Source: Modestobacter sp. VKM Ac-2977
GTDB taxonomy: Bacteria > Actinomycetota > Actinomycetes > Mycobacteriales > Geodermatophilaceae
Reading direction: 5' to 3'
Length of the DNA stretch: 64,000 bases
NCBI RefSeq assembly: GCF_026968045.1
Contig: NZ_JAPVBQ010000001.1
Coordinates: forward strand, 1,377,238 to 1,441,237
Under the pieces are notes generated by a model, which saw nothing but the letters and a program-made list of their open reading frames with translations, searched no databases and was not told the DNA's origin. Made by a program: the position numbers and the translations under genes. Positions 1 through 64,000 of the stretch are shown piece after piece (the first letter of the stretch is position 1; each line of letters opens with the position of its first letter).

Positions 1-1317
1 CTCAACTTCAGCCACGGGAAGCACGCCGACCACGAGACGGCCTACCGGCTCGTCCGCGAGGCCTCCGACAAGGTCGGTCGTGCCGTCGCCATCCTGGCCG
101 ACCTGCAGGGCCCCAAGATCCGCCTCGGCACCTTCGCCGACGGCCCGGTCACCTGGGCGACCGGCAGCCGGGTCTGCGTGACCGTCGAGGACGTGGAGGG
201 CACCGCCGAGCGGGTCTCCACCACCTACAAGGACCTCGCCAACGACGTGCGGGTCGGTGACCGGCTCCTGGTCGACGACGGCAAGCTCGCCCTGACCGTG
301 GTCGAGGTCGACGGCCCCGACGTGTGGTGCCTGGTGCTCGAGGGCGGTCAGGTCTCCAACAACAAGGGCCTGTCCCTGCCCGGCGTCGCCGTCAGCGTCC
401 CGGCGCTGTCGGACAAGGACGCCGAGGACCTGCGCTTCGCGCTCTCCCTCGGCGTCGACTTCATCGCGCTGTCCTTCGTGCGGCACGCCCGGGACGTCGA
501 GCTGGTGCGCGAGATCATGCGCCAGGAGGACGTCGAGGTGCCGGTGATCGCCAAGCTGGAGAAGCCGGAGGCGGTGGAGAACCTCGAGGCGATCGTCGAG
601 GCCTTCGACGGCGTCATGGTGGCCCGCGGCGACCTGGGCGTCGAGCTGCCGCTGGAGCAGGTGCCGCTGGTGCAGAAGCGCGCGGTGCAGGTCGCCCGCG
701 AGCGGAACAAGCCGGTCATCGTCGCCACCCAGATGCTCGAGTCGATGATCAGCGCCTCCCGGCCCACCCGGGCCGAGGCCTCCGACGTCGCCAACGCCGT
801 CCTGGACGGCGCGGATGCGGTGATGCTGTCGGGGGAGACCTCGGTGGGGAAGTTCCCCGTCGTCGCGGTCAAGACGATGGAGCGGATCATCGACGCGGTC
901 GAGTCCGACGCCGTGCGGGTGCCCGAGCTCCTCGTGCCGCCGCGGCAGCGTTCCGGCGCGATCGTGCGGGCCGCCAAGGACATCGGTGAGGCGCTCGACG
1001 TCGCCGCGCTGGCCGCCTTCACGCTGACCGGCAAGACCGCGCAGCTGCTCGCGGCGCTGCACACCCGGCTGCCGATCCTCGCCTTCACCACCGACCCGGC
1101 GGTCCGCAGCCGGCTGGCGCTGTCCTGGGGCGTGGAGACCTTCCTCGTGCCCGAGGTCACCCACACCGACGACATGGTCGGGCAGGTCGACTTCTCGCTG
1201 CTGTCCATCGGCCGGCTCAAGGAGGGCGACAAGGTCGTCATCGTGGCCGGCAGCCCGCCGAACACCGCCGGCTCCACGAACCTGGTGCGGGTGCACGAGG
1301 TGGGGACCGAGGCGTGA
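1..1317 (+). CDS. pyk: Pyruvate kinase, 5' end outside window
   Basis: Catalyses the last glycolytic step (phosphoenolpyruvate + ADP to pyruvate + ATP) in the cytoplasm. The frame is open from base 1 and begins within the N-terminal NFSHG motif, so about 35 residues are missing; 438 residues are visible. The B domain follows at about residues 55-140. The substrate and metal residues of the TIM barrel are recognisable in IAKLEKPEA, in ARGDLGVE and in the SGETSVGKFP block. The C-terminal allosteric domain is complete. The stop overlaps the GTG start of the thioesterase gene (GTGA), so the two genes are co-transcribed and probably translationally coupled. Family assignment is secure; regulation cannot be judged because the promoter is off the window. 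Confidence 0.96.
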   Translation, partial: LNFSHGKHADHETAYRLVREASDKVGRAVAILADLQGPKIRLGTFADGPVTWATGSRVCVTVEDVEGTAERVSTTYKDLANDVRVGDRLLVDDGKLALTVVEVDGPDVWCLVLEGGQVSNNKGLSLPGVAVSVPALSDKDAEDLRFALSLGVDFIALSFVRHARDVELVREIMRQEDVEVPVIAKLEKPEAVENLEAIVEAFDGVMVARGDLGVELPLEQVPLVQKRAVQVARERNKPVIVATQMLESMISASRPTRAEASDVANAVLDGADAVMLSGETSVGKFPVVAVKTMERIIDAVESDAVRVPELLVPPRQRSGAIVRAAKDIGEALDVAALAAFTLTGKTAQLLAALHTRLPILAFTTDPAVRSRLALSWGVETFLVPEVTHTDDMVGQVDFSLLSIGRLKEGDKVVIVAGSPPNTAGSTNLVRVHEVGTEA

Positions 1318-2201
1318 CGGCCGGGGTCGCGCAACCGGGGGAGACCCCGGCTGCGGAGCTGATGGTCGTCCTGGACCTGGAGGAACGGGGTCCGGACGTC
1401 TACGTCGGCCAGACCCCCAGCACGCCGTTGCAGCGGATCTTCGGCGGTCAGGTCGCCGCCCAGGCGCTGACCGCCGCGAACGCGACGGTGGGACCGGGGC
1501 GGGTGGTGCACTCGCTGCACTCGTACTTCCTCCGCCCCGGTGACCCGCACGAGGAGATCCGCTACGAGGTCGACCGCATCCGCGAGGGCCGCTCGTTCAG
1601 CACGCGGCGGGTGGTGGCCCGGCAGACGCGCAAGGGCTCCGACGTCGCGATCTTCGCGCTGACCGCGGACTTCACCGCAGGGGAGCGGGCCGTGGTCGAG
1701 CACTCCCTGCCGATGCCCGAGGTGCCCGGTCCGGAGGGGCTGCCCGGGCTCGCCGAGGTCACCGCGGCGCACCCCGGGCAGGGGGCGGCGTCCGCGGCGA
1801 TCGGCCGGGCGGTGGAGCAGCGGTACCTCGCCGACCCGTTCGACCCGCAGCCGCGGCATCCACCGGACACCGCCTTCCGGGTCTGGTTCCGGGTGGCTGG
1901 CCGGCTCCCCGACGACGACGCCGTGCACGCGGCCGCGCTGACCTTCGTCAGCGACCTGACCCTGCTCTCGGCCGGGCTGGCGCGCACCGGTGGCGGCTGG
2001 GGCGGGTCGATCGTGGGCGCCAGCCTGGACCACGCCGTCTGGTTCCACCGGCCGGTGCGCGCCGACGAGTGGTTCCTCTACGAGACCGACAGCCCGGCGG
2101 CCGCGAGTGGCCGCGCCCTGTGCTTCGGCCAGATCTGGGCCGCCGACGGCACGCACGTGGCCACCGTCGCCCAGGAGGGCCTCATCCGCTCCCTCGGCTG
2201 A
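1314..2201 (+). CDS. tesB: Acyl-CoA thioesterase II
   Basis: 295 aa, the usual length for TesB-type double-hotdog thioesterases, which hydrolyse medium- and long-chain acyl-CoA to free fatty acid and CoA. The N-terminal hotdog contains the family motif IFGGQVAAQAL at about residues 42-52. The C-terminal hotdog contains SLDHAVWFHRP and ends with AQEGLIR; the Asp and Gln in these blocks are expected catalytic-triad members. The GTG start overlaps the pyk stop by 4 bp. The same pyk-tesB neighbourhood is known from mycobacteria. A strong hairpin follows directly downstream. Confidence 0.93.
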   Translation: MTAGVAQPGETPAAELMVVLDLEERGPDVYVGQTPSTPLQRIFGGQVAAQALTAANATVGPGRVVHSLHSYFLRPGDPHEEIRYEVDRIREGRSFSTRRVVARQTRKGSDVAIFALTADFTAGERAVVEHSLPMPEVPGPEGLPGLAEVTAAHPGQGAASAAIGRAVEQRYLADPFDPQPRHPPDTAFRVWFRVAGRLPDDDAVHAAALTFVSDLTLLSAGLARTGGGWGGSIVGASLDHAVWFHRPVRADEWFLYETDSPAAASGRALCFGQIWAADGTHVATVAQEGLIRSLG

Positions 2202-2221
2202 GCCGCTGGGCCGGGTCCGGT

Positions 2222-2271
2222 GGTGTGCTCAGCGGGGTGACCCGCCGCCGGCGGACCCCGCTGAGCACACC
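2222..2271. terminator. Bidirectional terminator hairpin between tesB and the decarboxylase gene
   Basis: A perfect 17-bp inverted repeat (2222-2238 with 2255-2271) encloses a 16-nt GC-rich loop that can itself fold. It lies between convergent genes, 20 bp after tesB and 12 bp after the opposite-strand gene. There is no T tract, which is common in high-GC actinobacteria. Confidence 0.8.
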
Positions 2272-2283
2272 CGAGCCGCTGGG

Positions 2284-4074
2284 TCAGCGGGCGGGGTCGC
2301 CCGACTCCGCCGAGGCCGGGATCCTCAGGCCTGCCTGGGCGTCCGCCTGGGTGGCCGTCTCGTCGCCTGCGGCCGGGGTCTCCACGGTCGGGGAGTCCGC
2401 CGGGTCCTCCGCCGTCGGCTCCGCGTCCACCTCGCCCGTCATGGCCTCGGGCGCGGTCTCGGGCGTCACCTCGGGTGCGGCCTCGGCAGGCGCGTCCGAC
2501 TGCCCGGCTGCTGCCTGCTCCGCCGCTGCTGCCTGCTCCGCCGCGGCCGCCTCGGCGGCGGCGTGCTCGGCGGCGGCCTGGCGCTCGGCCACCTCCCGGG
2601 CCCGCTGCTCGGCCTGCTGTTCGGCGAAGTCGTTGGCCAGCCAGTCGTGACCCTCGCGCAGCAGCGTCCACAGCCGCTCGACGTGCGCCCGGGTCGTCGC
2701 CGGAGCGCCGATCGCCACCCGCAGCACTGCCCGGCCGGCCACGGTGGTGTGCGTCAGGAAGACCTCACCGCCGTCGTTGAGCCGGTCCAGCAGGGTCATG
2801 GTGGCGACGTCGGCGTCCACGCCGCGCGCCCAGCGCGGCTGCAGGCAGACCAGCGACAGCGGGTGCGGGGCGACGACGTCGAACCGGTCGTCGGCCCGCG
2901 CCCAGCCGGCCAGCTCCTGGGCCAGCGCGACGTGGCTGCGGATGTGCTCCCGCAGGCCCTCGGCGCCGTACCAGCGGACCACGAACCACAGCTTCATCGC
3001 CCGGAAGCGGCGGCCCAGCTCGATCTGCCAGTCCCGGTAGTCGACCACAGCACCGGTGTCGGTGGCGGCGTTGCGCAGGTACTCGGGGAGGATCGACAGG
3101 GCCCCGGTGAGCGCGGCCCGGTCGGCGACCCAGAACAGCGTCGCGTCGAAGCCGGTCAGCAGCCACTTGTGTGCGTCGGTCGTGTAGCTGTCGGCCCACT
3201 CGACGCCGGCCTGCAGCGCACGCAGCTCCGGGACGACGGCGCTGACCCCGGCGTAGGCGGCGTCCACGTGCAGCCACACCCCGAAGCGCTGGCAGATCGG
3301 GCCCAGCGCGGCCAGCGGGTCGATCGCGGTGGTCGACGTCGTCCCGACCGTGGCGCAGACGAGCACCGGGACGAACCCGCGGGCCACGTCGCGCTCCAAC
3401 CGCTGCTCGAGCGCGCGGGGGCTCATCGCCAGCTCGGCGTCGACCTCGACCACCCGGATCGAGTCGGTGCCCAGCCCGGCGATCCGGGCGGCCTTCTCCA
3501 TCGAGCTGTGCGTCTCGGCCGAGACGTAGACGGTGTGGTCCTCCGGGCGGACCCCCTGGCGCAGCGTCGCGCCCTTGCTCACCCGGTGCAGCGCCGCCAG
3601 CAGTGCGACCAGGTTGGCGCCGGAGCTGGAGTCCTGCACCACGCCGCCACCGGTGCCGGTGGACCGGAAGGAGTCCGGCAGGCCGAGCAGCTCGGCGAAC
3701 CAGTCCATGACGTGCTGCTCGAGCTCGGTGGCGGCCGGGCTGGTCACCCAGGACATGCCCTGCACGCCGAGGCCGGCGGAGAGCAGGTCGCCGAGCACCG
3801 AGGGGCCGGAGGTGTTGGCCGGGAAGTAGCCGAAGAAGCCGGGGTGCTGCCAGTGCGTCACCCCGGGCAGCACGACGCGCTCCAGGTCGGCCAGCACGGC
3901 GGAGACCGGCTCGCCCTGCTCGGGCGCGCTCGCCGGCAGCATGGCCCGGACGTCGCCGGGGGAGACCCGCGACCGGACCGGGTGCGCGGCGATGCCCGCC
4001 CAGTAGTCGGCGATCCAGTCGACGACCTCGTGGCCGTGCTGGCGGAACTCCTCGGGGGTCATGTGGCCGGTCAC
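2284..4074 (-). CDS. PLP-dependent group II amino-acid decarboxylase with Ala/Glu-rich C-terminal tail
   Basis: 596 aa, fold type I PLP enzyme of the aromatic-L-amino-acid / glutamate / diaminobutyrate decarboxylase family. It opens with a family-typical N terminus (HGHEVVDWIADYW). It has the GGVVQDSSSGANLVAL cofactor-binding region, the HVDAAYAG motif (Asp binding the pyridine nitrogen) and DAHKWL with the Schiff-base lysine at about residue 306. The substrate amino acid cannot be deduced. The catalytic core ends near residue 485. The last 110 or so residues are an Ala/Glu-rich, probably helical stretch followed by a Pro/Thr/Glu-rich disordered tail, which typical 470-490 aa relatives lack. 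Single gene, convergent with tesB. Confidence 0.88.
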   Translation of the reverse strand: MTGHMTPEEFRQHGHEVVDWIADYWAGIAAHPVRSRVSPGDVRAMLPASAPEQGEPVSAVLADLERVVLPGVTHWQHPGFFGYFPANTSGPSVLGDLLSAGLGVQGMSWVTSPAATELEQHVMDWFAELLGLPDSFRSTGTGGGVVQDSSSGANLVALLAALHRVSKGATLRQGVRPEDHTVYVSAETHSSMEKAARIAGLGTDSIRVVEVDAELAMSPRALEQRLERDVARGFVPVLVCATVGTTSTTAIDPLAALGPICQRFGVWLHVDAAYAGVSAVVPELRALQAGVEWADSYTTDAHKWLLTGFDATLFWVADRAALTGALSILPEYLRNAATDTGAVVDYRDWQIELGRRFRAMKLWFVVRWYGAEGLREHIRSHVALAQELAGWARADDRFDVVAPHPLSLVCLQPRWARGVDADVATMTLLDRLNDGGEVFLTHTTVAGRAVLRVAIGAPATTRAHVERLWTLLREGHDWLANDFAEQQAEQRAREVAERQAAAEHAAAEAAAAEQAAAAEQAAAGQSDAPAEAAPEVTPETAPEAMTGEVDAEPTAEDPADSPTVETPAAGDETATQADAQAGLRIPASAESGDPAR

Positions 4075-4183
4075 GGGGCCAACATAGGCGGCGCGACCGA
4101 GGACGATCCGGCGGCCTCACCGGGGTGGGCGTCGCGGGCCCGTGGTGCTGCCTCGTGGGTGCCCGTTCGTACTGGTCCTTCGG

Positions 4184-4257
4184 TGCCCCCGGTGCGACTC
4201 GAACGCACACTGCGCGGGTTTTGAATCCGCTCCCTCTGCCGATTGGGGTACGGGGGC
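4184..4257 (-). tRNA. tRNA-Leu (CAA), atypical, short variable loop
   Basis: 74 nt. Acceptor stem GCCCCCG/CGGGGGC is perfect with discriminator A; CCA is not encoded. The D arm reads CCC AAUCGGCAGA-type GGG, a leucine-like D loop. The anticodon loop is TTCAAAA, giving CAA. The variable loop is only 5 nt (GCAGT) where tRNA-Leu normally has a long arm. The T arm GTGCG-TTCGAGT-CGCAC is perfect. The anticodon stem has four Watson-Crick pairs and one A-C mismatch at the loop-proximal position. It could be a divergent or specialised tRNA, so decoding function is uncertain. Confidence 0.8.
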
Positions 4258-4313
4258 CAGCTCAACCGGGTGACCAGCAGCGTATCGGGCGAGGTGTGGC
4301 CCGCTGCGGCCGA

Positions 4314-4319
4314 TAGGAT
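4314..4319 (+). promoter_or_regulatory. Putative -10 element, leaderless pdtaR transcript
   Basis: TAGGAT fits the actinobacterial TANNNT -10 consensus. It ends 6 nt before the GTG start codon of the next gene, where the transcription start would fall, so a leaderless mRNA is likely. No clear -35 was identified. Confidence 0.5.
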
Positions 4320-4325
4320 CACCGG

Positions 4326-4946
4326 GTGACCAACGCACCGACCCGGGTCCTCATCGCTGAGGACGAGGCCCTCATCCGCCTCGACCTCAAGGAGATGCTG
4401 GAGGAGGAGGGCTACGTCGTCGTCGCTGAAGTCGGCGACGGCCAGGCTGCCGTCGAGCAGGCGCAGCTGCTGCGCCCCGACCTCGTCGTCCTCGACGTCC
4501 AGATGCCCGTCCTCGACGGCCTGGCCGCGGCCGAGCAGATCGCTGCTGCGCGCATCGCGCCGGTGATCGTGCTGACCGCGTTCAGCCAGCGGGAGCTCGT
4601 CGAGCGCGCCCGTGACGCCGGTGCGATGGCCTACCTGGTCAAGCCGTTCTCCAAGAACGACCTGGTGCCCGCGATCGAGGTGGCGGTGGGCCGCTTCCAG
4701 GAGATGCACGCGCTGGACGCCGAGGTGAGCGACCTCAAGGAGCGGCTGGAGGCCCGCAAGGTCGTCGAGCAGGCGAAGGGGCGGCTCATGTCCGAGCGGG
4801 GCATGACCGAGGCCGAGGCGTTCCGCTGGATCCAGCGGACGGCGATGAACGAGCGCACCTCGATGAAGGCCCTGGCCCAGGTGATCCTGGAGACCGACGC
4901 CCAGCCGACCGGGGACAGCAGTCCGACCTCTCCCGCCGGCTCCTGA
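4326..4946 (+). CDS. pdtaR: Two-component response regulator with ANTAR RNA-binding output domain
   Basis: 206 aa. N-terminal receiver domain, residues about 6-120, with acidic pocket E12/D13, phospho-acceptor D57 (LVVLDVQMP) and K106 (VKPFSK). A short coiled linker leads into an ANTAR domain at about 130-190 (VVEQAKGRLM, then EAFRWIQRTAMN). ANTAR proteins bind paired hairpins in nascent RNA and prevent transcription termination. The closest known counterpart is mycobacterial PdtaR (Rv1626), which is also near polA and rpsA. Its kinase PdtaS is not in this window. GTG start chosen because it sits at the expected start of a leaderless transcript. Confidence 0.93.
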   Translation: MTNAPTRVLIAEDEALIRLDLKEMLEEEGYVVVAEVGDGQAAVEQAQLLRPDLVVLDVQMPVLDGLAAAEQIAAARIAPVIVLTAFSQRELVERARDAGAMAYLVKPFSKNDLVPAIEVAVGRFQEMHALDAEVSDLKERLEARKVVEQAKGRLMSERGMTEAEAFRWIQRTAMNERTSMKALAQVILETDAQPTGDSSPTSPAGS

Positions 4947-5086
4947 CCGGCGGCGCCGGGGCACCCCGTCCCCGGCGCGTTGCGGCGGTGTGTCGCGCCC
5001 GCCGAGCGCGTGGCGGTTGCGCAACGTGCAGGTCACGACCTCATCACGGTGCAGTCGAGGGTGGTCCGACGCGCCCGACCGGCAGT

Positions 5087-5092
5087 TAGGTT
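5087..5092 (+). promoter_or_regulatory. Putative -10 element for the binding-protein gene
   Basis: TAGGTT matches the actinobacterial -10 pattern and lies about 80 nt upstream of the ATG, in the 225-bp gap after pdtaR. No convincing -35 or operator was seen in the gap. Confidence 0.35.
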
Positions 5093-5171
5093 CTCCGCAC
5101 TGATCGGCTCCCCGACAGGCGATGGGGCCTGTCGAGGAGCGTGGCGTACACACCTCACTGGGAGTTCCTTG

Positions 5172-6497
5172 ATGCGCACAGGCACGTTTGCCCGCGCGAC
5201 CGCCCTCTCCGGTGCTGCCCTGCTCGCGCTGACCGCCTGTGGCGGCAGCGACGAGGGCGGCGGCACCGCTGACGGCGCGAGCGGCGAGAAGCTGGTCAAC
5301 GTCTACGGCACCGACGGCAACATGGGCAACGCCCTGGGTGAGGACTTCTCGGACGAGGGTGCGCTCGTCGGGATGAGCGGCACCACGCCGCTGACCGACC
5401 TCTCCGGCGACTTCACCGACCGGCTGCTCGCGGTCGACCCCGACCTGCAGGACTACAACTACGCCGGTGAGACCTACGACGCCGTCATCCTGACCGCGCT
5501 CGCGGCCCAGGCCGCCGGCAGCACCGAGGCCACGGTCTTCGCGCCGTACATCAACGGGCTGACATTCGGTGGCGAGACCTGCGAGACCTTCACTGCCTGC
5601 AAGGCGATCATCGACGCCGGCGGCAACGTCGACTACGACGGTGTCAGCGGGCCGCTGAGCTTCGCCGAGGCCGGGGAGCCGGCCGAGGCCAGCTTCGGGA
5701 TCCTCCAGTTCGGCGAGGACAACCTGCTCGCCGACGACGACACCGAGTTCGTCATCGCGGGTGACGCGGCCAACGCCGCCACCGACGAGGGTCCGCCCTA
5801 CGCCCCAGCGGGTGCCACGGGCGACCCGCTGGTGATCGGCACCCTGCTGCCGCTGACCGGGAACCTGGCCTTCCTCGGCCCGCCGGAGGTCGCCGCCGCT
5901 GAGCTGGCGGTCAACGAGATCAACGAAGCCGGTGGCGTGCTCGGCCAGCCGGTGCAGCTCATCGAGGGTGACTCCGGTGACGCCTCGACCGACACCGCGA
6001 CCCAGACCGTCGACCGGCTGCTGCAGTCCAACGTCGACGCCATCGTCGGTGCCGCCTCGTCCGGGGTGAGCCTCACGGTCATCGACAGCATCACCCAGGC
6101 CGGTGTCCTGCAGATCTCCCCGGCGAACACCTCCGACCAGTTCACCGAGTACGCCGACAACGGGCTGTACTTCCGCACCGCGCCCCCGGACACGCTGCAG
6201 GCCCGCGCGCTGGCCGACCTGATCGCCGAGGACGGCAACAACACCGTCGGCATCCTGGCGATCAACGACCCGTACGGCACCGGCCTGGCCGAGAACACCC
6301 GGGACAACCTGGTCGCCGGCGGTCTGTCCGAGGACAGCATCAAGTACGTCACCTACGACCCGCAGGCGGCGAACTTCGACTCCGAGGTCCAGCAGATGGT
6401 CGACTTCAACCCCGACGCCGTCGTGGTCATCGGGTTCGAGGAGTCCTCGCGGATCATCCAGGGCCTCAACGCCCAGGGCATCGGGCCCCAGCGCTGA
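5172..6497 (+). CDS. Branched-chain amino-acid ABC transporter substrate-binding lipoprotein, circularly permuted
   Basis: 441 aa exported lipoprotein. ATG 5172 begins a short positive N terminus, a hydrophobic stretch and a lipobox LTAC (Cys23). The mature protein belongs to the LivJ-like type I periplasmic binding family, but its parts are in swapped order. Residues about 40-190 (VYGTDGN, YAGETYDAVILTALAA, GVSGPLSF) are what normally forms the C-terminal third. A linker rich in Asp/Ala/Pro occupies about 190-216. Residues 217-441 (LVIGTLLPLTG, AVNEINEAGGVLGQP, VGAASSGVS) are the canonical N-terminal part, ending at GIGPQR where a normal protein would continue. Total length is normal. It probably feeds livHMGF, encoded convergently 0.6 kb away. 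No frameshift is visible. Confidence 0.9.
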   Translation: MRTGTFARATALSGAALLALTACGGSDEGGGTADGASGEKLVNVYGTDGNMGNALGEDFSDEGALVGMSGTTPLTDLSGDFTDRLLAVDPDLQDYNYAGETYDAVILTALAAQAAGSTEATVFAPYINGLTFGGETCETFTACKAIIDAGGNVDYDGVSGPLSFAEAGEPAEASFGILQFGEDNLLADDDTEFVIAGDAANAATDEGPPYAPAGATGDPLVIGTLLPLTGNLAFLGPPEVAAAELAVNEINEAGGVLGQPVQLIEGDSGDASTDTATQTVDRLLQSNVDAIVGAASSGVSLTVIDSITQAGVLQISPANTSDQFTEYADNGLYFRTAPPDTLQARALADLIAEDGNNTVGILAINDPYGTGLAENTRDNLVAGGLSEDSIKYVTYDPQAANFDSEVQQMVDFNPDAVVVIGFEESSRIIQGLNAQGIGPQR

Positions 6498-6552
6498 GCT
6501 GAGGCGGGAGGCGCTGTGATCACGCAGCGCTGATCAGTTCCACCGTTCCAGG

Positions 6553-6587
6553 CTGCGGCCCGGCACCCCCAGGGTGCCGGGCCGCAG
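6553..6587. terminator. Terminator after the binding-protein gene
   Basis: A perfect 16-bp inverted repeat (6553-6568 with 6572-6587) with a 3-nt loop lies about 55 bp past the stop and 29 bp before the convergent membrane-protein gene. It can serve both strands. Confidence 0.8.
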
Positions 6588-6615
6588 TGCTGTGTACGGC
6601 CCGGTGGGATGCGCC

Positions 6616-7032
6616 TCAACCGACGAGGATCGCGGCCACACCGACAGCTGCGGTCGCCAGGCCCACCCGTAGGGAGTCCACCCGGAGCAGCCGACGGTGC
6701 ACGGCGGCGTCCCAGCCGGCGTCCAGGCGGCGGTGCAGCGGGACGGCCCCCACGGCGGTCACCAGCAGGACGAGGGCGACGAGCGAAGCCGCCGCGAGGG
6801 CCAGGCCCAGGGGCGTGCCGTCCGGCCGGTCGACGACCAGCCAGCCGCTGGTCAGCACCTGTGCGGCGAAGAGGGGGCCGACCACCCTGCTGACCCGGTG
6901 CTGGTGCGCGCGCTCGTAGCCCGGGAGAGCAGCGGCGGGCACCTGGTCGAACTGCGGGTAGACCAGCACTCGGACGGTCCACTGGAAGCCGGCGTACGCG
7001 CTGACCGCGATCAGGTGGGCGAGGAGGAGCAC
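6616..7032 (-). CDS. Small membrane protein of unknown function, four predicted TM segments
   Basis: 138 aa, not recognised by function. Four hydrophobic segments are visible at about residues 1-20, 47-66, 73-98 and 122-138. Between segments 1 and 2 lies a conserved-looking YPQFDQVP...YERAHQHR stretch with two histidines. This arrangement resembles small actinobacterial membrane proteins annotated only as hypothetical. It follows livF on the same strand but is separated from it by a strong hairpin, so it is probably transcribed from its own promoter. It has codon use like its neighbours and no signal of transfer. Confidence 0.7.
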   Translation of the reverse strand: MLLLAHLIAVSAYAGFQWTVRVLVYPQFDQVPAAALPGYERAHQHRVSRVVGPLFAAQVLTSGWLVVDRPDGTPLGLALAAASLVALVLLVTAVGAVPLHRRLDAGWDAAVHRRLLRVDSLRVGLATAAVGVAAILVG

Positions 7033-7066
7033 CCGGTGAGTCTGCCCGGACCAGCTGCGCCAGGGA

Positions 7067-7106
7067 CGACGACGGCCGGCCTCCCGAGGGAGACCGGCCG
7101 TCGTCG
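7067..7106 (-). terminator. Terminator of the livHMGF operon
   Basis: A 19-bp inverted repeat with one mismatch (7067-7085 with 7088-7106) lies just past the livF stop codon. The spacing and position at the end of a four-gene operon support a terminator. Confidence 0.75.
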
Positions 7107-7111
7107 GGGTG

Positions 7112-7999
7112 TCACTGGGCCTTGGCGAGGGTCCCCAGGTAGAGCTCGATGACCTTCGGGTCGTTCATCAGCGACTTGCCCGTGTCGGTGTAGGCGTTGC
7201 GGCCCTGGTCGAGCACGTAGCCACGGTGACAGATCTGCAGGCAGCGACGGGCGTTCTGCTCGACCATGATGATCGACACCCCGGTGGCGTTGATCCGCCG
7301 GCAGCGGATGAACACCTCGTCCTGGAGCACCGGGGAGAGGCCGGCGGAGGGCTCGTCCAGCAGCAGCACGGAGGGGTCCATCATCAGCGCGCGGCCCATC
7401 GCGACCATCTGCCGTTCGCCACCGGAGAGGGCGCCCGCCTTGCCCTTGCGGCGGTCACCGAGCAGCGGGAACAGCTCGGCGACGTAGTCGAAGCGCTCCT
7501 TGAACGTCTTCGGCCGCAGGTAGACACCCATCTGCATGTTCTCCTCGATGGTGAGCGAGGGGAACACGTTGTTGTTCTGCGGGACGTAGCCGACGCCGAG
7601 CGAGACCAGCCGGTGGGCCGGGGCCGACGTGATCTCCTCCCCGCGCAGCGTCACCGCGCCGGACCGGACCGGGATCAGCCCGAACAGCGCCTTGAGCAGC
7701 GTGGACTTGCCGGCGCCGTTGGGGCCGATGATCCCGACCAGCTCGCCGTCGGCGAGGTAGAAGTCGCACCCGTTGAGGATGTTGACGCCGGGGACGTAGC
7801 CCGCCACCAGGTCGTCGGCGCGCACCAGCGCCCCCTCGGCGAGGCGCAGGTGCTCCTCCCGGGTGGCGGCCTTCTCCGCGGGGGACATGGCCGCCGCGGT
7901 GCCGGGGCCGGGGTCGTCGGCGACCGGCCGGTCCTGCTCGGACTCCGGAACGAGGAACCTCCGGTCCTCCGGCGGACCTGGTACGTCCACGGTGCTCAT
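7112..7999 (-). CDS. livF: Branched-chain amino-acid ABC transporter ATP-binding protein LivF
   Basis: 295 aa cytoplasmic ATPase of the high-affinity branched-chain amino-acid importer. After a 58-residue charged N-terminal extension not found in short LivF proteins comes the ABC domain: Walker A GPNGAGKST at 92-100, Q-loop around 141, signature LSGGE at 191-195, Walker B LLLDEP at 212-217, and a late switch histidine region near VEQN. The extension (ending MSPAEKAATREEHLRLAEG) might instead mean an internal start, but the upstream ATG overlaps the livG stop as ATGA, which favours it. Last gene of livHMGF. Confidence 0.93.
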   Translation of the reverse strand: MSTVDVPGPPEDRRFLVPESEQDRPVADDPGPGTAAAMSPAEKAATREEHLRLAEGALVRADDLVAGYVPGVNILNGCDFYLADGELVGIIGPNGAGKSTLLKALFGLIPVRSGAVTLRGEEITSAPAHRLVSLGVGYVPQNNNVFPSLTIEENMQMGVYLRPKTFKERFDYVAELFPLLGDRRKGKAGALSGGERQMVAMGRALMMDPSVLLLDEPSAGLSPVLQDEVFIRCRRINATGVSIIMVEQNARRCLQICHRGYVLDQGRNAYTDTGKSLMNDPKVIELYLGTLAKAQ

Positions 8000-9030
8000 C
8001 GTCCTGTCCTCCTCTTGCGGCCCTGCTCGGAGCTGATGACGTCCTCGCGCCGGGCACGTTCGGCGGCCTGGTCCTCGGCGAGGAAGCGGTCTTCCTCCTC
8101 CTCGGTCAGGGGGGCGTCGTGGTGTGCGCCGAGGTAGGCGTCGACGACGGCCTTGTTCTGGCTGATGGAATCCGGGGCGCCCTCGGCGATGACCTTGCCG
8201 GCGGCCATGACGACGACCCAGTCGCTGATGTCCCGGACGACGTCCATGTCGTGCTCCACGAAGATGACCGTCATGCCCTCCTCGCGGAGGTCCTTGACGT
8301 GGCCCAGCAGGCTCTGGGTCAGGGCCGGGTTCACCCCGGCCATCGGCTCGTCGAGCATCACCACCTTCGGCTCGCTCATCAGGGCGCGGGCCATCTCCAG
8401 CAGCTTGCGCTGACCGCCGGACAGGCTGCCGGCGAAGTCGTCCTTCTTGGCATCGAGCTTGAACCGCCGGAGCAGGTCCATCGCGCGCTCGGTGTTGGCC
8501 TTCTCCTGCGCCCGCCAGGTCCCGGGCACGAGCGCGCGCAGGAAGCTCTCCCCGGTCTGGCCCTGGGCTCCGAGCAGCATGTTCTGCAGCACGGTGAGCC
8601 GGGACAGCGCCTTGGTCAGCTGGAAGGTGCGCACGACGCCGAGCCGGGCGACCTGGTGTGGGCTGAGCTTGCCCAGGTCGCGGCCGTCGAACGACCAGGT
8701 GCCGGTGTTGGGCTGGTCGAACCCGGTGAGCAGGTTGAACAGCGTCGTCTTGCCGGCACCGTTGGGCCCGATGAGCCCGGTGATCCCGCCGCGCTGGATC
8801 TCCAGGTGGTCGACCGACACCGCGGTCAGGCCGCCGAAGGTGCGGGTGACGTGGTCGACGACGATCGCCGGGTCGGGCTTGGCGACGCCGACCTCCCAGG
8901 GGACGTCACGGAGGGCGGTCTGGGCCACCCGGCGGGGCTCGGCGCGGGTGGCACCGGCGGCCGGGCCAGTGGTTCCGGTGTGGTCGGGCTGCGCGGCGTG
9001 CGCGCCGTGGGGGGCGGGGTCAGCGGGCAT
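7996..9030 (-). CDS. livG: Branched-chain amino-acid ABC transporter ATP-binding protein LivG
   Basis: 344 aa second ATPase of the Liv importer. An Ala/Pro-rich N-terminal extension of about 53 residues precedes the ABC domain with Walker A GPNGAGKTT at 88-96, signature LSGGQRKLLEMARAL, Walker B VVMLDEP and the LivG-type FVEHDMDVV switch region. The C terminus carries an acidic Glu-rich stretch and ends in a basic run. The start overlaps the livM stop by 11 bp and the stop overlaps the livF start by 4 bp, indicating tight operon coupling. Confidence 0.93.
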   Translation of the reverse strand: MPADPAPHGAHAAQPDHTGTTGPAAGATRAEPRRVAQTALRDVPWEVGVAKPDPAIVVDHVTRTFGGLTAVSVDHLEIQRGGITGLIGPNGAGKTTLFNLLTGFDQPNTGTWSFDGRDLGKLSPHQVARLGVVRTFQLTKALSRLTVLQNMLLGAQGQTGESFLRALVPGTWRAQEKANTERAMDLLRRFKLDAKKDDFAGSLSGGQRKLLEMARALMSEPKVVMLDEPMAGVNPALTQSLLGHVKDLREEGMTVIFVEHDMDVVRDISDWVVVMAAGKVIAEGAPDSISQNKAVVDAYLGAHHDAPLTEEEEDRFLAEDQAAERARREDVISSEQGRKRRTGR

Positions 9031-10018
9031 CGAGCATCACCTCTCGTCGGTCACCGAAGATGCCCTGGGGCCGGAACACCAGCAAAAGCATGAGCCCGAT
9101 CCCGACCAGCACGTAGCGCAGCTGCGCGACGTCGGTCGCAGAGAGCAGCTCTGCGGGGATGACCCCGTTGGAGATCAGCGAGCGCAGCCCGGTGTCGGCG
9201 AACTGCAGGATGAACAGCAGCAGCATCGACCCGATGACGGGCCCGAGCACGCGGGCGGCCCCGCCGAGGATCAGCGCCCCGTAGGCCAGGAAGGTGTTGG
9301 CGTTCTGGTACTGGTCGGGGATCGCCGAGCCGGTGCCGACGGCGTAGATCATGCCGCCGAAGGCGCCGAAGATCCCGCCCAGGACCAGCGCCTGCATCTT
9401 GTAGGCGTAGACGTTCTTGCCCAGCGAGCGGACGGCGTCCTCGTCCTCCCGGATGGCCTTCACCACCCGGCCCCACGGGGCGCGCATGAGCGCCCAGACC
9501 AGCAGCGAGCACAGCGCCACCAGGATCCATCCGACGGTGACGACCCAGAGCTCACCGCCGCTCCAGGTGGTGCCCAGCAGGTCGTACCGCCGCGCGGTGT
9601 CCCAGGGGGCCAGCGCGATGAAGTCGCGGTTGAACGCCGACAGGCCGCGGGTGCCGCCGGTGACCGGGGTGGCGGAGACCGATCGGAAGACCAGTCTCAA
9701 CCCCTCGGCCGTGGCGATGGTGACGATGGCGAGGTAGTCGGCCCGCAGGCGCAACGTGGGCAGGCCCAGCAGCAGGGCGAGGACGACGGCGGCGAGCACG
9801 CCGACGATGACCCCGACCCAGAAGGGCAGCCCCCACAGGCTCACCGAGATGGCGATGCCGAACCCGCCGAGCATGGCGAAGGCGATCTGGCCGAAGTTGA
9901 GCAGCCCCGTGTACCCGAAGTGCACGTTGAGGCCGATGGCCAACAGGGCGAAGAAGACCGCCTGGAAACCGAAGAACGCCTTGCCCGCGATGGCGAACGC
10001 GTTGATGAGGTCGGCCAT
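9020..10018 (-). CDS. livM: Branched-chain amino-acid ABC transporter permease LivM
   Basis: 332 aa integral membrane protein of the LivM family with eight to ten hydrophobic segments. Family blocks are present: GLLNFGQIAFAMLGG near residues 37-51, LPTLRLRADYLAIVTIA near 86-102, the cytoplasmic EAA-like loop ending GRVVKAIREDEDAVRSLGKN that contacts the ATPases, and the C-terminal LLLVFRPQGIFG. It forms the translocation channel with LivH. The livH stop lies three bases upstream of its ATG. Confidence 0.93.
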   Translation of the reverse strand: MADLINAFAIAGKAFFGFQAVFFALLAIGLNVHFGYTGLLNFGQIAFAMLGGFGIAISVSLWGLPFWVGVIVGVLAAVVLALLLGLPTLRLRADYLAIVTIATAEGLRLVFRSVSATPVTGGTRGLSAFNRDFIALAPWDTARRYDLLGTTWSGGELWVVTVGWILVALCSLLVWALMRAPWGRVVKAIREDEDAVRSLGKNVYAYKMQALVLGGIFGAFGGMIYAVGTGSAIPDQYQNANTFLAYGALILGGAARVLGPVIGSMLLLFILQFADTGLRSLISNGVIPAELLSATDVAQLRYVLVGIGLMLLLVFRPQGIFGDRREVMLDAR

Positions 10019-10021
10019 CGG

Positions 10022-11389
10022 TCAGCCGATCCTGGCGCGGCTGCCCAGGATGCCCTGGGGACGGACGACGAGGATGACGATCAAGAGGAGCAGCCCTCCG
10101 ACGTACTTCATGTCATTCGGGATGACGAGGGTGGACATCTGCACGAAGACACCGACGATCAGGCTGCCGAGCAGGGCGCCGTAGGCCGTCCCGAGCCCAC
10201 CGAGGGTGACCCCGGCGAACATCAGCAGCAGCAGCCGGAAGCCCATGTCCCACTGGACCTGGTCGGAGAGGCCGAGGAGCACACCGCCGAGCGCAGCGAG
10301 CGCGCCGCCGAGCACCCACACGAAGAGGATGACCCGGTTGACGTCGATCCCGGAGGACGCGGCCAGGTCCCGGTTGTCCGACACCGCCCGCATCGCCTTG
10401 CCGATCTTGGTGCGCTGCAGCATGAGCGCCACGAGGACCAGGACGACGACCGCGATGACGATCGAGGCGACGTCGCGGTCCTGCAGGGTGAAGGGGCCGT
10501 AGCTCTTCGCCCGCTGACCCTGGTAGTCGGCGTAGGGGTTGGAGAAACCGCCGTAGAAGATCTGGTAGGTGTAGCGCAGCGCCAGGGACAGGCCGATCGA
10601 GACGACCAGCGCCGCGATGAGCCCGGTGCCGCGGCGCCGCAGCGGCCGCCAGATGGCCAGCTCGTTGAGGGCACCGACGACCCCGCCGACCACCATCGCC
10701 AGCAACGCCGCCGGGATGAGCGGCACGCCGCCCTGCACGTTGATGTACCAGGCCGCGATGGCGCCGATGGTGACCAGTTCGCCGTGCGCGAAGTTGGTCA
10801 GCCCGGTGGTGCCGTAGATCAGCGACAGGCCGACTGCTGCCATGGCGATCAGCAACCCGAACCGCAGGCCGTCGACGAACAGCTGGACGGCCCGGATGGT
10901 GCCGCCCCCGTCGTTGCGACTGCCGTCGTTCAGGCCGATGTTCACCGGCTGGGCACGCCCGGAGTCGACGGTGACGGTGCGGCTGGGCTCGCCGTTGACC
11001 TCGACACCCTCCGGCAGGTCGTCGGGGTCGACGCTCACGACGTACTGGCCGGCGCCGGGGAGGTCGACCTCCCACCGGCCGTCCTCGCCGGTCTCGACCG
11101 TGTCCACGATCTCGCCGTCCGGCGTGGCCACCTCGACGGTGACGCCCTCGATCGGGCCGCTCAGGCTGGTCTGCAGGGTGCCGCGCACCTGCTCGCCCGC
11201 CTCCGCCGCGGAGGCGACGCCGGGCACCAGGGTCGCGAAGGCCATCCCGAAGGCGGCGACGAGCAGGGCAAGGACCAGCGGACGGCGAGGGCTGCGCCAC
11301 CGGCGTGCGCTCCGCCGGGGTGCTGACCGGTCCTCCCGGGTGGAGCTGCGTTCCCCGTACCTCGCGGCACGGTGGGGCGCGTGCGTCAC
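10022..11389 (-). CDS. livH: Branched-chain amino-acid permease LivH with N-terminal exported beta-sandwich domain
   Basis: 455 aa, about 150 longer than a standard LivH. Residues 1-36 are basic. Residues 37-62 form a hydrophobic segment ending VASAAEA, which looks like a signal peptide or anchor. Residues about 66-150 resemble a carboxypeptidase-regulatory / SpaA-like beta-sandwich (GPIEGVTVEVATPDGE, GRWEVDLPGAGQYVVSVDP). Residues about 165-455 are the normal permease (GLSLIYGTTGLTNFAHGEL, EAA loop KIGKAMRAVSDNRDLAASSGID, C-terminal VVRPQGILG). First gene of the operon. The role of the extra domain is unknown; contact with the binding protein is possible but inferred. Confidence 0.9.
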   Translation of the reverse strand: MTHAPHRAARYGERSSTREDRSAPRRSARRWRSPRRPLVLALLVAAFGMAFATLVPGVASAAEAGEQVRGTLQTSLSGPIEGVTVEVATPDGEIVDTVETGEDGRWEVDLPGAGQYVVSVDPDDLPEGVEVNGEPSRTVTVDSGRAQPVNIGLNDGSRNDGGGTIRAVQLFVDGLRFGLLIAMAAVGLSLIYGTTGLTNFAHGELVTIGAIAAWYINVQGGVPLIPAALLAMVVGGVVGALNELAIWRPLRRRGTGLIAALVVSIGLSLALRYTYQIFYGGFSNPYADYQGQRAKSYGPFTLQDRDVASIVIAVVVLVLVALMLQRTKIGKAMRAVSDNRDLAASSGIDVNRVILFVWVLGGALAALGGVLLGLSDQVQWDMGFRLLLLMFAGVTLGGLGTAYGALLGSLIVGVFVQMSTLVIPNDMKYVGGLLLLIVILVVRPQGILGSRARIG

Positions 11390-11423
11390 TCGACCTCCCA
11401 GCCGTTGGATGTGAGGCGGGACA

Positions 11424-11441
11424 GTAACCCACCCCTGTTAC
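11424..11441. promoter_or_regulatory. Candidate operator upstream of livH
   Basis: An inverted repeat GTAAC-N8-GTTAC lies 35-52 bp upstream of the livH start in a region that is AT-richer than its surroundings. Position and symmetry suggest a repressor site, but no regulator gene of the transporter is nearby. Confidence 0.3.
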
Positions 11442-11570
11442 GGGGATCGACCTGCTGGGACACACTGTGACCCTTCTGCGACACGCCGATGTGCTACTCG
11501 CCGGTAGTCGGGGAGCGACGTGTCGGCCCGGCGCCTCCCGGGATCGGGCCGCCGGTGCGGGCCTGCGGGG

Positions 11571-11978
11571 TCAGCGGGCGGGGCGGATCAGGCAGGTGAG
11601 CCGTGCGCTGGCCGTCGGCCGGCCGGCCTCGTCGCTCACCGAGATCAGGAAGGTCGCCAGCGTGCGGCCACGCCGGACCGGCGTGCAGACCGCGGTGACC
11701 AGGCCGGAGGTGGCCGCCCGCAGGTAGCTGGCGTTCAGCTCGATGCCGACCACCGTGCCGCCCGGTCCGGCGTGCAGCATCGCCGCCCACGACCCGATGC
11801 TCTCGGCCAGGGCGCAGGTGGCCCCTCCGTGCAGCAGGCCGAAGGGCTGTTCGTTGCCGGCGACCGGCATGGTCGCCACCAGTCGGTCGGGGGTGTAGTC
11901 GGTGATCTGGATCCCGAGCTTGTCGTCCAGGGGTCCCTGGGTGTCGGACGGCAGCCAGTCCGGACGCGCGGTGGTCAT
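11571..11978 (-). CDS. PaaI-family hotdog thioesterase
   Basis: 135 aa single-hotdog acyl-CoA thioesterase of the PaaI / YbgC superfamily. The signature GLLHGGATCALAES at about 47-60 carries the HGG motif and the expected acidic catalytic residue. The substrate is not predictable; relatives act on aromatic or fatty acyl-CoA. Length is normal. Its ATG is about 85 bp from polA, which is divergent, so the two share a short promoter region. It is distinct from the double-hotdog TesB at the start of the window. Confidence 0.85.
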   Translation of the reverse strand: MTTARPDWLPSDTQGPLDDKLGIQITDYTPDRLVATMPVAGNEQPFGLLHGGATCALAESIGSWAAMLHAGPGGTVVGIELNASYLRAATSGLVTAVCTPVRRGRTLATFLISVSDEAGRPTASARLTCLIRPAR

Positions 11979-12048
11979 CCGCGCACCGTAGCCACCGGGC
12001 GGTGCCTGGTCGGGTCGTGCACCGGCCCGGACCGTCGGTGGGCGCCCC

Positions 12049-12054
12049 TAAGCT
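12049..12054 (+). promoter_or_regulatory. Putative -10 element for polA
   Basis: TAAGCT ends 8 nt before the polA ATG at 12063, so the transcript would have almost no leader. No ribosome binding site is visible at the expected distance. Confidence 0.45.
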
Positions 12055-12062
12055 CGTGGTCG

Positions 12063-14813
12063 ATGTCCGCACCGGTGAGCTCCCCAGCCAGCAGCACAGT
12101 GTCCGCCTCCGACCCGGCCTCCGGGGTCCGTCCGCGGCTGCTGCTGCTCGACGGCCACTCGCTGGCGTACCGGGCCTTCTTCGCCCTCCCGGTGGAGAAC
12201 TTCTCGACCACCACCGGGCAGCCGACGAACGCCGTCTACGGCTTCACGTCGATGCTGATCAACGTGCTGCGCGACGAGCAGCCCAGCCACCTCGCGGTGG
12301 CCTTCGACGTCAGCCGGAAGACCTTCCGCAGCGAGATCTACGCCGAGTACAAGGCCAACCGCGCGGAGAGCCCGACCGACTTCCGCGGCCAGGTGAGCCT
12401 GGTGCAGGAGGTGCTCGGTGCGCTGCACGTGCCGGTGATCACCGCGGAGAACTACGAGGCCGACGACGTCATCGCCACCCTCACCGTGCAGGCGGTCGAG
12501 CAGGGCATGGACGTGCTCATCTGCACCGGGGACCGGGACGCACTGCAGCTGGTCAACGAGCACGTGACGGTGCTCTACCCGCGCAAGGGCGTGTCGGACC
12601 TGACCCGGTTCACGCCGGAGGAGGTGGAGGCCAAGTACGGCCTCACCCCCACCCAGTACCCCGACTTCGCCGCGCTGCGGGGCGACCCGAGCGACAACCT
12701 GCCGAACATCCCGAGCGTGGGGGAGAAGACCGCCGCCAAGTGGGTGCGTGAGTACGGCTCGCTGGACGCACTGGTCGACCAGGTCGACACGGTCAAGGGC
12801 AAGGTCGGGGAGAAGCTGCGGGAGCACCTCTCCTCGGTGCTGCAGAACCGCCGGCTGACCGAGCTCGACCGCGCCGTCCCGCTCGAGGTCGGGCCGCAGG
12901 ACCTGGCCGTCCAGCCCTGGGACCGCAACGAGGTGCACACCCTCTTCGACAACCTGCAGTTCCGGGTGCTGCGCGACCGGCTCTTCGCCACTCTTGCCAC
13001 CCCGGAGCCGGAGGTCGACGGCGGCTTCGAGGTGACCGCCGACCGGCTGGCCCCGGGTGAGCTGGCCGGGTGGCTCACCGCGCACGCGCGCACCGGGCAC
13101 ACCGGTGTCGTCTTCCGGGGCACCTGGGGCCGCGGTGTCGGCGAGCTCGCCGGCCTCGCGTTGGCCGCCGCCGACGACCACGCCACCTTCGTCGACCTGG
13201 GTCCCGACCTCGACACCGCCGACGAGCAGGCACTGGCCGGCTGGCTGGCCGACCCGGCGACCCCCAAGGTCGTGCACGAGGTCAAGGGCCCGCTGCTGGC
13301 GATCTGGAGCCGTGGCTGGGACTTGCAGGGCATGGTCAGCGACACCGCGCTCGCGGCCTACCTGGTCAATCCCGGGCAGCGGTCGTTCGACCTCGGCGAC
13401 CTGGCGGTGCGCTACCTGCGTCGCGAGCTCAAGGACGCCGCGGAGCCGGAGGGCCAGCTGACCCTCGACGGGCTCGGGCCCTCGGAGGAGGACGTCGCCG
13501 CGGCCGCCGCGCATGCCGACGTCCTCAAGGCGGTGGCGGTCAACGACCTGTCCGACGCCCTGGAGCAGGTGCTCGGGCAGAAGGGCGGCGACCAGCTGCT
13601 CGGGGACATCGAGCTGCCGCTGACCCGGGTGCTGGCGGCCATGGAGCACCGGGGCATCGCCGCGGACCTGGACTCCCTGCGCGAATTGCAGCGCGAGTTC
13701 GCCGCCGCGGTGACCGAGGCGGCGGACGAGGCCTACGCGGTCATCGGCAAGGAGATCAACCTCGGCTCGCCCAAGCAGCTGCAGGCGGTCCTCTTCGACG
13801 AGCTCGGCCTGCCCAAGACGAAGAAGAACAAGACCGGGTACACCACCGACGCCGAGGCCCTGACCTCGCTGCTGGCCTCCACCGGTCACCCGTTCCTCGA
13901 GCACCTGCTGCGGCATCGGGACGTCACCCGGCTGCGCACCGTCATCGACGGGCTGATCCCGATGGTCGACGAGGTGGGGCGGGTGCACACCACTTACCAG
14001 CAGACGATCGCGGCGACCGGACGGCTCTCCTCGACGGACCCGAACCTGCAGAACATCCCCATCCGCAGCGCCGAGGGGCGCCGGATCCGGCAGGCATTCG
14101 TCGTCGGCGCCGGCTACGAGTCGCTGATGACCGCCGACTACAGCCAGATCGAGATGCGGATCATGGCCCACCTGTCCGAGGACGCCGGCCTGATCGAGGC
14201 GTTCACCTCCGGGGAGGACCTGCACTCCTTCGTCGCCTCGCGGGCGTTCGACATCCCGATCGAGCAGGTCGACCCGGAGATGCGCCGGCGGATCAAGGCG
14301 ATGAGCTACGGCCTGGCCTATGGGTTGAGCGCCTACGGGCTGTCCCAGCAGCTGCGGATCACGCCGGAGGAGGCGCGCGGGCAGATGCACGCCTACTTCG
14401 AGCGCTTCGGCGGCATCCGGGACTACCTCGACGGGGTCGTGGACGACGCCCGGCAGACCGGCTACACCGAGACGACCCTGGGCCGCCGCCGCTACCTGCC
14501 CGACCTGACCAGCGACAACCGGCAGCGCCGGGAGATGGCCGAGCGGATGGCGCTCAACGCCCCGATCCAGGGGTCGGCCGCCGACGTCATCAAGGTGGCG
14601 ATGCTGAACGTGGAGCGGGCCATCGCGGCCGAGGGCCTGAGCTCACGGATGCTGCTGCAGGTCCACGACGAGCTCGTGCTCGAGGTGGCACCGGGGGAGC
14701 GGGAGACCCTCGAGGCCCTGGTGCGCCGGGAGATGGCCGGCGCGGCGCAGCTGTCGGTGGCGCTGGAGGTCTCCGTCGGCTTCGGCACCAGCTGGGACGA
14801 CGCCGCCCACTGA
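12063..14813 (+). CDS. polA: DNA polymerase I
   Basis: 916 aa enzyme for Okazaki-fragment processing and repair synthesis. Residues about 25-300 form the 5'-3' exonuclease (LLLDGHSLAYRAF, AVYGF, YEADDVIATL, CTGDRDALQL, GDPSDNLPNIPSVGEKTA). Residues about 320-540 form a 3'-5' exonuclease-like domain without the metal-binding acidic residues, as is usual in actinobacteria. The polymerase domain follows with motif A TADYSQIEMR, motif B RRIKAMSYGLAYG and motif C VHDELV. Tyr in SYG occupies the position of Phe762 of E. coli Pol I, a substitution that reduces dideoxynucleotide discrimination. ATG chosen because the family N terminus begins right after it. Confidence 0.95.
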   Translation: MSAPVSSPASSTVSASDPASGVRPRLLLLDGHSLAYRAFFALPVENFSTTTGQPTNAVYGFTSMLINVLRDEQPSHLAVAFDVSRKTFRSEIYAEYKANRAESPTDFRGQVSLVQEVLGALHVPVITAENYEADDVIATLTVQAVEQGMDVLICTGDRDALQLVNEHVTVLYPRKGVSDLTRFTPEEVEAKYGLTPTQYPDFAALRGDPSDNLPNIPSVGEKTAAKWVREYGSLDALVDQVDTVKGKVGEKLREHLSSVLQNRRLTELDRAVPLEVGPQDLAVQPWDRNEVHTLFDNLQFRVLRDRLFATLATPEPEVDGGFEVTADRLAPGELAGWLTAHARTGHTGVVFRGTWGRGVGELAGLALAAADDHATFVDLGPDLDTADEQALAGWLADPATPKVVHEVKGPLLAIWSRGWDLQGMVSDTALAAYLVNPGQRSFDLGDLAVRYLRRELKDAAEPEGQLTLDGLGPSEEDVAAAAAHADVLKAVAVNDLSDALEQVLGQKGGDQLLGDIELPLTRVLAAMEHRGIAADLDSLRELQREFAAAVTEAADEAYAVIGKEINLGSPKQLQAVLFDELGLPKTKKNKTGYTTDAEALTSLLASTGHPFLEHLLRHRDVTRLRTVIDGLIPMVDEVGRVHTTYQQTIAATGRLSSTDPNLQNIPIRSAEGRRIRQAFVVGAGYESLMTADYSQIEMRIMAHLSEDAGLIEAFTSGEDLHSFVASRAFDIPIEQVDPEMRRRIKAMSYGLAYGLSAYGLSQQLRITPEEARGQMHAYFERFGGIRDYLDGVVDDARQTGYTETTLGRRRYLPDLTSDNRQRREMAERMALNAPIQGSAADVIKVAMLNVERAIAAEGLSSRMLLQVHDELVLEVAPGERETLEALVRREMAGAAQLSVALEVSVGFGTSWDDAAH

Positions 14814-14820
14814 GGAGGGA

Positions 14821-14869
14821 CCCCGATGCCCCCACGCCTCGCAGGCTCGGCGCGGGCCCCGCATCGGGG
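14821..14869 (+). repeat. 3'-UTR hairpin after polA, family A (conserved loop)
   Basis: A 9-bp stem (14821-14829 with 14861-14869) starts 7 nt past the polA stop. The 31-nt loop contains CTCGCAGGCTCG and GCGGGCCC and can form an inner CGCC/GGCG hairpin. The same loop core occurs after yebC (34289-34339) with a different stem sequence. Probably a terminator or RNA stabiliser. Confidence 0.6.
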
Positions 14870-14884
14870 CCACGGGCGGGGCGG

Positions 14885-15451
14885 TCAGCTGGTGGGGCGG
14901 CCCAGGTGGAACGTGGCGACCTGGTGCCAGGAGCCCGGCTCCCGGGTGCCGACGTAGAGCGCGGCGGTGTCGATGCGGGTCCGCAGCGGCATCGCCTCGC
15001 ACAGCACCTCCTGGGCCTGCTCGAGGCCGGCCAGGTCGCCCTGGCGCCGTTGCCCGATGCTCAGGTGCGGCACCGGCTCGCCGTGCGCCCCCCGGAACGG
15101 CGGGTGGTCGGGGTAGGCCTCGGCCACCCGCCGGGTCAGCCGGCGGAACGGCTCCTCGGGCTCGGGGACCAGGTAGAGCATCTCCTCGCCGAACCACGCG
15201 GTCCTGGTGAACGTGCAGTCGAAGGCGGGCTCGGTGGCGAGGAGCTCGGCCAGACCGGTCAGCAGGGGGTCGTCCACCTGGCGGGGTGTGACGAAGGGGT
15301 AGATGACCGCCAGGTGCGCCGGGACCCCCCACGACGCGGAGACGTCGAACTGCTGGCGGTGTGCGTCGACCAGCGGGTCGGCGTCCGGGACGAGCAGCAC
15401 CACGGCGCTCTCGGTCGCATCGCCCAGGACGGTCTGTGCTGTCTGGTCCAC
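14885..15451 (-). CDS. 2'-5' RNA ligase / 2H phosphoesterase superfamily protein
   Basis: 188 aa. Two repeats of the 2H fold are visible, with motifs HLAVIYPF at about residue 46 and HLSIGQRR near residue 129. The second fits the HxS/T consensus. In the first the Ser/Thr is replaced by Ala, so catalytic competence is uncertain. Members hydrolyse or ligate 2'-5' or cyclic phosphodiester bonds in RNA; the substrate here is unknown. It is a single gene convergent with polA. Confidence 0.8.
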   Translation of the reverse strand: MDQTAQTVLGDATESAVVLLVPDADPLVDAHRQQFDVSASWGVPAHLAVIYPFVTPRQVDDPLLTGLAELLATEPAFDCTFTRTAWFGEEMLYLVPEPEEPFRRLTRRVAEAYPDHPPFRGAHGEPVPHLSIGQRRQGDLAGLEQAQEVLCEAMPLRTRIDTAALYVGTREPGSWHQVATFHLGRPTS

Positions 15452-15557
15452 CGCGCTGCTCCCTCGTTCCGGTCCGGTGTCCCGGGCGGGCCCGGCGTCG
15501 CCGGACAGCCTGGCAGGTCCGGACGCCGATCGGCAGGTCGGCGTCCGGTCCAGCCGC

Positions 15558-16418
15558 TCAGTGGGGCAGGTCGCAGACCAGCACGAGCGTCCCCGGCATC
15601 AGCGCGCCCCGTTCCGGCGACCACTGCCCCCAGGTCTCGGTGCGGCCGGGCGTCCACTCCGGCTCGATGAGGTCGCTGAGCACGAACCCGGCGCCGACGA
15701 CCGCCCGTACCCAGTCGCCGATCGTGCGGTGGTGCTCCACGTAGACGGTCGCCCCGGCCTCGTCGGTCTCCACGTACGGCGCGCGGTCGAAGTAGGAGGA
15801 GACGACGCGGAGGTCGGCCGGGTCCGGGGAGTCCGGCATCGGCCACCGCATCGGGTGGTTCACCGAAGCGACCAGTCGCCCGCCCGGCCGGAGCACGCGG
15901 GCGATCTCGCTCAGCACCGCCGTGGCATCGGCGACGAACGGGAAACCGCCGAAGGCCGAGCAGGCCAGGTCCACGCTGGCGTCGGCCAGGGGGAGCGCCC
16001 CGGCGTCGGCCTGCAGCAGGGGGACGGGGATGCCGGTGGACCGGTTCAGCTCCGCGGCGCGGGCGAGCATGCCCCCGGAGACGTCCAGTGCCACCGGTGC
16101 GGCACCGGCCGTGCGCAGCCAGCGGGAGCAGGGAGCCGAGCCGCAGCCGATCTCCAGCACCCGTCGCCCGGCGACCTCGCCCAGCAGGTGCGCGTCGGCC
16201 TCCCGCAGTCCCTCGGGGCACCAGAGGAAGTCGGCGTCGCCGAGGTCGCTGCCGTGCTCGGCGAGGTAGGCCGGTGCGGCGGCGTCCCACCAGCCCCGGT
16301 TCGCCCGGGCGGACTCGGCCGGCCCGGCCGGCCGCCGCGTCACCCCTCCCGCTGCCGGGTAGCCGTCCTCGGCCAGCAGCAGGGGGGCAGCGGGGGGTCG
16401 TGCCGGAGTGCTGTCCAT
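15558..16418 (-). CDS. Class I SAM-dependent methyltransferase
   Basis: 286 aa. The Rossmann-like domain contains motif I RRVLEIGCGSAPCSRWL (about 86-102), the acidic end of strand 2 in VALDVSGGM, a third SAM contact in LLQADAGALPLAD, and post-motif region LRPGGRLVASVNHPMRW. It belongs to the UbiE/COQ5-like Methyltransf_11 group. The N-terminal part WWDAAAPAYLAEHG is also typical. The acceptor is unknown. The frame stays open far upstream opposite rpsA, but ATG 16418 begins the recognisable protein. Divergent from rpsA. Confidence 0.85.
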   Translation of the reverse strand: MDSTPARPPAAPLLLAEDGYPAAGGVTRRPAGPAESARANRGWWDAAAPAYLAEHGSDLGDADFLWCPEGLREADAHLLGEVAGRRVLEIGCGSAPCSRWLRTAGAAPVALDVSGGMLARAAELNRSTGIPVPLLQADAGALPLADASVDLACSAFGGFPFVADATAVLSEIARVLRPGGRLVASVNHPMRWPMPDSPDPADLRVVSSYFDRAPYVETDEAGATVYVEHHRTIGDWVRAVVGAGFVLSDLIEPEWTPGRTETWGQWSPERGALMPGTLVLVCDLPH

Positions 16419-16503
16419 GACGCGCCGATGGTGACACGCCGTCCGGTCGGTGGCCCTGCCGGCCGGGCCCGCCCCCTGGTGGACCGGGCTCTCGCCAGGT
16501 CCG

Positions 16504-16509
16504 TACGAT
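16504..16509 (+). promoter_or_regulatory. Putative -10 element for rpsA
   Basis: TACGAT lies about 145 nt upstream of the rpsA ATG, implying a long leader. A TTGACC at 16536-16541 could be part of a second promoter. Long leaders are common for ribosomal protein genes, but no known leader motif was recognised. Confidence 0.35.
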
Positions 16510-16649
16510 GGGGAGTACGCCAGAGGTCTGTGGTGTTGACCTTCCTGTACGGGGGTCGACATGGCCGCCTCCCGTGAACCTCCCCGTGGTCCGCCTGGGC
16601 CGCGGGTGATCCTGTCCCTACGCATCCCCCGTCCGGAGCACTCGACCAC

Positions 16650-18116
16650 ATGACCTCCACCCAGGTCCGTCCCGACAGCACCCCCCAGATCGCGGTCAAC
16701 GACATCGGCACCGCCGAGGACTTCCTCGCTGCGATCGACCAGACGATCAAGTACTTCAACGACGGCGACATCGTCGAAGGCATCATCGTCAAGGTCGACC
16801 GGGACGAGGTGCTGCTGGACATCGGCTACAAGACCGAGGGCGTCATCCCCTCGCGTGAGCTGTCCATCAAGCACGACGTCGACCCGACCGAGGTCGTCAA
16901 GGTCGGCGACGAGGTGGAAGCCCTCGTCCTCCAGAAGGAGGACAAGGAGGGCCGGCTCATCCTGTCCAAGAAGCGGGCTCAGTACGAGCGCGCCTGGGGC
17001 ACGATCGAGGCCAAGAAGGAAGCCGACGAGGTCGTCACCGGCACCGTCATCGAGGTCGTCAAGGGCGGCCTGATCCTCGACATCGGCCTGCGCGGCTTCC
17101 TCCCCGCCTCGCTCGTCGAGATGCGCCGCGTGCGCGACCTGCAGCCGTACGTGGGCCGCGAGCTCGAGGCGAAGATCATCGAGCTCGACAAGAACCGCAA
17201 CAACGTCGTCCTCTCCCGTCGTCAGTGGCTGGAGCAGACCCAGTCCGAGGTCCGCAGCGAGTTCCTCAACAAGCTCGCCAAGGGCCAGGTCCGCACGGGC
17301 GTCGTCTCCTCGATCGTCAACTTCGGTGCGTTCGTCGACCTCGGCGGCGTCGACGGTCTGGTGCACGTCTCCGAGCTCTCCTGGAAGCACATCGACCACC
17401 CGTCCGAGGTCGTCGAGGTCGGCCAGGAGGTCACCGTCGAGGTCCTCGACGTCGACCTGGACCGTGAGCGGGTCTCCCTGTCGCTGAAGGCGACGCAGGA
17501 GGACCCGTGGCGTCAGTTCGCCCGCACGCACCAGATCGGTCAGGTCGTGCCGGGCAAGGTCACCAAGCTCGTCCCCTTCGGTGCGTTCGTGCGCGTCGAC
17601 GAGGGCATCGAGGGCCTGGTGCACATCTCGGAGCTGGCCGAGCGCCACGTGGAGATCCCGGAGCAGGTCGTGCAGGTCGGCGACGAGATCCTGGTCAAGG
17701 TCATCGACATCGACCTGGACCGCCGGCGCATCTCGCTGTCCCTCAAGCAGGCCAACGAGGGCGTCGTCGGCGACGAGGAGCAGTTCGACCCGGCCGCCTA
17801 CGGCATGTCGGCTTCGTACGACGAGCAGGGCAACTACGTCTACCCCGAGGGCTTCGACTCCGACACCGGCGAGTGGCTCGAGGGCTACGACGAGGCCCGC
17901 GAGACGTGGGAGCGGCAGTACGCCGAGGCCCAGGCCCGCTTCGAGGCGCACCGCAAGCAGATCGCGGCGGCCAAGGAGGCCGACGCCGAGGCTGCGGCCG
18001 GTGGCAGCTACTCCAGCGAGCCGGTCGACGCGCCGGACGCCCCCTCCACCGGTGGCACCCTGGCCTCCGACGAGGCGCTGGCGGCCCTGCGGGCCAAGCT
18101 CGCCGGCGGCGAGTGA
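16650..18116 (+). CDS. rpsA: 30S ribosomal protein S1
   Basis: 488 aa with four S1 RNA-binding domains at about residues 33-105, 120-190, 205-275 and 290-362 (repeats such as [21 protein letters not shown] and [18 protein letters not shown]). S1 recruits structured mRNAs to the 30S subunit. Actinobacterial S1 normally has four domains rather than six. The C-terminal 110 residues are acidic, then Ala/Ser-rich, and diverge as usual. ATG follows a long leader. The position between polA and coaE is conserved in actinobacteria. Confidence 0.96.
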
Positions 18117-18142
18117 CCCAGCAGCTCGTCTGAGCAGCACCT

Positions 18143-18180
18143 GACCGTGCGCCGTCCACCTCCGGGTGGGCGGCGCACGG
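18143..18180 (+). terminator. rpsA terminator
   Basis: A 17-bp stem with one mismatch (18143-18159 with 18164-18180) and a TCCG loop, 26 bp past the rpsA stop. Confidence 0.8.
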
Positions 18181-18487
18181 TCGTCTCTGCACCCGGATGG
18201 CCGTCGAGAGGCTGGCCGTCGTGGACCCGGCCGTCAGCGAGTCCAGCCGCCCTGCGCCCGGCCGTCCTCAGCCCGGACGGCGACGACCCCGCCGACCGTA
18301 GGGGTCGACGGGGTCGTCGGGTCCGGGGGGCTCAGCCGTGAGCCGTCGGACCATGGGGTGCTTGCCGGCTCGTCCATGAGCCGTCAGCGGGCGCGGGCAC
18401 CGGGAGGGGGGCGCGTCGACCTCGGTCAGGCCCTTCCGTCGGGGGCCGCAGCGAGCTCGCGGGCGGTGGCGGCAGGAGGGCCCTGCG
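18181..18487. other. Intergenic stretch without a recognisable gene
   Basis: About 300 bp between the rpsA terminator and a small opposite-strand gene. Apart from the hairpin at 18282-18318 only GC-rich sequence was seen, with no frame that resembles a protein and no repeat shared with other parts of the window. Confidence 0.6.
18282..18318 (-). terminator. Hairpin downstream of the small gene 18488-18745
   Basis: A 16-bp stem with one mismatch (18282-18297 with 18303-18318) and a 5-nt loop. It lies about 170 bp beyond the opposite-strand small gene and also after the rpsA terminator, so it may back up either. Confidence 0.5.
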
Positions 18488-18745
18488 TCAGAGGCTGAGG
18501 ATGATCGCGAACGCGGTCCTCGGGCGGCCGCCGGCGTTGGCCAGGAAGTCCCAGGTGTGCCGACCGGAGCGCACGCTCGGCATCAGGGCGCGGAAGAAGG
18601 CGGCGCCGCGGCGACCCTGCGGCAGACGCTCGCGCACGCCGGGGAGGTCGGAGCACCGCACCCCGGTGGGGTTGTCGATCCGGTGCCGACCACGGCGGGG
18701 AGTGCCAGCGGCCGACTGTGCGCCATCGAGCGTGGAACGGGACAT
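18488..18745 (-). CDS. Small hypothetical protein
   Basis: 85 aa, not recognised. ATG 18745 has an AGAGG ribosome-binding-like motif about 12 nt upstream; a longer reading from 18784 is possible but lacks this. The protein is basic. Its C-terminal half (GAAFFRALMPSVRSGRHTWDFLANAGGRP) has a composition and pattern more like a folded protein than a chance frame. No signal peptide or membrane segment except a hydrophobic C-terminal FAIILSL. It is flanked by rpsA and coaE and is opposite to both. Could still be spurious. Confidence 0.4.
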   Translation of the reverse strand: MSRSTLDGAQSAAGTPRRGRHRIDNPTGVRCSDLPGVRERLPQGRRGAAFFRALMPSVRSGRHTWDFLANAGGRPRTAFAIILSL

Positions 18746-18927
18746 GGTCGGTTCTGCCTCTCTGCTGTGGCGGGGGAAGTCCACCGGGACGAAAGGTAGG
18801 TCCTGTGACTGGTGTGACTGGTGCGACGCGCCGAGGGGGCCGGCGCCGTGACCTCGCCGAGACCTGTGCAGGCCCCCGACCGCGGGCGACCCCGTGGCGG
18901 GACCCTGCGAGAGGTCCGGTGTCCTCC

Positions 18928-18933
18928 TAAGGT
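18928..18933 (+). promoter_or_regulatory. Putative -10 element, leaderless coaE transcript
   Basis: TAAGGT ends 6 nt before the coaE GTG, so the transcription start should coincide with the start codon. No ribosome binding site is present. Confidence 0.5.
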
Positions 18934-18939
18934 CGGACC

Positions 18940-19536
18940 GTGCTGAAGATCGGGTTGACCGGGGGCATCGGTTCGGGCAAGAGCACCGTCGCGGCCCTGC
19001 TGGCCGAACGCGGTGCCGTCGTCGTGGACGCCGACCGTCTCGCCCGCGAGGTGGTGGAACCCGGTACGCCGGGGTTGACCGCGATCGCCGAGGAGTTCGG
19101 GCCCGGCGTGCTGACCGAGGAGGGCGCCCTGGACCGGGCTGCGCTCGCCTCCGTCGTCTTCGCCGACCCTGCGGCCCGGGCCCGGCTGGACGCGATCGTC
19201 CACCCCCGGGTGCGCGCGCGTGCCGCTGAGCTGGCTGCTGCGGCGCCGTCGGGGTCGGTCGTCGTCCAGGACGTGCCCCTGCTCGTGGAGACCGGTCAGG
19301 CGGGCTCCTACGACCTCGTGCTGGTCGTCGAGACCGAGCCGGAGACCCGGGTCGCCCGGCTGGTGGACCGGGGGCTGTCCGCGGCCGACGCGCGCGCCCG
19401 GATCGCCAGCCAGGCCACGGACGAGCAGCGGCGGGCGGTCGCCGACGTCGTCCTGCGCAACGACGGTCCCCCCGCGGAGCTGGTGGCCCAGGTGCAGCGC
19501 TTCTGGTCCGAGCGCGTGGAGCCCGCGACGCGCTGA
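18940..19536 (+). CDS. coaE: Dephospho-CoA kinase
   Basis: 198 aa. Catalyses the last step of coenzyme A synthesis, ATP-dependent phosphorylation of the 3'-hydroxyl of dephospho-CoA. P-loop GGIGSGKST at 8-16, followed by VVDADRLAREVVEPGTPGL (substrate-binding DAD) and the lid/CoA domain with VHPRVRAR and VQDVPLLVETG. Length is that of a stand-alone bacterial CoaE, without the C-terminal GrpB-like extension found in mycobacteria. GTG start agrees with the leaderless promoter. In many actinobacteria uvrB follows; here it does not. Confidence 0.95.
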   Translation: MLKIGLTGGIGSGKSTVAALLAERGAVVVDADRLAREVVEPGTPGLTAIAEEFGPGVLTEEGALDRAALASVVFADPAARARLDAIVHPRVRARAAELAAAAPSGSVVVQDVPLLVETGQAGSYDLVLVVETEPETRVARLVDRGLSAADARARIASQATDEQRRAVADVVLRNDGPPAELVAQVQRFWSERVEPATR

Positions 19537-19577
19537 CTGCGGCGATGAGTTCCGCCGGCCGGTCCGGTCCATGGGGC

Positions 19578-19596
19578 AGACCCCGGTGCGGGGTCT
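19578..19596 (+). terminator. Short hairpin after coaE
   Basis: A 7-bp stem (19578-19584 with 19590-19596), 5-nt loop, about 40 bp past the coaE stop and upstream of the VOC gene. Confidence 0.4.
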
Positions 19597-19617
19597 CCGC
19601 CGTGGAGAGGAAACGAG

Positions 19618-20109
19618 ATGGCGCAGCAGAAGATCGTCCCGAACCTGTGGTTCGACACCCAGGCCGAGGAGGCGGCGCACTACTACATCGACGTCTTCGG
19701 TGCGGGGCGGGTGCTCAGCGTGGCCCGCTACCCGGAGGGCGCACCCGGCCCGGTCGGGTCGGTGATGAGCGTGGAGTTCGAGTTGGCCGGCCAGCGCTTC
19801 GTCGGGATCAACGGTGGGCCGCAGTTCCCCTTCACCGAGGCCGTCTCCTTCCAGATCGACTGCGCCGACCAGCCAGAGGTCGACCGGTACTGGGACCGGC
19901 TCGTCGGCGACGGGGGAGCGGAGAGCGAGTGTGGCTGGCTCAAGGACCGCTACGGGCTGTCCTGGCAGGTCGTCCCGGCCGGCATGGACGAGCTGTTCGC
20001 CGACCCGGACCCGGCGCGGGCCCAGCGCGCGGTGCAGGCCATGCTCGGCATGCGCAAGCTGGACCTGGCCGCCCTGCGTGCCGCGGCCGACGGGGTGCCG
20101 GTCGGCTGA
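19618..20109 (+). CDS. VOC family protein (PhnB / DUF1338-like glyoxalase fold)
   Basis: 163 aa. One vicinal-oxygen-chelate module of the 3-demethylubiquinone-methyltransferase-like (PhnB) type: PNLWFDTQAEEAAHYYIDVF at the start, GINGGPQFPFTEAVSFQIDC in the middle, and WLKDRYGLSWQVVP in the second half. This subgroup usually lacks proven enzymatic function. A good purine-rich ribosome binding site (GGAGAGGAAA) precedes the ATG. Confidence 0.85.
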   Translation: MAQQKIVPNLWFDTQAEEAAHYYIDVFGAGRVLSVARYPEGAPGPVGSVMSVEFELAGQRFVGINGGPQFPFTEAVSFQIDCADQPEVDRYWDRLVGDGGAESECGWLKDRYGLSWQVVPAGMDELFADPDPARAQRAVQAMLGMRKLDLAALRAAADGVPVG

Positions 20110-20159
20110 GTGGGGATCGTCACAACCCGTCCGCCGCCGGCGGGCTCCCGCTGAGACGA

Positions 20160-20193
20160 CGAAGGCCCCAGGTCCGTGGACCTGGGGCCTTCG
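20160..20193 (+). terminator. Terminator after the VOC gene
   Basis: A 15-bp perfect stem (20160-20174 with 20179-20193) with a 4-nt loop. It lies 50 bp past the VOC stop and 8 bp from the 3' end of the convergent tRNA-Val gene, so it can serve both. Confidence 0.8.
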
Positions 20194-20200
20194 TGGCTGG

Positions 20201-20272
20201 TGGGCGATACTGGGATCGAACCAGTGACCTCTTCCGTGTCAGGGAAGCGCGCTACCGCTGCGCCAATCGCCC
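20201..20272 (-). tRNA. tRNA-Val (GAC)
   Basis: 72 nt. Acceptor GGGCGAT/ATCGCCC, discriminator A, anticodon loop CTGACAC on stem CTTCC/GGAAG, T arm ACTGG-TTCGATC-CCAGT. All stems are perfect. CCA not encoded. Third member of a Gly-Cys-Val tRNA cluster. Confidence 0.97.
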
Positions 20273-20325
20273 CTACCGGTCTGCCGACCGGCCTGCCTCC
20301 ACACCCGTGCTCCGTGGAGGAGACG

Positions 20326-20396
20326 AGGTGGAGACGGGATTTGAACCCGTGTAGACGGCTTTGCAGGCCGTTGCCTCGCCTCTCGGCCACTCCACC
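20326..20396 (-). tRNA. tRNA-Cys (GCA)
   Basis: 71 nt. Acceptor GGTGGAG/CTCCACC, discriminator T as expected for cysteine, anticodon loop CTGCAAA on stem ACGGC/GCCGT. CCA not encoded. Middle gene of the Gly-Cys-Val cluster. Confidence 0.97.
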
Positions 20397-20438
20397 GCAC
20401 GCCAGGCGCCGGTCTCGCGACCAGCGCCCGGGGTTCCG

Positions 20439-20510
20439 AGCGGACGACGGGATTCGAACCCGCGACCCTCACCTTGGCAAGGTGATGCTCTACCACTGAG
20501 CCACGTCCGC
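20439..20510 (-). tRNA. tRNA-Gly (GCC)
   Basis: 72 nt. Acceptor GCGGACG/CGTCCGC, discriminator T, anticodon loop TTGCCAA on stem TCACC/GGTGA, T arm GCGGG-TTCGAAT-CCCGT. First gene of the Gly-Cys-Val cluster; the promoter must lie between 20511 and the SsgA-like gene. Confidence 0.97.
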
Positions 20511-20629
20511 GCTGCGGATCAAGTCCGCGTTACGTGGAGAACTCTAACCGACCCGATTCGGGGGTCCAAACCCGGGGGGTCCCGGGGGTGTCAGGACGGG
20601 GTTCTCCCCAGGTCAGCGCCGCGTGGGGG

Positions 20630-21169
20630 TCAGTGCGACGTCGGGTTGTCGGTGCCACCGCGCAGCAGCGCGGTGAGCTCGTCGTCGACCCGCAGCAGCT
20701 CGCTCTCCGTACCGACCGGCACCAGGGCGTCGGTCTCGCGCAGGAACTGGCCGACCGCGGCGCCGGACACCTCGAACAGCGCCTCGCCCGAGGGGGCGCG
20801 CAGCTGCAGGAAGAGCACGTCCAGCCCGTTGCGCGCCGGCCACAGCCGCACGTCGCCCTCACCGACCGGCCCGATCAGGCCCGCGCGCAGGAGGTCGCGG
20901 CTGAGCAGCCACTCGACGCCGCCGTCCTCGTCCGGGGCCGTGTCGTAGGCGGTGTCGTCCGCGCCGACCGCCTGTACGGCCGCCTCGAACGCGGACCCGC
21001 CGTCGTGGGCACGGGCGTCCTCGGCGCCGTCGTCGCCGAACCGGACGCGCACCGCGAACGGGTCGCCGGAGTCGTAGACCAGGGCGGCCGGGACCGCCGT
21101 CCAGGACTGGGGGCCGATGAGGTGGAACGTCGTCCGAGCGGTGCAGCCGGACATCGAGTGGCGAGCCAT
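20630..21169 (-). CDS. SsgA-like sporulation / cell-division regulator (SALP family)
   Basis: 179 aa. The family pattern is clear: VPAALVYDSGDPFAVRVRF in the N-terminal half, then VEWLLSRDLLRAGLIGPVGEGDVRLWP, then GEALFEVSGAAVGQFLRETDALVPVGTE. SsgA-like proteins (SsgA-G of Streptomyces) steer septum site selection, with SsgB recruiting FtsZ. They occur only in morphologically complex actinobacteria, which fits a multiseptate or budding Geodermatophilaceae-like host. Which SALP it matches is not decided here. An alternative ATG lies five codons in. Located between a tRNA cluster and a divergent ECF sigma gene. Confidence 0.87.
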   Translation of the reverse strand: MARHSMSGCTARTTFHLIGPQSWTAVPAALVYDSGDPFAVRVRFGDDGAEDARAHDGGSAFEAAVQAVGADDTAYDTAPDEDGGVEWLLSRDLLRAGLIGPVGEGDVRLWPARNGLDVLFLQLRAPSGEALFEVSGAAVGQFLRETDALVPVGTESELLRVDDELTALLRGGTDNPTSH

Positions 21170-21335
21170 GCCTCCTTAACGACCCAGAACCGCCCTTGGT
21201 CACGCATGGTCCCGGCGTGTCGCGCCACACCAGTCACATGCGCCCCAGGAGTCGCCAGGCGACACGGCTCGACGCGGTCGCAGTGCCCGTGCTCACGGGT
21301 CGAACCGATCAGGGCCGACGAGCCGAACGCCGCGT

Positions 21336-21968
21336 GTGACCATGGGCCTCGTGAGCCGACCAGTGCGCAGTCCCGAGGACGGCGCCGCCGACCTCGAGCT
21401 GGTCCGCCGGATGGCGGCCGGTGACCGCACGGCGGTCGATGACCTCTACCTGCGCTTCCGACGCCCGGCGTTCGCCCTGGCCCGCCGGGTGCTGGCCGAC
21501 GACACGCTGGCCGAGGACGTGCTCCAGGACGTCTTCCTCGGCATCTGGCGCAACCCGGGCGCCTTCGACGGCAGCCGGGGCAGTGTCACCTCCTGGTTGC
21601 TGACGATGGTCCACCACAAGGCGGTGGACGCCGTCCGGCGCGAGGAGTCTCAGCGCCGCCGCACCGCGCGGGCCGAGGAGGACATGGCGCTCGCGGCACC
21701 GACCGAGAACCACGACGTCGAGGACCAGGCCTGGGAGCGGGTGGAGGCCGACCGCGTGCGGACGGCGCTGCGCTCCCTGCCCGATCCGCAACGGGAGGCG
21801 CTGACCTTGGCCTACTACGGCGGGTACACCCAGCGGGAGGTGGCCGCCCTGACCGGCACTCCCCTGGGGACCGTCAAGACGCGGATGCTCGCCGGCATGC
21901 GCCGGCTCAAGGACACGCTCGGCACCGGGCTGCCCGGGGTCACCCCGGCCGACGGAGCCCCGCGATGA
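21336..21968 (+). CDS. ECF RNA polymerase sigma factor, SigK-like
   Basis: 210 aa. Region 2 runs from about residue 20 to 95 (DLYLRFRRPAFALARRVL, AEDVLQDVFLGIWRNPGAF, SWLLTMVHHKAVDAVRR), region 4 from about 140 to 198 (LRSLPDPQREALTLAYYGGYTQ, helix-turn-helix VAALTGTPLGTVKTRM). It is paired with an RskA-type anti-sigma gene overlapping by 4 bp, which suggests the SigK/ECF19 group that responds to redox or envelope stress. GTG 21336 is used; ATG 21342 is an alternative. Confidence 0.9.
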   Translation: MTMGLVSRPVRSPEDGAADLELVRRMAAGDRTAVDDLYLRFRRPAFALARRVLADDTLAEDVLQDVFLGIWRNPGAFDGSRGSVTSWLLTMVHHKAVDAVRREESQRRRTARAEEDMALAAPTENHDVEDQAWERVEADRVRTALRSLPDPQREALTLAYYGGYTQREVAALTGTPLGTVKTRMLAGMRRLKDTLGTGLPGVTPADGAPR

Positions 21969-22873
21969 CCGCATCCACGGACAACCGGGACGACGAGCAC
22001 CGCAGCTGGGAGGAGCTCGCCGTCGGCTGGGCGCTGCACGCGCTCGAGCCCGAGGACGAGGACCTCTTCGCCGCCCACCTCGCCGGCTGCGACCGCTGTG
22101 CCGACACGGTCGCCGAGACGGCCGAGGTGATGGCGGCGATGTCCAGCGACCTGCCACCGGCCGAGCCGTCGGACGCACTGCGGGACCGGCTGCGCGCAGC
22201 GGTCGAGGAGACCGAGCAGCTCCCGCAGGCGGCCCCACCCGAGCGCCGGCGGGAGCAGCCACCGGCTGCGCCGGCCCGCCCAGCGGGCCGGCCTGCCCCG
22301 TGGGAGGCCGGCACGGGCAGCACCTCGGCGCGAGAGCTCCGCCTGCCGCGGCCCACCCACGTCGCCGACCCCCGCCCGGCCTGGCGGCGGGTGCTCCCGA
22401 CCGCGTTGGTCGCGGCTGCGGTGGCGGCGGTGCTGGCGCTGGGTGCCTGGAACGTCGCCCTCACCAGCGCCCGCGACGAGGCCGTGGCCGCGGCGGCCGA
22501 GCAGGCCCGGATGCTGGACACGCTCCTGGAGCCGGGGCAGGCCACCATCGCCCCGCTGATCGAGGTGGACGAGGAGGGCGGGGAGGACGTCGCGACCGTC
22601 GTCGCCCGGGACGGTCGACTGCAGGTGCTGGCCGACGGCCTGCCGGTCAACGACCCCGGCGACCGCACCTACGTCGTCTGGGGGTTGCCGGACGGTTCCC
22701 CCGTGGCCATCGGGACGTTCGACGTGGTGACTTCTGAGATGGACCTGCGGACCGTAGGCTCGTCGGAGACCGGTCTGGACGAGTACCCCGCGTACGCCAT
22801 CAGCATCGAGCCCGGTCGGCAGGCTCCGTCGGAACCGACGGACATCGTCGCGACCGGGCAGGTGACCAGCTGA
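21965..22873 (+). CDS. Anti-sigma factor, RskA type with zinc-binding N terminus
   Basis: 302 aa single-pass membrane protein. Residues 10-60 form an anti-sigma domain with the ZAS motif HLAGCDRC (His-x3-Cys-x2-Cys). A Pro/Ala-rich linker follows. One transmembrane helix lies near residues 142-166 (ALVAAAVAAVLALGAW). The extracytoplasmic part matches the anti-sigma-K C-terminal domain (GLPVNDPGDRTYVVWGLPDG). It should hold the adjacent sigma factor at the membrane until cleaved. The start overlaps the sigma stop as ATGA. Confidence 0.9.
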   Translation: MTASTDNRDDEHRSWEELAVGWALHALEPEDEDLFAAHLAGCDRCADTVAETAEVMAAMSSDLPPAEPSDALRDRLRAAVEETEQLPQAAPPERRREQPPAAPARPAGRPAPWEAGTGSTSARELRLPRPTHVADPRPAWRRVLPTALVAAAVAAVLALGAWNVALTSARDEAVAAAAEQARMLDTLLEPGQATIAPLIEVDEEGGEDVATVVARDGRLQVLADGLPVNDPGDRTYVVWGLPDGSPVAIGTFDVVTSEMDLRTVGSSETGLDEYPAYAISIEPGRQAPSEPTDIVATGQVTS

Positions 22874-22887
22874 GCGGACAGGACACG

Positions 22888-23379
22888 ATGGCAGCCCGGG
22901 GTGAGCACGTGCCGGTCCCGCCGGAGCCGGACGTGCCGGAGACCGCCGAGGAACGCCGCGCCCGGTACGACGCCGACGACGTGCACAGCCTGCGCGAGCG
23001 GGTCGCCGAGGTGCGCTGGCGGCGCTGGATCGCCACCCGGCGCAGCCTGGACGCGCCCTACCGGTGCGGGGTCGGGCTGGTGGGTGGCCTGGTCGTGGCC
23101 TTCGGCATCGTCACGATCCCGCTGCCGGGGCCCGGGTGGCTGACCGTGATCGCCGGGTTGTTCCTGCTCGCCACCGAGTTCACCTGGGCCGAACGGGTGC
23201 TGGACTTCACCCGGCGGCACGTCGCCCGGTGGACGGCCTGGCTGAACCGCCAGCCACTGGTGGTGCGCCTGGCCGTCGCCGCCCTGACCGCGGCTTTCGT
23301 CTGCGCTGTGCTGCTCGTGACGCTGCACGTGGTGGGCGTGCCGGACTGGGTGCCGGGGTGGGTGCCACTCTGGCGTTGA
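22888..23379 (+). CDS. PGPGW-motif (TIGR02611) transmembrane protein
   Basis: 163 aa. A charged N-terminal third precedes two hydrophobic segments that contain the name-giving motif IPLPGPGWLTVIAGLFLLA at about residues 73-91, then a third segment at about 130-152. Function is unknown; the family is frequent in actinobacteria. It starts 15 bp after the anti-sigma gene on the same strand and may be part of that operon and of its envelope-stress regulon (inference). Confidence 0.85.
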   Translation: MAARGEHVPVPPEPDVPETAEERRARYDADDVHSLRERVAEVRWRRWIATRRSLDAPYRCGVGLVGGLVVAFGIVTIPLPGPGWLTVIAGLFLLATEFTWAERVLDFTRRHVARWTAWLNRQPLVVRLAVAALTAAFVCAVLLVTLHVVGVPDWVPGWVPLWR

Positions 23380-23406
23380 GCATCTGGCAAGATGTTCGAC
23401 GCACCC

Positions 23407-23478
23407 GGGCGATTGGCTCAGCGGTAGAGCGCTTCGTTCACACCGAAGAGGTCACTGGTTCGATCCCAGTATCGCCCA
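23407..23478 (+). tRNA. tRNA-Val (CAC)
   Basis: 72 nt. Acceptor GGGCGAT/ATCGCCC, discriminator A, anticodon loop TTCACAC on stem CTTCG/CGAAG, T arm identical to the tRNA-Val(GAC) gene 3 kb upstream on the other strand. CCA not encoded. Confidence 0.97.
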
Positions 23479-23486
23479 CCGGATGC

Positions 23487-23526
23487 AAGGGCCAGGTGAA
23501 CCCGGAGACGGGCGATCCTGGCCCTT
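23487..23526 (+). terminator. Terminator after tRNA-Val (CAC)
   Basis: A 10-bp stem AAGGGCCAGG/CCTGGCCCTT with a 20-nt loop that contains a short inner stem, 8 nt past the tRNA. Confidence 0.7.
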
Positions 23527-23564
23527 CGTCGTCCCGGGGGCACGGATGCGGCGAGCGGCGCACC

Positions 23565-23972
23565 ATGGGCACGATGGCACTGGACCGGGCGGCCCGACTG
23601 CTGGTCGCCGTCGAGCGGGACGGGCCCACCTGCGTGTGGTGCGGCCGGACGTTCGGCGCACAGGTGGTGCCGACCACCGAGCACGTGGTGCCGCGGGTCA
23701 AGGGCGGGCCGTCCTGGCTGGAGAACGAGGTGGCCGCCTGCCGCCGCTGCAACTCCGAGCGGGGGCACACCGCGCCGGTCCCGTGGCTGGAGGAGTGCCA
23801 GCGCCGCGCCTGGCGGCCTGACGAGCTCCGGCTGCTCCGGGTGCTGACCGCCCTGGACGGCGCCATCACCGATCGTGGCGGCCAGCGGCGGGCCCGGCCC
23901 TACCTCGAGGCCCAGCTGCGCCGGCTGCGGCGCCGGGGCAGCCCGTCGGCCGACCGGTCCCGGCCCGCGTAG
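23565..23972 (+). CDS. HNH endonuclease
   Basis: 135 aa. Two zinc-binding CxxC pairs (CVWC at about 20-23 and CRRC near 58) frame the HNH core: TEHVVPRVKGG, then LENEVAACRRCNSERG. This small stand-alone group is common in actinobacteria and is often annotated only as HNH endonuclease; the DNA target is unknown. It begins 87 bp after tRNA-Val(CAC), but no integrase or attachment-site duplication accompanies it. ATG 23565 chosen since the fold begins shortly after. Confidence 0.85.
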   Translation: MGTMALDRAARLLVAVERDGPTCVWCGRTFGAQVVPTTEHVVPRVKGGPSWLENEVAACRRCNSERGHTAPVPWLEECQRRAWRPDELRLLRVLTALDGAITDRGGQRRARPYLEAQLRRLRRRGSPSADRSRPA

Positions 23973-23982
23973 CGTCCCGGTG

Positions 23983-24540
23983 ATGAGCGACACGGTGGGG
24001 CAGGTCGGCCAGATCTCGGTGTACCCGGTGAAGTCCCTGGCCGGGCGGGTGGTCCCCGCCGTGGACGTCCAGGACGCCGGGCTGCGCGGTGACCGGGCGT
24101 GGTCGGTCGTCGAGGCCGACACCGGCGAGCGGGTCACCGTGAAGACCACCCCCCGGCTGCGCGAGGTCGTCCCGACCGGGGACACCGAGGCCGACGGCCT
24201 CACCCTGACCGAGGTGCTGGGCCGGCCGATCCGCCTGGCTGCCTCGACCGGGGGCCCGCAGGTCGACGCCGCCGCCGTCCACCTGGTGTCCCGCGGGGCG
24301 ATCGAGCGGGCCGCGGACGGCGACGTCCCCGAGGGCTGCTCGGCCGACGACCCGCGCGCCAACCTGCTGCTCCACCTGGCCGACGGTGCCGACGAGCGGT
24401 CCTGGGTCGGCCGTCGGCTGCGGATCGGCACCGCGGAGCTCGACGTGGTCCGCACCCCCAAGCACTGTCTGGGTGTGTACGCCGAGGTCCGCACCCCGGG
24501 CACGGTCGCCGAGGGCGACGAGGTCCACCTGCTCGACTGA
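23983..24540 (+). CDS. MOSC domain-containing protein
   Basis: 185 aa. The MOSC N-terminal beta-barrel part is seen in ISVYPVKSLAG and LRGDRAWSVVEADTGERVT. The C-terminal MOSC part contains DDPRANLLL, RLRIGTAELDVVRTPKHCLGVY; the Cys here is at the position of the conserved MOSC cysteine. MOSC proteins bind molybdenum cofactor or sulfur carriers; the protein is shorter than YcbX/mARC enzymes and lacks a ferredoxin domain, so a partner reductase would be required. Gene lies 10 bp after the HNH gene. Confidence 0.85.
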   Translation: MSDTVGQVGQISVYPVKSLAGRVVPAVDVQDAGLRGDRAWSVVEADTGERVTVKTTPRLREVVPTGDTEADGLTLTEVLGRPIRLAASTGGPQVDAAAVHLVSRGAIERAADGDVPEGCSADDPRANLLLHLADGADERSWVGRRLRIGTAELDVVRTPKHCLGVYAEVRTPGTVAEGDEVHLLD

Positions 24541-24573
24541 GGTGTCCGGGTCAGCCTCGGTGCCGGCGGTCGC

Positions 24574-24579
24574 TAACCT
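24574..24579 (+). promoter_or_regulatory. Putative -10 element for the CapA-like gene
   Basis: TAACCT ends 8 nt before the GTG start at 24588, so the transcript is near leaderless. Confidence 0.45.
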
Positions 24580-24587
24580 CGGCGACC

Positions 24588-25727
24588 GTGACGAGGAGAG
24601 CTGCGCCGGCCCTGCTCGCGGCGCTGCTCGTGGCGGTGCTGGCCGGCTGTGGCACCGACGAGCCGACCTCGACCCCGGTCGCCGAGCCTGGCACCCCGGC
24701 GCCGTCGTCGGTGGCGACGCCCGAGGCTCCGCCCGCCCCCGACTCGTTCACCCTGGTCGCCACCGGCGACGTGCTGGTGCACCAGGGCCGTGCGCTCACC
24801 TCGGGTGCCCGGCAGCCCGACGGCAGCTGGGACTTCTCGGCGGTCTTCGCCCCGATCGCCCCGGTGCTGCAGGCCGCCGACCTGGCGATCTGCCACCTGG
24901 AGACACCGGTCGCCCCGGTGGGTGGGCCCTACTCGGGCTACCCGTCCTTCGCCGCCCAGCCGGAGATCGTCGACGCCCTCGCCGGCGCCGGGTACGACCT
25001 GTGCTCCACCGCCTCCAACCACTCCCTGGACGACGGCTTCGACGGGCTGGTCCGCACCCTGGACGCCCTCGACGCCGCGGGGATCGCGCACACCGGCACC
25101 TACCGCAGCGCAGCGGAGAGCGCGCAGCCGGTGGTCGTCGAGGCCGGGGGAGTGCGCGTCGGGCACGTGGCCACGACCTTCTCGCTCAACGGGGTCCCGC
25201 TCCCGTCCGACGCCCCCTTCGCCGTCGACACCTTCGCGGTGCCCGACGTCAGCGCCGTGCTGGCCGATGCGGCCGCCGCCCGGGCCGCCGGCGCGGAGGT
25301 GGTGGTGGCCAGCGTGCACTGCTGCGCCGAGTACGACCACGAGCCGACGACGGCCCAGGAGCAGGCGGTGCGCACGCTGCTCGCCTCCCCGGACGTCGAC
25401 CTGGTCCTCGGCCACCACGCCCACGTCGTCCAGCCGTTCGAGCAGGTCGACGGGGAGTGGGCGGCCTACGGCCTGGGCAACCACCTCGCCGAGCACGCCA
25501 CCCGCGGTTACGACACCGAGGACTCGGTGATCGCCCGGTTCACCTTCACCCGCGGCGAGGACGGCCGGTTCGCCGTGTCGGAGGCCGAGGCGGTGCCGGT
25601 GCGGATCGAGGTCGGGGACGACGCCGTCCGGCTGGTGCCCGCCGACCCGGAGAGCGCCGCGCGGATCGGTGCGGTGCTCGATGCGCGGGGCGCGGTCGCC
25701 GCGGGGCTCGCGATCGTCCCCGGCTGA
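24588..25727 (+). CDS. CapA-family lipoprotein (metallophosphatase-like)
   Basis: 379 aa. The N terminus is a lipoprotein signal with lipobox LAGC (about residue 22). A Pro/Thr/Ser linker leads to the PGA_cap domain: LVATGDVLVHQGR, AICHLETPVAP, STASNHSLDDGF, VVASVHCCAEYDHEP and LVLGHHAHVVQPFE, with the metal-binding Asp, Asn and His residues of the calcineurin-like fold. CapA is linked to poly-gamma-glutamate export, but no capBCD genes are near, so the role is open. GTG start fits lipoprotein start and promoter. Confidence 0.87.
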   Translation: MTRRAAPALLAALLVAVLAGCGTDEPTSTPVAEPGTPAPSSVATPEAPPAPDSFTLVATGDVLVHQGRALTSGARQPDGSWDFSAVFAPIAPVLQAADLAICHLETPVAPVGGPYSGYPSFAAQPEIVDALAGAGYDLCSTASNHSLDDGFDGLVRTLDALDAAGIAHTGTYRSAAESAQPVVVEAGGVRVGHVATTFSLNGVPLPSDAPFAVDTFAVPDVSAVLADAAAARAAGAEVVVASVHCCAEYDHEPTTAQEQAVRTLLASPDVDLVLGHHAHVVQPFEQVDGEWAAYGLGNHLAEHATRGYDTEDSVIARFTFTRGEDGRFAVSEAEAVPVRIEVGDDAVRLVPADPESAARIGAVLDARGAVAAGLAIVPG

Positions 25728-25750
25728 CCCGGGGCGTCGTCCCGGCGCAC

Positions 25751-25756
25751 TAGTCT
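25751..25756 (+). promoter_or_regulatory. Putative -10 element for the thrS-pimA operon
   Basis: TAGTCT lies 51 nt upstream of the thrS GTG. No T-box-like leader is recognisable in this short interval. Confidence 0.45.
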
Positions 25757-25807
25757 CGACAGGCCCGGCCGACCGGCCGGGACCGTGCCTGACCCCCGGG
25801 AGCTCTC

Positions 25808-27886
25808 GTGTCCACCCCGCCCTCGCCCACCGCCGTCGCTGCGATCCGGGTGCCGGCCGGGACGACGGCCCTGCAGGCGCTCAAGGACGCCGGGGTGCCG
25901 CTGAAGGGCCCGGACGGCGCGGTCGTCGTCCGCGAGCTGGCCTCCGGCGACCTCAAGGACCTCGGCTGGGTCCCCGACGCCGAGGCCGAGGTCGAGCCGG
26001 TGCCCGCCGCCAGCGCCGACGGCCGCGCGGTGATCCGGCACTCGACCGCCCACGTGCTGGCCCAGGCGGTGCAGGACCTGTTCCCGGGCACCCGGCTGGG
26101 CATCGGCCCGCCCGTGGAGAACGGGTTCTACTACGACTTCGACCCCGAGCGCCCGTTCACCCCGGAGGACCTGCAGGCGCTGGAGAAGCGCATGCAGGCG
26201 ATCGTGAAGCAGGGGCAGAACTTCAGCCGCCGGGAGATCGGCGACGACGAGGCCCGGGCCGAGCTGGCGCACGAGCCGTACAAGCTCGAGCTCATCGGGC
26301 TCAAGGGCGGTGCCGGCCAGGACGGGGCGGGCGAGGAGGTCGCCGAGGGCGCCGACGTCGAGGTGGGCGGCGCGCAGCTGACCATGTACGACAACCTCGA
26401 CCCGCGCACCGGCGACCGGCTGTGGACCGACCTGTGCCGCGGCCCGCACCTGCCGCGCACCTCCACCATCCCGGCGTTCTCCCTCACCCGCAGCGCCGCC
26501 GCGTACTGGCGGGGGAGTGAGAAGAACCCGCAGCTGCAGCGGGTCTACGGCACCGCGTGGGAGAGCAAGGACGCGCTCAAGGCGTACCTGGAGCAGATCG
26601 CCGAGGCCGAGCGGCGCGACCACCGCCGGCTGGGCTCCGAGCTGGACCTGTTCAGCTTCCCCGACGAGGTCGGCTCCGGGCTGGCGGTCTTCCACCCCAA
26701 GGGCGGGATCATCCGGCGGGAGCTGGAGAAGTACAGCCAGCGTCGCCACGAGGAGGCCGGCTACTCCTTCGTCAACACCCCGCACATCACCAAGGGGCAG
26801 CTGTTCGAGACCTCCGGCCACCTGGACTGGTACGCCGAGGGCATGTACCCGGCGATGCAGCTGGACGAGGAGCGGGACAGCGACGGCAACGTCCGGCGGC
26901 AGGGGCAGGACTACTACCTCAAGCCGATGAACTGCCCGATGCACAACCTGGTGTTCGACTCCCGAGGCCGCTCCTACCGCGAGCTCCCGCTCCGGCTGTT
27001 CGAGTTCGGCACCGTCTACCGCTACGAGAAGTCCGGCGTCGTCCACGGGCTCACCCGCGCCCGCGGCTTCACCCAGGACGACGCGCACATCTACTGCACG
27101 CCCGAGCAGATGGCCGGGGAGCTCCGTGGGCTGCTCGACTTCGTGCTGGGGCTGCTGTCGGACTACGGGTTGAGCGACTTCTACCTGGAGCTGTCCACCC
27201 GGAACCCGGAGAAGTCGGTGGGCACCGACGAGGGCTGGGAGCGCGCCACCGAGGCGCTCCGGCAGGCCGCGGTGGACTCCGGGCTGGAGCTGTTCCCCGA
27301 CCCGGGTGGCGCCGCGTTCTACGGCCCGAAGATCTCCGTCCAGGCCAGGGACGCGATCGGGCGCACCTGGCAGATGTCGACCATCCAGGTCGACTTCAAC
27401 CTGCCGGAGCGCTTCGGCCTGGAGTACACCGCCGCCGACGGGACCCGGCAGCGGCCGGTGATGCTGCACCGGGCGCTGTTCGGGTCCATCGAGCGGTTCT
27501 TCGGGGTGCTGACCGAGCACTACGCCGGCGCCTTCCCGGCCTGGCTCGCGCCGGTCCAGGTGGTCGGCATCCCGATCACCGACGAGCAGGTGCCGTACCT
27601 GACCGACGTCGCCCTGCAGCTGCGCCAGCGCGGCATCCGGGTGGAGGTCGACGACTCCGACGACCGGATGCAGAAGAAGATCCGCACCGCCAGCAAGCAG
27701 AAGGTGCCCTTCGTGCTGATCGCCGGGGCCACCGACGCCGAGGCCGGGGCGGTCTCCTTCCGCTACCGGGACGGCTCGCAGCGCAACGGCGTCCCGGTCG
27801 CCGAGGCGGTGGCCCAGGTCGCCGGCTGGGTCGAGGGGCGGCACAACACCGACCCGACCGCGGAGACCCCGATGGTGGCCGGATGA
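25808..27886 (+). CDS. thrS: Threonyl-tRNA synthetase
   Basis: 692 aa class II aminoacyl-tRNA synthetase. TGS domain at residues 1-75; editing domain with [11 protein letters not shown] near 77-87 and the HxxxH / C pattern; catalytic core with motif 2 ([21 protein letters not shown] region) and motif 3 ([15 protein letters not shown]); anticodon-binding domain at the C terminus. Catalytic zinc ligands include the Cys of PMNCPMH. A short acidic insertion near residue 170-185 is usual in actinobacteria. The stop overlaps the next start (ATGA). It heads an operon conserved with M. tuberculosis Rv2614c-Rv2610c. Confidence 0.97.
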
Positions 27887-28503
27887 GCGAGGACGTGGGC
27901 GGGGACGTGAGCGAGGCGGCGGCTGCCTACCGGGTGCCGGTGCGCAACGACGACGACGGACCGACGTCCGGCTTCGAGCACCTGTGGACGCCCTACCGGA
28001 TGGCCTACATCCGCGGGGAGAACAAGCCGAGTGGCGACCACGACTGCCCGTTCTGCCTGATCCCGGCGATGTCGGACGAGGAGGGACTGATCGTGGCCCG
28101 GGGCGAGACGGTGTTCGCCGTCCTCAACCTCTACCCCTACAACGCCGGTCACCTGATGGTCGTGCCGTACCGGCACGTCCCCGACTACACCGACCTGACC
28201 ATCGCCGAGGTCGCCGAGCTCGGCGCCTTCACCCAGACGGCGATGCGCGTGGTGCGGTCGGTCAGCGGCGCGCACGGCTTCAACGTCGGCATGAACCAGG
28301 GGTCGGTGGCCGGCGCCGGGATCGCCGACCACCTGCACCAGCACGCCGTGCCGCGCTGGGGCGGGGACACCAACTTCATGCCGGTGATCGGGCTGACCCG
28401 GGTGCTGCCCCAGGTGCTCGCCGAGACGCGCGCCCTGCTGGCCGGTGCCTGGCCGGACGCGGGTCAGCCGACCGGTCCCGCGCCGCACCCGACGGTGGCC
28501 TGA
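27883..28503 (+). CDS. HIT-family nucleotide phosphorylase / hydrolase (Ap4A phosphorylase type)
   Basis: 206 aa. HIT core with [17 protein letters not shown] and the histidine triad HLHQH at 150-154. A CPFC motif at 55-58 may bind metal. The homologue at the same place in M. tuberculosis, Rv2613c, is known as a diadenosine tetraphosphate phosphorylase. Here it sits between thrS and pgsA with a 4-bp overlap upstream and no gap downstream. Ap4A is a by-product of aminoacyl-tRNA synthetases, which makes the pairing with thrS plausible. Confidence 0.9.
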
Positions 28504-29157
28504 GTGCTCGGCGTCAACCTGCGGCCGGCCGTCGCCCGGTTCTGGGCACCGGTGGTGCGCGGCCTGGTCCGGGCCGGGGTCACCGCCGATGCGGTCACGC
28601 TCACCGGCACCCTCGGCGCGGTGGTCTCCGCGGTCTTCCTGATCGGGAACGGCCACCTCTTCTGGGGCGCGCTGGCCGTCACCGTCTTCGTGCTGCTGGA
28701 CATGCTCGACGGCGCCCTGGCCCGGGCCCGCGGGGGCGGTTCGGTGTTCGGCGCGGTGCTGGACTCCACCGGCGACCGGGCCGCCGACGCCGCGATCTTC
28801 GGCGGGCTGGTCTGGTGGTTCTCCGGGGCGGGGGACAACCGGCTGCTGGTGCTGCTCGCCCTGCTGTGCCTGGTGCTCGGGGTGCTCACCTCCTACGTCA
28901 AGGCCCGCGCCGAGGGCGTCGGGCTGTCGGCCGACGTCGGCGTCGTCGAGCGCACCGAGCGGCTGATCCTGGTGCTGGTAGGTACCGGGTTCACCGGCCT
29001 GGGCATCCCGTACGCGGTCCACGTCGCCCTCTGGGTGCTGCTGGCCGGCAGCGCGGTGACGGTCGCGCAGCGCTTCGCCGCGGTCCGCCGGGAGTCCCGC
29101 GGCCTGCAGCTGCCGACGTCCTCGCCCGACGAGGCGTCCGGGCGCCCCACGCCGTGA
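28504..29157 (+). CDS. pgsA: CDP-alcohol phosphatidyltransferase, phosphatidylinositol-phosphate synthase
   Basis: 217 aa membrane enzyme with about six hydrophobic segments. The family motif is complete: D66-M-L-D69-G, then A-R, then D87 and D91 (LDMLDGALARARG, LDSTGDR). It transfers a CDP-diacylglycerol phosphatidyl group to inositol phosphate, as in the mycobacterial homologue PgsA1. Substrate is inferred from the following patA and pimA genes, which need phosphatidylinositol. GTG start directly after the HIT stop codon. Confidence 0.92.
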   Translation: MLGVNLRPAVARFWAPVVRGLVRAGVTADAVTLTGTLGAVVSAVFLIGNGHLFWGALAVTVFVLLDMLDGALARARGGGSVFGAVLDSTGDRAADAAIFGGLVWWFSGAGDNRLLVLLALLCLVLGVLTSYVKARAEGVGLSADVGVVERTERLILVLVGTGFTGLGIPYAVHVALWVLLAGSAVTVAQRFAAVRRESRGLQLPTSSPDEASGRPTP

Positions 29158-30116
29158 GCCGCCGCGTCGACCTGCTCGCCCGGCTCACCGACGCCGGGTA
29201 CGCAGCCGGCTGGCGGGTCGTCCGACTGCTGCCCGAGCCGGTGGCCCGGGCCGGCTCCGCCGCGGGCGGCGCGCTCGCCGTGCGCCGGGGCGGGCGGGGC
29301 GCCCGGCAGCTGCGGTCGAACCTGGACGTCGTCACCGGCGGCAGCCTCGACGACGCCGCGCTCGACGCCCTCACCCGGCGGGCGATGCAGTCCTACGCCC
29401 GGTACTGGCAGGAGGCCTTCCGGCTGCCCACGCTCTCCACCGAGCGGATCCTCGCCGGCTCGACGATGCGCGGCCGGGAACACCTGGACCGCGCCCGCGC
29501 GGAGGGCCGCGGCGTCGTCATCGCCCTGCCGCACAGCGGGAACTGGGACGCCGCCGGGGTGTGGCTCATCGACTGGCTCGGCGGCCCCTTCCTGACCGTC
29601 GCCGAGCGGCTGCGGCCGGAGTCGCTGTACCGCCGGTTCGTCGCGTTCCGGGAACGGCTGGGCATGCGGGTCGTGCCGCTCACCGGCGGCGAGCGACCCA
29701 GCTCCGCGGTGCTGCGGGAGTGGCTGGCCGACGGCGGGACCGCGTGCCTGCTGATGGACCGCGACCTCTCCGGCAGCGGTGTGCCGGTCACCTTCTTCGG
29801 CCGCCGGACGACGATGCCCGGGGGTCCGGCGCTGGCCGCGGCCCAGACCGGGGCCGCCCTGCTGCCCGCCGTCTGCCAGTTCGACGGCATGGGGTGGCAG
29901 TTCGTCGTCCACCCGCCGGTCCCGCTGGACGGGCCCGGCCGGCTGCGGGCCCGGGTGACCTGGGCGACCCAGCAGGTCGCCGACGCCTTCGCCACGACGA
30001 TCGCCGAGCGCCCCGAGGACTGGCACGTGCTCGGCCGGGTCTGGCCCGAGGTGGGCCCCGAGGGGCGCGCGCCCGCCCTCCCGGCCGTCTCCGCGCCGCC
30101 GGCGGAGGTGGGCTGA
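29154..30116 (+). CDS. patA: Phosphatidylinositol mannoside acyltransferase
   Basis: 320 aa of the LpxL/HtrB-like acyltransferase family. The catalytic HX4D is H127-SGNW-D132. Further family blocks are LTVAERLRPESLYRRFVAFR and DRDLSGSGVPVTFFGRRTTMPGG. The M. tuberculosis homologue Rv2611c acylates mannose of PIM1/PIM2 at the inner membrane face. GTG start overlaps the pgsA stop by 4 bp; the stop shares one base with the pimA ATG. Confidence 0.92.
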   Translation: MSRRVDLLARLTDAGYAAGWRVVRLLPEPVARAGSAAGGALAVRRGGRGARQLRSNLDVVTGGSLDDAALDALTRRAMQSYARYWQEAFRLPTLSTERILAGSTMRGREHLDRARAEGRGVVIALPHSGNWDAAGVWLIDWLGGPFLTVAERLRPESLYRRFVAFRERLGMRVVPLTGGERPSSAVLREWLADGGTACLLMDRDLSGSGVPVTFFGRRTTMPGGPALAAAQTGAALLPAVCQFDGMGWQFVVHPPVPLDGPGRLRARVTWATQQVADAFATTIAERPEDWHVLGRVWPEVGPEGRAPALPAVSAPPAEVG

Positions 30117-31342
30117 TGCGGATCGGGCTGGTCTGCCCCTACTCGTGGGACGTCCCCGGCGGCGTCCAGTACCACGTGCGCGACCTGGCGGAGACGTTGC
30201 GCGCCCTCGGCCACTCCGTGGAGGTCCTCACCCCCGCCGAGCACGAGGAGAACCTGCCGGCCGAGCACGTCACCTGGGCCGGCCGGGCGGTGCCGGTCCC
30301 GTACAACGGCTCGATGGCCAGCATCTCCTTCGGCCCGGTCGCGGCGGCCCGGGCCCGGCGCTGGCTGCGGGAGGGGCACTTCGACGTCGTCCACGTGCAC
30401 GAGCCGGCGTCGGTCTCGCTCTCCCTGCTCGTCTGCGTGATCGCCGACGGTCCGATCGTGGCGACCTTCCACGCGGCGACCACCCGGTCCAAGGTGCTGG
30501 CCGCGCTGGGCCCGGTGGCCCGCCCGTGGCTGGAGCGGATCAGCGGGCGGATCGCGGTCTCCGACTTCGCTCGTCGCGTCCAGGTGGAGCACCTGGGCGG
30601 GGACGCGGTGGTCATCCCGAACGGGGTGCACGTGGCGGCCTTCGCCAACGGGCCGACGCTGCCCGGCCACGCGCGGGGCACCGAGGCCCCGACGATCGGC
30701 TTCCTCGGCCGCTACGACGAGCCGCGCAAGGGCCTGCCGGTGCTGCTGGAGGCGATGCGGACGGTGGTCGCCGAGCACCCGCGGGTCAGCCTGCTCATCG
30801 CCGGCCGCGGCGATCCCGACGAGCTGGACGAGCTGGTGGCCGACGACCTGCGTCCGCACGTCACGGTGCTCGGGGAGCTGGACGAGTCGGCCAAGGCGGC
30901 CTTCCTCCGCTCGGTCGACGTCTACTGCGCCCCGAACCTGCTGGGGGAGTCCTTCGGCGTGATCCTGCTGGAGGCGATGGGGGCCGGCGCACCGGTGGTC
31001 GCCAGCGACCTGGACGCCTTCGCCCGGGTCCTGGAGGACGGCACCGCCGGGGTGCTGGTCAAGCGCGGGGACGCCGCCGCGTTGGCCGCGGCGCTCGGTG
31101 GCCTGCTGGCCGACCCGGCCCGGCGGGCCGAGCTGCAGGCGGCCGGCCGACGGGCCGTGGCCGACTACGACTGGGCGGTGGTCGCCCAGCGGATCCTCGC
31201 CGTCTACGAGACCGTCGCCCCGCCGGGTGGCACCGGGGTCACCGCCTCCGCCGCCGACGACGCCGCGCTGCTGGGGGACGTGCCCGATGCCACCGGTGGA
31301 CTCGGGCCGTCGGGGCCCTTCCGCAGGCGGGCGCGCCACTAG
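30116..31342 (+). CDS. pimA: Phosphatidylinositol alpha-mannosyltransferase
   Basis: 408 aa GT4 glycosyltransferase with GT-B fold. N-terminal loop WDVPGGVQYHVRDLAE binds donor and inositol. The C-terminal donor site has GRYDEPRKGLPVLLEAM and, near residues 277-290, the GESFGVILLEAMGAG block with the EX7E motif. It adds the first mannose from GDP-mannose to phosphatidylinositol. Length slightly exceeds mycobacterial PimA because of a Ala/Gly/Asp-rich C-terminal tail of about 25 residues. Last clear member of the PIM operon. Confidence 0.94.
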   Translation: MRIGLVCPYSWDVPGGVQYHVRDLAETLRALGHSVEVLTPAEHEENLPAEHVTWAGRAVPVPYNGSMASISFGPVAAARARRWLREGHFDVVHVHEPASVSLSLLVCVIADGPIVATFHAATTRSKVLAALGPVARPWLERISGRIAVSDFARRVQVEHLGGDAVVIPNGVHVAAFANGPTLPGHARGTEAPTIGFLGRYDEPRKGLPVLLEAMRTVVAEHPRVSLLIAGRGDPDELDELVADDLRPHVTVLGELDESAKAAFLRSVDVYCAPNLLGESFGVILLEAMGAGAPVVASDLDAFARVLEDGTAGVLVKRGDAAALAAALGGLLADPARRAELQAAGRRAVADYDWAVVAQRILAVYETVAPPGGTGVTASAADDAALLGDVPDATGGLGPSGPFRRRARH

Positions 31343-31345
31343 CCT
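31340..31345 (+). promoter_or_regulatory. Putative -10 element for the LemA-like gene
   Basis: TAGCCT overlaps the pimA stop codon region and ends 8 nt before the next ATG; a near-leaderless transcript is possible. Confidence 0.35.
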
Positions 31346-31353
31346 CGGACCCC

Positions 31354-31890
31354 ATGACCACCGCGACCTGGCTGCTCCTCGCCGCCGGTCTCCTGGTGGT
31401 CCTGGTGCTCGGCTGGGCCGGCTGGACGCTCACCCGGTTGCGTCGGCTGGCCGGGCGGGTCCGCCGCGCGCGGGAGGTGCTCGACGCCGGTCTGCTGCGG
31501 CGGGCCGAGCTGGCCGCGGCGCTGGCCCGGGAGCACGCCGAGGACCTCGGTCCCGAGCTCGCCGCCGCCCTGGCCACTGCCGCGGCCGGGGCCCGGGCGC
31601 CGTCGGCCGGGGACCGGGAGGCCGCCGAGAACCTGCTGGGCCGGCGGCTCCGCCGGGTCCCCACCGGGGTGCTGACCCCGGAGCTGCAGGACGCCGGCAT
31701 GCGGGTGGGGCTGGCCCGGCGGTTCTACAACGACGCCGTCCGGGACACCCGGACGTTGCGCCGGGGCCGGCTGGCCCGGGTGCTGCGGCTGCACGCCGAC
31801 CGGCCGCTGCCCCGGTACTTCGACATCGACGACGGCCTGGACGCGGTGCTCACCGGCCCGGGTTCCGGCGCCGCGCGGTCCGCCGGCTGA
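31354..31890 (+). CDS. LemA-like membrane protein
   Basis: 178 aa. One N-terminal membrane helix (residues 5-27) is followed by a helical, Arg/Ala-rich domain. The layout matches Lem[15 protein letters not shown] early, [16 protein letters not shown] late, and RYFDIDD near the end. LemA function is unknown. In M. tuberculosis the gene after pimA (Rv2609c) is a membrane NUDIX protein; no NUDIX box is present here, so this is a different gene at the same place. Confidence 0.65.
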
Positions 31891-31897
31891 CCCGCCG

Positions 31898-31903
31898 TAC
31901 GCT
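31898..31903 (+). promoter_or_regulatory. Putative -10 element for pdxS
   Basis: TACGCT lies 51 nt upstream of the pdxS ATG in the 64-bp gap after the LemA-like gene. Confidence 0.35.
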
Positions 31904-31954
31904 GGGACGTCCCCTCCCGCCGGTCCCCGGCCCGACGACCTGCGAGGCAGCAGC

Positions 31955-32860
31955 ATGTCCCTGAACCACAGCGAGCCCACCGGCACCGGCACCGAGCGCG
32001 TCAAGCGCGGGATGGCCGAGCAGCTGAAGGGCGGCGTCATCATGGACGTCGTCACCCCCGAGCAGGCCAAGATCGCCGAGGACGCCGGCGCGGTCGCGGT
32101 GATGGCCCTGGAGCGGGTGCCCGCCGACATCCGCGTCGAGGGCGGCATCGCCCGGATGAGCGACCCCGACATGATCGAGGGCATCATCGGCGCGGTCTCC
32201 ATCCCGGTGATGGCCAAGGCCCGGATCGGCCACTTCGTCGAGGCCCAGGTCCTGCAGGCGCTCGGCGTCGACTACGTCGACGAGTCCGAGGTGCTCACCC
32301 CGGCCGACGAGGCCCACCACATCGTGAAGAGCGCGTTCACCGTGCCCTTCGTCTGCGGCGCCACCGACCTGGGGGAGGCGCTGCGCCGGATCTCCGAGGG
32401 CGCGGCGATGATCCGCTCCAAGGGCGAGGCCGGCACCGGCAACGTGGTCGAGGCCACCCGCCACATGCGGGCGATCCGGGCCGGCATCAAGCGGCTGGGC
32501 ACCCTGGACGAGACCGAGCTGTTCGTCGCCGCCAAGGAGCTGCGGGCCCCGTACGACCTGGTGGCCGAGGTCGCCCGCACCGGCGCGCTGCCCGTCGTCC
32601 TGTTCACCGCCGGCGGCATCGCCACCCCTGCGGACGCGGCGATGATGATGCAGCTGGGCGCCCAGGGTGTCTTCGTCGGCTCGGGCATCTTCAAGTCCGG
32701 TGACCCGGCCCAGCGCGCCGCCGCGATCGTGCAGGCGACGACCTTCTTCGACGACCCGTCCGTGATCGCCAAGGTCTCCCGCGGGCTCGGCGAGCCGATG
32801 GTCGGCATCAACGTGTCCACGCTCCCGGAGAGCGAGCGCTACGCGACCCGCGGGTGGTGA
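31955..32860 (+). CDS. pdxS: Pyridoxal 5'-phosphate synthase, lyase subunit PdxS
   Basis: 301 aa TIM-barrel enzyme that builds PLP from ribose 5-phosphate, glyceraldehyde 3-phosphate and ammonia. Conserved blocks: [47 protein letters not shown] (imine-forming lysine region), [13 protein letters not shown] and KGEAGTGNV. It takes ammonia from PdxT, encoded directly downstream with a 4-bp overlap. Length is normal. The PLP formed is used by enzymes such as the decarboxylase at 2284-4074. Confidence 0.96.
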
Positions 32861-33534
32861 GCAGCCCGGTCGTCGGGGTGCTCGCGCTGCAGGGTGACGT
32901 GCGCGAGCACCTGGCCGCGCTGCGGGCAGCCGGTGCCGAGGCCCGGTCGGTCCGCCGGCCCGCCGAGCTGGCCGAGGTCGACGGGCTGGTCGTGCCCGGC
33001 GGGGAGTCGACCACGATGGGCAAGCTCGCCGAGCGGTTCGGGATGCTCCAGCCGCTGCGGGACGCCGTCCGGGCCGGGCTGCCCGCCTACGGGTCGTGCG
33101 CCGGGATGATCATGCTGGCCGACACGGTGCTCGACGCCCCGGCCGACCAGGTGACCATCGGCGGTCTGGACGTGACGGTGCGCCGCAACGCCTTCGGCCG
33201 GCAGGTCGACTCCTTCGAGGCGGCGGTGCAGCTGGCCGGGGTCCCGGGGGCGCCGGTGCACGCCGTGTTCATCCGCGCGCCGTGGGTCGAGGCGGCCGGG
33301 CCGGACGTCGAGGTGCTCGGCCGGGTGGAGGGCGGACCGGCCGACGGTAAGATCGTCGCCGTCCGTCAGGGCCGGCTGGTGGCCACCAGCTTCCACCCCG
33401 AGCTCACCGGCGACAGCCGGGTGCACGCGCTGTTCGTGGAGCTGGTGCGGGAGGCGACGGCGATGAGGGCACGAGACCAAGCGAGCAGTGCCGGCGCCGG
33501 AGCGGACGCGGGCAGTGAGGGGAGAACGTCGTGA
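32857..33534 (+). CDS. pdxT: Pyridoxal 5'-phosphate synthase, glutaminase subunit PdxT
   Basis: 225 aa class I glutamine amidotransferase. [12 protein letters not shown] at the N terminus, [12 protein letters not shown], nucleophile in [10 protein letters not shown] (Cys81) and the His/Glu dyad in SFHPELT. A Ser/Ala/Gly-rich tail of about 25 residues follows the enzyme. GTG 32857 gives the usual GTGA overlap with pdxS; a GTG one codon earlier is equivalent. The stop overlaps the yebC start. Confidence 0.95.
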
Positions 33535-34283
33535 GCGGGCATTCCAAGTGGGCGACGACCAAGCACAAGAAGGCCGGCATCGATGCCAAGCGCGGCAAGC
33601 TCTTCGCCAAGCTGATCAAGAACATCGAGGTCGCCGCGCGCACCGGTGGCGCTGACCTGTCGGGCAACCCGACGCTGTACGACGCCGTCCAGAAGGCGAA
33701 GAAGAGCTCGGTGCCCAACGACAACATCGACCGCGCGGTCAAGCGCGGCGGTGGCCTCGAGGCCGGTGGGGTCGACTACCAGGGCATCACCTACGAGGGC
33801 TATGCCGCCGGCGGCGTCGCCGTGCTGATCGAGTGCCTCACCGACAACAAGAACCGGTCGGCGATGGAGGTGCGCACGGCGATGACCCGCAACGGCGGGA
33901 ACATGGCCGACCCCGGCTCGGTCTCCTACCTGTTCTCCCGCAAGGGCGTCGTCGTGGTCCCCGCGACCGGCACCACCGAGGACGACGTGCTGATGGCCGT
34001 GCTGGACGCCGGCGCCGAAGAGGTCCGCGACCTGGGCGACACCTTCGAGGTGGTCTGCGAGCCCACCGACCTGGTCGCCGTGCGCACCGCCCTGCAGAAC
34101 GCCGGCATCGACTACGACTCCGCCGACATGGGCTTCCTGCCCAGCGTGCAGGTCGAGCTGGACGCCGACGGCGCGGGCAAGGTGTTCCGGCTCATCGACG
34201 CCCTCGAGGACCTCGACGACGTGCAGAACGTGTACGCGAACTACGACGTCTCCGACGAGGTCATGGAGTCCATCGACGCCTAG
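33531..34283 (+). CDS. yebC: YebC/TACO1 family protein
   Basis: 250 aa. Characteristic N terminus [14 protein letters not shown] and following [16 protein letters not shown]; domain 2-3 with [19 protein letters not shown] and [11 protein letters not shown]. YebC proteins were described as transcriptional regulators (also of ruv genes) and more recently as factors that relieve ribosome stalling at proline stretches. The host proteome here has proline-rich segments, so the second role is plausible. Overlaps pdxT by 4 bp and is followed by a conserved-loop hairpin. Confidence 0.94.
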
Positions 34284-34288
34284 AAGGA

Positions 34289-34339
34289 CCCTGCTGCCCC
34301 CCACCACTCGCAGGCTCGCGGCGGGTCCGTGCAGCAGGG
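34289..34339 (+). repeat. 3'-UTR hairpin after yebC, family A (conserved loop)
   Basis: A 9-bp stem (34289-34297 with 34331-34339) starts 5 nt past the yebC stop. The loop contains CTCGCAGGCTCG and GCGGGTCC, nearly as in the hairpin after polA, although the stems differ. Confidence 0.6.
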
Positions 34340-34393
34340 CCGTTCCAGCCCGTCACCAGCGTGTCGGAGGTGGGTGCGTTCGACCTCGGCGGT

Positions 34394-34399
34394 TAGCGT
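34394..34399 (+). promoter_or_regulatory. Putative -10 element of the ruvCAB promoter
   Basis: TAGCGT lies 5 nt upstream of the LexA box, which therefore covers the expected transcription start. Confidence 0.55.
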
Positions 34400-34403
34400 G
34401 GTT

Positions 34404-34417
34404 CGAACACGTGTTCG
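34404..34417. promoter_or_regulatory. SOS box (LexA operator) upstream of ruvCAB
   Basis: CGAACACGTGTTCG is a perfect 14-bp palindrome and fits the LexA consensus of Gram-positive bacteria and actinobacteria (CGAAC-N4-GTTCG). It sits 22 bp upstream of the ruvC start, over the predicted transcription start, so LexA should repress ruvCAB until DNA damage. Confidence 0.88.
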
Positions 34418-34438
34418 CGTCGGCTGGTGGAGGTCCTC

Positions 34439-35008
34439 ATGCGGGTGCTCGGCATCGACCCGGGGCTCACCCGGTGCGGGTGGGGCGTGGTCGAGGGGCG
34501 CCCCGGTGCCCGGCCGGTGGCCCTGGGGGTCGGCGTCGTCCGCACCTCGCCCGACCTCGACCTGGAACTGCGTCTGCTGGAGGTGCACACCGCCGTGACC
34601 GCACTGCTCCGTGAGCACCGGCCGACCGCGGTCGCGATCGAGCGGGTGTTCACCCAGAACAACAAGGGGACGGCGACCGGCACCGCGCAGGCCGCGGGTG
34701 TCGCCGCGCTGGCCGCGGCGCAGGCCGACGTGCCGGTGGCCTGGCACACGCCGAGCGAGGTCAAGGCCGCCATCTCCGGCAACGGCCGGGCGGACAAGGA
34801 CCAGGTCACCCTGATGGTCACCCGCGTCCTGGGGCTCGCCACCGCCCCCAAGCCCGCCGACGCCGCCGACGCCCTGGCCCTGGCCGTCTGCCACGTGTGG
34901 CGCGGACCGGCGCAGCAGCGGCTGCGGGTCGCAGCCCTGGCCGGCGGCATCGGTGCGCCGGTCCGTCCGGCGCCCCTGCCCCGCTGGACGGGGGTGTCGG
35001 CGCGATGA
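34439..35008 (+). CDS. ruvC: Holliday junction resolvase RuvC
   Basis: 189 aa endonuclease that cleaves Holliday junctions. Catalytic carboxylates: D7 in GIDPG, Glu in VAIERVF near residue 68, and the pair in [11 protein letters not shown] near 140. ATG 34439 is preferred over GTG 34427 because GGAGG lies 6 nt upstream. Stop overlaps the ruvA ATG (ATGA). Driven by the LexA-controlled promoter. Confidence 0.95.
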
Positions 35009-35640
35009 TCGCCTCGGTGAACGGCCGGGTCGCTGCGGTCTCGCCCGACGGTGCCGTCGTCGAGGTCGGTGGAGTGGGCCTCTCGGTGCAGTGCACCCCC
35101 GGCACGATCGCCCGGCTGGCGGTGGGGGAGCAGGCCCGGCTGTCGACCAGCCTGGTGGTCCGTGAGGACTCGCTGACCCTCTACGGCTTCGCCGACGACG
35201 ACGAGCGGCAGCTGTTCGAACTGCTCCAGACCGCCAACGGCGTGGGCCCGCGGCTCGCCCAGGCGGTGCTGGCGATCCATCCGCCCCGCGAGGTGCGCCG
35301 CGCGGTGTCCATGGGCGACCTCAAGTCGCTGATGCAGGTGCCCGGGATCGGCAAGAAGGGCGCCGAGCGGCTGGTGCTGGAGCTCCGCGACCGGCTGGGC
35401 ACGACGGCCTCGGACACCTCGCTGGACGGCCCGCCGGCGGCCGGTCTCGGCGCGGTCACCCCGGTGGCCCCGTGGCGCGACCAGCTCACCGCGGCCCTGG
35501 TCGGGCTGGGCTGGACGAGCCGGGAGGCGGAGACCGCGCTCACCGCCCTCGAGCCGGTGGCCGAGGAGCAGCAGCTGGCCGGCGGCGTCCAGGTCGCGGT
35601 CCTCCTCCGCCAGGCGCTGCAGATCCTGGGGCGGTCGTGA
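35005..35640 (+). CDS. ruvA: Holliday junction DNA helicase subunit RuvA
   Basis: 211 aa. OB-fold domain I at residues 1-63, helix-hairpin-helix domain II with [14 protein letters not shown] and [18 protein letters not shown] (about 72-130), flexible acidic/Ala linker, and C-terminal domain III ([15 protein letters not shown]) that contacts RuvB. RuvA tetramers hold the junction in a square-planar form. Overlaps ruvC and ruvB by 4 bp each. Confidence 0.95.
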
Positions 35641-36764
35641 GCAGCCCGTTCGACCGCGGGCTGTCCGCTGCCGACGCCGGGCCGGGGCGGTTCCCCGACG
35701 ACCCCGTCGACCCCAGGGCCGGCGACGAGGAGCGGGTCGTCGAGACCGCGCTGCGCCCGCACTCGCTGACCGACTTCATCGGCCAGCCGAAGGTCGCCCG
35801 CCAGCTGGACCTCGTGCTGGAGGGCGCGAAGCGCCGTGGCCGGCCACCGGACCACGTGCTGCTCTCCGGACCGCCCGGGCTGGGCAAGACCAGCCTGGCC
35901 CTGATCATCGGCTCCGAGCTCGGCACCGCGGTGAAGATCACCAGCGGGCCGGCGATCGAACGCTCCGGCGACCTGGCCGCGATGCTCTCCAACCTCGGCC
36001 CCGGCGACGTGTTGTTCATCGACGAGATCCACCGCATCGCCCGGCCGGCCGAGGAACTGCTCTACATGGCGATGGAGGACTTCCGGGTCGACGTCGTCGT
36101 CGGCAAGGGGCCGGGCGCCACGGCCATCCCGCTGGAGATCCACCCGTTCACCCTGGTCGGCGCCACCACCCGGGCCGGGCTGCTCACCGGCCCGCTGCGC
36201 GACCGGTTCGGCTTCGTCGGGCAGATGGAGTTCTACGAGGTCGCCGACCTGCAGCGGGTGCTGGCCCGCAGTGCCGACCTGCTCGGGGTCGAGCTGTCCC
36301 CGGAGGGGTCGCTGGAGATCGCCGGGCGGTCCCGCGGCACCCCGCGGATCGCCAACCGGTTGCTGCGCCGGGTGCGCGACTACGCCGAGGTGCGCGCCGA
36401 CGGGCGGGTCACGCTCGAGGTGGCCCGGGCCGCGCTGGCGCTCTACGACGTCGACGACCTCGGTCTGGACCGGCTGGACCGGTCGGTGCTCGACGCGCTG
36501 GTGACCAAGTTCGGTGGCGGCCCGGTCGGGGTGGCCACCCTCGCGGTCGCCGTGGGGGAGGAGCCGCACACCGTCGAGGAGGTCTGCGAGCCCTTCCTGG
36601 TGCGCGCCGGGCTGCTCGCGCGCACGCCCCGCGGCCGGGTCGCCACGGAGGCGGCCTTCCGGCACCTGGGCCACCCGGTGCCCCGCGGTGGCGTCTCACT
36701 CGGCGGGGGCGCAGCCGACCCGCCGTCGGACGGGGCGTCGTCACAGACCCTGTTCGACGCCTAG
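35637..36764 (+). CDS. ruvB: Holliday junction branch-migration ATPase RuvB
   Basis: 375 aa AAA+ motor. Walker [10 protein letters not shown] at 78-86, Walker B LFIDEIHR, sensor 1 VGATTRAG, arginine finger region GPLRDRFG, C-terminal winged-helix with [12 protein letters not shown]. About 30 extra residues precede the family core, rich in Asp/Pro. GTG start overlaps ruvA. With RuvA it drives branch migration during recombinational repair. Confidence 0.96.
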
Positions 36765-36863
36765 ACTCCTCCGCGCTGGCGCGCAACCCGGCTGCGGCCG
36801 GGGCGCCCCGCCCCGGAGCCACTCCCTGCGCAGGTGGGCGTGCGCCGGCGCCGATGTACCCGA

Positions 36864-36883
36864 GCGGCCCGATCCCGGGCCGC
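36864..36883 (+). terminator. Small hairpin between ruvB and yajC
   Basis: A 7-bp GCGGCCC/GGGCCGC stem with a 6-nt loop in the 160-bp gap. TAGACT at the ruvB stop could be a -10 for yajC, so the operon may be interrupted here. Confidence 0.35.
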
Positions 36884-36924
36884 ACCCACCGCGCGACTCG
36901 CTGCGGTAGAGAGGCTCACCCGTC

Positions 36925-37260
36925 GTGGAACAGTTCTTCCCCTTGATCCTGCTCGTCCTGGCGTTCGCCCTGCTGATCGTGCTGCCCGCCCGGCAGCGCA
37001 AGAAGATGCAGGCGAAGGCGGAGGCGCTGCAGGCCTCGCTGACCGTGGGCACCCCGGTCATGCTGACCAGCGGGATCCACGGCACGGTTGCCTCGCTCGG
37101 TGAGGGCACCGTCGGCCTGGAGGTCGCCCCGGGCGTCGTCATCACCGTGGCCCGCCCGGCGGTCATGGAGATCCGCCAGCCGGCGTCCGGCGCCGTCCCG
37201 CCCGAGGGGGCGACCGGCACCATCGACGGCGACGGCGACCCCACCGACCGCACCCGCTGA
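36925..37260 (+). CDS. yajC: Preprotein translocase subunit YajC
   Basis: 111 aa. One N-terminal membrane helix (residues 5-22, ending PARQRKKMQAK), then the cytoplasmic YajC domain with MLTSGIHGTVASL and VTVARPAVMEIR. The C terminus is a Gly/Asp-rich tail. It assists SecDF in protein export. GTG start; secD begins 14 bp after the stop. Confidence 0.93.
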   Translation: MEQFFPLILLVLAFALLIVLPARQRKKMQAKAEALQASLTVGTPVMLTSGIHGTVASLGEGTVGLEVAPGVVITVARPAVMEIRQPASGAVPPEGATGTIDGDGDPTDRTR

Positions 37261-37273
37261 GCCGGGTCGACGC

Positions 37274-38914
37274 ATGGCCGCCCGTCAGCTCCCCGCCCGC
37301 CGCTACTTCGCGGCCTTCCTCGCGATCGTCGCGGGGCTGTACGCCCTGGTCTTCCTGACCGGCGACCAGCGCACCCCCCAGCTCGGACTCGACCTGCAGG
37401 GCGGGACGACGGTGACCCTCGCCGCCCGCACGCCGGACGGCCAGGCCCCGGACCCGGAGGACCTCGAGCTCGCCCGCCAGATCATCGAGCAGCGGGTCAA
37501 CGGTCTGGGTGTGGCCGAGGCCGAGGTCGTCACCGAGGGCGAGAGCAACATCGTCATCTCCGTGCCGGGCGACGACGGCGAGCGGGCCCGGGAGCTGGGC
37601 GCCACCGCACAGCTGCGCTTCCGGCCGGTCGTCGGCGGTCCCGAGCCGGCGGCCGCAGCCGACGCCGAGGCGACCGACCCGGCGGCCACGGACCCGGCGG
37701 TGACCGACCCGGCCGCGACCGACGCGGCAACGGACCCGGCCGCGACCGACCCGGCCGAGGACCCGGCCGCGACGGACCCGGCGGCCACGGACCCGGCTGC
37801 CGCCGACCCGGATGCGCCGGTCGTGACCCAGGAGGAGGCGATCGCCGAGTACGCGACGCTCACCTGCGACACCACGACCACCGAGGTCGACCAGCCCGAC
37901 TCCTTCATCGCCGCCTGTTCCGACGACGGGACCGCCAAGTTCCTGCTCGGTCCGGCCGTCATCGAGGGCACCGACGTCGCCGACGCCACGTCCGGCACCG
38001 AGGTGGGCACCGGCGAGTGGGTCGTCAACCTGGACTTCACGTCGGCGGGTTCCGCCGCGTGGGCGGAGTACACGACCGCGAACGTCGGCAACAACGTGGC
38101 GATCACGCTGGACGGGCGGGTCGTCTCGGCGCCGACGATCAACTCGGCCATCGCCGGGGGCACCACCCAGATCACCGGCAGCTTCGACCAGGCAGCCGCC
38201 ACCGAGCTGGCCAACCAGCTCCGGTACGGCGCCCTGCCCCTGACGTTCAGCGAGGCGACGGCGCAGTCCATCACCACCGAGCTGGGCAGCGAGCAGCTGC
38301 GCGCCGGGCTCATCGCCGGCGCGATCGGTGTCGCGCTGGTGTTCGTCTACGCGCTGCTCTACTACCGGCTGCTCGGCCTGGTGATGATCGCCAGCCTGGT
38401 GCTGTCGGCCGTCGTGATCTACGCCTGTCTGGTGCTGCTGAGCCGGGAGATCGGCTTGGCGCTGAGTCTCGCCGGGATCGCCGGGTTCATCGTCTCCATC
38501 GGCATCACCGCCGACTCGTTCGTCGTCTACTTCGAACGCCTCAAGGACGAGGTGCGCGAGGGGCGCAGTCTGCGCAGCGCCACGCCACGGGCCTGGGTGC
38601 GGGCCCGCCGGACGATCCTGTCCGCCGACGCGGTCAGCTTCCTCGCCGCGGCCATCCTCTACTGGCTGGCCATCGGCGACGTGAAGGGCTTCGCGTTCAC
38701 CCTCGGCCTGTCCACGGTGCTCGACCTGATCGTCGTCTTCCTCTTCACCCATCCGCTCATGGCGGTGCTCAGCCGGGTCAAGGGCTTCGGGAGCAACCGC
38801 TTCTCCGGGCTCGGCCAGGTCGACCACAGCCGGCGCCCCGCCGGCCCGTCGCGGGGCGACCGCGAGCTGGTCGGCGCCGCCACCGGCAGCAGCACGAACG
38901 GGAGCAACCGATGA
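37274..38914 (+). CDS. secD: Protein translocase subunit SecD with repeat insertion
   Basis: 546 aa, six-helix RND-type membrane protein that uses proton flow to pull secreted proteins. TM1 at about 12-28, P1 head with GLDLQGGTTVTL and QIIEQRVNGLGVAEAEV, second part of P1 with GEWVVNLDFTSAGSAAWAEYT and VSAPTINSAIAGG, then TM2-6 from about residue 345, including GITADSFVVYFERLKDEVREG. Residues about 132-181 are a degenerate ATDPA repeat array between two parts of P1, where shorter linkers are normal. Start ATG. Overlaps secF by 4 bp. Confidence 0.95.
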   Translation: MAARQLPARRYFAAFLAIVAGLYALVFLTGDQRTPQLGLDLQGGTTVTLAARTPDGQAPDPEDLELARQIIEQRVNGLGVAEAEVVTEGESNIVISVPGDDGERARELGATAQLRFRPVVGGPEPAAAADAEATDPAATDPAVTDPAATDAATDPAATDPAEDPAATDPAATDPAAADPDAPVVTQEEAIAEYATLTCDTTTTEVDQPDSFIAACSDDGTAKFLLGPAVIEGTDVADATSGTEVGTGEWVVNLDFTSAGSAAWAEYTTANVGNNVAITLDGRVVSAPTINSAIAGGTTQITGSFDQAAATELANQLRYGALPLTFSEATAQSITTELGSEQLRAGLIAGAIGVALVFVYALLYYRLLGLVMIASLVLSAVVIYACLVLLSREIGLALSLAGIAGFIVSIGITADSFVVYFERLKDEVREGRSLRSATPRAWVRARRTILSADAVSFLAAAILYWLAIGDVKGFAFTLGLSTVLDLIVVFLFTHPLMAVLSRVKGFGSNRFSGLGQVDHSRRPAGPSRGDRELVGAATGSSTNGSNR

Positions 38915-40458
38915 CCCCCCGCGACGGGATCGGCGCCGACGGCGCCGTCCCCGACGGTCTCACCCCGGAGGAGGCGCCGACGCAGGCGCACACCGGCGCG
39001 ACCGCCGCCGGTGTCCCGGCGCAGAGCTCCGACGAGGCGCCGGCCGCCCCGGCCGACGAGGCGCCGGCCGCCCCGGCCGACGAGCGGAAGGCCGCCCCGG
39101 CCGACGAGTGGGTGGACGCGGGGGCGGACGAGGAGGTCGACGACGCCGAGGTGCGCGACGAGGCGGCCGGCGACAGCGCCGGTGACCGGGCCCTCGCCGA
39201 TGCCGGGCTCCCCGCCGAGGGGACGGCCCCGGTCGCTGCCCCCGGACGGCCGCGGGCGTCGCTGGCCCACCGCCTCTACAACGGCGAGGCCGGCCTGGAC
39301 GTGGTGGATCGGCGGCGTTTCTGGTTCCGGGTCACCGCCGTCGTGATGCTGCTGTGCGTCGCGGCGATGGTCTTCCGCGGGTTCAACTTCGGCATCGAGT
39401 TCGCCGGCGGCAACAGCGTGCGGGTGCCGGCCACCAGCGCCGAGCTCAGCGAGGTCCGGGAGGCCGCCGAGGAGGCCGGGGCCCAGGTGGCCAGCGCCCA
39501 GGTGGTCGGCGGCGACTCCGTGCTGCTGCGCACCAGCGCGCTGGACGACGAGACCGAGACCGCCGTCGTGGCCGCGGTCGCCGACGCCGCCGGCGTCGAC
39601 CCGTCCCAGGTCAGCCAGCAGTCGGTGAGCGCGGACTGGGGCGGCGACGTCACCAACCAGGCGCTCATCGCGCTCGCCGTCTTCCTGGTCGCGGTGGTGG
39701 CCTTCCTGGCCGTGCGGTTCCGGCCGACGATGGCGATCGCCGCCATCGTCGCGCTGCTGCACGACATCGTCGTCACCGCCGGCATCTACGCGTTGGTCGG
39801 ATTCGAGGTCTCGCCGTCGACGGTCATCGGGTTGCTCACCATCCTGGGCTTCTCGCTGTACGACACCGTCGTGGTGTTCGACAAGGTCGACGAGAACACC
39901 AAGGACCTGGAGAAGGACGCCCGGTCGACCTACGGCGAGGCCGCGAACCTGGCCGTCAACCAGACGCTGATGCGCTCGATCAACACCTCGGTCATCGCGT
40001 TGCTGCCGGTGGCCGGGCTGCTGTTCGTCGGTGCCGGGCTGCTCGGGGCGGGCACGCTGAAGGACCTGGCCCTGGTGCTCTTCGTCGGCCTGGCGGCCGG
40101 CACCTACAGCTCGATCTTCCTGGCCACCCCGGTGCTCGCCGAGCTGGAGGAGCGCCGCCCCGAGCAGCAGGCGCTGCGCCGGCGGGTGCTCGCCCGCCGG
40201 TCGGCCGAGGCCCGCCAGGGCGGCGCCCGGGTCGACGCCCCCGTGGCGACGGCCCGGCGGGGGAGCGGGGCCACCCGTCGTTCCGCGGTGGCACTCGCCG
40301 AGCGGGACGAGGCCCTGCCCGACCAGCCGACGGCGGACGTGCCGATCGAGTCGCCGGCGTCGGTGCGGCCCGGTGTCCGGGGCGGGACGACCACGCCCCG
40401 GCCCGGTCAGCGGCCGGCCCGGCCGGGGCAGCGTCCGGCCGGTCGGAAGCGGCGATGA
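38911..40458 (+). CDS. secF: Protein translocase subunit SecF with long acidic N terminus
   Basis: 515 aa. Residues 1-110 form an acidic Ala/Pro/Asp/Glu-rich region with repeats of the APADE type, absent in short SecF proteins. Then RLYNGEAGLDVVDRRRFWF and TM1, the P1 domain (FNFGIEFAGGNSVRVP), TM2-6 with LGFSLYDTVVVFDKVDENTKD, NQTLMRSINTS. The C-terminal 90 residues are basic and probably cytoplasmic. Works with SecD. The stop overlaps the apt start. Confidence 0.94.
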   Translation: MTPRDGIGADGAVPDGLTPEEAPTQAHTGATAAGVPAQSSDEAPAAPADEAPAAPADERKAAPADEWVDAGADEEVDDAEVRDEAAGDSAGDRALADAGLPAEGTAPVAAPGRPRASLAHRLYNGEAGLDVVDRRRFWFRVTAVVMLLCVAAMVFRGFNFGIEFAGGNSVRVPATSAELSEVREAAEEAGAQVASAQVVGGDSVLLRTSALDDETETAVVAAVADAAGVDPSQVSQQSVSADWGGDVTNQALIALAVFLVAVVAFLAVRFRPTMAIAAIVALLHDIVVTAGIYALVGFEVSPSTVIGLLTILGFSLYDTVVVFDKVDENTKDLEKDARSTYGEAANLAVNQTLMRSINTSVIALLPVAGLLFVGAGLLGAGTLKDLALVLFVGLAAGTYSSIFLATPVLAELEERRPEQQALRRRVLARRSAEARQGGARVDAPVATARRGSGATRRSAVALAERDEALPDQPTADVPIESPASVRPGVRGGTTTPRPGQRPARPGQRPAGRKRR

Positions 40459-41042
40459 GCACCCTCCGGGACGGCGAGCTGCCGATCGACGAGCTGATCG
40501 CCACCTTCTCGGTGGACGTGCCCGACTTCCCCGAGCCCGGGGTGCTGTTCCGCGACCTGACCCCCGTCTTCTCCGATGCCGGGGCGTTCCGGCGGGTCGT
40601 CGACGCGCTCACCGAGCCCGCCGACGTCGATCCGCGGGCGGCTGCGCTGGGCCGGGCCGACGGTGGGCCCGGCTTCGACCTGGTCGCCGGCATCGAGGCG
40701 CGTGGCTTCCTGCTCGCGGCCGCCGTCGCCCTGGACGCCGGGACCGGCGTCCTCCCGGTGCGCAAGGCCGGCAAGCTGCCCCGCGAGGTCGTCTCGGCCG
40801 AGTACGCGCTGGAGTACGGGACGGCGACCCTGGAGCTGCACACCGACTCGATCACACCCGGGCAGCGGGTGCTGCTCGTCGACGACGTGCTGGCCACCGG
40901 GGGCACGCTGCAGGCCGCGATCGCCCTGGTGGAGCAGCTCGGCGGGGTGGTCACCGCGGTCGCCGTCGTGGTGGAGCTCATGGCGCTCGGTGGGCGGGAG
41001 CGCATCGCGCCGCACCCGGTGCACGCGCTCTGGCGGGTCTGA
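40455..41042 (+). CDS. apt: Adenine phosphoribosyltransferase
   Basis: 195 aa type I phosphoribosyltransferase for adenine salvage (adenine + PRPP to AMP). [18 protein letters not shown] at residues 22-39, [14 protein letters not shown], flexible loop [14 protein letters not shown] and the PRPP-binding motif [13 protein letters not shown] near 140-152. Its place between secF and rel is conserved in actinobacteria; the product AMP and PRPP use link it loosely to (p)ppGpp metabolism. Confidence 0.94.
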
Positions 41043-41099
41043 GCCCGCCAGTACCCCACCCCGGGTGAGCGCAGCGGGCGAGACCCGGTGCGGCGCGGC

Positions 41100-41105
41100 T
41101 AGCAT
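41100..41105 (+). promoter_or_regulatory. Putative -10 element of rel
   Basis: TAGCAT contains the first two bases of ATG 41104, so transcription should start near 41112. This makes that ATG unusable and supports GTG 41143 as the start of rel. Confidence 0.5.
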
Positions 41106-41142
41106 GGGCAGGGTCCACCTCCTCAACAGTGCAGGAGCACCC

Positions 41143-43548
41143 GTGGCCTCTGACGTCGTCGCACCGCAGACGTCCGGCGCGCCCGCCGTCGAGGAGGCGC
41201 CGCCGCGGGTGGCGCTGCCCGAGCGGCCCGCCGTCCGTCGTCCCGACGACGTGGCCCCCGAGCCGGGCGGGGAGGCCGAGAACGCGCCCCGCCGCCGGGT
41301 GCGCGACCGGCTGGCCCGGCGGATCGTCGCCGGGCAGCGCTCCACCGGCATCCGTCCGGTGCTCGAGCCGCTGTCGGTGCTGCACCGGCAGAGCCACCCG
41401 AAGGCCGACCTCGCCCTGCTGCAGCGGGCCTACGACGTCGCCGAGGAGGCGCACGCCGAGCAGAAGCGCAAGAGCGGCGACCCCTACATCACCCATCCGC
41501 TCGCCGTCGCCACCGTGCTCGCCGGGCTGGGGATGGACACGACGACGCTGGTCGCCGCGCTGCTGCACGACACGGTCGAGGACACCGGCACCACGCTGGA
41601 GTCGATCACCGCCGACTTCGGCCCCCAGGTGGCGCACCTGGTCGACGGCGTCACGAAGATCGACAAGGTCAAGTTCGGCGACGGCGCCCAGGCCGAGACG
41701 ATCCGCAAGATGATCGTGGCGATGTCCCGGGACCCGCGGGTGCTGGTCATCAAGCTCGCCGACCGGCTGCACAACATGCGCACGCTGCGCTTCCTCCCGC
41801 CGGAGAAGCAGGAGAAGAAGGCGCGCGAGACGCTGGAGATCCTCGCCCCGCTGGCCCACCGGCTGGGCATGAACACGATCAAGTGGGAGCTCGAGGACCT
41901 CGCGTTCGCCACGCTGTACCCCAAGCGGTACGACGAGATCGTGCGGCTGGTGGCCGAGCGTGCGCCGTCCCGGGACACCTACCTGGCCGAGGTCACCTCA
42001 GCGGTCACCGAGCAGCTGAAGGCGGCCAAGATCGAGGCCGCCGTCACCGGCCGGCCGAAGCACTACTACTCGATCTACCAGAAGATGATCGTCCGCGGCC
42101 GGGACTTCACCGACATCTGGGACCTGGTCGGCATCCGGATCCTGGTCGAGTCCGTGCGGGACGTGTACGCCGCGCTGGGCATCATGCACGCGCACTGGCA
42201 GCCGGTGCCGGGCAGGTTCAAGGACTTCGTGGCGATGCCGAAGTTCAACATGTACCAGTCGCTGCACACGACGGTCATCGGTCCGCAGGGCAAGCCGGTC
42301 GAGCTGCAGATCCGCACCCACGACATGCACCGGACCGCGGAGTACGGGATCGCGGCGCACTGGAAGTACAAGGAGAAGGCCCGCGCCGCCGGCGGCAAGG
42401 CCGACCTGACGCCGGCGCCGGGTGCGCCGGGCGACGACATGCTCTGGCTGCGCCAGCTGCTCGACTGGCAGCGCGAGGCGCAGGAGCCCGGCGAGTTCCT
42501 GGAGACGCTGCGCTACGACCTCGGTCCGCAGGAGGTCTTCGTCTTCACGCCCAAGGGCGACGTGATCAGCCTGCCGGGGGAGTCGACGCCGGTCGACTTC
42601 GCCTACGCGGTGCACACCGAGGTCGGCCACCGGTGCATCGGCGCCCGGGTGAACGGCAACCTGGTCTCCCTGGACAGCCGGCTGTCCAACGGCGACGTCG
42701 TGGAGGTCTTCACCTCCCGCTCGCCGAGCGCCGCCCCGTCGAAGGACTGGCTGGCCTTCGTCGGCAGCTCCCGGGCCCGCACCAAGATCCGTCAGTGGTT
42801 CACCAAGGAGCGTCGCGAGGACGCCGTCGAGGCCGGCAAGGACGCGCTGACCAAGGCGATGCGCAAGGCCGGCCTGCCGCTGCAGCGCCTGCTGGGCGGC
42901 GAGTCGCTGGCCACCCTCGCCGCCGACCTGCACTACCCCGACGTCAGCGCGCTGTACGCCGCGGTGGGGGAGAACCAGGTCTCCGCGCACTCGCTGGTCG
43001 AGAAGTTGCTCACCGCCCTGGGTGGCTCCGAGGGTGCGGCCGAGGACATCGCCGAGACGGCGATCCCGACCAAGCGCACCGTCGCCCGCACCGCCAGCGG
43101 CGACCCGGGCGTCGTCGTGCACGGCATGACCGAGGTGTGGGCCAAGCTCGCCAAGTGCTGCACCCCGGTGCCCGGCGACGAGATCCTCGGCTTCGTGACC
43201 CGCGGCGGCGGCGTGAGCGTGCACCGCACCGACTGCACCAACGCCGCGGACCTGCAGGCCAAGCCGGAGCGGCTGGTCGAGGTCGACTGGGCCTCCCAGC
43301 CTGGGGCCGTGTTCCTGGTCGCGATCCAGGTGGAGGCGCTGGACCGGCACCGGCTGCTCTCCGACGTCACCCGAGCGCTGGCCGACGAGCGGGTCAACAT
43401 CCTGTCCGCCTCGGTGCAGACCAGCCGGGACCGGGTGGCGATCAGCCGGTTCACCTTCGAGCTGGCCGACCCGGCGCACCTGGGCTCGGTGCTGCAGACG
43501 GTCCGCAACGTCGACGGCGTCTTCGACGTGGAGCGCGTCACCGCCTGA
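41143..43548 (+). CDS. rel: Bifunctional (p)ppGpp synthetase/hydrolase Rel
   Basis: 801 aa long RSH enzyme. HD hydrolase domain around residues 110-255 ([24 protein letters not shown]), synthetase domain about 295-405 ([41 protein letters not shown]), TGS domain ([14 protein letters not shown]), a zinc-finger-like region ([17 protein letters not shown]) and a C-terminal ACT domain. Both catalytic sites look intact, so it should make and degrade the stringent-response alarmone. GTG 41143 has GGAG 6 nt upstream; the earlier in-frame ATG lies inside the predicted -10. Confidence 0.95.
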
Positions 43549-43829
43549 TGGAGGTCCGGGGGGTCGACCCGCGGGACGTGGGCTGGGAGGTCGACCAGCC
43601 GCGGTACCGCGTGTACTTCTGGTGGGGGACGGCCGACCCGGCCGGCAGTCCACCGGGGCAGAGCTGCGACGAGTACGAACTCACCGGTCCGGACGTGGCC
43701 GCGGCGTCGGTGCTCGCCTGGGCCGCCGAACAGGCAGGAGAGCGCCGCGCCGACTGGTTCGAGGTGTTCGTCGTCGTCGACCACGTGCCCGGCGACCGCG
43801 GGCTCGTGCGGCTCACGCCGTCCCGCTGA
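43548..43829 (+). CDS. Small conserved-looking protein after rel
   Basis: 93 aa, not recognised. The ATG shares its first base with the rel stop (TGATG), so it is translationally coupled. Composition is that of a folded cytoplasmic protein with many aromatic residues (RYRVYFWWGT, CDEYELTGPDV, WFEVFVVVDH). No signal or membrane segment, no known motif. It probably belongs to the rel transcript. Confidence 0.65.
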   Translation: MEVRGVDPRDVGWEVDQPRYRVYFWWGTADPAGSPPGQSCDEYELTGPDVAAASVLAWAAEQAGERRADWFEVFVVVDHVPGDRGLVRLTPSR

Positions 43830-43848
43830 CGGCCGGGCCGACGGTCGG

Positions 43849-44493
43849 TCAGCCGCGGCGGGTGGCGACGACGGCGTAGAGGGGATCGCCGACGCCCGGG
43901 GCGGTTCGCAGTTGGACGGTCGGCTCGGTGAAGCGGCCGCTGCGGCGCACCAGCTCGGAGATGACGGCGCCGTGCTGCTGGTCGTCGGTGGCCAGCCACC
44001 CGCGGACGGCCTTGGTGGGGAAGCACCGGTGGGAGAAGGTCACCGCCAGCACCCCGCCCGGGCGCAGCACCCGGCCCAGCTCGGCCAGCACCTCGATCGG
44101 CCGGGTGAGGTAGTCGATCGACACGCAGCACACCGCCGCGTCGACGTCGTCGTCGGGCAGCGGGACGGTCGGGTCGGCGTTCAGGTCGTGCACCAGTCGC
44201 GTGGTGGCCGCGGGGTTCGCCGCGAGCTCGTCGGCGTTCATGCCCAGCATGACCAGGTCGGCCGGCGGGGTGCGGAAGTGCGACACCCAGGAGGACATCA
44301 GGTCCAGCACGCGGGTCGGCCGGGGCGCCGACCCGTCGATGCCCAGCTCGGCGTAGAGGTCCCCGACCGCGGCGACCGCCGCCTCGTCGATGTGGGTCAC
44401 CAGCCGGGGCCGGTCGTAGAAGCGCGCGTCCGGGCCGTCGTCGTTGCGGTCGAAGAAGCCCGGGGGGAAGCCCGCGTACGGGTCGGCGTCCAT
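43849..44493 (-). CDS. SAM-dependent methyltransferase-like protein
   Basis: 214 aa. The Rossmann core is recognisable: TRVLDLMSSWVSHF instead of the usual glycine-rich motif I, MLGMNADELAANP at the acidic strand-2 position, VHDLNADPTVPLPDDDVDAAVCCVSIDYL, then VLRPGGVLAVTFSHRCFPTKAVRGWL. The lack of the GxGxG in motif I is typical for this small group. Substrate unknown. Convergent with the rel operon; the stop lies 20 bp from the previous gene. Confidence 0.8.
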   Translation of the reverse strand: MDADPYAGFPPGFFDRNDDGPDARFYDRPRLVTHIDEAAVAAVGDLYAELGIDGSAPRPTRVLDLMSSWVSHFRTPPADLVMLGMNADELAANPAATTRLVHDLNADPTVPLPDDDVDAAVCCVSIDYLTRPIEVLAELGRVLRPGGVLAVTFSHRCFPTKAVRGWLATDDQQHGAVISELVRRSGRFTEPTVQLRTAPGVGDPLYAVVATRRG

Positions 44494-44519
44494 GGCCCCA
44501 GTGTGGAGCCGCGGACGCA

Positions 44520-44555
44520 GGAGGGCCCGGCCTCCAGGTGGAGACCGGGCCCTCC
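44520..44555 (-). terminator. Terminator of the cyclophilin gene
   Basis: An 11-bp stem GGAGGGCCCGG/CCGGGCCCTCC (44520-44530 with 44545-44555), 17 bp past the opposite-strand stop codon. Confidence 0.75.
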
Positions 44556-44572
44556 CGCCACGTGCGCGTGCG

Positions 44573-45373
44573 CTACTGCTGGACGGTGGTCGACTCGATC
44601 GTCACCGGCTGGGCGGGGGCACCGTCGGTGGCGCCGCCCTCGATGCCGGCGGCCGCGATGGCGTCCAGCGTCGCCAGCCCGGCCTCGTCGATGGTGCCGA
44701 CGACGGTGTAGTCCGGCTGCAGCTGGCTGTCGGCGTAGACCAGGAAGAACTGGCTGGCGTCGGTGCCCTGCCCGGCGTTGGCCATCGCGAGCGTGCCGCG
44801 CGGGTACGTCTCCGCGCCGGTCACCTGGGTCGGGAAGTCGTAGGTCGGGCCGCCGGTACCGGTGCCGCTGGGGTCACCGCACTGCAGCACGCTCAGCCCG
44901 CCGCTGGTCAGCCGGTGGCAGGGCGTCCCCTCGAAGAAGCCCTGCTGCGCCAGGTAGACCATGCTCGCCGCGGCGCAGGGCGCGTTCTCCTGGTCCAGGG
45001 TCAGCCCGATGTCCCCGGCGGAGGTGGCCAGCGTCAGGTCCGTGGTGCCGGTCGTCGGCACCTCGGCCGGCGGGATGCCGACGTCGGTGAGGGTGTCGCT
45101 GCCGGAGGTGTCCGGGACGAAGTCGCAGGTCCCGTCGCTGCCGTCGACCACCGGGGCGGCGGTGGTGGTCTCGGGGGCGGCCGCGGTGTCGGGCTCCTCG
45201 TCGTCGCCGAGGCCGGTGATGAGGAACAGCGCGGCGACCACGGCGACGACGGCGAGGACGGTCGCCCCGATCAGCGTGGTGCGCCGGCGCTTCTGGGCGA
45301 GCTCCTCGCGCCGCTCGAGCTGGCGCTGCAGCCGTCGCTGCGCAGCCTCACGACGCTGCTTGTTGGTCGGCAC
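44573..45373 (-). CDS. Membrane-anchored cyclophilin-type peptidyl-prolyl cis-trans isomerase
   Basis: 266 aa. A basic, Arg/Gln-rich cytoplasmic N terminus with helical character (residues 1-32), one transmembrane helix (33-53), an acidic Thr/Ala linker, then an extracytoplasmic cyclophilin domain: FFEGTPCHRLTSGGLSVLQCGDPSGTGTGGP, ETYPRGTLAMANAGQGTDASQFFLVY. It should assist folding of exported proteins, consistent with the nearby sec genes. Two Cys in the fold may pair. GTG start. The counterpart in M. tuberculosis (Rv2582, PpiB) is also next to rel. Confidence 0.92.
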   Translation of the reverse strand: MPTNKQRREAAQRRLQRQLERREELAQKRRRTTLIGATVLAVVAVVAALFLITGLGDDEEPDTAAAPETTTAAPVVDGSDGTCDFVPDTSGSDTLTDVGIPPAEVPTTGTTDLTLATSAGDIGLTLDQENAPCAAASMVYLAQQGFFEGTPCHRLTSGGLSVLQCGDPSGTGTGGPTYDFPTQVTGAETYPRGTLAMANAGQGTDASQFFLVYADSQLQPDYTVVGTIDEAGLATLDAIAAAGIEGGATDGAPAQPVTIESTTVQQ

Positions 45374-45520
45374 TCTTCTCGGCTCCTCGGGCTCTGCGCT
45401 GCGCCGGGGGCGGCCGCGACCTGGGCCGCGCGCCCACACCACGGCGTGTGTCGAGTGCGGAGTGTAGGTGGGTTCCCTGTCCGGACCCTGGCAGCGCCAG
45501 TTGGACGGATGTCGCCCGCG

Positions 45521-45526
45521 TAACCT
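45521..45526 (+). promoter_or_regulatory. Putative -10 element, leaderless hydrolase transcript
   Basis: TAACCT ends 6 nt before GTG 45533, again placing the transcription start at the start codon. Confidence 0.5.
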
Positions 45527-45532
45527 GCACGG

Positions 45533-46216
45533 GTGCTCATCCGCTCCTTCCCCGCCGGCGCGTTCGGCACCAACTGCTACGCCGTCGCCCCGGGGGCCGG
45601 GCAGGAGTGCGTCGTCGTCGACCCGGGGATGGACGCGGTCGAGCCGCTGGCCCGGATGCTGGCCGACGACGGGCTCAAGCCGGTCGCCGTCGTGCTGACC
45701 CACGGCCACCTGGACCACACCTTCTCCGTGCTGCCGGTCTGCTCCGGCTACGACATCCCCGCCTACCTGCACCCCGAGGACGCCGGCATGCTGTCGGACC
45801 CGGCGCGCTGGCACGGCCCGCAGCTCGCCCCGCTGATCACCGGCGTGCAGCTTCCGGACCCCGCCGACGTCCTGCCGTTGGCCGACGGGACGACGATCTC
45901 GCTGGCCGGCGTCGACCTGACCGTGCGGCACGCGCCGGGGCACACCCGCGGCTCGGTGGTCTTCTCCCTGGACCTGGGGGAGGCGCCCGGTCTGCTCGCC
46001 GGTGACGTGCTCTTCGCCGGCTCGGTCGGCCGGGTCGACCTCCCCGGCGGTTCGTGGGAGGACATGCTCGGCTCGCTGCGCGACGTCGTCCTGCCGCTGG
46101 AGGACGAGACCGTCGTCCTCCCCGGGCACGGGCCGGCCACCACGATCGGGCGCGAGCGCGCCACCAACCCGTACCTCGCGGAAGCCGCGAGTGCACCGAA
46201 GGGACGTTCGTTGTGA
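45533..46216 (+). CDS. Metallo-beta-lactamase-fold hydrolase, glyoxalase II-like
   Basis: 227 aa. Zinc-binding motif THGHLDH near residues 56-62, then [23 protein letters not shown] and PGHGP. This pattern is that of hydroxyacylglutathione hydrolase-like proteins. Actinobacteria generally use mycothiol, so the natural thioester may be a mycothiol adduct (inference). GTG start; the stop overlaps the hisS GTG. Same order as Rv2581c-hisS in M. tuberculosis. Confidence 0.9.
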
Positions 46217-47478
46217 GCGAGCCGATGCGGGCTCCCAAGGGCACGTTCGACACGCTGCCCCCGGACTCGGCGCAGTTCCTCGCCGTCCGCGACACCCTCA
46301 CCGCGCCGCTGCGGCGCGCGGGCTACGGCTACATCGAGACGCCGACGTTCGAGGACACCGCCGTCTTCTCCCGCGGGGTGGGGGAGTCCACCGACGTCGT
46401 CTCCAAGGAGATGTACACGTTCACCGACCGCGGGGGCCGGTCGATCACCCTGCGCCCGGAGTTCACCGCCGGGGTGATGCGCGCCTTCGTGGAGCATCGG
46501 CTCTACGCCGGCGCGCTGCCGGTGAAGCTGTGGACCGCCGGGTCGGCGTTCCGCTACGAGCGTCCGCAGGCGGGTCGCTACCGGCACTTCACCCAGGTCA
46601 GCGTTGAGGCGATCGGGGTCGACGACCCGGCGCTGGACGCCGAGGTGGTGGCGCTGGCCGCGCAGGGGTTCCGGGACCTGGGGCTGCGCGACTTCGAGCT
46701 GCTGCTGACCTCGCTGGGCGATGCCACCTGCCGCCCGCAGTACCGCGAGCTGCTGGTCGACTTCCTGGCGAAGCTGGACCTCGACGAGGACACCCGGCGC
46801 CGGGCGGAGATCAATCCCCTGCGGGTGCTCGACGACAAGCGCCCCGAGGTGCAGGCCCAGCTCGACGACGCCCCGCTGATGGTCGACCACCTCTCCGACT
46901 CCACCAAGGCCCACTACGACGCCGTCCGCGAGCACCTCACCGATCTGGGCGTGACCTGGACGGAGGCGCCCCGGCTGGTCCGCGGCCTGGACTACTACAC
47001 GAAGACGACGTTCGAGTTCGTGCACTCCGGGCTCGGCTCGCAGTCGGCGATCGGTGGTGGCGGCCGCTACGACGGGCTGTCCGCGGCCCTCGGCGGGCCC
47101 GACCTCTCCGGCATCGGCTACGCCGTCGGTGTCGACCGCACGCTGCTGGCGGTGCAGGCCGAAGGGCTGGACATCGCCACGTCGGCCGGCGTGCAGGCGT
47201 TCGTCGTCCCGCTGGGCGCGGAGGCCAAGCGGCTCGCCGTGAAGCTGGTCGGTCAGCTGCGGGAGGCCGGCGTCTCCGCCGACACCGTCTACGGCGACCG
47301 CGGGCTCAAGGGCGCGATGAAGGCCGCCGACCGGTCGGGTGCCTCGCACGCGGTGGTGCTCGGCGACCGGGACCTCGCCGAGGGGGTCGCACAGCTGCGT
47401 GACCTGCGGTCGCACGAGCAGGTCGCCGTGCCCCTGGGCGAGCTGTTCGAGCGGGTGCGTGCGACGGTGGGTGCGTGA
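46213..47478 (+). CDS. hisS: Histidyl-tRNA synthetase
   Basis: 421 aa class II synthetase. Starts [14 protein letters not shown], motif 2 region [19 protein letters not shown], histidine-binding motifs [14 protein letters not shown] and [10 protein letters not shown], and a C-terminal anticodon-binding domain ([20 protein letters not shown]). Length is typical. The GTG start overlaps the hydrolase stop, the end overlaps the aldo/keto reductase start, so the three are an operon. Confidence 0.96.
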
Positions 47479-48500
47479 CAGTCACCGACGGCATCGCCGA
47501 GTCCGCCAACACCCCCCTCGAGACCCGCCCGCTGGGCCGGACCGGCGCCGACGTCTCCGTCGTCGGCCTCGGCACCTGGCAGCTGGGTGGTGACTGGGGG
47601 AACGTGTCCGAGGACGACGCCGCCGCGGTCCTCGACGCCGCGCTGGACGCCGGCGTCACCCTGCTGGACACCGCCGACGTCTACGGCGACGGCCGCTCCG
47701 AGGAGCGCATCCGCAAGGCGCTGGCCGCCCGGGGTGAGCGCCCCTTCGTGGCCACCAAGGCCGGCCGTCGCGCCGACCCCTTCGCCGCCGAGTCCTACAC
47801 CCCGGAGAACCTGCGGGCCTGGATCGACCGGTCCCGCCGCAACCTCGGCGTCGACACCCTGGACCTGGTGCAGCTGCACTGCCCACCCCCGGCCGTCTAC
47901 TCCGACGAGCGCGTCTACGAGACCCTCGACGCGCTGGTCGAGGAGCAGGCGATCGCCGCCTACGGCGTCTCGGTCGAGACCGTCGCCGAGGGCCTCACCG
48001 CCCTGCAGCACCCCGGCGTGCAGTCGATCCAGGTGATCCTCAACGTCTTCCGGCGCAAGCCGCTGGAGCAGCTGCTGCCCGCCGCCCAGCGGGCCGAGGT
48101 CGGCATCCTCGCCCGGGTGCCGCTGGCCAGCGGCCTGCTGTCGGGCAAGTACTCCACCGACACCACCTTCGCCGCCGACGACCACCGGAACTTCAACCGC
48201 AACGGTGAGGCCTTCGACGTCGGCGAGACCTTCGCCGGGGTGCCCTTCGAGGTCGGTGTCGCCGCCGCCCGCGAGGTCGCCGAGATCGCCGGCCCGGACG
48301 TCACCACCGCCGCCTTCGCGCTGCGCTGGGTGATCGACCAGCCGGGCGTCACCACCGTCATCCCGGGCGCGCGCAACGTCCAGCAGGCGCTGGGCAACGT
48401 CGCCGCCGCCTCGCTGCCGTCGCTGAGCGCCGGCCAGCTCGCCGACCTCGAGCGCGTGTACGACGAGCGCATCCGCTCCCATGTGCACGACCGCTGGTGA
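47475..48500 (+). CDS. Aldo/keto reductase
   Basis: 341 aa NADPH-dependent TIM-barrel oxidoreductase. The catalytic tetrad is seen as Asp and Tyr in DTADVYGDG, Lys in VATKAGR and His in LVQLHCPPP. The cofactor end [16 protein letters not shown] is normal. It belongs to the larger AKR11/YajO-like clade; its substrate is unknown. GTG start overlaps hisS by 4 bp. A second, only distantly similar AKR lies 3 kb downstream. Confidence 0.9.
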
Positions 48501-48556
48501 TCGCCGCCCCGTCCCGCACCTGTTGAGACTCCGCACCCCCTGAGAGAGGCACTACC

Positions 48557-50338
48557 TTGCTCCGCACCCACGACGCCGGCACGCTCCGCGCGACCGACGC
48601 CGGTTCCACGGTCACCCTCGCCGGCTGGGTCGCCCGCCGGCGCGACCACGGCGGGGTCGTCTTCCTCGACCTGCGCGACGCCTCGGGCTACGCCCAGGTC
48701 GTCGTCCGCGAGGAGGAGGCGCACGCGCTGCGCAACGAGTACTGCGTGCTCGTGACCGGCGACGTCCAGCGGCGTCCGGCCGGCAACGAGAACGCCGACC
48801 TGCCCACCGGGGAGATCGAGGTGGTCGCCAGCACGCTGCAGGTGCTCTCGGCGTCCGCACCGCTGCCGTTCCCGATCGAGACGGCCCAGGCCGCCGGCGA
48901 CGACGTCCGGTACGCCCACCGCTACCTGGACCTGCGCCGCCAGGGGCCGGCCTCGGTGCTGCGGCTGCGCAGCGAGGTCAACCGGATCGCCCGCGGCGTG
49001 ATGGCCGGCCACGGGTTCACCGAGGTGGAGACGCCATCGCTGACCCGCTCCACCCCTGAGGGCGCCCGGGACTTCGTCGTCCCGGTGCGGCTGCAGCCGG
49101 GGCACTGGTACGCCCTGCCGCAGTCGCCGCAGCTGTTCAAGCAGCTGCTGATGATCGGTGGCCTGGAGCGGTACTACCAGATCGCCCGCTGCTTCCGGGA
49201 CGAGGACTTCCGCGCCGACCGGCAGCCGGAGTTCACCCAGCTGGACTTCGAGATGAGCTTCGTCGACCGGGACGACGTGCTCGCCATCGCCGAGGACGTC
49301 ATCCGGGCGCTGTGGCAGGAGCTGGCCTCCTACACCGTGCCGGAGATCCCGCGGATGACCTACCGCGAGGCGATGGACCGGTTCGGCTCCGACAAGCCCG
49401 ACCTGCGCTTCGGCATCGAGCTCACCGAGCTGACGTCGTACTTCGCGGACACGCCGTTCCGGGTGTTCCAGGCGCCCTACGTCGGCGCGATCGTGATGCC
49501 CGGCGGCGGCTCGCAGCCGCGGCGGGCGTTCGACGCCTGGCAGGACTGGGCCCGCTCGCGTGGCCACAAGGGCCTGGCGTACGTGACCATCGCCGAGGAC
49601 GGCACCCTCGGCGGCCCGGTCTCGAAGAACATCTCCGAGGCCGAGCGGACCGGGCTGGTCGAGGCCGTCGGTGCGAAGCCGGGCGACTGCGTCTTCTTCG
49701 CCGCCGGCCCCCGCCGCGGGGCCCAGGAGCTGCTCGGGGCCGCGCGCAACGAGATCGCCAAGCGACTGCAGCTCATCGAGCCGGGTTCGTGGTCGTTCCT
49801 GTTCGTCGTCGACTTCCCGATGTTCGAGGAGACCGAGGACGGCGACTGGACGTTCATGCACCACCCGTTCACCTCGCCCACCCCCGAGTGGCGGGAGCGG
49901 TTCGCCGAGGACAAGGGCGCGGCGCTGTCCGACGCCTACGACCTCGTCTGCAACGGCAACGAGCTGATGAGCGGGTCGGTCCGCATCGCCGACGCCGCGC
50001 TCCAGGAGCGGGTGTTCCAGACCCTGGGGATGACCCAGGAGGAGGCCCGCGCGCAGTTCGGCTGGTTCCTGGAGGCCTTCGACTACGGGCCGCCCCCGCA
50101 CGCCGGCGCGGCGATCGGCTGGGACCGCACGGTGGCACTGCTGGCCGGCGTCGACTCGATCCGCGAGGTCATCGCCTTCCCGAAGACCGGCGCCGGGTAC
50201 GACCCCCTGACCAGCGCGCCCACCCCGATCACCGCAGCCCAGCGCAAGGAGGCCGGCATCGACGTCGACCCCGACGCCGAGCCCGCCCCGGGCGAGCCCG
50301 GCGCCCCCGGCCCGACCGACCCGACGAAGCCGGCCTGA
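48557..50338 (+). CDS. aspS: Aspartyl-tRNA synthetase (TTG start)
   Basis: 593 aa. OB-fold anticodon domain at residues 1-110 ([23 protein letters not shown]), class II core with motif 1 [22 protein letters not shown], motif 2 [23 protein letters not shown] split by normal sequence, GAD insertion domain, and motif 3 [16 protein letters not shown] 48557 is the only start that gives the family N terminus and has GAGAGG about 10 nt upstream. The C-terminal 30 residues are a Pro/Ala/Gly-rich tail. Whether it is tRNA-Asp specific or also charges tRNA-Asn was not decided. Confidence 0.95.
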
Positions 50339-50361
50339 GTCCTCCGGCGCTCACCTGGGCC

Positions 50362-50427
50362 GAGTGAGCAGTTGTGGTCGCTCGACGCGGCGTGTCCCGC
50401 CGTGTCGACGACCACAACTGCTCACTC
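50362..50427. repeat. 66-bp palindromic element, family B, copy 1
   Basis: Perfect 19-bp arms (50362-50380 with 50409-50427) extended by an 11-bp inner stem with one mismatch and a 5-nt loop. It lies 23 bp after aspS and overlaps the stop codon of the opposite-strand gene. Second copy at 51400-51465. Could act as bidirectional terminator. Confidence 0.85.
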
Positions 50428-51304
50428 ATGCGCGCCGCAGCGCGGCACCTCGGCTGAGCAGGGCATCTGCGACCCGGTCGACCACCATGTCCCGCCGACC
50501 CAGGTGGAGGGCACCGAAGCGCAGGACGAGCCAGCCGCGGCTGGCCATGAAGGAGTAGCGGTCGATGTCCCGGCCGAACTGGCGCCACCCAGCGTGCTGG
50601 CGGCCTTCGTACTCCACGGCGATCTTCCAGCGGCTGTAACCGAGGTCCCCGTGCACCACCGCGACGCCCCGGTGGTCGAACACCGGTACCTGCACCTCGG
50701 GCGCAGGGAGATCGTTGTCCACCAGCCAGTACCGGATCAAGCTCTCCAGGCGGGAGGCGGCCAGCGGCGTCAGGATCGGGGCGCACCGCCGGGCCAGCAC
50801 GACTCCGCGCACGCGCCCCGCTCGGGCGAGACGCCGCTCCAACGCGTCGGCGCTGAGGTGCCCGGCCCGCACGAGGGCGTCCCCGATGGCCACCAGCTCG
50901 TCTGGTGGGGTGTCGGCGGCGAGGTCGAGCCAGGTCTGGGCGCCGCTGGTCACCGGCACTCCGCGGTGCACGACCCGGTCAGCGGCGCCCAGGTCGCGGA
51001 CGTGCACCCGTAGGCCGCGGCGACGGGGGCGGGGGCTGTCCGGGGGCACCACGATCCGCAGCGGATCGACGTCCCGCACGGGCGCGCCCATGAGTCCGGC
51101 CGCCGTGTGGTGGCTGAACGCCGCGCCGTCGGGCAGCACGGCCACGAGCGACCGGCACATCGCGTGCACGGTCAACGGCAGGGCCTTGGAGACGTACACC
51201 CCGCGGCTGATCCGGACGCCGTCGTCCCGCAGTTGTGCTCTGGTCATGCCGGCTGCCCGGGCGTCCTGGCGGGTGTACGTCGGCGGCAGCCCAGCGGTGG
51301 TCAT
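50426..51304 (-). CDS. AbiEi / DUF559-like protein with endonuclease-type C terminus
   Basis: 292 aa. N-terminal helix-turn-helix-like region (TYTRQDARAAGMTRAQLRDDG, ISRGVYVS) resembles the AbiEi antitoxin N-terminal domain of type IV toxin-antitoxin systems. The C-terminal 100 residues resemble a Vsr/DUF559 PD-(D/E)XK nuclease fold (WKIAVEYEGRQHAGW, RDIDRYSFMASRGWLVLRF) with E-x-E and Gln-His. No AbiEii toxin is adjacent. ATG 51304 is chosen; GTG 51349 would add 15 residues. Both ends border 66-bp palindromes of one family. Such solitary genes are frequent in high-GC actinobacteria and function is unknown. Confidence 0.75.
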   Translation of the reverse strand: MTTAGLPPTYTRQDARAAGMTRAQLRDDGVRISRGVYVSKALPLTVHAMCRSLVAVLPDGAAFSHHTAAGLMGAPVRDVDPLRIVVPPDSPRPRRRGLRVHVRDLGAADRVVHRGVPVTSGAQTWLDLAADTPPDELVAIGDALVRAGHLSADALERRLARAGRVRGVVLARRCAPILTPLAASRLESLIRYWLVDNDLPAPEVQVPVFDHRGVAVVHGDLGYSRWKIAVEYEGRQHAGWRQFGRDIDRYSFMASRGWLVLRFGALHLGRRDMVVDRVADALLSRGAALRRA

Positions 51305-51399
51305 CCACCGACGCTCGATCGGGCAGGGATGGAAGCGCCAGGAGCCCACCCAGTCTGTGGAGACCGCTGGTGGTTGTGGACGAGATGGCTGCGCACGTC

Positions 51400-51465
51400 G
51401 AGTGAGCAGTTGTGGTCACCCGGGCAGGCGCGTCTCTCCGCGTCGGCGACCGCAACTGCTCACTC
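51400..51465. repeat. 66-bp palindromic element, family B, copy 2
   Basis: Arms 51400-51417 and 51448-51465 pair with one mismatch; length and outer sequence are the same as copy 1, the inner part differs. It lies 48 bp past the stop of the opposite-strand aldo/keto reductase gene and about 95 bp upstream of the AbiEi-like start. Confidence 0.85.
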
Positions 51466-51513
51466 ACGGGGCGGGCGACCGCAGAACCATCGACCTGGAC
51501 TCGAGGTCGAGGG

Positions 51514-52371
51514 TCAGGCGGCGTTCAGGCGGGCGAGGTGCTCCGGGGCCAGGTGCAGGTCGGCGGCGGTCGCGGAGTCGACGATCGACTCCTGTCGCGA
51601 GGCCCCTGGGATGGGGAGGACGACGTCGGCCTGGGCCAGGTGCCAGGCCAGCGTCACCCGGTACACCGAGACGCCCAGCTCGTCGGCGACGGCGGCGAAC
51701 TCCGCGGCCGTCGAGCCCAGCGACTTGGCGGCCGACACCCCGCCGAACGGGCTCCACGGGAGGAAGGCCAGCCCGTGCTGGGCGCAGTGCGCGAGCTCCC
51801 CGGCCGAGGACCGCCAGCCGGGGGAGAACTGGTTCTGCACGCTGACCAGCGCCTCGCCGACGATCGCCCGGGCCGCGTCGATCTGGCCGACGTCGGCGTT
51901 GGAGATCCCGGCCAGCTGCACCAGCCCGTCGTCCACCAGCTCGCGGAGCGCACCCATCGACTCCTCCCACGGCGTCGTCGGGTCGGGCCGGTGGAACTGG
52001 TAGAGCCCGATCGCCTCGACGCCCAGCCGGCGCAGCGAGGCCTCGCAGGCCCGGCGCAGGTAGGCCGGCGACCCGTCCAGCTCCCACTCGGCGCCCCGCC
52101 GGGTGTGCCCGCCCTTGGTCGCCACCAGCACGTCGCCCGGGGAGCCGTAGGACGCCAGCGCCCGGGCGACCAGCTCCTCGTTGTGGCCGAACTCCGCCTC
52201 GTCGCGCGCGTAGGCGTCTGCGGTGTCGATCAGCGTGACGCCGGCGTCCAGCGCGGCGTGCACCACGGCCGCGGCCTCGTCCGGTGACGGGCGAGGGTCC
52301 TTCGTGGACAGGGGCATCGCCCCGAGCCCCACTGCGCTGACGGTCCGGTTCCCGATGCGTCGCTGCTCCAT
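51514..52371 (-). CDS. Aldo/keto reductase
   Basis: 285 aa. Tetrad: Asp/Tyr in DTADAYARD, Lys in VATKGGHT, His in YQFHRPDP. The C-terminal cofactor clamp reads [11 protein letters not shown]. It resembles pyridoxal reductase-like or general AKR13-type enzymes of actinobacteria; substrate is unknown. ATG 52371 lies 35 bp from the divergent rarA gene, so both share a promoter region. Only the general fold is shared with the AKR at 47475-48500. Confidence 0.9.
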
Positions 52372-52392
52372 GGGACGGTCGTGCCCCCCGGG

Positions 52393-52398
52393 TAGCTT
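52393..52398 (+). promoter_or_regulatory. Putative -10 element, leaderless rarA transcript
   Basis: TAGCTT ends 7 nt before the rarA GTG; no Shine-Dalgarno sequence precedes the start. Confidence 0.45.
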
Positions 52399-52405
52399 CG
52401 CAACC

Positions 52406-53740
52406 GTGACCTCCCTGTTCGACCCCGCGCCCGCCGACGGCCCGCCGCCGGTCGACCCGGGTGCCCCGCTGGCGGTCCGGATGCGGCCGCAGTCGCTGGA
52501 CGAGGTGGTCGGCCAGCAGCACCTGCTCGGTCCGCGCGCCCCGCTGCGCCGGCTGGTCGAGGCCGACGAGCCGATGTCCCTGGTGCTCTACGGCCCGCCG
52601 GGCACCGGGAAGACGACGCTGGCGCACGTCATCTCGCTGGCCACCCAGCGCTCCTTCGTCCAGTTGTCGGCGCTGGACTCCGGGGTCAAGGAGGTCCGCG
52701 CGGTCATCGCGGACGCCAAGCGGGAGCTGACCCACGCCGGCCGGCGCACCGTGCTGTTCATCGACGAGGTCCACCGCTTCTCCAAGACCCAGCAGGACTC
52801 GCTGCTGTCCGCGGTCGAGGACCGGATCGTGAGCCTGATCGCCGCGACCACCGAGAACCCGTTCTTCTCCGTGGTCAGCCCGCTGCTGTCGCGCAGCCTG
52901 GTACTGGCGCTCCAGTCGCTGGACGACGAGGACGTGCGCACGGTGCTGCGCCGGGCGCTGACCAGCGAGCGCGGGCTGGACGGCGCGGTGACGCTGACCG
53001 CCGAGGCCGAGGAGCACCTGCTGCGGGTGGCCGGCGGCGACGCCCGCAAGGCGCTGACCGCGCTGGAGAGCGGCGCCGGCGCGGCCCGGGCGGCCGGCTC
53101 CGCCGTCCTGGACCTGGCCACCCTGGAGACGGCGGTCGCCCAGGCGGCGGTGCGCTACGACCGCTCCGGCGACCAGCACTACGACATCGCCAGTGCGCTG
53201 ATCAAGAGCATCCGGGGCAGCGACGTCGACGCGGCGCTGCACTACCTGGCGCGGATGGTGGAGGCGGGGGAGGACCCCCGCTTCATCGCCCGCCGGCTGG
53301 TCATCTCGGCCAGCGAGGACATCGGCATGGCCGACCCGACCGCGCTGCTCACCGCGGTCGCCGCCGCCGACGCGGTCGCCTTCATCGGCATGCCGGAGGG
53401 GCACTTCCCGCTGGCGCACGCCGTCGTCCACCTGGCCACCGCACCGAAGTCCAACGCGATCACCACGGCCATGGGGGAGTCGGTCGCCGACGTGCGCGCC
53501 GGGCTGGCCGGTCCGGTGCCGGCCGGGCTGCGCGACGCGCACTACGCCGGGGCGAAGAAGCTCGGGCACGGCAAGACCTACGTCTACCCGCACGCCCACC
53601 CCGACGGCGTCGTCCCGCAGCAGTACCCGCCCGACGCACTGGTCGGCCGCGACTACTACCGGCCGACCGGTCGCGGGGTGGAGGCGCAGATCGGTGCGCG
53701 GCTGGCCAAGCTCCGGGCGATCGTCCGCCGCCGCGGCTGA
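52406..53740 (+). CDS. rarA: Replication-associated recombination protein A (RarA/MgsA)
   Basis: 444 aa AAA+ ATPase of the clamp-loader-like class that acts at stalled forks. Walker [10 protein letters not shown] at 63-71, Walker [11 protein letters not shown], sensor 1 [10 protein letters not shown], sensor 2 region [11 protein letters not shown]. The C-terminal tetramerisation domain has [25 protein letters not shown] and the family-typical end [23 protein letters not shown] region. GTG start set by the leaderless promoter and by the conserved N terminus LFDPAP. Confidence 0.95.
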
Positions 53741-53773
53741 GCCGCACGCGCGGGCGTCGTCGGTGGCGGCGGC

Positions 53774-53779
53774 TAGGGT
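53774..53779 (+). promoter_or_regulatory. Putative -10 element of the DUF948-alaS-aro gene run
   Basis: TAGGGT lies 58 nt upstream of the DUF948 GTG. The leader has AAGGGGA just upstream of the start as ribosome binding site. Confidence 0.45.
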
Positions 53780-53837
53780 GACCCGACCGGTGGACCTCCA
53801 CCGAGGACGTGCACGAGACGACGAAGGGGACCCTCGA

Positions 53838-54263
53838 GTGTCCGCAGGAGAGATCGCCGGGCTCATCGCCGCCGGCGCGTTGGTGCTGCTCGTGATCCTG
53901 GTGGCGGTACCGCTGCTCAAGCTCGGGCGGACGCTGGACGAGACGACCCTGACCATCCGCCAGGTCCGGGAGCAGAGCCAGCCGATCCTGAGCCAGGCGT
54001 CCACGACGGTCACCCACGTCAACGCCAACCTCGAGCGGGTCGACGACATCACCGGCAACGCCGCGAACGTCTCCAGCAACGTCGCCGCCCTGACCAGCGT
54101 GTTCGCCGCCACGCTCGGCAGCCCGCTGATCAAGGTCGCCGCCTTCAGCTACGGGGTCCGCAGCGCCGCCCGCAAGAAGCGGGAGGGCCAGGCCGTCGCC
54201 GACGCCCAGCGCACCGCCCGTGAGGACCGTCGCAACCGGCGCGAAGCCCGGCGGGCCGCCTGA
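53838..54263 (+). CDS. DUF948 domain membrane protein
   Basis: 141 aa. One N-terminal transmembrane helix (residues 5-30) precedes a Thr/Val/Asn-rich coiled-coil-like domain (TIRQVREQSQPILSQAS, VNANLERVDDITGNAANVSSNV) and a strongly basic C-terminal end. DUF948 proteins are conserved upstream of alaS in actinobacteria but have no known function. GTG start; stop shares its last base with the next ATG. Confidence 0.85.
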   Translation: MSAGEIAGLIAAGALVLLVILVAVPLLKLGRTLDETTLTIRQVREQSQPILSQASTTVTHVNANLERVDDITGNAANVSSNVAALTSVFAATLGSPLIKVAAFSYGVRSAARKKREGQAVADAQRTAREDRRNRREARRAA

Positions 54264-54559
54264 TGCGCCGGCTGTTCTGGCTGGCCATGGGCATCACCAT
54301 CGGTGCCCTCGTCGTCCGCAAGCTGACCAAGACGGCAGAGAAGCTCACCCCGCAGGGGATCGCCGGCCAGCTCGCCGAGGGCCTGCGGGAGCTGGCCGAC
54401 GCGATCGGTGACTTCGGCGCCGACGTCCGCGCCGCCGCCGCGCTCCGGGAGGACGAGCTGCGTGCCGGCACGGGGCTCGACGCCCCGCTGCCCGACAGCG
54501 GCCAGGTCTCCCTGCCGGACGCGCTGCCCCGCCGCGGCGCCCACGCCGCGGACAGCTGA
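54263..54559 (+). CDS. Small membrane protein upstream of alaS (DUF6167-like)
   Basis: 98 aa. MRRLFWLAMGITIGALVVRK forms an N-terminal membrane anchor; the rest is helical with an Ala/Asp/Leu-rich middle (AEGLRELADAIGDFGADVRAAAALRE) and a Pro/Ala end. Conserved position between DUF948 and alaS in actinobacteria. Function unknown. The ATG overlaps the previous stop. Confidence 0.75.
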   Translation: MRRLFWLAMGITIGALVVRKLTKTAEKLTPQGIAGQLAEGLRELADAIGDFGADVRAAAALREDELRAGTGLDAPLPDSGQVSLPDALPRRGAHAADS

Positions 54560-54622
54560 ACCACCTCCCCTCCGGGCGCCGCCCCTGCGCCCACCCCGCG
54601 CTGAAGGACCGAGACCACCCGC

Positions 54623-57292
54623 ATGCAGACCGCCGAGATCCGCCGCCGCTTCCTGGAGCACTTCGAGAAGCGGGGGCACACCGTCGTCCCGAGCGCCTCG
54701 CTGGTGTCGCCCGACCCCTCGCTGCTGTTCACGGTGGCCGGGATGGTGCCGTTCATCCCGTACCTGACCGGGCGTGAGCCGGCGCCCTACCCGCGCGCGA
54801 CCAGCGTGCAGAAGTGCGTCCGCACCCTCGACATCGAGGAGGTGGGCAAGACCACCCGGCACGGCACGTTCTTCCAGATGAACGGCAACTTCTCCTTCGG
54901 CGACTACTTCAAGGCCGAGGCGATCCAGTTCGCCTGGGAGCTGGTGACGGGCCGGGTCGAAGACGGCGGGCTGGGGCTGGACGCCGAGCGGATCTGGCCG
55001 ACGGTCTACACCGACGACGACGAGGCGTTCGACGCCTGGCGGGCCTACGTCCCGGCCGAACGCATCCAGCGCCGCGGCAAGGACGACAACTACTGGTCCA
55101 CCGGTGCGGCCGGCCCGGCCGGGCCCTGCTCGGAGATCCACTACGACCGCGGGCCGGCGTACGGCCCCGACGGCGGGCCGGAGACCGATCCCACGGGCGA
55201 CCGGTTCCTGGAGATCTGGAACCTGGTCTTCATGCAGTACGAGCGGGGCCCGGGGGAGGGCAAGGAGTTCCCGATCCTCGGGGACCTGCCGAAGAAGAAC
55301 ATCGACACCGGCATGGGCCTGGAACGGGTGGCGTTCCTGCTCCAGGGCGTCGACAACATGTACGAGATCGACCAGGTCGCCCCGGTGCTGCACCGGGCCG
55401 CAGCGCTCGCCGGGGTGCGCTACGGCGCCGACCACGAGGCCGACGTCCGGCTGCGGGTGGTCGCCGACCACGTGCGCAGTGGCCTGATGCTCATCGGCGA
55501 CGGGGTGACCCCGGGCAACGAGGGGCGGGGCTACATCCTGCGCCGACTGCTGCGCCGCGCCGTCCGCTCGATGAAGCTGCTCGGCGTCGACGAGGCCACG
55601 CTCCCGGAGCTGTTGCCGGTCTCCCGCGACGCGATGAGCCCCAGCTACCCCGAGCTGGCCACCGACTTCGCCCGCATCTCCGGGATCGCCTACGCCGAGG
55701 AGGAGGCGTTCCGGCGCACCCTCACCGCCGGCACGGCGCTGTTCGACACCGCCGTCGGCCAGGCCAAGAAGGCCGGCCCCCCGGCCCTGTCGGGGGAGCA
55801 GGCCTTCTCGCTGCACGACACCTACGGCTTCCCGATCGACGTGACCCTGGAGATGGCCGCCGAGCAGGGCGTCCGGGTCGACGAGGAGGGCTTCCGGGCC
55901 CTGATGAAGGAGCAGCGGGACCGGGCTCGCGCCGATGCCCGTGCCAAGCGCACCGGCGCGGTCGACGTGCTGGCCTACCGGCGGCTGCTGGGCGAGCACG
56001 GCCCCACCGACTGGCGGGCCTACGACACCCTGCGCACCGACTCCCGGGTGCTCGGCGTGGTCGACGAGTCCGACACCGACGGCGAGCCGGTCGTCGGCGC
56101 GGGCTCGCTCACCCGGGTCGTGCTGGACCGGACGCCCTTCTATGCGGAGTCCGGTGGTCAGGTCGCCGACGCCGGCGAGCTGACCTGGGACGGCGGCCGG
56201 GCCGAGGTCATCGACGTCCAGCGCCCGGTCAAGGGCCTGGTCGCCCACCAGGTGCGCGTGCTCGAGGGAGAGCTGCGGGCCGGCACCGAGCTCACCGCCC
56301 AGGTCGACCGCGAGTGGCGGCTCTCGGCCTGCCAGGCGCACTCCGGCACGCACGTCGTGCACGCGGCGCTGCGCCAGGTGCTCGGCCCACAGGCACTGCA
56401 GTCCGGGTCGTACAACCGGCCGGGCTACCTGCGACTGGACTTCGCCTGGCAGGGGGCCCTGTCCGCGCAGCAGCGGATCGACGTCGAGGACGTCGCCAAC
56501 GCCGCCGTCCGGGCCGACCACGGGGTCCGCGCGCTCTACATGACGCTGCCGGAGGCGCGGGAGTTCGGCGCGCTGGCGCTGTTCGGGGAGACCTACGGCG
56601 AGCAGGTCCGCGTCGTGGAGATCGGCGGCGAGTGGTCCCGCGAACTCTGCGGTGGCACCCACGTCCACGGCAGCGCCCAGATCGGCACCCTCGCGCTGAC
56701 CGGTGAGAGTTCTGTCGGCTCCGGGGCCCGCCGGGTGGAGGCCGCCGTGGGCCTGGAGGGCTTCCGGTACCTGGCGCGGGAACGCGACCTGGTCCGCCAG
56801 CTCGCCGACCTGCTCAAGACCCCGCAGGACGGGATCGCCGACCGGGTGAGCGGCATGCTCGAGCGGCTGCGGGAGGCCGACAAGGAGCTGGCCGACCTGC
56901 GCGCCCGGCAGACCCTGGCCGCCGCCGGCGACCTGGCTGCCGGCGCCCGCGACCTCGGTGGGGTGGCCGTCGTGACCGGCGCACCGGCCGGGCTGTCCGG
57001 TGGCGACCTGCGCAGCCTCGCCCTCGACGTGCGCGGTCGGCTCGGTGAGCGGGCGGCGGCCGTGTTGCTCGCCTCCGCCGCGGACGGCAAGGTGGCCCTG
57101 GTGGCCACCGTCAACCCGGCGGCGCAGCAGCAGGGCCTGTCGGCCAACGACCTGCTGAAGGCTGCGGCGCCGGCGGTGGGTGGCCGCGGTGGTGGCAAGG
57201 CCGACGTGGCCCAGGGTGGCGGCACCGACCCCTCCGGCATCCCTGCGGCCCTCGCGGCCGTCGAGCAGACGATCGGAGCGGCCACGACGTGA
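54623..57292 (+). CDS. alaS: Alanyl-tRNA synthetase
   Basis: 889 aa class II synthetase. N-terminal catalytic domain (FLEHFEKRGHTVVPSASLVS, motif 2 TFFQMNGNFSFGDYFK, motif 3 GMGLERVAFLLQG), tRNA-recognition domain, editing domain with HSGTHVVHAALR and CGGTHV zinc-binding motifs, and the C-Ala domain. Length is normal. GAAGGAC is near the ATG. The stop overlaps the GTG of the small proline-rich gene. Confidence 0.97.
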   Translation: MQTAEIRRRFLEHFEKRGHTVVPSASLVSPDPSLLFTVAGMVPFIPYLTGREPAPYPRATSVQKCVRTLDIEEVGKTTRHGTFFQMNGNFSFGDYFKAEAIQFAWELVTGRVEDGGLGLDAERIWPTVYTDDDEAFDAWRAYVPAERIQRRGKDDNYWSTGAAGPAGPCSEIHYDRGPAYGPDGGPETDPTGDRFLEIWNLVFMQYERGPGEGKEFPILGDLPKKNIDTGMGLERVAFLLQGVDNMYEIDQVAPVLHRAAALAGVRYGADHEADVRLRVVADHVRSGLMLIGDGVTPGNEGRGYILRRLLRRAVRSMKLLGVDEATLPELLPVSRDAMSPSYPELATDFARISGIAYAEEEAFRRTLTAGTALFDTAVGQAKKAGPPALSGEQAFSLHDTYGFPIDVTLEMAAEQGVRVDEEGFRALMKEQRDRARADARAKRTGAVDVLAYRRLLGEHGPTDWRAYDTLRTDSRVLGVVDESDTDGEPVVGAGSLTRVVLDRTPFYAESGGQVADAGELTWDGGRAEVIDVQRPVKGLVAHQVRVLEGELRAGTELTAQVDREWRLSACQAHSGTHVVHAALRQVLGPQALQSGSYNRPGYLRLDFAWQGALSAQQRIDVEDVANAAVRADHGVRALYMTLPEAREFGALALFGETYGEQVRVVEIGGEWSRELCGGTHVHGSAQIGTLALTGESSVGSGARRVEAAVGLEGFRYLARERDLVRQLADLLKTPQDGIADRVSGMLERLREADKELADLRARQTLAAAGDLAAGARDLGGVAVVTGAPAGLSGGDLRSLALDVRGRLGERAAAVLLASAADGKVALVATVNPAAQQQGLSANDLLKAAAPAVGGRGGGKADVAQGGGTDPSGIPAALAAVEQTIGAATT

Positions 57293-57558
57293 GCGAGGCG
57301 TCCGACGGGCCCGGCACCGGGCCGGTGGAGGGGCGGACCAGACGGTCCGGTCGCCCGCCGGTGCCGCCCGCCGCCCCGCCGGAGGCCGCGGCGCCGCCCG
57401 GTGGGCGCCCCGCCGCACCGCCGGCCACCGTCGAACAGCCCGCCGCTCGACCGCCGGAGACCGGCCGCCTCCACCTCGGTGGCTACCCGCCCCGGGTGCC
57501 CGGCGCCGCCCGCCGCGAGGCGGCGGCGCCGCACGACGGTGCCCGCGATGACGACTGA
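57289..57558 (+). CDS. Small Pro/Ala-rich protein between alaS and ruvX
   Basis: 89 aa, low complexity: 24 or so prolines, many Ala, Arg and Gly, probably disordered. GTG overlaps the alaS stop by 4 bp and the stop lies 11 bp inside ruvX, so it fits exactly into the operon, which argues for translation. No motif recognised. An alternative is that the region only serves to couple alaS and ruvX translation. Confidence 0.45.
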   Translation: MSEASDGPGTGPVEGRTRRSGRPPVPPAAPPEAAAPPGGRPAAPPATVEQPAARPPETGRLHLGGYPPRVPGAARREAAAPHDGARDDD

Positions 57559-58030
57559 GGGGAGCGCGCCGGCCTGGGTGCCCGGCCGCAGACTCGGCGT
57601 CGACGTCGGGACCGTCCGGGTCGGGCTCGCGCTCTCCGACGCCACCGGCATGCTGGCCAGCCCGCTGGAGACGGTCCGGCGCGCCAAGGACCAGCGCGAT
57701 CTGGACCACCTCGCTGAGCTGGTTGTGACACACGAGGTGGTCGAGGTGGTTGTGGGATTGCCAAAGCATCTGTCCGGAGCGTCGGGCGCGTCGGCAAGAG
57801 ATGCCAGTGCATACGCTGAAGCCCTGGCCAGTCGCATCGGGAACGTCCCGGTGCACCTCGTCGACGAGAGGCTCTCCACAGTGACCGCAGCGAGCCACCT
57901 GCGCGCCGGCGGCATCGATGCCCGCCGCCAGCGTTCGGTGATCGACCAGGCGGCTGCCGTGGTGATCCTGCAGAGCCATCTCGACGAGCGACGACGCACT
58001 GGCCCCGACTTCAGGGGGCGCCACTCGTGA
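57548..58030 (+). CDS. ruvX: YqgF/RuvX-family resolvase-like protein
   Basis: 160 aa RNase H-like protein. Catalytic-type acidic motifs: GVDVGTVRVGLALSD near residue 17, VDERLSTVTA and DQAAAVVILQ. YqgF is implicated in pre-16S rRNA processing and, in mycobacteria (Rv2554c), in Holliday junction resolution. ATG 57548 chosen because it starts the compact domain; the mltG start overlaps its stop by 4 bp. Confidence 0.92.
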   Translation: MTTEGSAPAWVPGRRLGVDVGTVRVGLALSDATGMLASPLETVRRAKDQRDLDHLAELVVTHEVVEVVVGLPKHLSGASGASARDASAYAEALASRIGNVPVHLVDERLSTVTAASHLRAGGIDARRQRSVIDQAAAVVILQSHLDERRRTGPDFRGRHS

Positions 58031-60123
58031 CGGACCCGACCCAGCCGCACGCGAGCGGCCGCCACTCCGACGCCGAGGCCGGCGCCGGACGCCCTGCAGC
58101 GGAGTTCCTGGCCGCCTGGGCGGGCGCCGCGACCCTGCAGCTCCCCGACGACCCGGCCGACGCCACGCTGCGACCGCGCCGCCGCCGCCGGCACGCCTCG
58201 GACACCGGTGCCCGGGTCCACGCGACAGCGGGGGGCGTCGACGTGGCCGACGTGGAGATCACCGGGCTGGCCGCCTCCGGCATCGCCGACGCCGGACTCG
58301 CGGCCGCCGGCCTCGACGTGAGCGCCTTCGACGTCGGCCGGCGGAGCGCGGCCCCAGCGGCCCCCGGGGGCCCGGGTGGGGTCGTCCCCGCAGCACGAGC
58401 CCGAGAGGTCACCGTGCCGCGGACCGCCGAGATGCCCGCCGTACCGCCGGCCGTCCCGACCATCGGGGGAGCCGCGCCCGGCGCCGGTCCGGCCGCCGCC
58501 CGGCGCGTCCCGGCCCCTCGGCCGCCCACCGAGCCCACCACCGCCGACCACGTCCGGGCGGACCGGTTCGCCGACGCCGGGACCGACCCTGGTTGGCTGT
58601 CGGCAGCCAACCGTCCCGTCCCCGGGCCGGTTGGACCGTCGTCGGTCCCGACGAGCGGGCCCTCCGGTGCGCTGGCCGGGCTCGTCACCGGGCAGGGCGG
58701 CGCCGAGGTGCACACCGCACCTCGGGACACGCCTGTCGACGAGCCGGCGACGGTGGTGCACGCTGCACTGACCGTCGACGGACCCGACCCGGACGAGGAG
58801 CGCTGGCGGATGGTCTCCGAACGGCACGGGAGCGACGAGGGCGACCTCGATCCCGCCCATCACGACCCCCACGACGACGGTCCCTTCGCGCCGGCGGCCG
58901 ACGCGTCCCCGCAGACGGGCGGCCTCGACGTGGTCGGCGGTGGTGACCACGACGAGCACCACGACGAGTACTACGACGACCACGGCCACGACGACGACCA
59001 CGGCCACGACGACGACCACGGCCACGACGACGACCACGGCGACGGCGGTGTCGGCGGCGGTCGTCGCGGGCGCGGTGGACGCGGCGGTCGCCGGGGCCCG
59101 GTGGTCGTCGGCCTGTCCCTGCTCGTCCTGGCCGCGCTGATGGCCGGGATCTTCGTCGGCGGCAAGGCCCTCTGGGACCGGGTCAACCCGGTGGCGGAGG
59201 ACTACCCGGGGGCCGGCACCGGCGAGGTCGACGTCCGGGTGGAGCCAGGCGACTCGTTGCGCGCCATCGGCAACACGCTCGTGGAGGCCGACGTCATCGC
59301 CTCGGTGGCGCCGTTCACCGAAGCGGCCGAGGCCAACCCGGCCGCGACCGGCATCCAGCCCGGCGTCTACCGGCTGCGCCAGCAGATGTCCGGGCAGGCC
59401 GCGCTGGACCTGCTGCTGGACCCGGCGTCCCGCCAGGTCACCCGGGTCACCCTGCCCGAGGGCCTGCGGGTCACCCAGGTGCTGCAGCGACTGGCCGACG
59501 AGAGCGGTCTGCCGCTCGCGGAGCTGGAGGCCGCCGCCGCGGACCCGGCCCAGCTGGGGCTGCCCGCCTACGCCAACGGCCTGCTGGAGGGCTTCCTCTT
59601 CCCGGCCACCTACGACATCGAGCCCGGCGAGACCGCGGTCGAGGTGCTCAGCGAGATGGTGGCGCGCACCGATCAGGTGCTCACCGACCTGCAGATCCCG
59701 GTGGAGCAACGGCTCACGGCGCTGACCAAGGCGAGCCTGGTCCAGGCCGAGGCCGGCTCGATCGAGGACATGGGCAAGGTCGCCCGGGTGCTGGAGAACC
59801 GGCTGGCCGACGGCATGCCGCTGCAGCTGGACACCACGGTGAACTACGCCAACGACAAGGCCGGGATCACCACCAGCGCCGAGGACCGCGCCAACCCCTC
59901 GCTCTACAACACCTACGTCCACCCGGGCCTGCCGCCCGGCGCCATCAACAACCCGGGGGAGGAGGCGCTGCGCGCGGTGCTCGCCCCGACCCCGGGTGAC
60001 TGGCGCTTCTTCGTGGTGGTCGACCCCGACACCGGGGAGACCCGGTTCGCCGCGACCGGCGCCGAGCACCAGCAGAACGTGCTGCTGTTCCAGCAGTGGC
60101 TGCGGGACAACCCGGGCAATTGA
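58027..60123 (+). CDS. mltG: Endolytic transglycosylase MltG with long cytoplasmic region and His/Asp repeats
   Basis: 698 aa, about twice the size of E. coli MltG. Residues 1-355 are predicted cytoplasmic and Ala/Pro/Asp-rich; residues about 305-340 hold an array of GHDDDH repeats. One transmembrane helix lies near 357-380 (VVVGLSLLVLAALMAGIF). The extracytoplasmic YceG domain has a LysM-like part, LLEGFLFPATYDI, ASLVQAEAGS with the expected catalytic Glu, and PLQLDTTVNYAN plus PYNTY-like LYNTYVHPGLPPGAI. It cleaves nascent peptidoglycan strands and sets glycan length. GTG start. Confidence 0.93.
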   Translation: MTDPTQPHASGRHSDAEAGAGRPAAEFLAAWAGAATLQLPDDPADATLRPRRRRRHASDTGARVHATAGGVDVADVEITGLAASGIADAGLAAAGLDVSAFDVGRRSAAPAAPGGPGGVVPAARAREVTVPRTAEMPAVPPAVPTIGGAAPGAGPAAARRVPAPRPPTEPTTADHVRADRFADAGTDPGWLSAANRPVPGPVGPSSVPTSGPSGALAGLVTGQGGAEVHTAPRDTPVDEPATVVHAALTVDGPDPDEERWRMVSERHGSDEGDLDPAHHDPHDDGPFAPAADASPQTGGLDVVGGGDHDEHHDEYYDDHGHDDDHGHDDDHGHDDDHGDGGVGGGRRGRGGRGGRRGPVVVGLSLLVLAALMAGIFVGGKALWDRVNPVAEDYPGAGTGEVDVRVEPGDSLRAIGNTLVEADVIASVAPFTEAAEANPAATGIQPGVYRLRQQMSGQAALDLLLDPASRQVTRVTLPEGLRVTQVLQRLADESGLPLAELEAAAADPAQLGLPAYANGLLEGFLFPATYDIEPGETAVEVLSEMVARTDQVLTDLQIPVEQRLTALTKASLVQAEAGSIEDMGKVARVLENRLADGMPLQLDTTVNYANDKAGITTSAEDRANPSLYNTYVHPGLPPGAINNPGEEALRAVLAPTPGDWRFFVVVDPDTGETRFAATGAEHQQNVLLFQQWLRDNPGN

Positions 60124-60151
60124 CGCACCGTCGCACCCCGGTCCGGCCGGC

Positions 60152-60943
60152 ATGAGGGCAGCTGTCCTCGGCCGGCCGGTCGGGCACTCGCTGTCGCCCC
60201 TGCTCCACCGGGCGGCCTACGCCGCGCTCGGCCTGGACGACTGGAGCTACGACGCCCTGGACGTCGGGGCCGAGGACCTGCCGGTGCTGCTGGCCGGGCT
60301 GGGCCCGGAGTGGCGGGGCTTCTCGGTGACCATGCCGTGCAAGCAGGCGGCGGTGGCGGTGGCCGACGAGGTCGACCAGCTGCCGCGCCTGCTGGGCGCG
60401 GCGAACACCCTGCTGCGCACCGACGCCGGCTGGCGCGCGGAGAACACCGACGTCACCGGGGTGGGCATGGCCCTCCAGCTGGGCGGTGTCGAGCGGGTCG
60501 AGCACGCCGCCGTCCTCGGGGCCGGGGGGACGGCGGCCGCAGCGGCCACCGCGCTCGCCTCCCTCGGTGCCCAGCAGGTGGACGTCGTCGTCCGAGAGCC
60601 CGCGCGGGCCGGGGACCTGCTGCGGGTGCTCGGCGCCCTCGGGGTGAGCGCGGACGTCCAGCGGCTGGACCGCACCGGCACGCTCACCGCACCGGTGGTG
60701 GTGAGCACGGTCCCGGCCTCCGGTCAGGCGGCCGTCGCCGACCTCACCTGGGGGCGGGGGCAGACGGTGCTGGACGTGCTCTACGCCGGCTGGCCGACGC
60801 CGCTCGCCCAGCGCGTACAGGCGGCGGGGGGCCGGACCATCAGCGGCCTGGAGGTGCTGTTCTGGCAGGCCACCGCCCAGGTCGAGCTGATGACCGGCCG
60901 GCCGGCGCCGATCGAGGCCATGCGCGCCGCGCTGGACGCCTGA
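60152..60943 (+). CDS. aroE: Shikimate dehydrogenase
   Basis: 263 aa NADPH-dependent enzyme of the shikimate pathway (3-dehydroshikimate to shikimate). Substrate site: GHSLSPLLHRAAYAALG with Ser-Ser type contact, FSVTMPCKQ with the catalytic Lys at about 65, ANTLLR and ENTDVTG with the catalytic Asp. Nucleotide site: VLGAGGTAAAAATALASLG. In the C-terminal part WPTPLAQRVQAAGG. Pro-Cys-Lys replaces the common Pro-x-Lys, which is tolerated. Follows mltG by 28 bp. Confidence 0.93.
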   Translation: MRAAVLGRPVGHSLSPLLHRAAYAALGLDDWSYDALDVGAEDLPVLLAGLGPEWRGFSVTMPCKQAAVAVADEVDQLPRLLGAANTLLRTDAGWRAENTDVTGVGMALQLGGVERVEHAAVLGAGGTAAAAATALASLGAQQVDVVVREPARAGDLLRVLGALGVSADVQRLDRTGTLTAPVVVSTVPASGQAAVADLTWGRGQTVLDVLYAGWPTPLAQRVQAAGGRTISGLEVLFWQATAQVELMTGRPAPIEAMRAALDA

Positions 60944-60953
60944 CCGCACCCCG

Positions 60954-61610
60954 GTGACCGGGCTGCTCACCGTTGCCGCCGCCGTCCTGGGCCTGCTGCT
61001 CGGCCCGTGGCTGGCCACCACCACGGTGCGGCTGGCCGAGCGTGACCGTGCGGCGCGTCCGTCGTCCCGGCGGGTGGTCGGCACGGCGGTCGCCACGGCC
61101 GCGGCGCTCGCCGCCGCACCCGCCCTCGCCGGCCCGCGGCCGGCCACCGTCGCCCTCGCCTGGTTCGGCGCGGCCGCCGTGGTGCTGGCCGGGGTGGACC
61201 TCGCCCGGCACCGGCTGCCCGACCGCGTCGTCTTCCCGGCGGCCGCGGTCGGCGTCCTCGCCTTGGTCGTGGACGCCGCCGTGCTGGGCACCTGGCCCGC
61301 GCTGGGCCGGGCCGTCGCTGCCGCCGCTGTGGCCTGGGGGCTGGGCACCCTCGCCCGGCTGGTGCAGCCCGGCGGGTTCGGCGGCGGCGACGTGAAGCTG
61401 CTCGGGCTGCTCGGTCTGCTGCTGGGCTGGGTGGGCTGGAGCGTGCTGCTCGCCGGGGTGCTGGCCGGCTTCGTGCTCGGTGCGCTGGGCGCGCTGCTGC
61501 TCATCGCCCTGGGGCGGGCCGGCTGGCGCACGGCCGTGGCGTTCGGCCCGCCGCTGCTGGGCGGCGCCTACGTCGCCCTGGCGCTGGCGGCACCCCTGCC
61601 GATGCCGTGA
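60954..61610 (+). CDS. A24-type prepilin peptidase
   Basis: 218 aa with about six to seven hydrophobic segments. The aspartate pair is visible: Asp in [12 protein letters not shown] near residue 84 and GGGDVKLLG near 144 (GxGD-type motif). The N-methylation domain with cysteine zinc ligands of PilD is missing, as in the short actinobacterial forms. It should process prepilins of Tad/type IV-like pili; no pilus genes are in the window. The M. tuberculosis gene Rv2551c, in the same position after aroE, is equivalent. GTG start. Confidence 0.88.
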
Positions 61611-61621
61611 CGGGGGGCGAT

Positions 61622-61644
61622 CTGTCAACTGGCAAACTCGACAG
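61622..61644. promoter_or_regulatory. Inverted repeat just before aroC
   Basis: CTGTC-N13-GACAG lies directly in front of the aroC ATG in a locally AT-richer stretch. It may be an operator or part of a promoter for the aroCKB genes; no known binding motif was recognised. Confidence 0.25.
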
Positions 61645-61645
61645 C

Positions 61646-62824
61646 ATGTTGCGCTGGTTGACCGCAGGTGAGTCGCACGGTCAACAGCTCACCGCCATCC
61701 TGGAGGGGCTGCCCGCCGGGGTGCGGGTGCAGACCACCGACCTCGACGCCCAGCTCTCCCGCCGCCGGCTCGGCCACGGCCGCAGCGCTCGGATGAGCTT
61801 CGAGGAGGACGTCGTCACCCTCACCGGCGGCGTCCGGCACGGGGTGACCCAGGGCGGGCCGATCGCCGTCCAGGTCGGCAACACCGAGTGGCCGAAGTGG
61901 CAGAGCGTCATGGCCGCCGACCCGGTCGACCCGGATGTGCTGGAGGGGCAGGCGCGCAACGCCCCGCTCACCCGGCCCCGGCCCGGCCACGCCGACCTCG
62001 CCGGCATGCAGAAGTACGGCTTCGACGACGTCCGCCCGGTGCTGGAGCGGGCGAGCGCGCGGGAGACCGCCGCCCGTGTCGCGCTGGGCACCGTGGCGCA
62101 GGCGTTCCTGCACCAGGTGCTCGGGGTGCGGGTGGTCAGCCACGTGGTGGGGATCGGGCCGGTCACCGTCCCCGACGGGGTGCTGCCCGGCCCGGAGGAC
62201 AACCCGCGGCTGGACGAGGACCCGGTGCGCTGCGCCGACCCGGCCACCAGCGCGCGGATGACCGCCGAGATCGACGACGCCCGCCGGTCCGGCGACACCC
62301 TGGGTGGCGTGATCGAGGTCGTCGTCCACGGCCTGCCGCCGGGCCTGGGCAGCCACGTCCACTGGGACCGCCGGCTGGACTCCCGGCTGGCCGGGGCGCT
62401 GATGGGCGTGCAGTCGGTCAAGGCCGTCGAGGTCGGTGACGGGCTGGAGACCGCCCGCCGGCGCGGCTCGGTCGCCCACGACGAGATCGAGCTGGCCGGC
62501 GGCGAGCTCCGCCGGCTCACCGACCGGGCCGGCGGCGTCGAGGGCGGCATGACCAACGGAGAGGTGCTGCGGGTGCGCGCCGCGATGAAGCCGATCAGCA
62601 CCGTGCCGCGGGCGCTGGCCACGATCGACACCGCCACCGGCGAGGCCGCGGTCGCGATCAACCAGCGCAGCGACGCCTGCGCCGTGCCGCGCGGCAGCGT
62701 GGTCATGGAGGCGATGGTCGCCCTGGTGCTCGCCGACGCGGTGCTGGAGAAGTTCGGCGGGGACTCGGTGCCGGAGACCCGCCGGAACGTGCAGGGCTAC
62801 CTCGACGCCCTGCCGTACCGGTGA
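61646..62824 (+). CDS. aroC: Chorismate synthase
   Basis: 392 aa FMN-dependent enzyme that makes chorismate from 5-enolpyruvylshikimate 3-phosphate. Family motifs: [14 protein letters not shown] at the start, [40 protein letters not shown] and [14 protein letters not shown] 61646 is used because the family begins exactly there; GTG 61607 would add 13 residues and overlap the peptidase stop. The stop overlaps the aroK GTG. Confidence 0.96.
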
Positions 62825-63351
62825 CCGGCCCCGCGCTGGTCGTGGTCGGCCCGCCGGCGTCGGGCAAGACGACCGTGGGTGCGGCGGTCGCCCAGGCCCT
62901 GGGCCTGCCGTTCCGGGACACCGACGCCGACGTGGAGGCCCAGGCCGGGACGACGGTGGCCGACCTCTTCGTGCAGCAGGGCGAGCCGCACTTCCGGGCG
63001 CTGGAGGAGCAGGCCGTGGCCCGGGCGCTGGCCGAGCACGACGGCGTCCTGGCCCTCGGCGGCGGTGCGGTCACCAGCGCGGCCACCCGGGAGCGGCTGG
63101 TCGCCCACGGCCGGACCGGCGGTGCGGTCGTCTGGCTGGACGTCGACGTCACCTCGGCGGCCAAGCGGGTGGGGCTGTCCCGGGACCGGCCGCTGCTGGC
63201 GGTCAACCCACGCGCCATGCTGCGGACCATGCTCGAGACCCGCGCCCCGCTCTACGCCGAGGTCGCCACCGCGACCGTGGTGACCTCCGCCCGCCCGGTC
63301 GAGGACGTGGTGGCCGACGTGCTCGCCGCCGTCGGGGCGGGCACCCCGTGA
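62821..63351 (+). CDS. aroK: Shikimate kinase
   Basis: 176 aa P-loop kinase that phosphorylates the 3-OH of shikimate. Walker [10 protein letters not shown] at 10-18, shikimate-binding DTDADVE near 34-40, [19 protein letters not shown] and the lid arginines in [12 protein letters not shown]. Start and stop overlap aroC and aroB by 4 bp each, indicating a tightly coupled aroC-aroK-aroB operon. Confidence 0.95.
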
Positions 63352-64000
63352 CCGCCCAGCGGATCACCGTCGGCGGTGACCGGCCCTACGACGTGCTCAT
63401 CGGCCCCGGCGTGCAGGCGCAGCTCGGTCTCGTGCTCGACGGCACCGCCCGCGCCGCCGTGGTGCACAGTCGGGCGCTGGCCGCTGCGGCCGGTGCCGCG
63501 GTCGAGACGCTGCAGCAGGCGGGGGTCGCCGCCGAGGCGGTCGTCGTCCCCGACGGCGAGGCCGCGAAGACCGCCGAGGTCGCCGCCGGCGCCTGGGAGG
63601 AGTTCGGCCGGCTGGGGCTCACCCGCTCCGACGCCGTGGTCGGCATCGGTGGGGGAGCGGTGACCGACCTGGCCGGGTTCCTGGCCGCCACCTGGACCCG
63701 CGGGATCCGGGTGGTGCAGGTGCCGACCAGCCTGCTGGCCATGGTGGACGCCGCGGTCGGCGGCAAGACCGGCATCAACACCGCCGCCGGCAAGAACCTG
63801 GTCGGCGCCTTCCACCCGCCGGCCGCGGTGCTGGCCGACACCGACGCGCTGGCCGACCTGCCCGCGGCGGAGTTCCGGTCCGGGCTGGCCGAGGTGGTCA
63901 AGTGCGGGTTCATCGCCGACGGGCGCATCCTCGAGCTGCTGGCGGCCGATCCCACCGGCCGGGCCGACACCGCCGAGCTGATCGCCCGCGCCGTGCAGGT
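63348..64000 (+). CDS. aroB: 3-dehydroquinate synthase, 3' end outside window
   Basis: The first 217 residues are visible. NAD- and zinc-dependent enzyme making 3-dehydroquinate from DAHP. Motifs: VVPDGEAAKT, VVGIGGGAVTDLAGFLAATW, VPTSLLAMVDAAVGGKTGIN and KNLVGAFHPPAAVLAD, then SGLAEVVKCG with a metal-site Glu. The frame runs intact to the last base of the window. With aroK, aroC and aroE it completes most of the shikimate branch here. Confidence 0.95.
   Translation, partial: MTAQRITVGGDRPYDVLIGPGVQAQLGLVLDGTARAAVVHSRALAAAAGAAVETLQQAGVAAEAVVVPDGEAAKTAEVAAGAWEEFGRLGLTRSDAVVGIGGGAVTDLAGFLAATWTRGIRVVQVPTSLLAMVDAAVGGKTGINTAAGKNLVGAFHPPAAVLADTDALADLPAAEFRSGLAEVVKCGFIADGRILELLAADPTGRADTAELIARAVQ

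Follow-up and report, generated by a model that had tools for sequence, protein, structure and literature searches.

The liv locus of the window

The stretch of DNA analysed here, the window, comprises 64,000 nucleotides of the Modestobacter sp. VKM Ac-2977 genome. Its forward strand carries at 5172-6497 an ORF of 441 residues encoding a lipoprotein of the LivJ type, the presumed substrate-binding protein (SBP) of a probable branched-chain amino-acid transporter locus. As the earlier note had claimed, its length, frame and lipobox, with Cys23, are intact. The genes and the parts of the SBP are as follows.

4326..4946, plus strand: ANTAR-domain response regulator, the upstream synteny marker
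5172..5237, plus strand: signal peptide of the SBP, residues 1-22, with the lipobox (LTA followed by C) at its end, assigned by pattern
5238..5294, plus strand: tether, made up of Cys23, predicted to be lipidated, and a low-complexity spacer that reaches residue 41
5295..5762, plus strand: canonical C-terminal block, N-terminal here, residues 42-197; its first element is the VNVYGTDGN strand
5763..5828, plus strand: linker from the old C-terminus to the old N-terminus, residues 198-219, about 22 residues
5829..6497, plus strand: canonical N-terminal block and stop, residues 220-441, the last residues being GIGPQR
7112..7999, minus strand: LivF-type ATPase, convergent with the SBP gene
7996..9030, minus strand: LivG-type ATPase
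9020..10018, minus strand: LivM-type permease
10022..11389, minus strand: LivH-type permease with an N-terminal CarboxypepD_reg-like domain (31.4 bits, just below the Pfam cut-off of 32.3)
11520..14813, plus strand: ORF containing DNA polymerase I, presumably polA (named from the sequence), a synteny marker whose true start lies within the ORF

The SBP chain thus runs from signal peptide to canonical C-terminal block, linker and canonical N-terminal block, with block edges good to a few residues, and its start and lipobox are common to most members of its own family. Inside the C-block an invariant cysteine pair, C115 and C121 in mature numbering (5580-5582 and 5598-5600), possibly forms a disulfide; its equivalents are also invariant in canonical A4. 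Scans of the locus for promoters and terminators detected none. The LivH protein begins with a signal-like segment followed by the CarboxypepD_reg-like domain, both ahead of the membrane part. This extra domain occurs in most inspected Liv loci, canonical or permuted. It was rejected as a co-evolved partner of the permuted SBP, being present in 17 of 20 canonical loci with livH and in 15 of 16 permuted ones; two of the three canonical livH genes lacking it are truncated by the start of the locus.

The chain is circularly permuted

The circular permutation of the window SBP is real. In native order, Pfam Peripla_BP_6 aligned with residues 220-439 only, over profile positions 2-217 of 343 (128.8 bits, cut-off 31.7), and the model on which annotation would draw therefore spans about half of the protein. 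When the chain was rotated in silico, the same profile aligned as one collinear stretch, residues 5-347 against positions 2-320 of 343, at 144.6 bits, and ANF_receptor was matched over 4-350 of 353; Peripla_BP_5 completes the families matched. Among the best 60 of 83 PDB matches, the best Liv proteins aligned near their own start with query residue ~220 onward. Alignment of the rotated chain with 4gnr spanned positions 10 to 302 of 353, and that with 4n0q ended at 217, so that not every solved Liv chain was reached as far as 4gnr. A direct comparison was made with the canonical relative at locus L034, using residues 40-195 of the window SBP as the C-part and 214-441 as the N-part. In the single ORF of L034 the N-part lies at 92-313 (60% identity) and the C-part at 312-460 (45% identity); in the window and its close relatives C precedes N. 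Because rotation raises the Peripla_BP_6 score and relatives of 45-93% identity keep the same order, the permuted order is beyond chance.

These comparisons bear out the earlier note, which had assigned canonical C-terminal blocks to residues 40-190 and N-terminal blocks to 217-441 and had predicted two swapped blocks against a canonical relative. The linker that it placed at 190-216 exists, with edges that have moved to 198-219. Canonical chains run on into a YGTDGN/YLVDGN strand at the point where the N-block of the window SBP stops at GIGPQR; the cut thus follows the whole N-part, at about residue 221 of 3ipc. By the lobe boundaries of LIVBP, the cut falls in the lobe of residues 121-248 (PMC13103812), between the equivalents of Tyr202 and Glu226, which supports and refines the previous placement of the new termini in lobe II near the hinge. 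AlphaFold2 modelled the native order with confidence (pLDDT 91.6, pTM 0.89; block-mean pLDDT of 45 and 60 for residues 1-20 in mature numbering), and the model closes as one type I fold, also as predicted.

Ligand contacts in LIVBP are made by Ser79, Ala100, Thr102, Tyr202 and Glu226 (PMC13103812). The position of Glu226 falls in the C-block of the window SBP, at Asp48. According to alignments and a LivJ sequence, Ser79, Ala100 and Thr102 appear to be kept, and Phe appears to replace Tyr202. Since the Tyr202 position is Phe here, the ligand may be something other than Leu, Ile or Val.

The permuted order is conserved and occurs with two cuts

Full-length matches with the same permuted order and 45-93% identity were found in other genomes, several of them assembled into one or two contigs. 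A set of 59 genomes, the window genome included, gave some match in 52. Within the own family, at least 46 of 51 genomes have a match over both blocks in the permuted order (14-row permuted alignment), in line with the expectation that the order would be conserved across Geodermatophilaceae. Full-span permuted matches occur in at least 92 of 298 genomes of the order (46 from the own family, 45 from family f16 and one from f13), in at least 11 of 394 of the class and in at least 8 of 396 of the phylum, as well as in at least 6 of 148 genomes from the order of G952, 9 of 120 from the family of G449 and 3 of 119 from the order of G547. The genome samples overlap, and the initial pass scored only some candidates per genome, which makes all these counts lower bounds.

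Across Actinomycetota, the scope of our survey, most of the loci seen have a canonical SBP beside livFGMH, whereas several lineages have a permuted one, with two different cuts. We typed 238 loci, requiring an ORF length of 250 residues or more and scores above 150 bits for the N-part and above 60 bits for the C-part. They yielded 195 different rows, comprising 109 canonical, 76 type A and 10 type B, the last including L167, whose 23-residue tail marks it as such. Type A chains start at the YGTDGN/YLVDGN strand and end 0-4 residues past the N-part. Type B chains start at the LEGMKGT segment and keep the YGTDGN strand at their C-terminus, as 21-23 extra residues, and their cut therefore lies ~20 residues later. 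In the 86 permuted rows the HMM block edges are 30-41 residues apart.

Names were attached to 82 ORFs from 80 loci, the best 80 of at least 563 stretches, and of these ORFs 38 scored as A, 20 as B and 24 as canonical. One of the 38, L308 from an Acidimicrobiaceae MAG, is cut by a contig end and has no type. Within these best 80 of at least 563 stretches, type A was found in Geodermatophilus, Blastococcus, Modestobacter, Klenkia, Marmoricola and Nocardioides, in two Streptomyces and one Nonomuraea, and in several MAGs, including some Actinomycetes. The 20 type B ORFs of the same set all come from MAGs, 14 with Acidimicrobiia names and 6 with broader titles, one of them 'Actinomycetes'. Plasmid searches gave no clear case of a named permuted relative; the sole record above 80% query coverage, from Nonomuraea gerenzanensis, was matched in two joined pieces.

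Canonical and permuted forms share one locus

The order ANTAR regulator, SBP, convergent livFGMH and polA surrounds many canonical and type A SBPs. Liv genes are present in 23 of the 26 Geodermatophilaceae loci among the best 80 of at least 563 stretches, and the other three loci are short or at a contig edge. In families f41 and f49 canonical and type A SBPs are found at one and the same position, and the genera g105, g117, g175 and g160 each contain both. In type B loci the SBP is mostly beside liv genes, and ANTAR and polA are absent from the inspected flanks, as they also are at the canonical loci L156, L255 and L256; locus orthology is therefore weaker for type B. In a type B pair of f68 g282 (L147 and L149) the SBP gene stands head to head with livH, not convergent with livF as in most loci inspected.

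In the window genome the permutant adjoins livFGMH, and a canonical SBP copy is absent. Genome G258 has a canonical SBP at its liv locus and a permuted one elsewhere, and G025 has a second copy with no liv genes nearby. Eight inspected type A permutants of family f16 (L131-L134, L161, L033, L128 and L129) are likewise orphans, and the f16 permutants thus need not serve LivFGMH. The genes around one such f16 copy gave no clue to its role. At L247 a second, weakly similar SBP gene (9269-10537) adjoins the permuted one.

Several probable origins of the permuted form

Trees were built on rotation-normalised alignments of three row sets: 129 rows, what remained of the 195 once near-copies, short canonical rows and the bulk of the own-family rows had been dropped; 106 rows, the same without 23 distant canonical rows; and 85 rows, consisting of the thinned named rows (without L308 and L316) and 32 selected unnamed rows. 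Six changes of form were needed in each, that is, in the two quick trees and in the careful 85-row tree, in which none of 200 bootstrap trees held type A as one group, and none type B. AU tests, whose p-values are weakened by the choice of groups after a tree had been seen, rejected all type A as one (p=7.8e-80), as well as the union of f41 with f49/f39 (p=0.0097), of Nocardioidaceae with MAG type A (p=0.00086) and of the own lineage with f16 and Nocardioidaceae (p=5e-5). The own lineage (with f13) and f16 are compatible with one clade (p 0.72 and 0.555), and the tree constrained to this grouping scored better both times. Type B as one gave p=0.068 in one set and 0.0126 in another. Given these rejections, the sequences point to at least three origins of type A, and to one or two of type B, under these tree models. 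Recurrence and two breakpoints go beyond the single permutation of the earlier note.

The type A SBPs of two Streptomyces (L307 and L310) and of Nonomuraea (L302) have at least livF nearby. They share their last 12 residues with the Marmoricola protein L297, with which L302 groups, and so look like products of horizontal transfer, which seems to occur.

Alternative explanations

The chance that the window SBP is an assembly error, a frameshift product or a decaying gene is negligible, and conservation already refutes that reading. What might suggest decay is pace: among the 22 loci with all five genes, NG86 dN/dS is 0.48 for the SBP versus 0.11-0.25 for livF, livG, livM and ANTAR, and median identity is 0.75 versus 0.83-0.93. 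A high dN/dS by itself is misleading as a sign without a canonical control, and SBP pair identity was accordingly set against LivG distance at 105 loci. At LivG identities of 0.85-0.90, type A and canonical proteins were alike in the N-block (0.775 versus 0.793) and in the C-block (0.693 versus 0.706; 150 and 15 pairs). Type A was lower at 0.80-0.85 (0.709 versus 0.774; 36 and 7 pairs), higher at 0.75-0.80 (0.665 versus 0.618) and lower by ~0.05 at 0.60-0.75, where separate type A lineages are compared. Because type A and canonical SBPs differ little in divergence over most of the LivG range, the fast pace looks mostly like a trait of this SBP rather than of decay. The many independent assemblies with the same order, which stand in for the long-read coverage check suggested in the earlier note, the intact frames and lipoboxes of permuted SBPs and the confident fold likewise favour an intact gene, as first proposed. 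An orphan role for the permutant, as a sensor or scavenger rather than the partner of LivFGMH, is improbable: the f16 copies and the second G025 copy lend themselves to it, but in the window and at most other inspected type A and B loci the permutant lies next to livFGMH, and the window genome offers no canonical substitute.

The tree-based count of origins would be too high if, after a single ancient permutation, canonical order had been regained repeatedly, or if the permuted gene had been transferred and had recombined with canonical copies already in place. We consider this unlikely, if a little less so than the orphan role. Type A cuts lie within a few residues of each other in separate lineages, transfer is suggested by the shared ending of the Streptomyces, Nonomuraea and Marmoricola proteins, and the own lineage and f16 could be a single clade; yet a union of the type A groups fails the AU tests, separate N-half and C-half trees still require 7 and 6 A/B/K changes, respectively, and each return to canonical order would be a second permutation restoring the old ends. 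Two blocks joined by a low-complexity linker might also be read as a fusion of two half-genes from different sources instead of a permutation of one gene. This is very improbable, since both halves match the same canonical proteins, such as L034, and the N and C trees, built separately, keep nearly the same permuted groups together, with no strongly conflicting supported trees seen.

A proposed route and its meaning

We thus conclude that the window SBP is very probably a natural circular permutant of a LivJ-type Peripla_BP_6 protein that serves the adjacent LivFGMH, and that the permuted form arose in place and repeatedly. Its old termini are fused by the linker of ~22 residues, and its new termini lie in the lobe of LIVBP residues 121-248, just before the strand with the Glu226-equivalent acid. 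The Venus flytrap action is presumably retained, with an amino acid, probably branched-chain, handed to LivHM, and the lipid anchor would pull on the second lobe rather than the first. The permuted form appears to have originated next to the liv genes. Most likely the gene was duplicated in tandem, after which the N-part of the first copy and the C-part of the second were lost in frame; under the tree models there were at least three such events with the type A cut and one or two with the type B cut. Tandem canonical SBPs, two or three per locus, stand at the liv loci L239, L240, L241, L242 and L337, the last with three copies, and they suggest such a route through duplication and partial deletion. 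Within 3 kb of 186 permuted loci, a figure that counts repeats and loci with short flanks, neither a fused nor a half-deleted intermediate was found, nor any remnant of an N- or C-part. Two candidate leftovers were rejected, the L263 fragment as an overlapping ORF in another frame and the L247 fragment as the separate, weakly similar SBP.

A further reading, possible but offered only tentatively, is that permutation was a repeated adaptive re-tethering of a lipid-anchored SBP. Separate actinobacterial lineages would have cut the same orthologous protein at either of two permissible sites, one on each side of the Glu226 strand; the anchor would thereby have shifted to another part of the flytrap, altering how the SBP docks at LivHM or releases its ligand there. 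The canonical, type A and type B proteins would then form a natural series with essentially one pocket. To our knowledge, natural circular permutations have usually been argued from two distant proteins. Here one liv locus offers canonical and permuted relatives, some within one genus, together with two cuts, several inferred origins and tandem duplicates as a possible starting state. The route, the allowed cut sites and the functional cost of permutation thereby become directly testable, and the case bears on how a membrane anchor may attach to a transporter's binding protein.

Comparison with known binding proteins

The window SBP resembles canonical Liv/HAAT SBPs of Peripla_BP_6 (LivJ 1z15-1z18, 4gnr and 3ipc) in its fold blocks, export signal and liv neighbours, and apparently, by alignment, in the pocket positions of Ser79, Ala100, Thr102 and the acid at Glu226. 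It differs from them in block order, in termini placed in the other lobe and in the extra linker. The Phe at Tyr202 sets it apart from LivJ, and its canonical kin have it too. Laboratory-made circular permutants of binding proteins, and permuted halves of them, reportedly demonstrate that such folds can be rewired; the window SBP is natural.

The earlier note knew of no natural permutation in a Liv binding protein, and we likewise found no permuted Liv or HAAT protein among the open-licence papers listed; a type I SBP with a naturally permuted chain has, however, already been published. This is TpMglB-2 (Tp0684), which with its relatives is termed 'Type Ic / Cluster Bc' and belongs to the glucose-binding MglB family (PMC4990184). 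It was absent from the best 60 of 83 PDB matches to the window SBP. It is missing, too, from the VIA list, which is confined to the top Foldseek chains and so carries no weight here. In TpMglB-2 both termini lie in the N lobe, and the three strands with which that lobe begins in EcMglB come at the end of the chain; the authors of that work suggest a tethering adaptation (PMC4990184). The window SBP is cut in the other lobe, after the whole N-part, and independent origins are inferred for the Liv permutants, none being reported for TpMglB-2 in the parts consulted of that source (PMC4990184). Common to both are the natural permutation of a lipid-tethered type I SBP and an extra lobe crossing, the latter in a predicted fold for the window protein.
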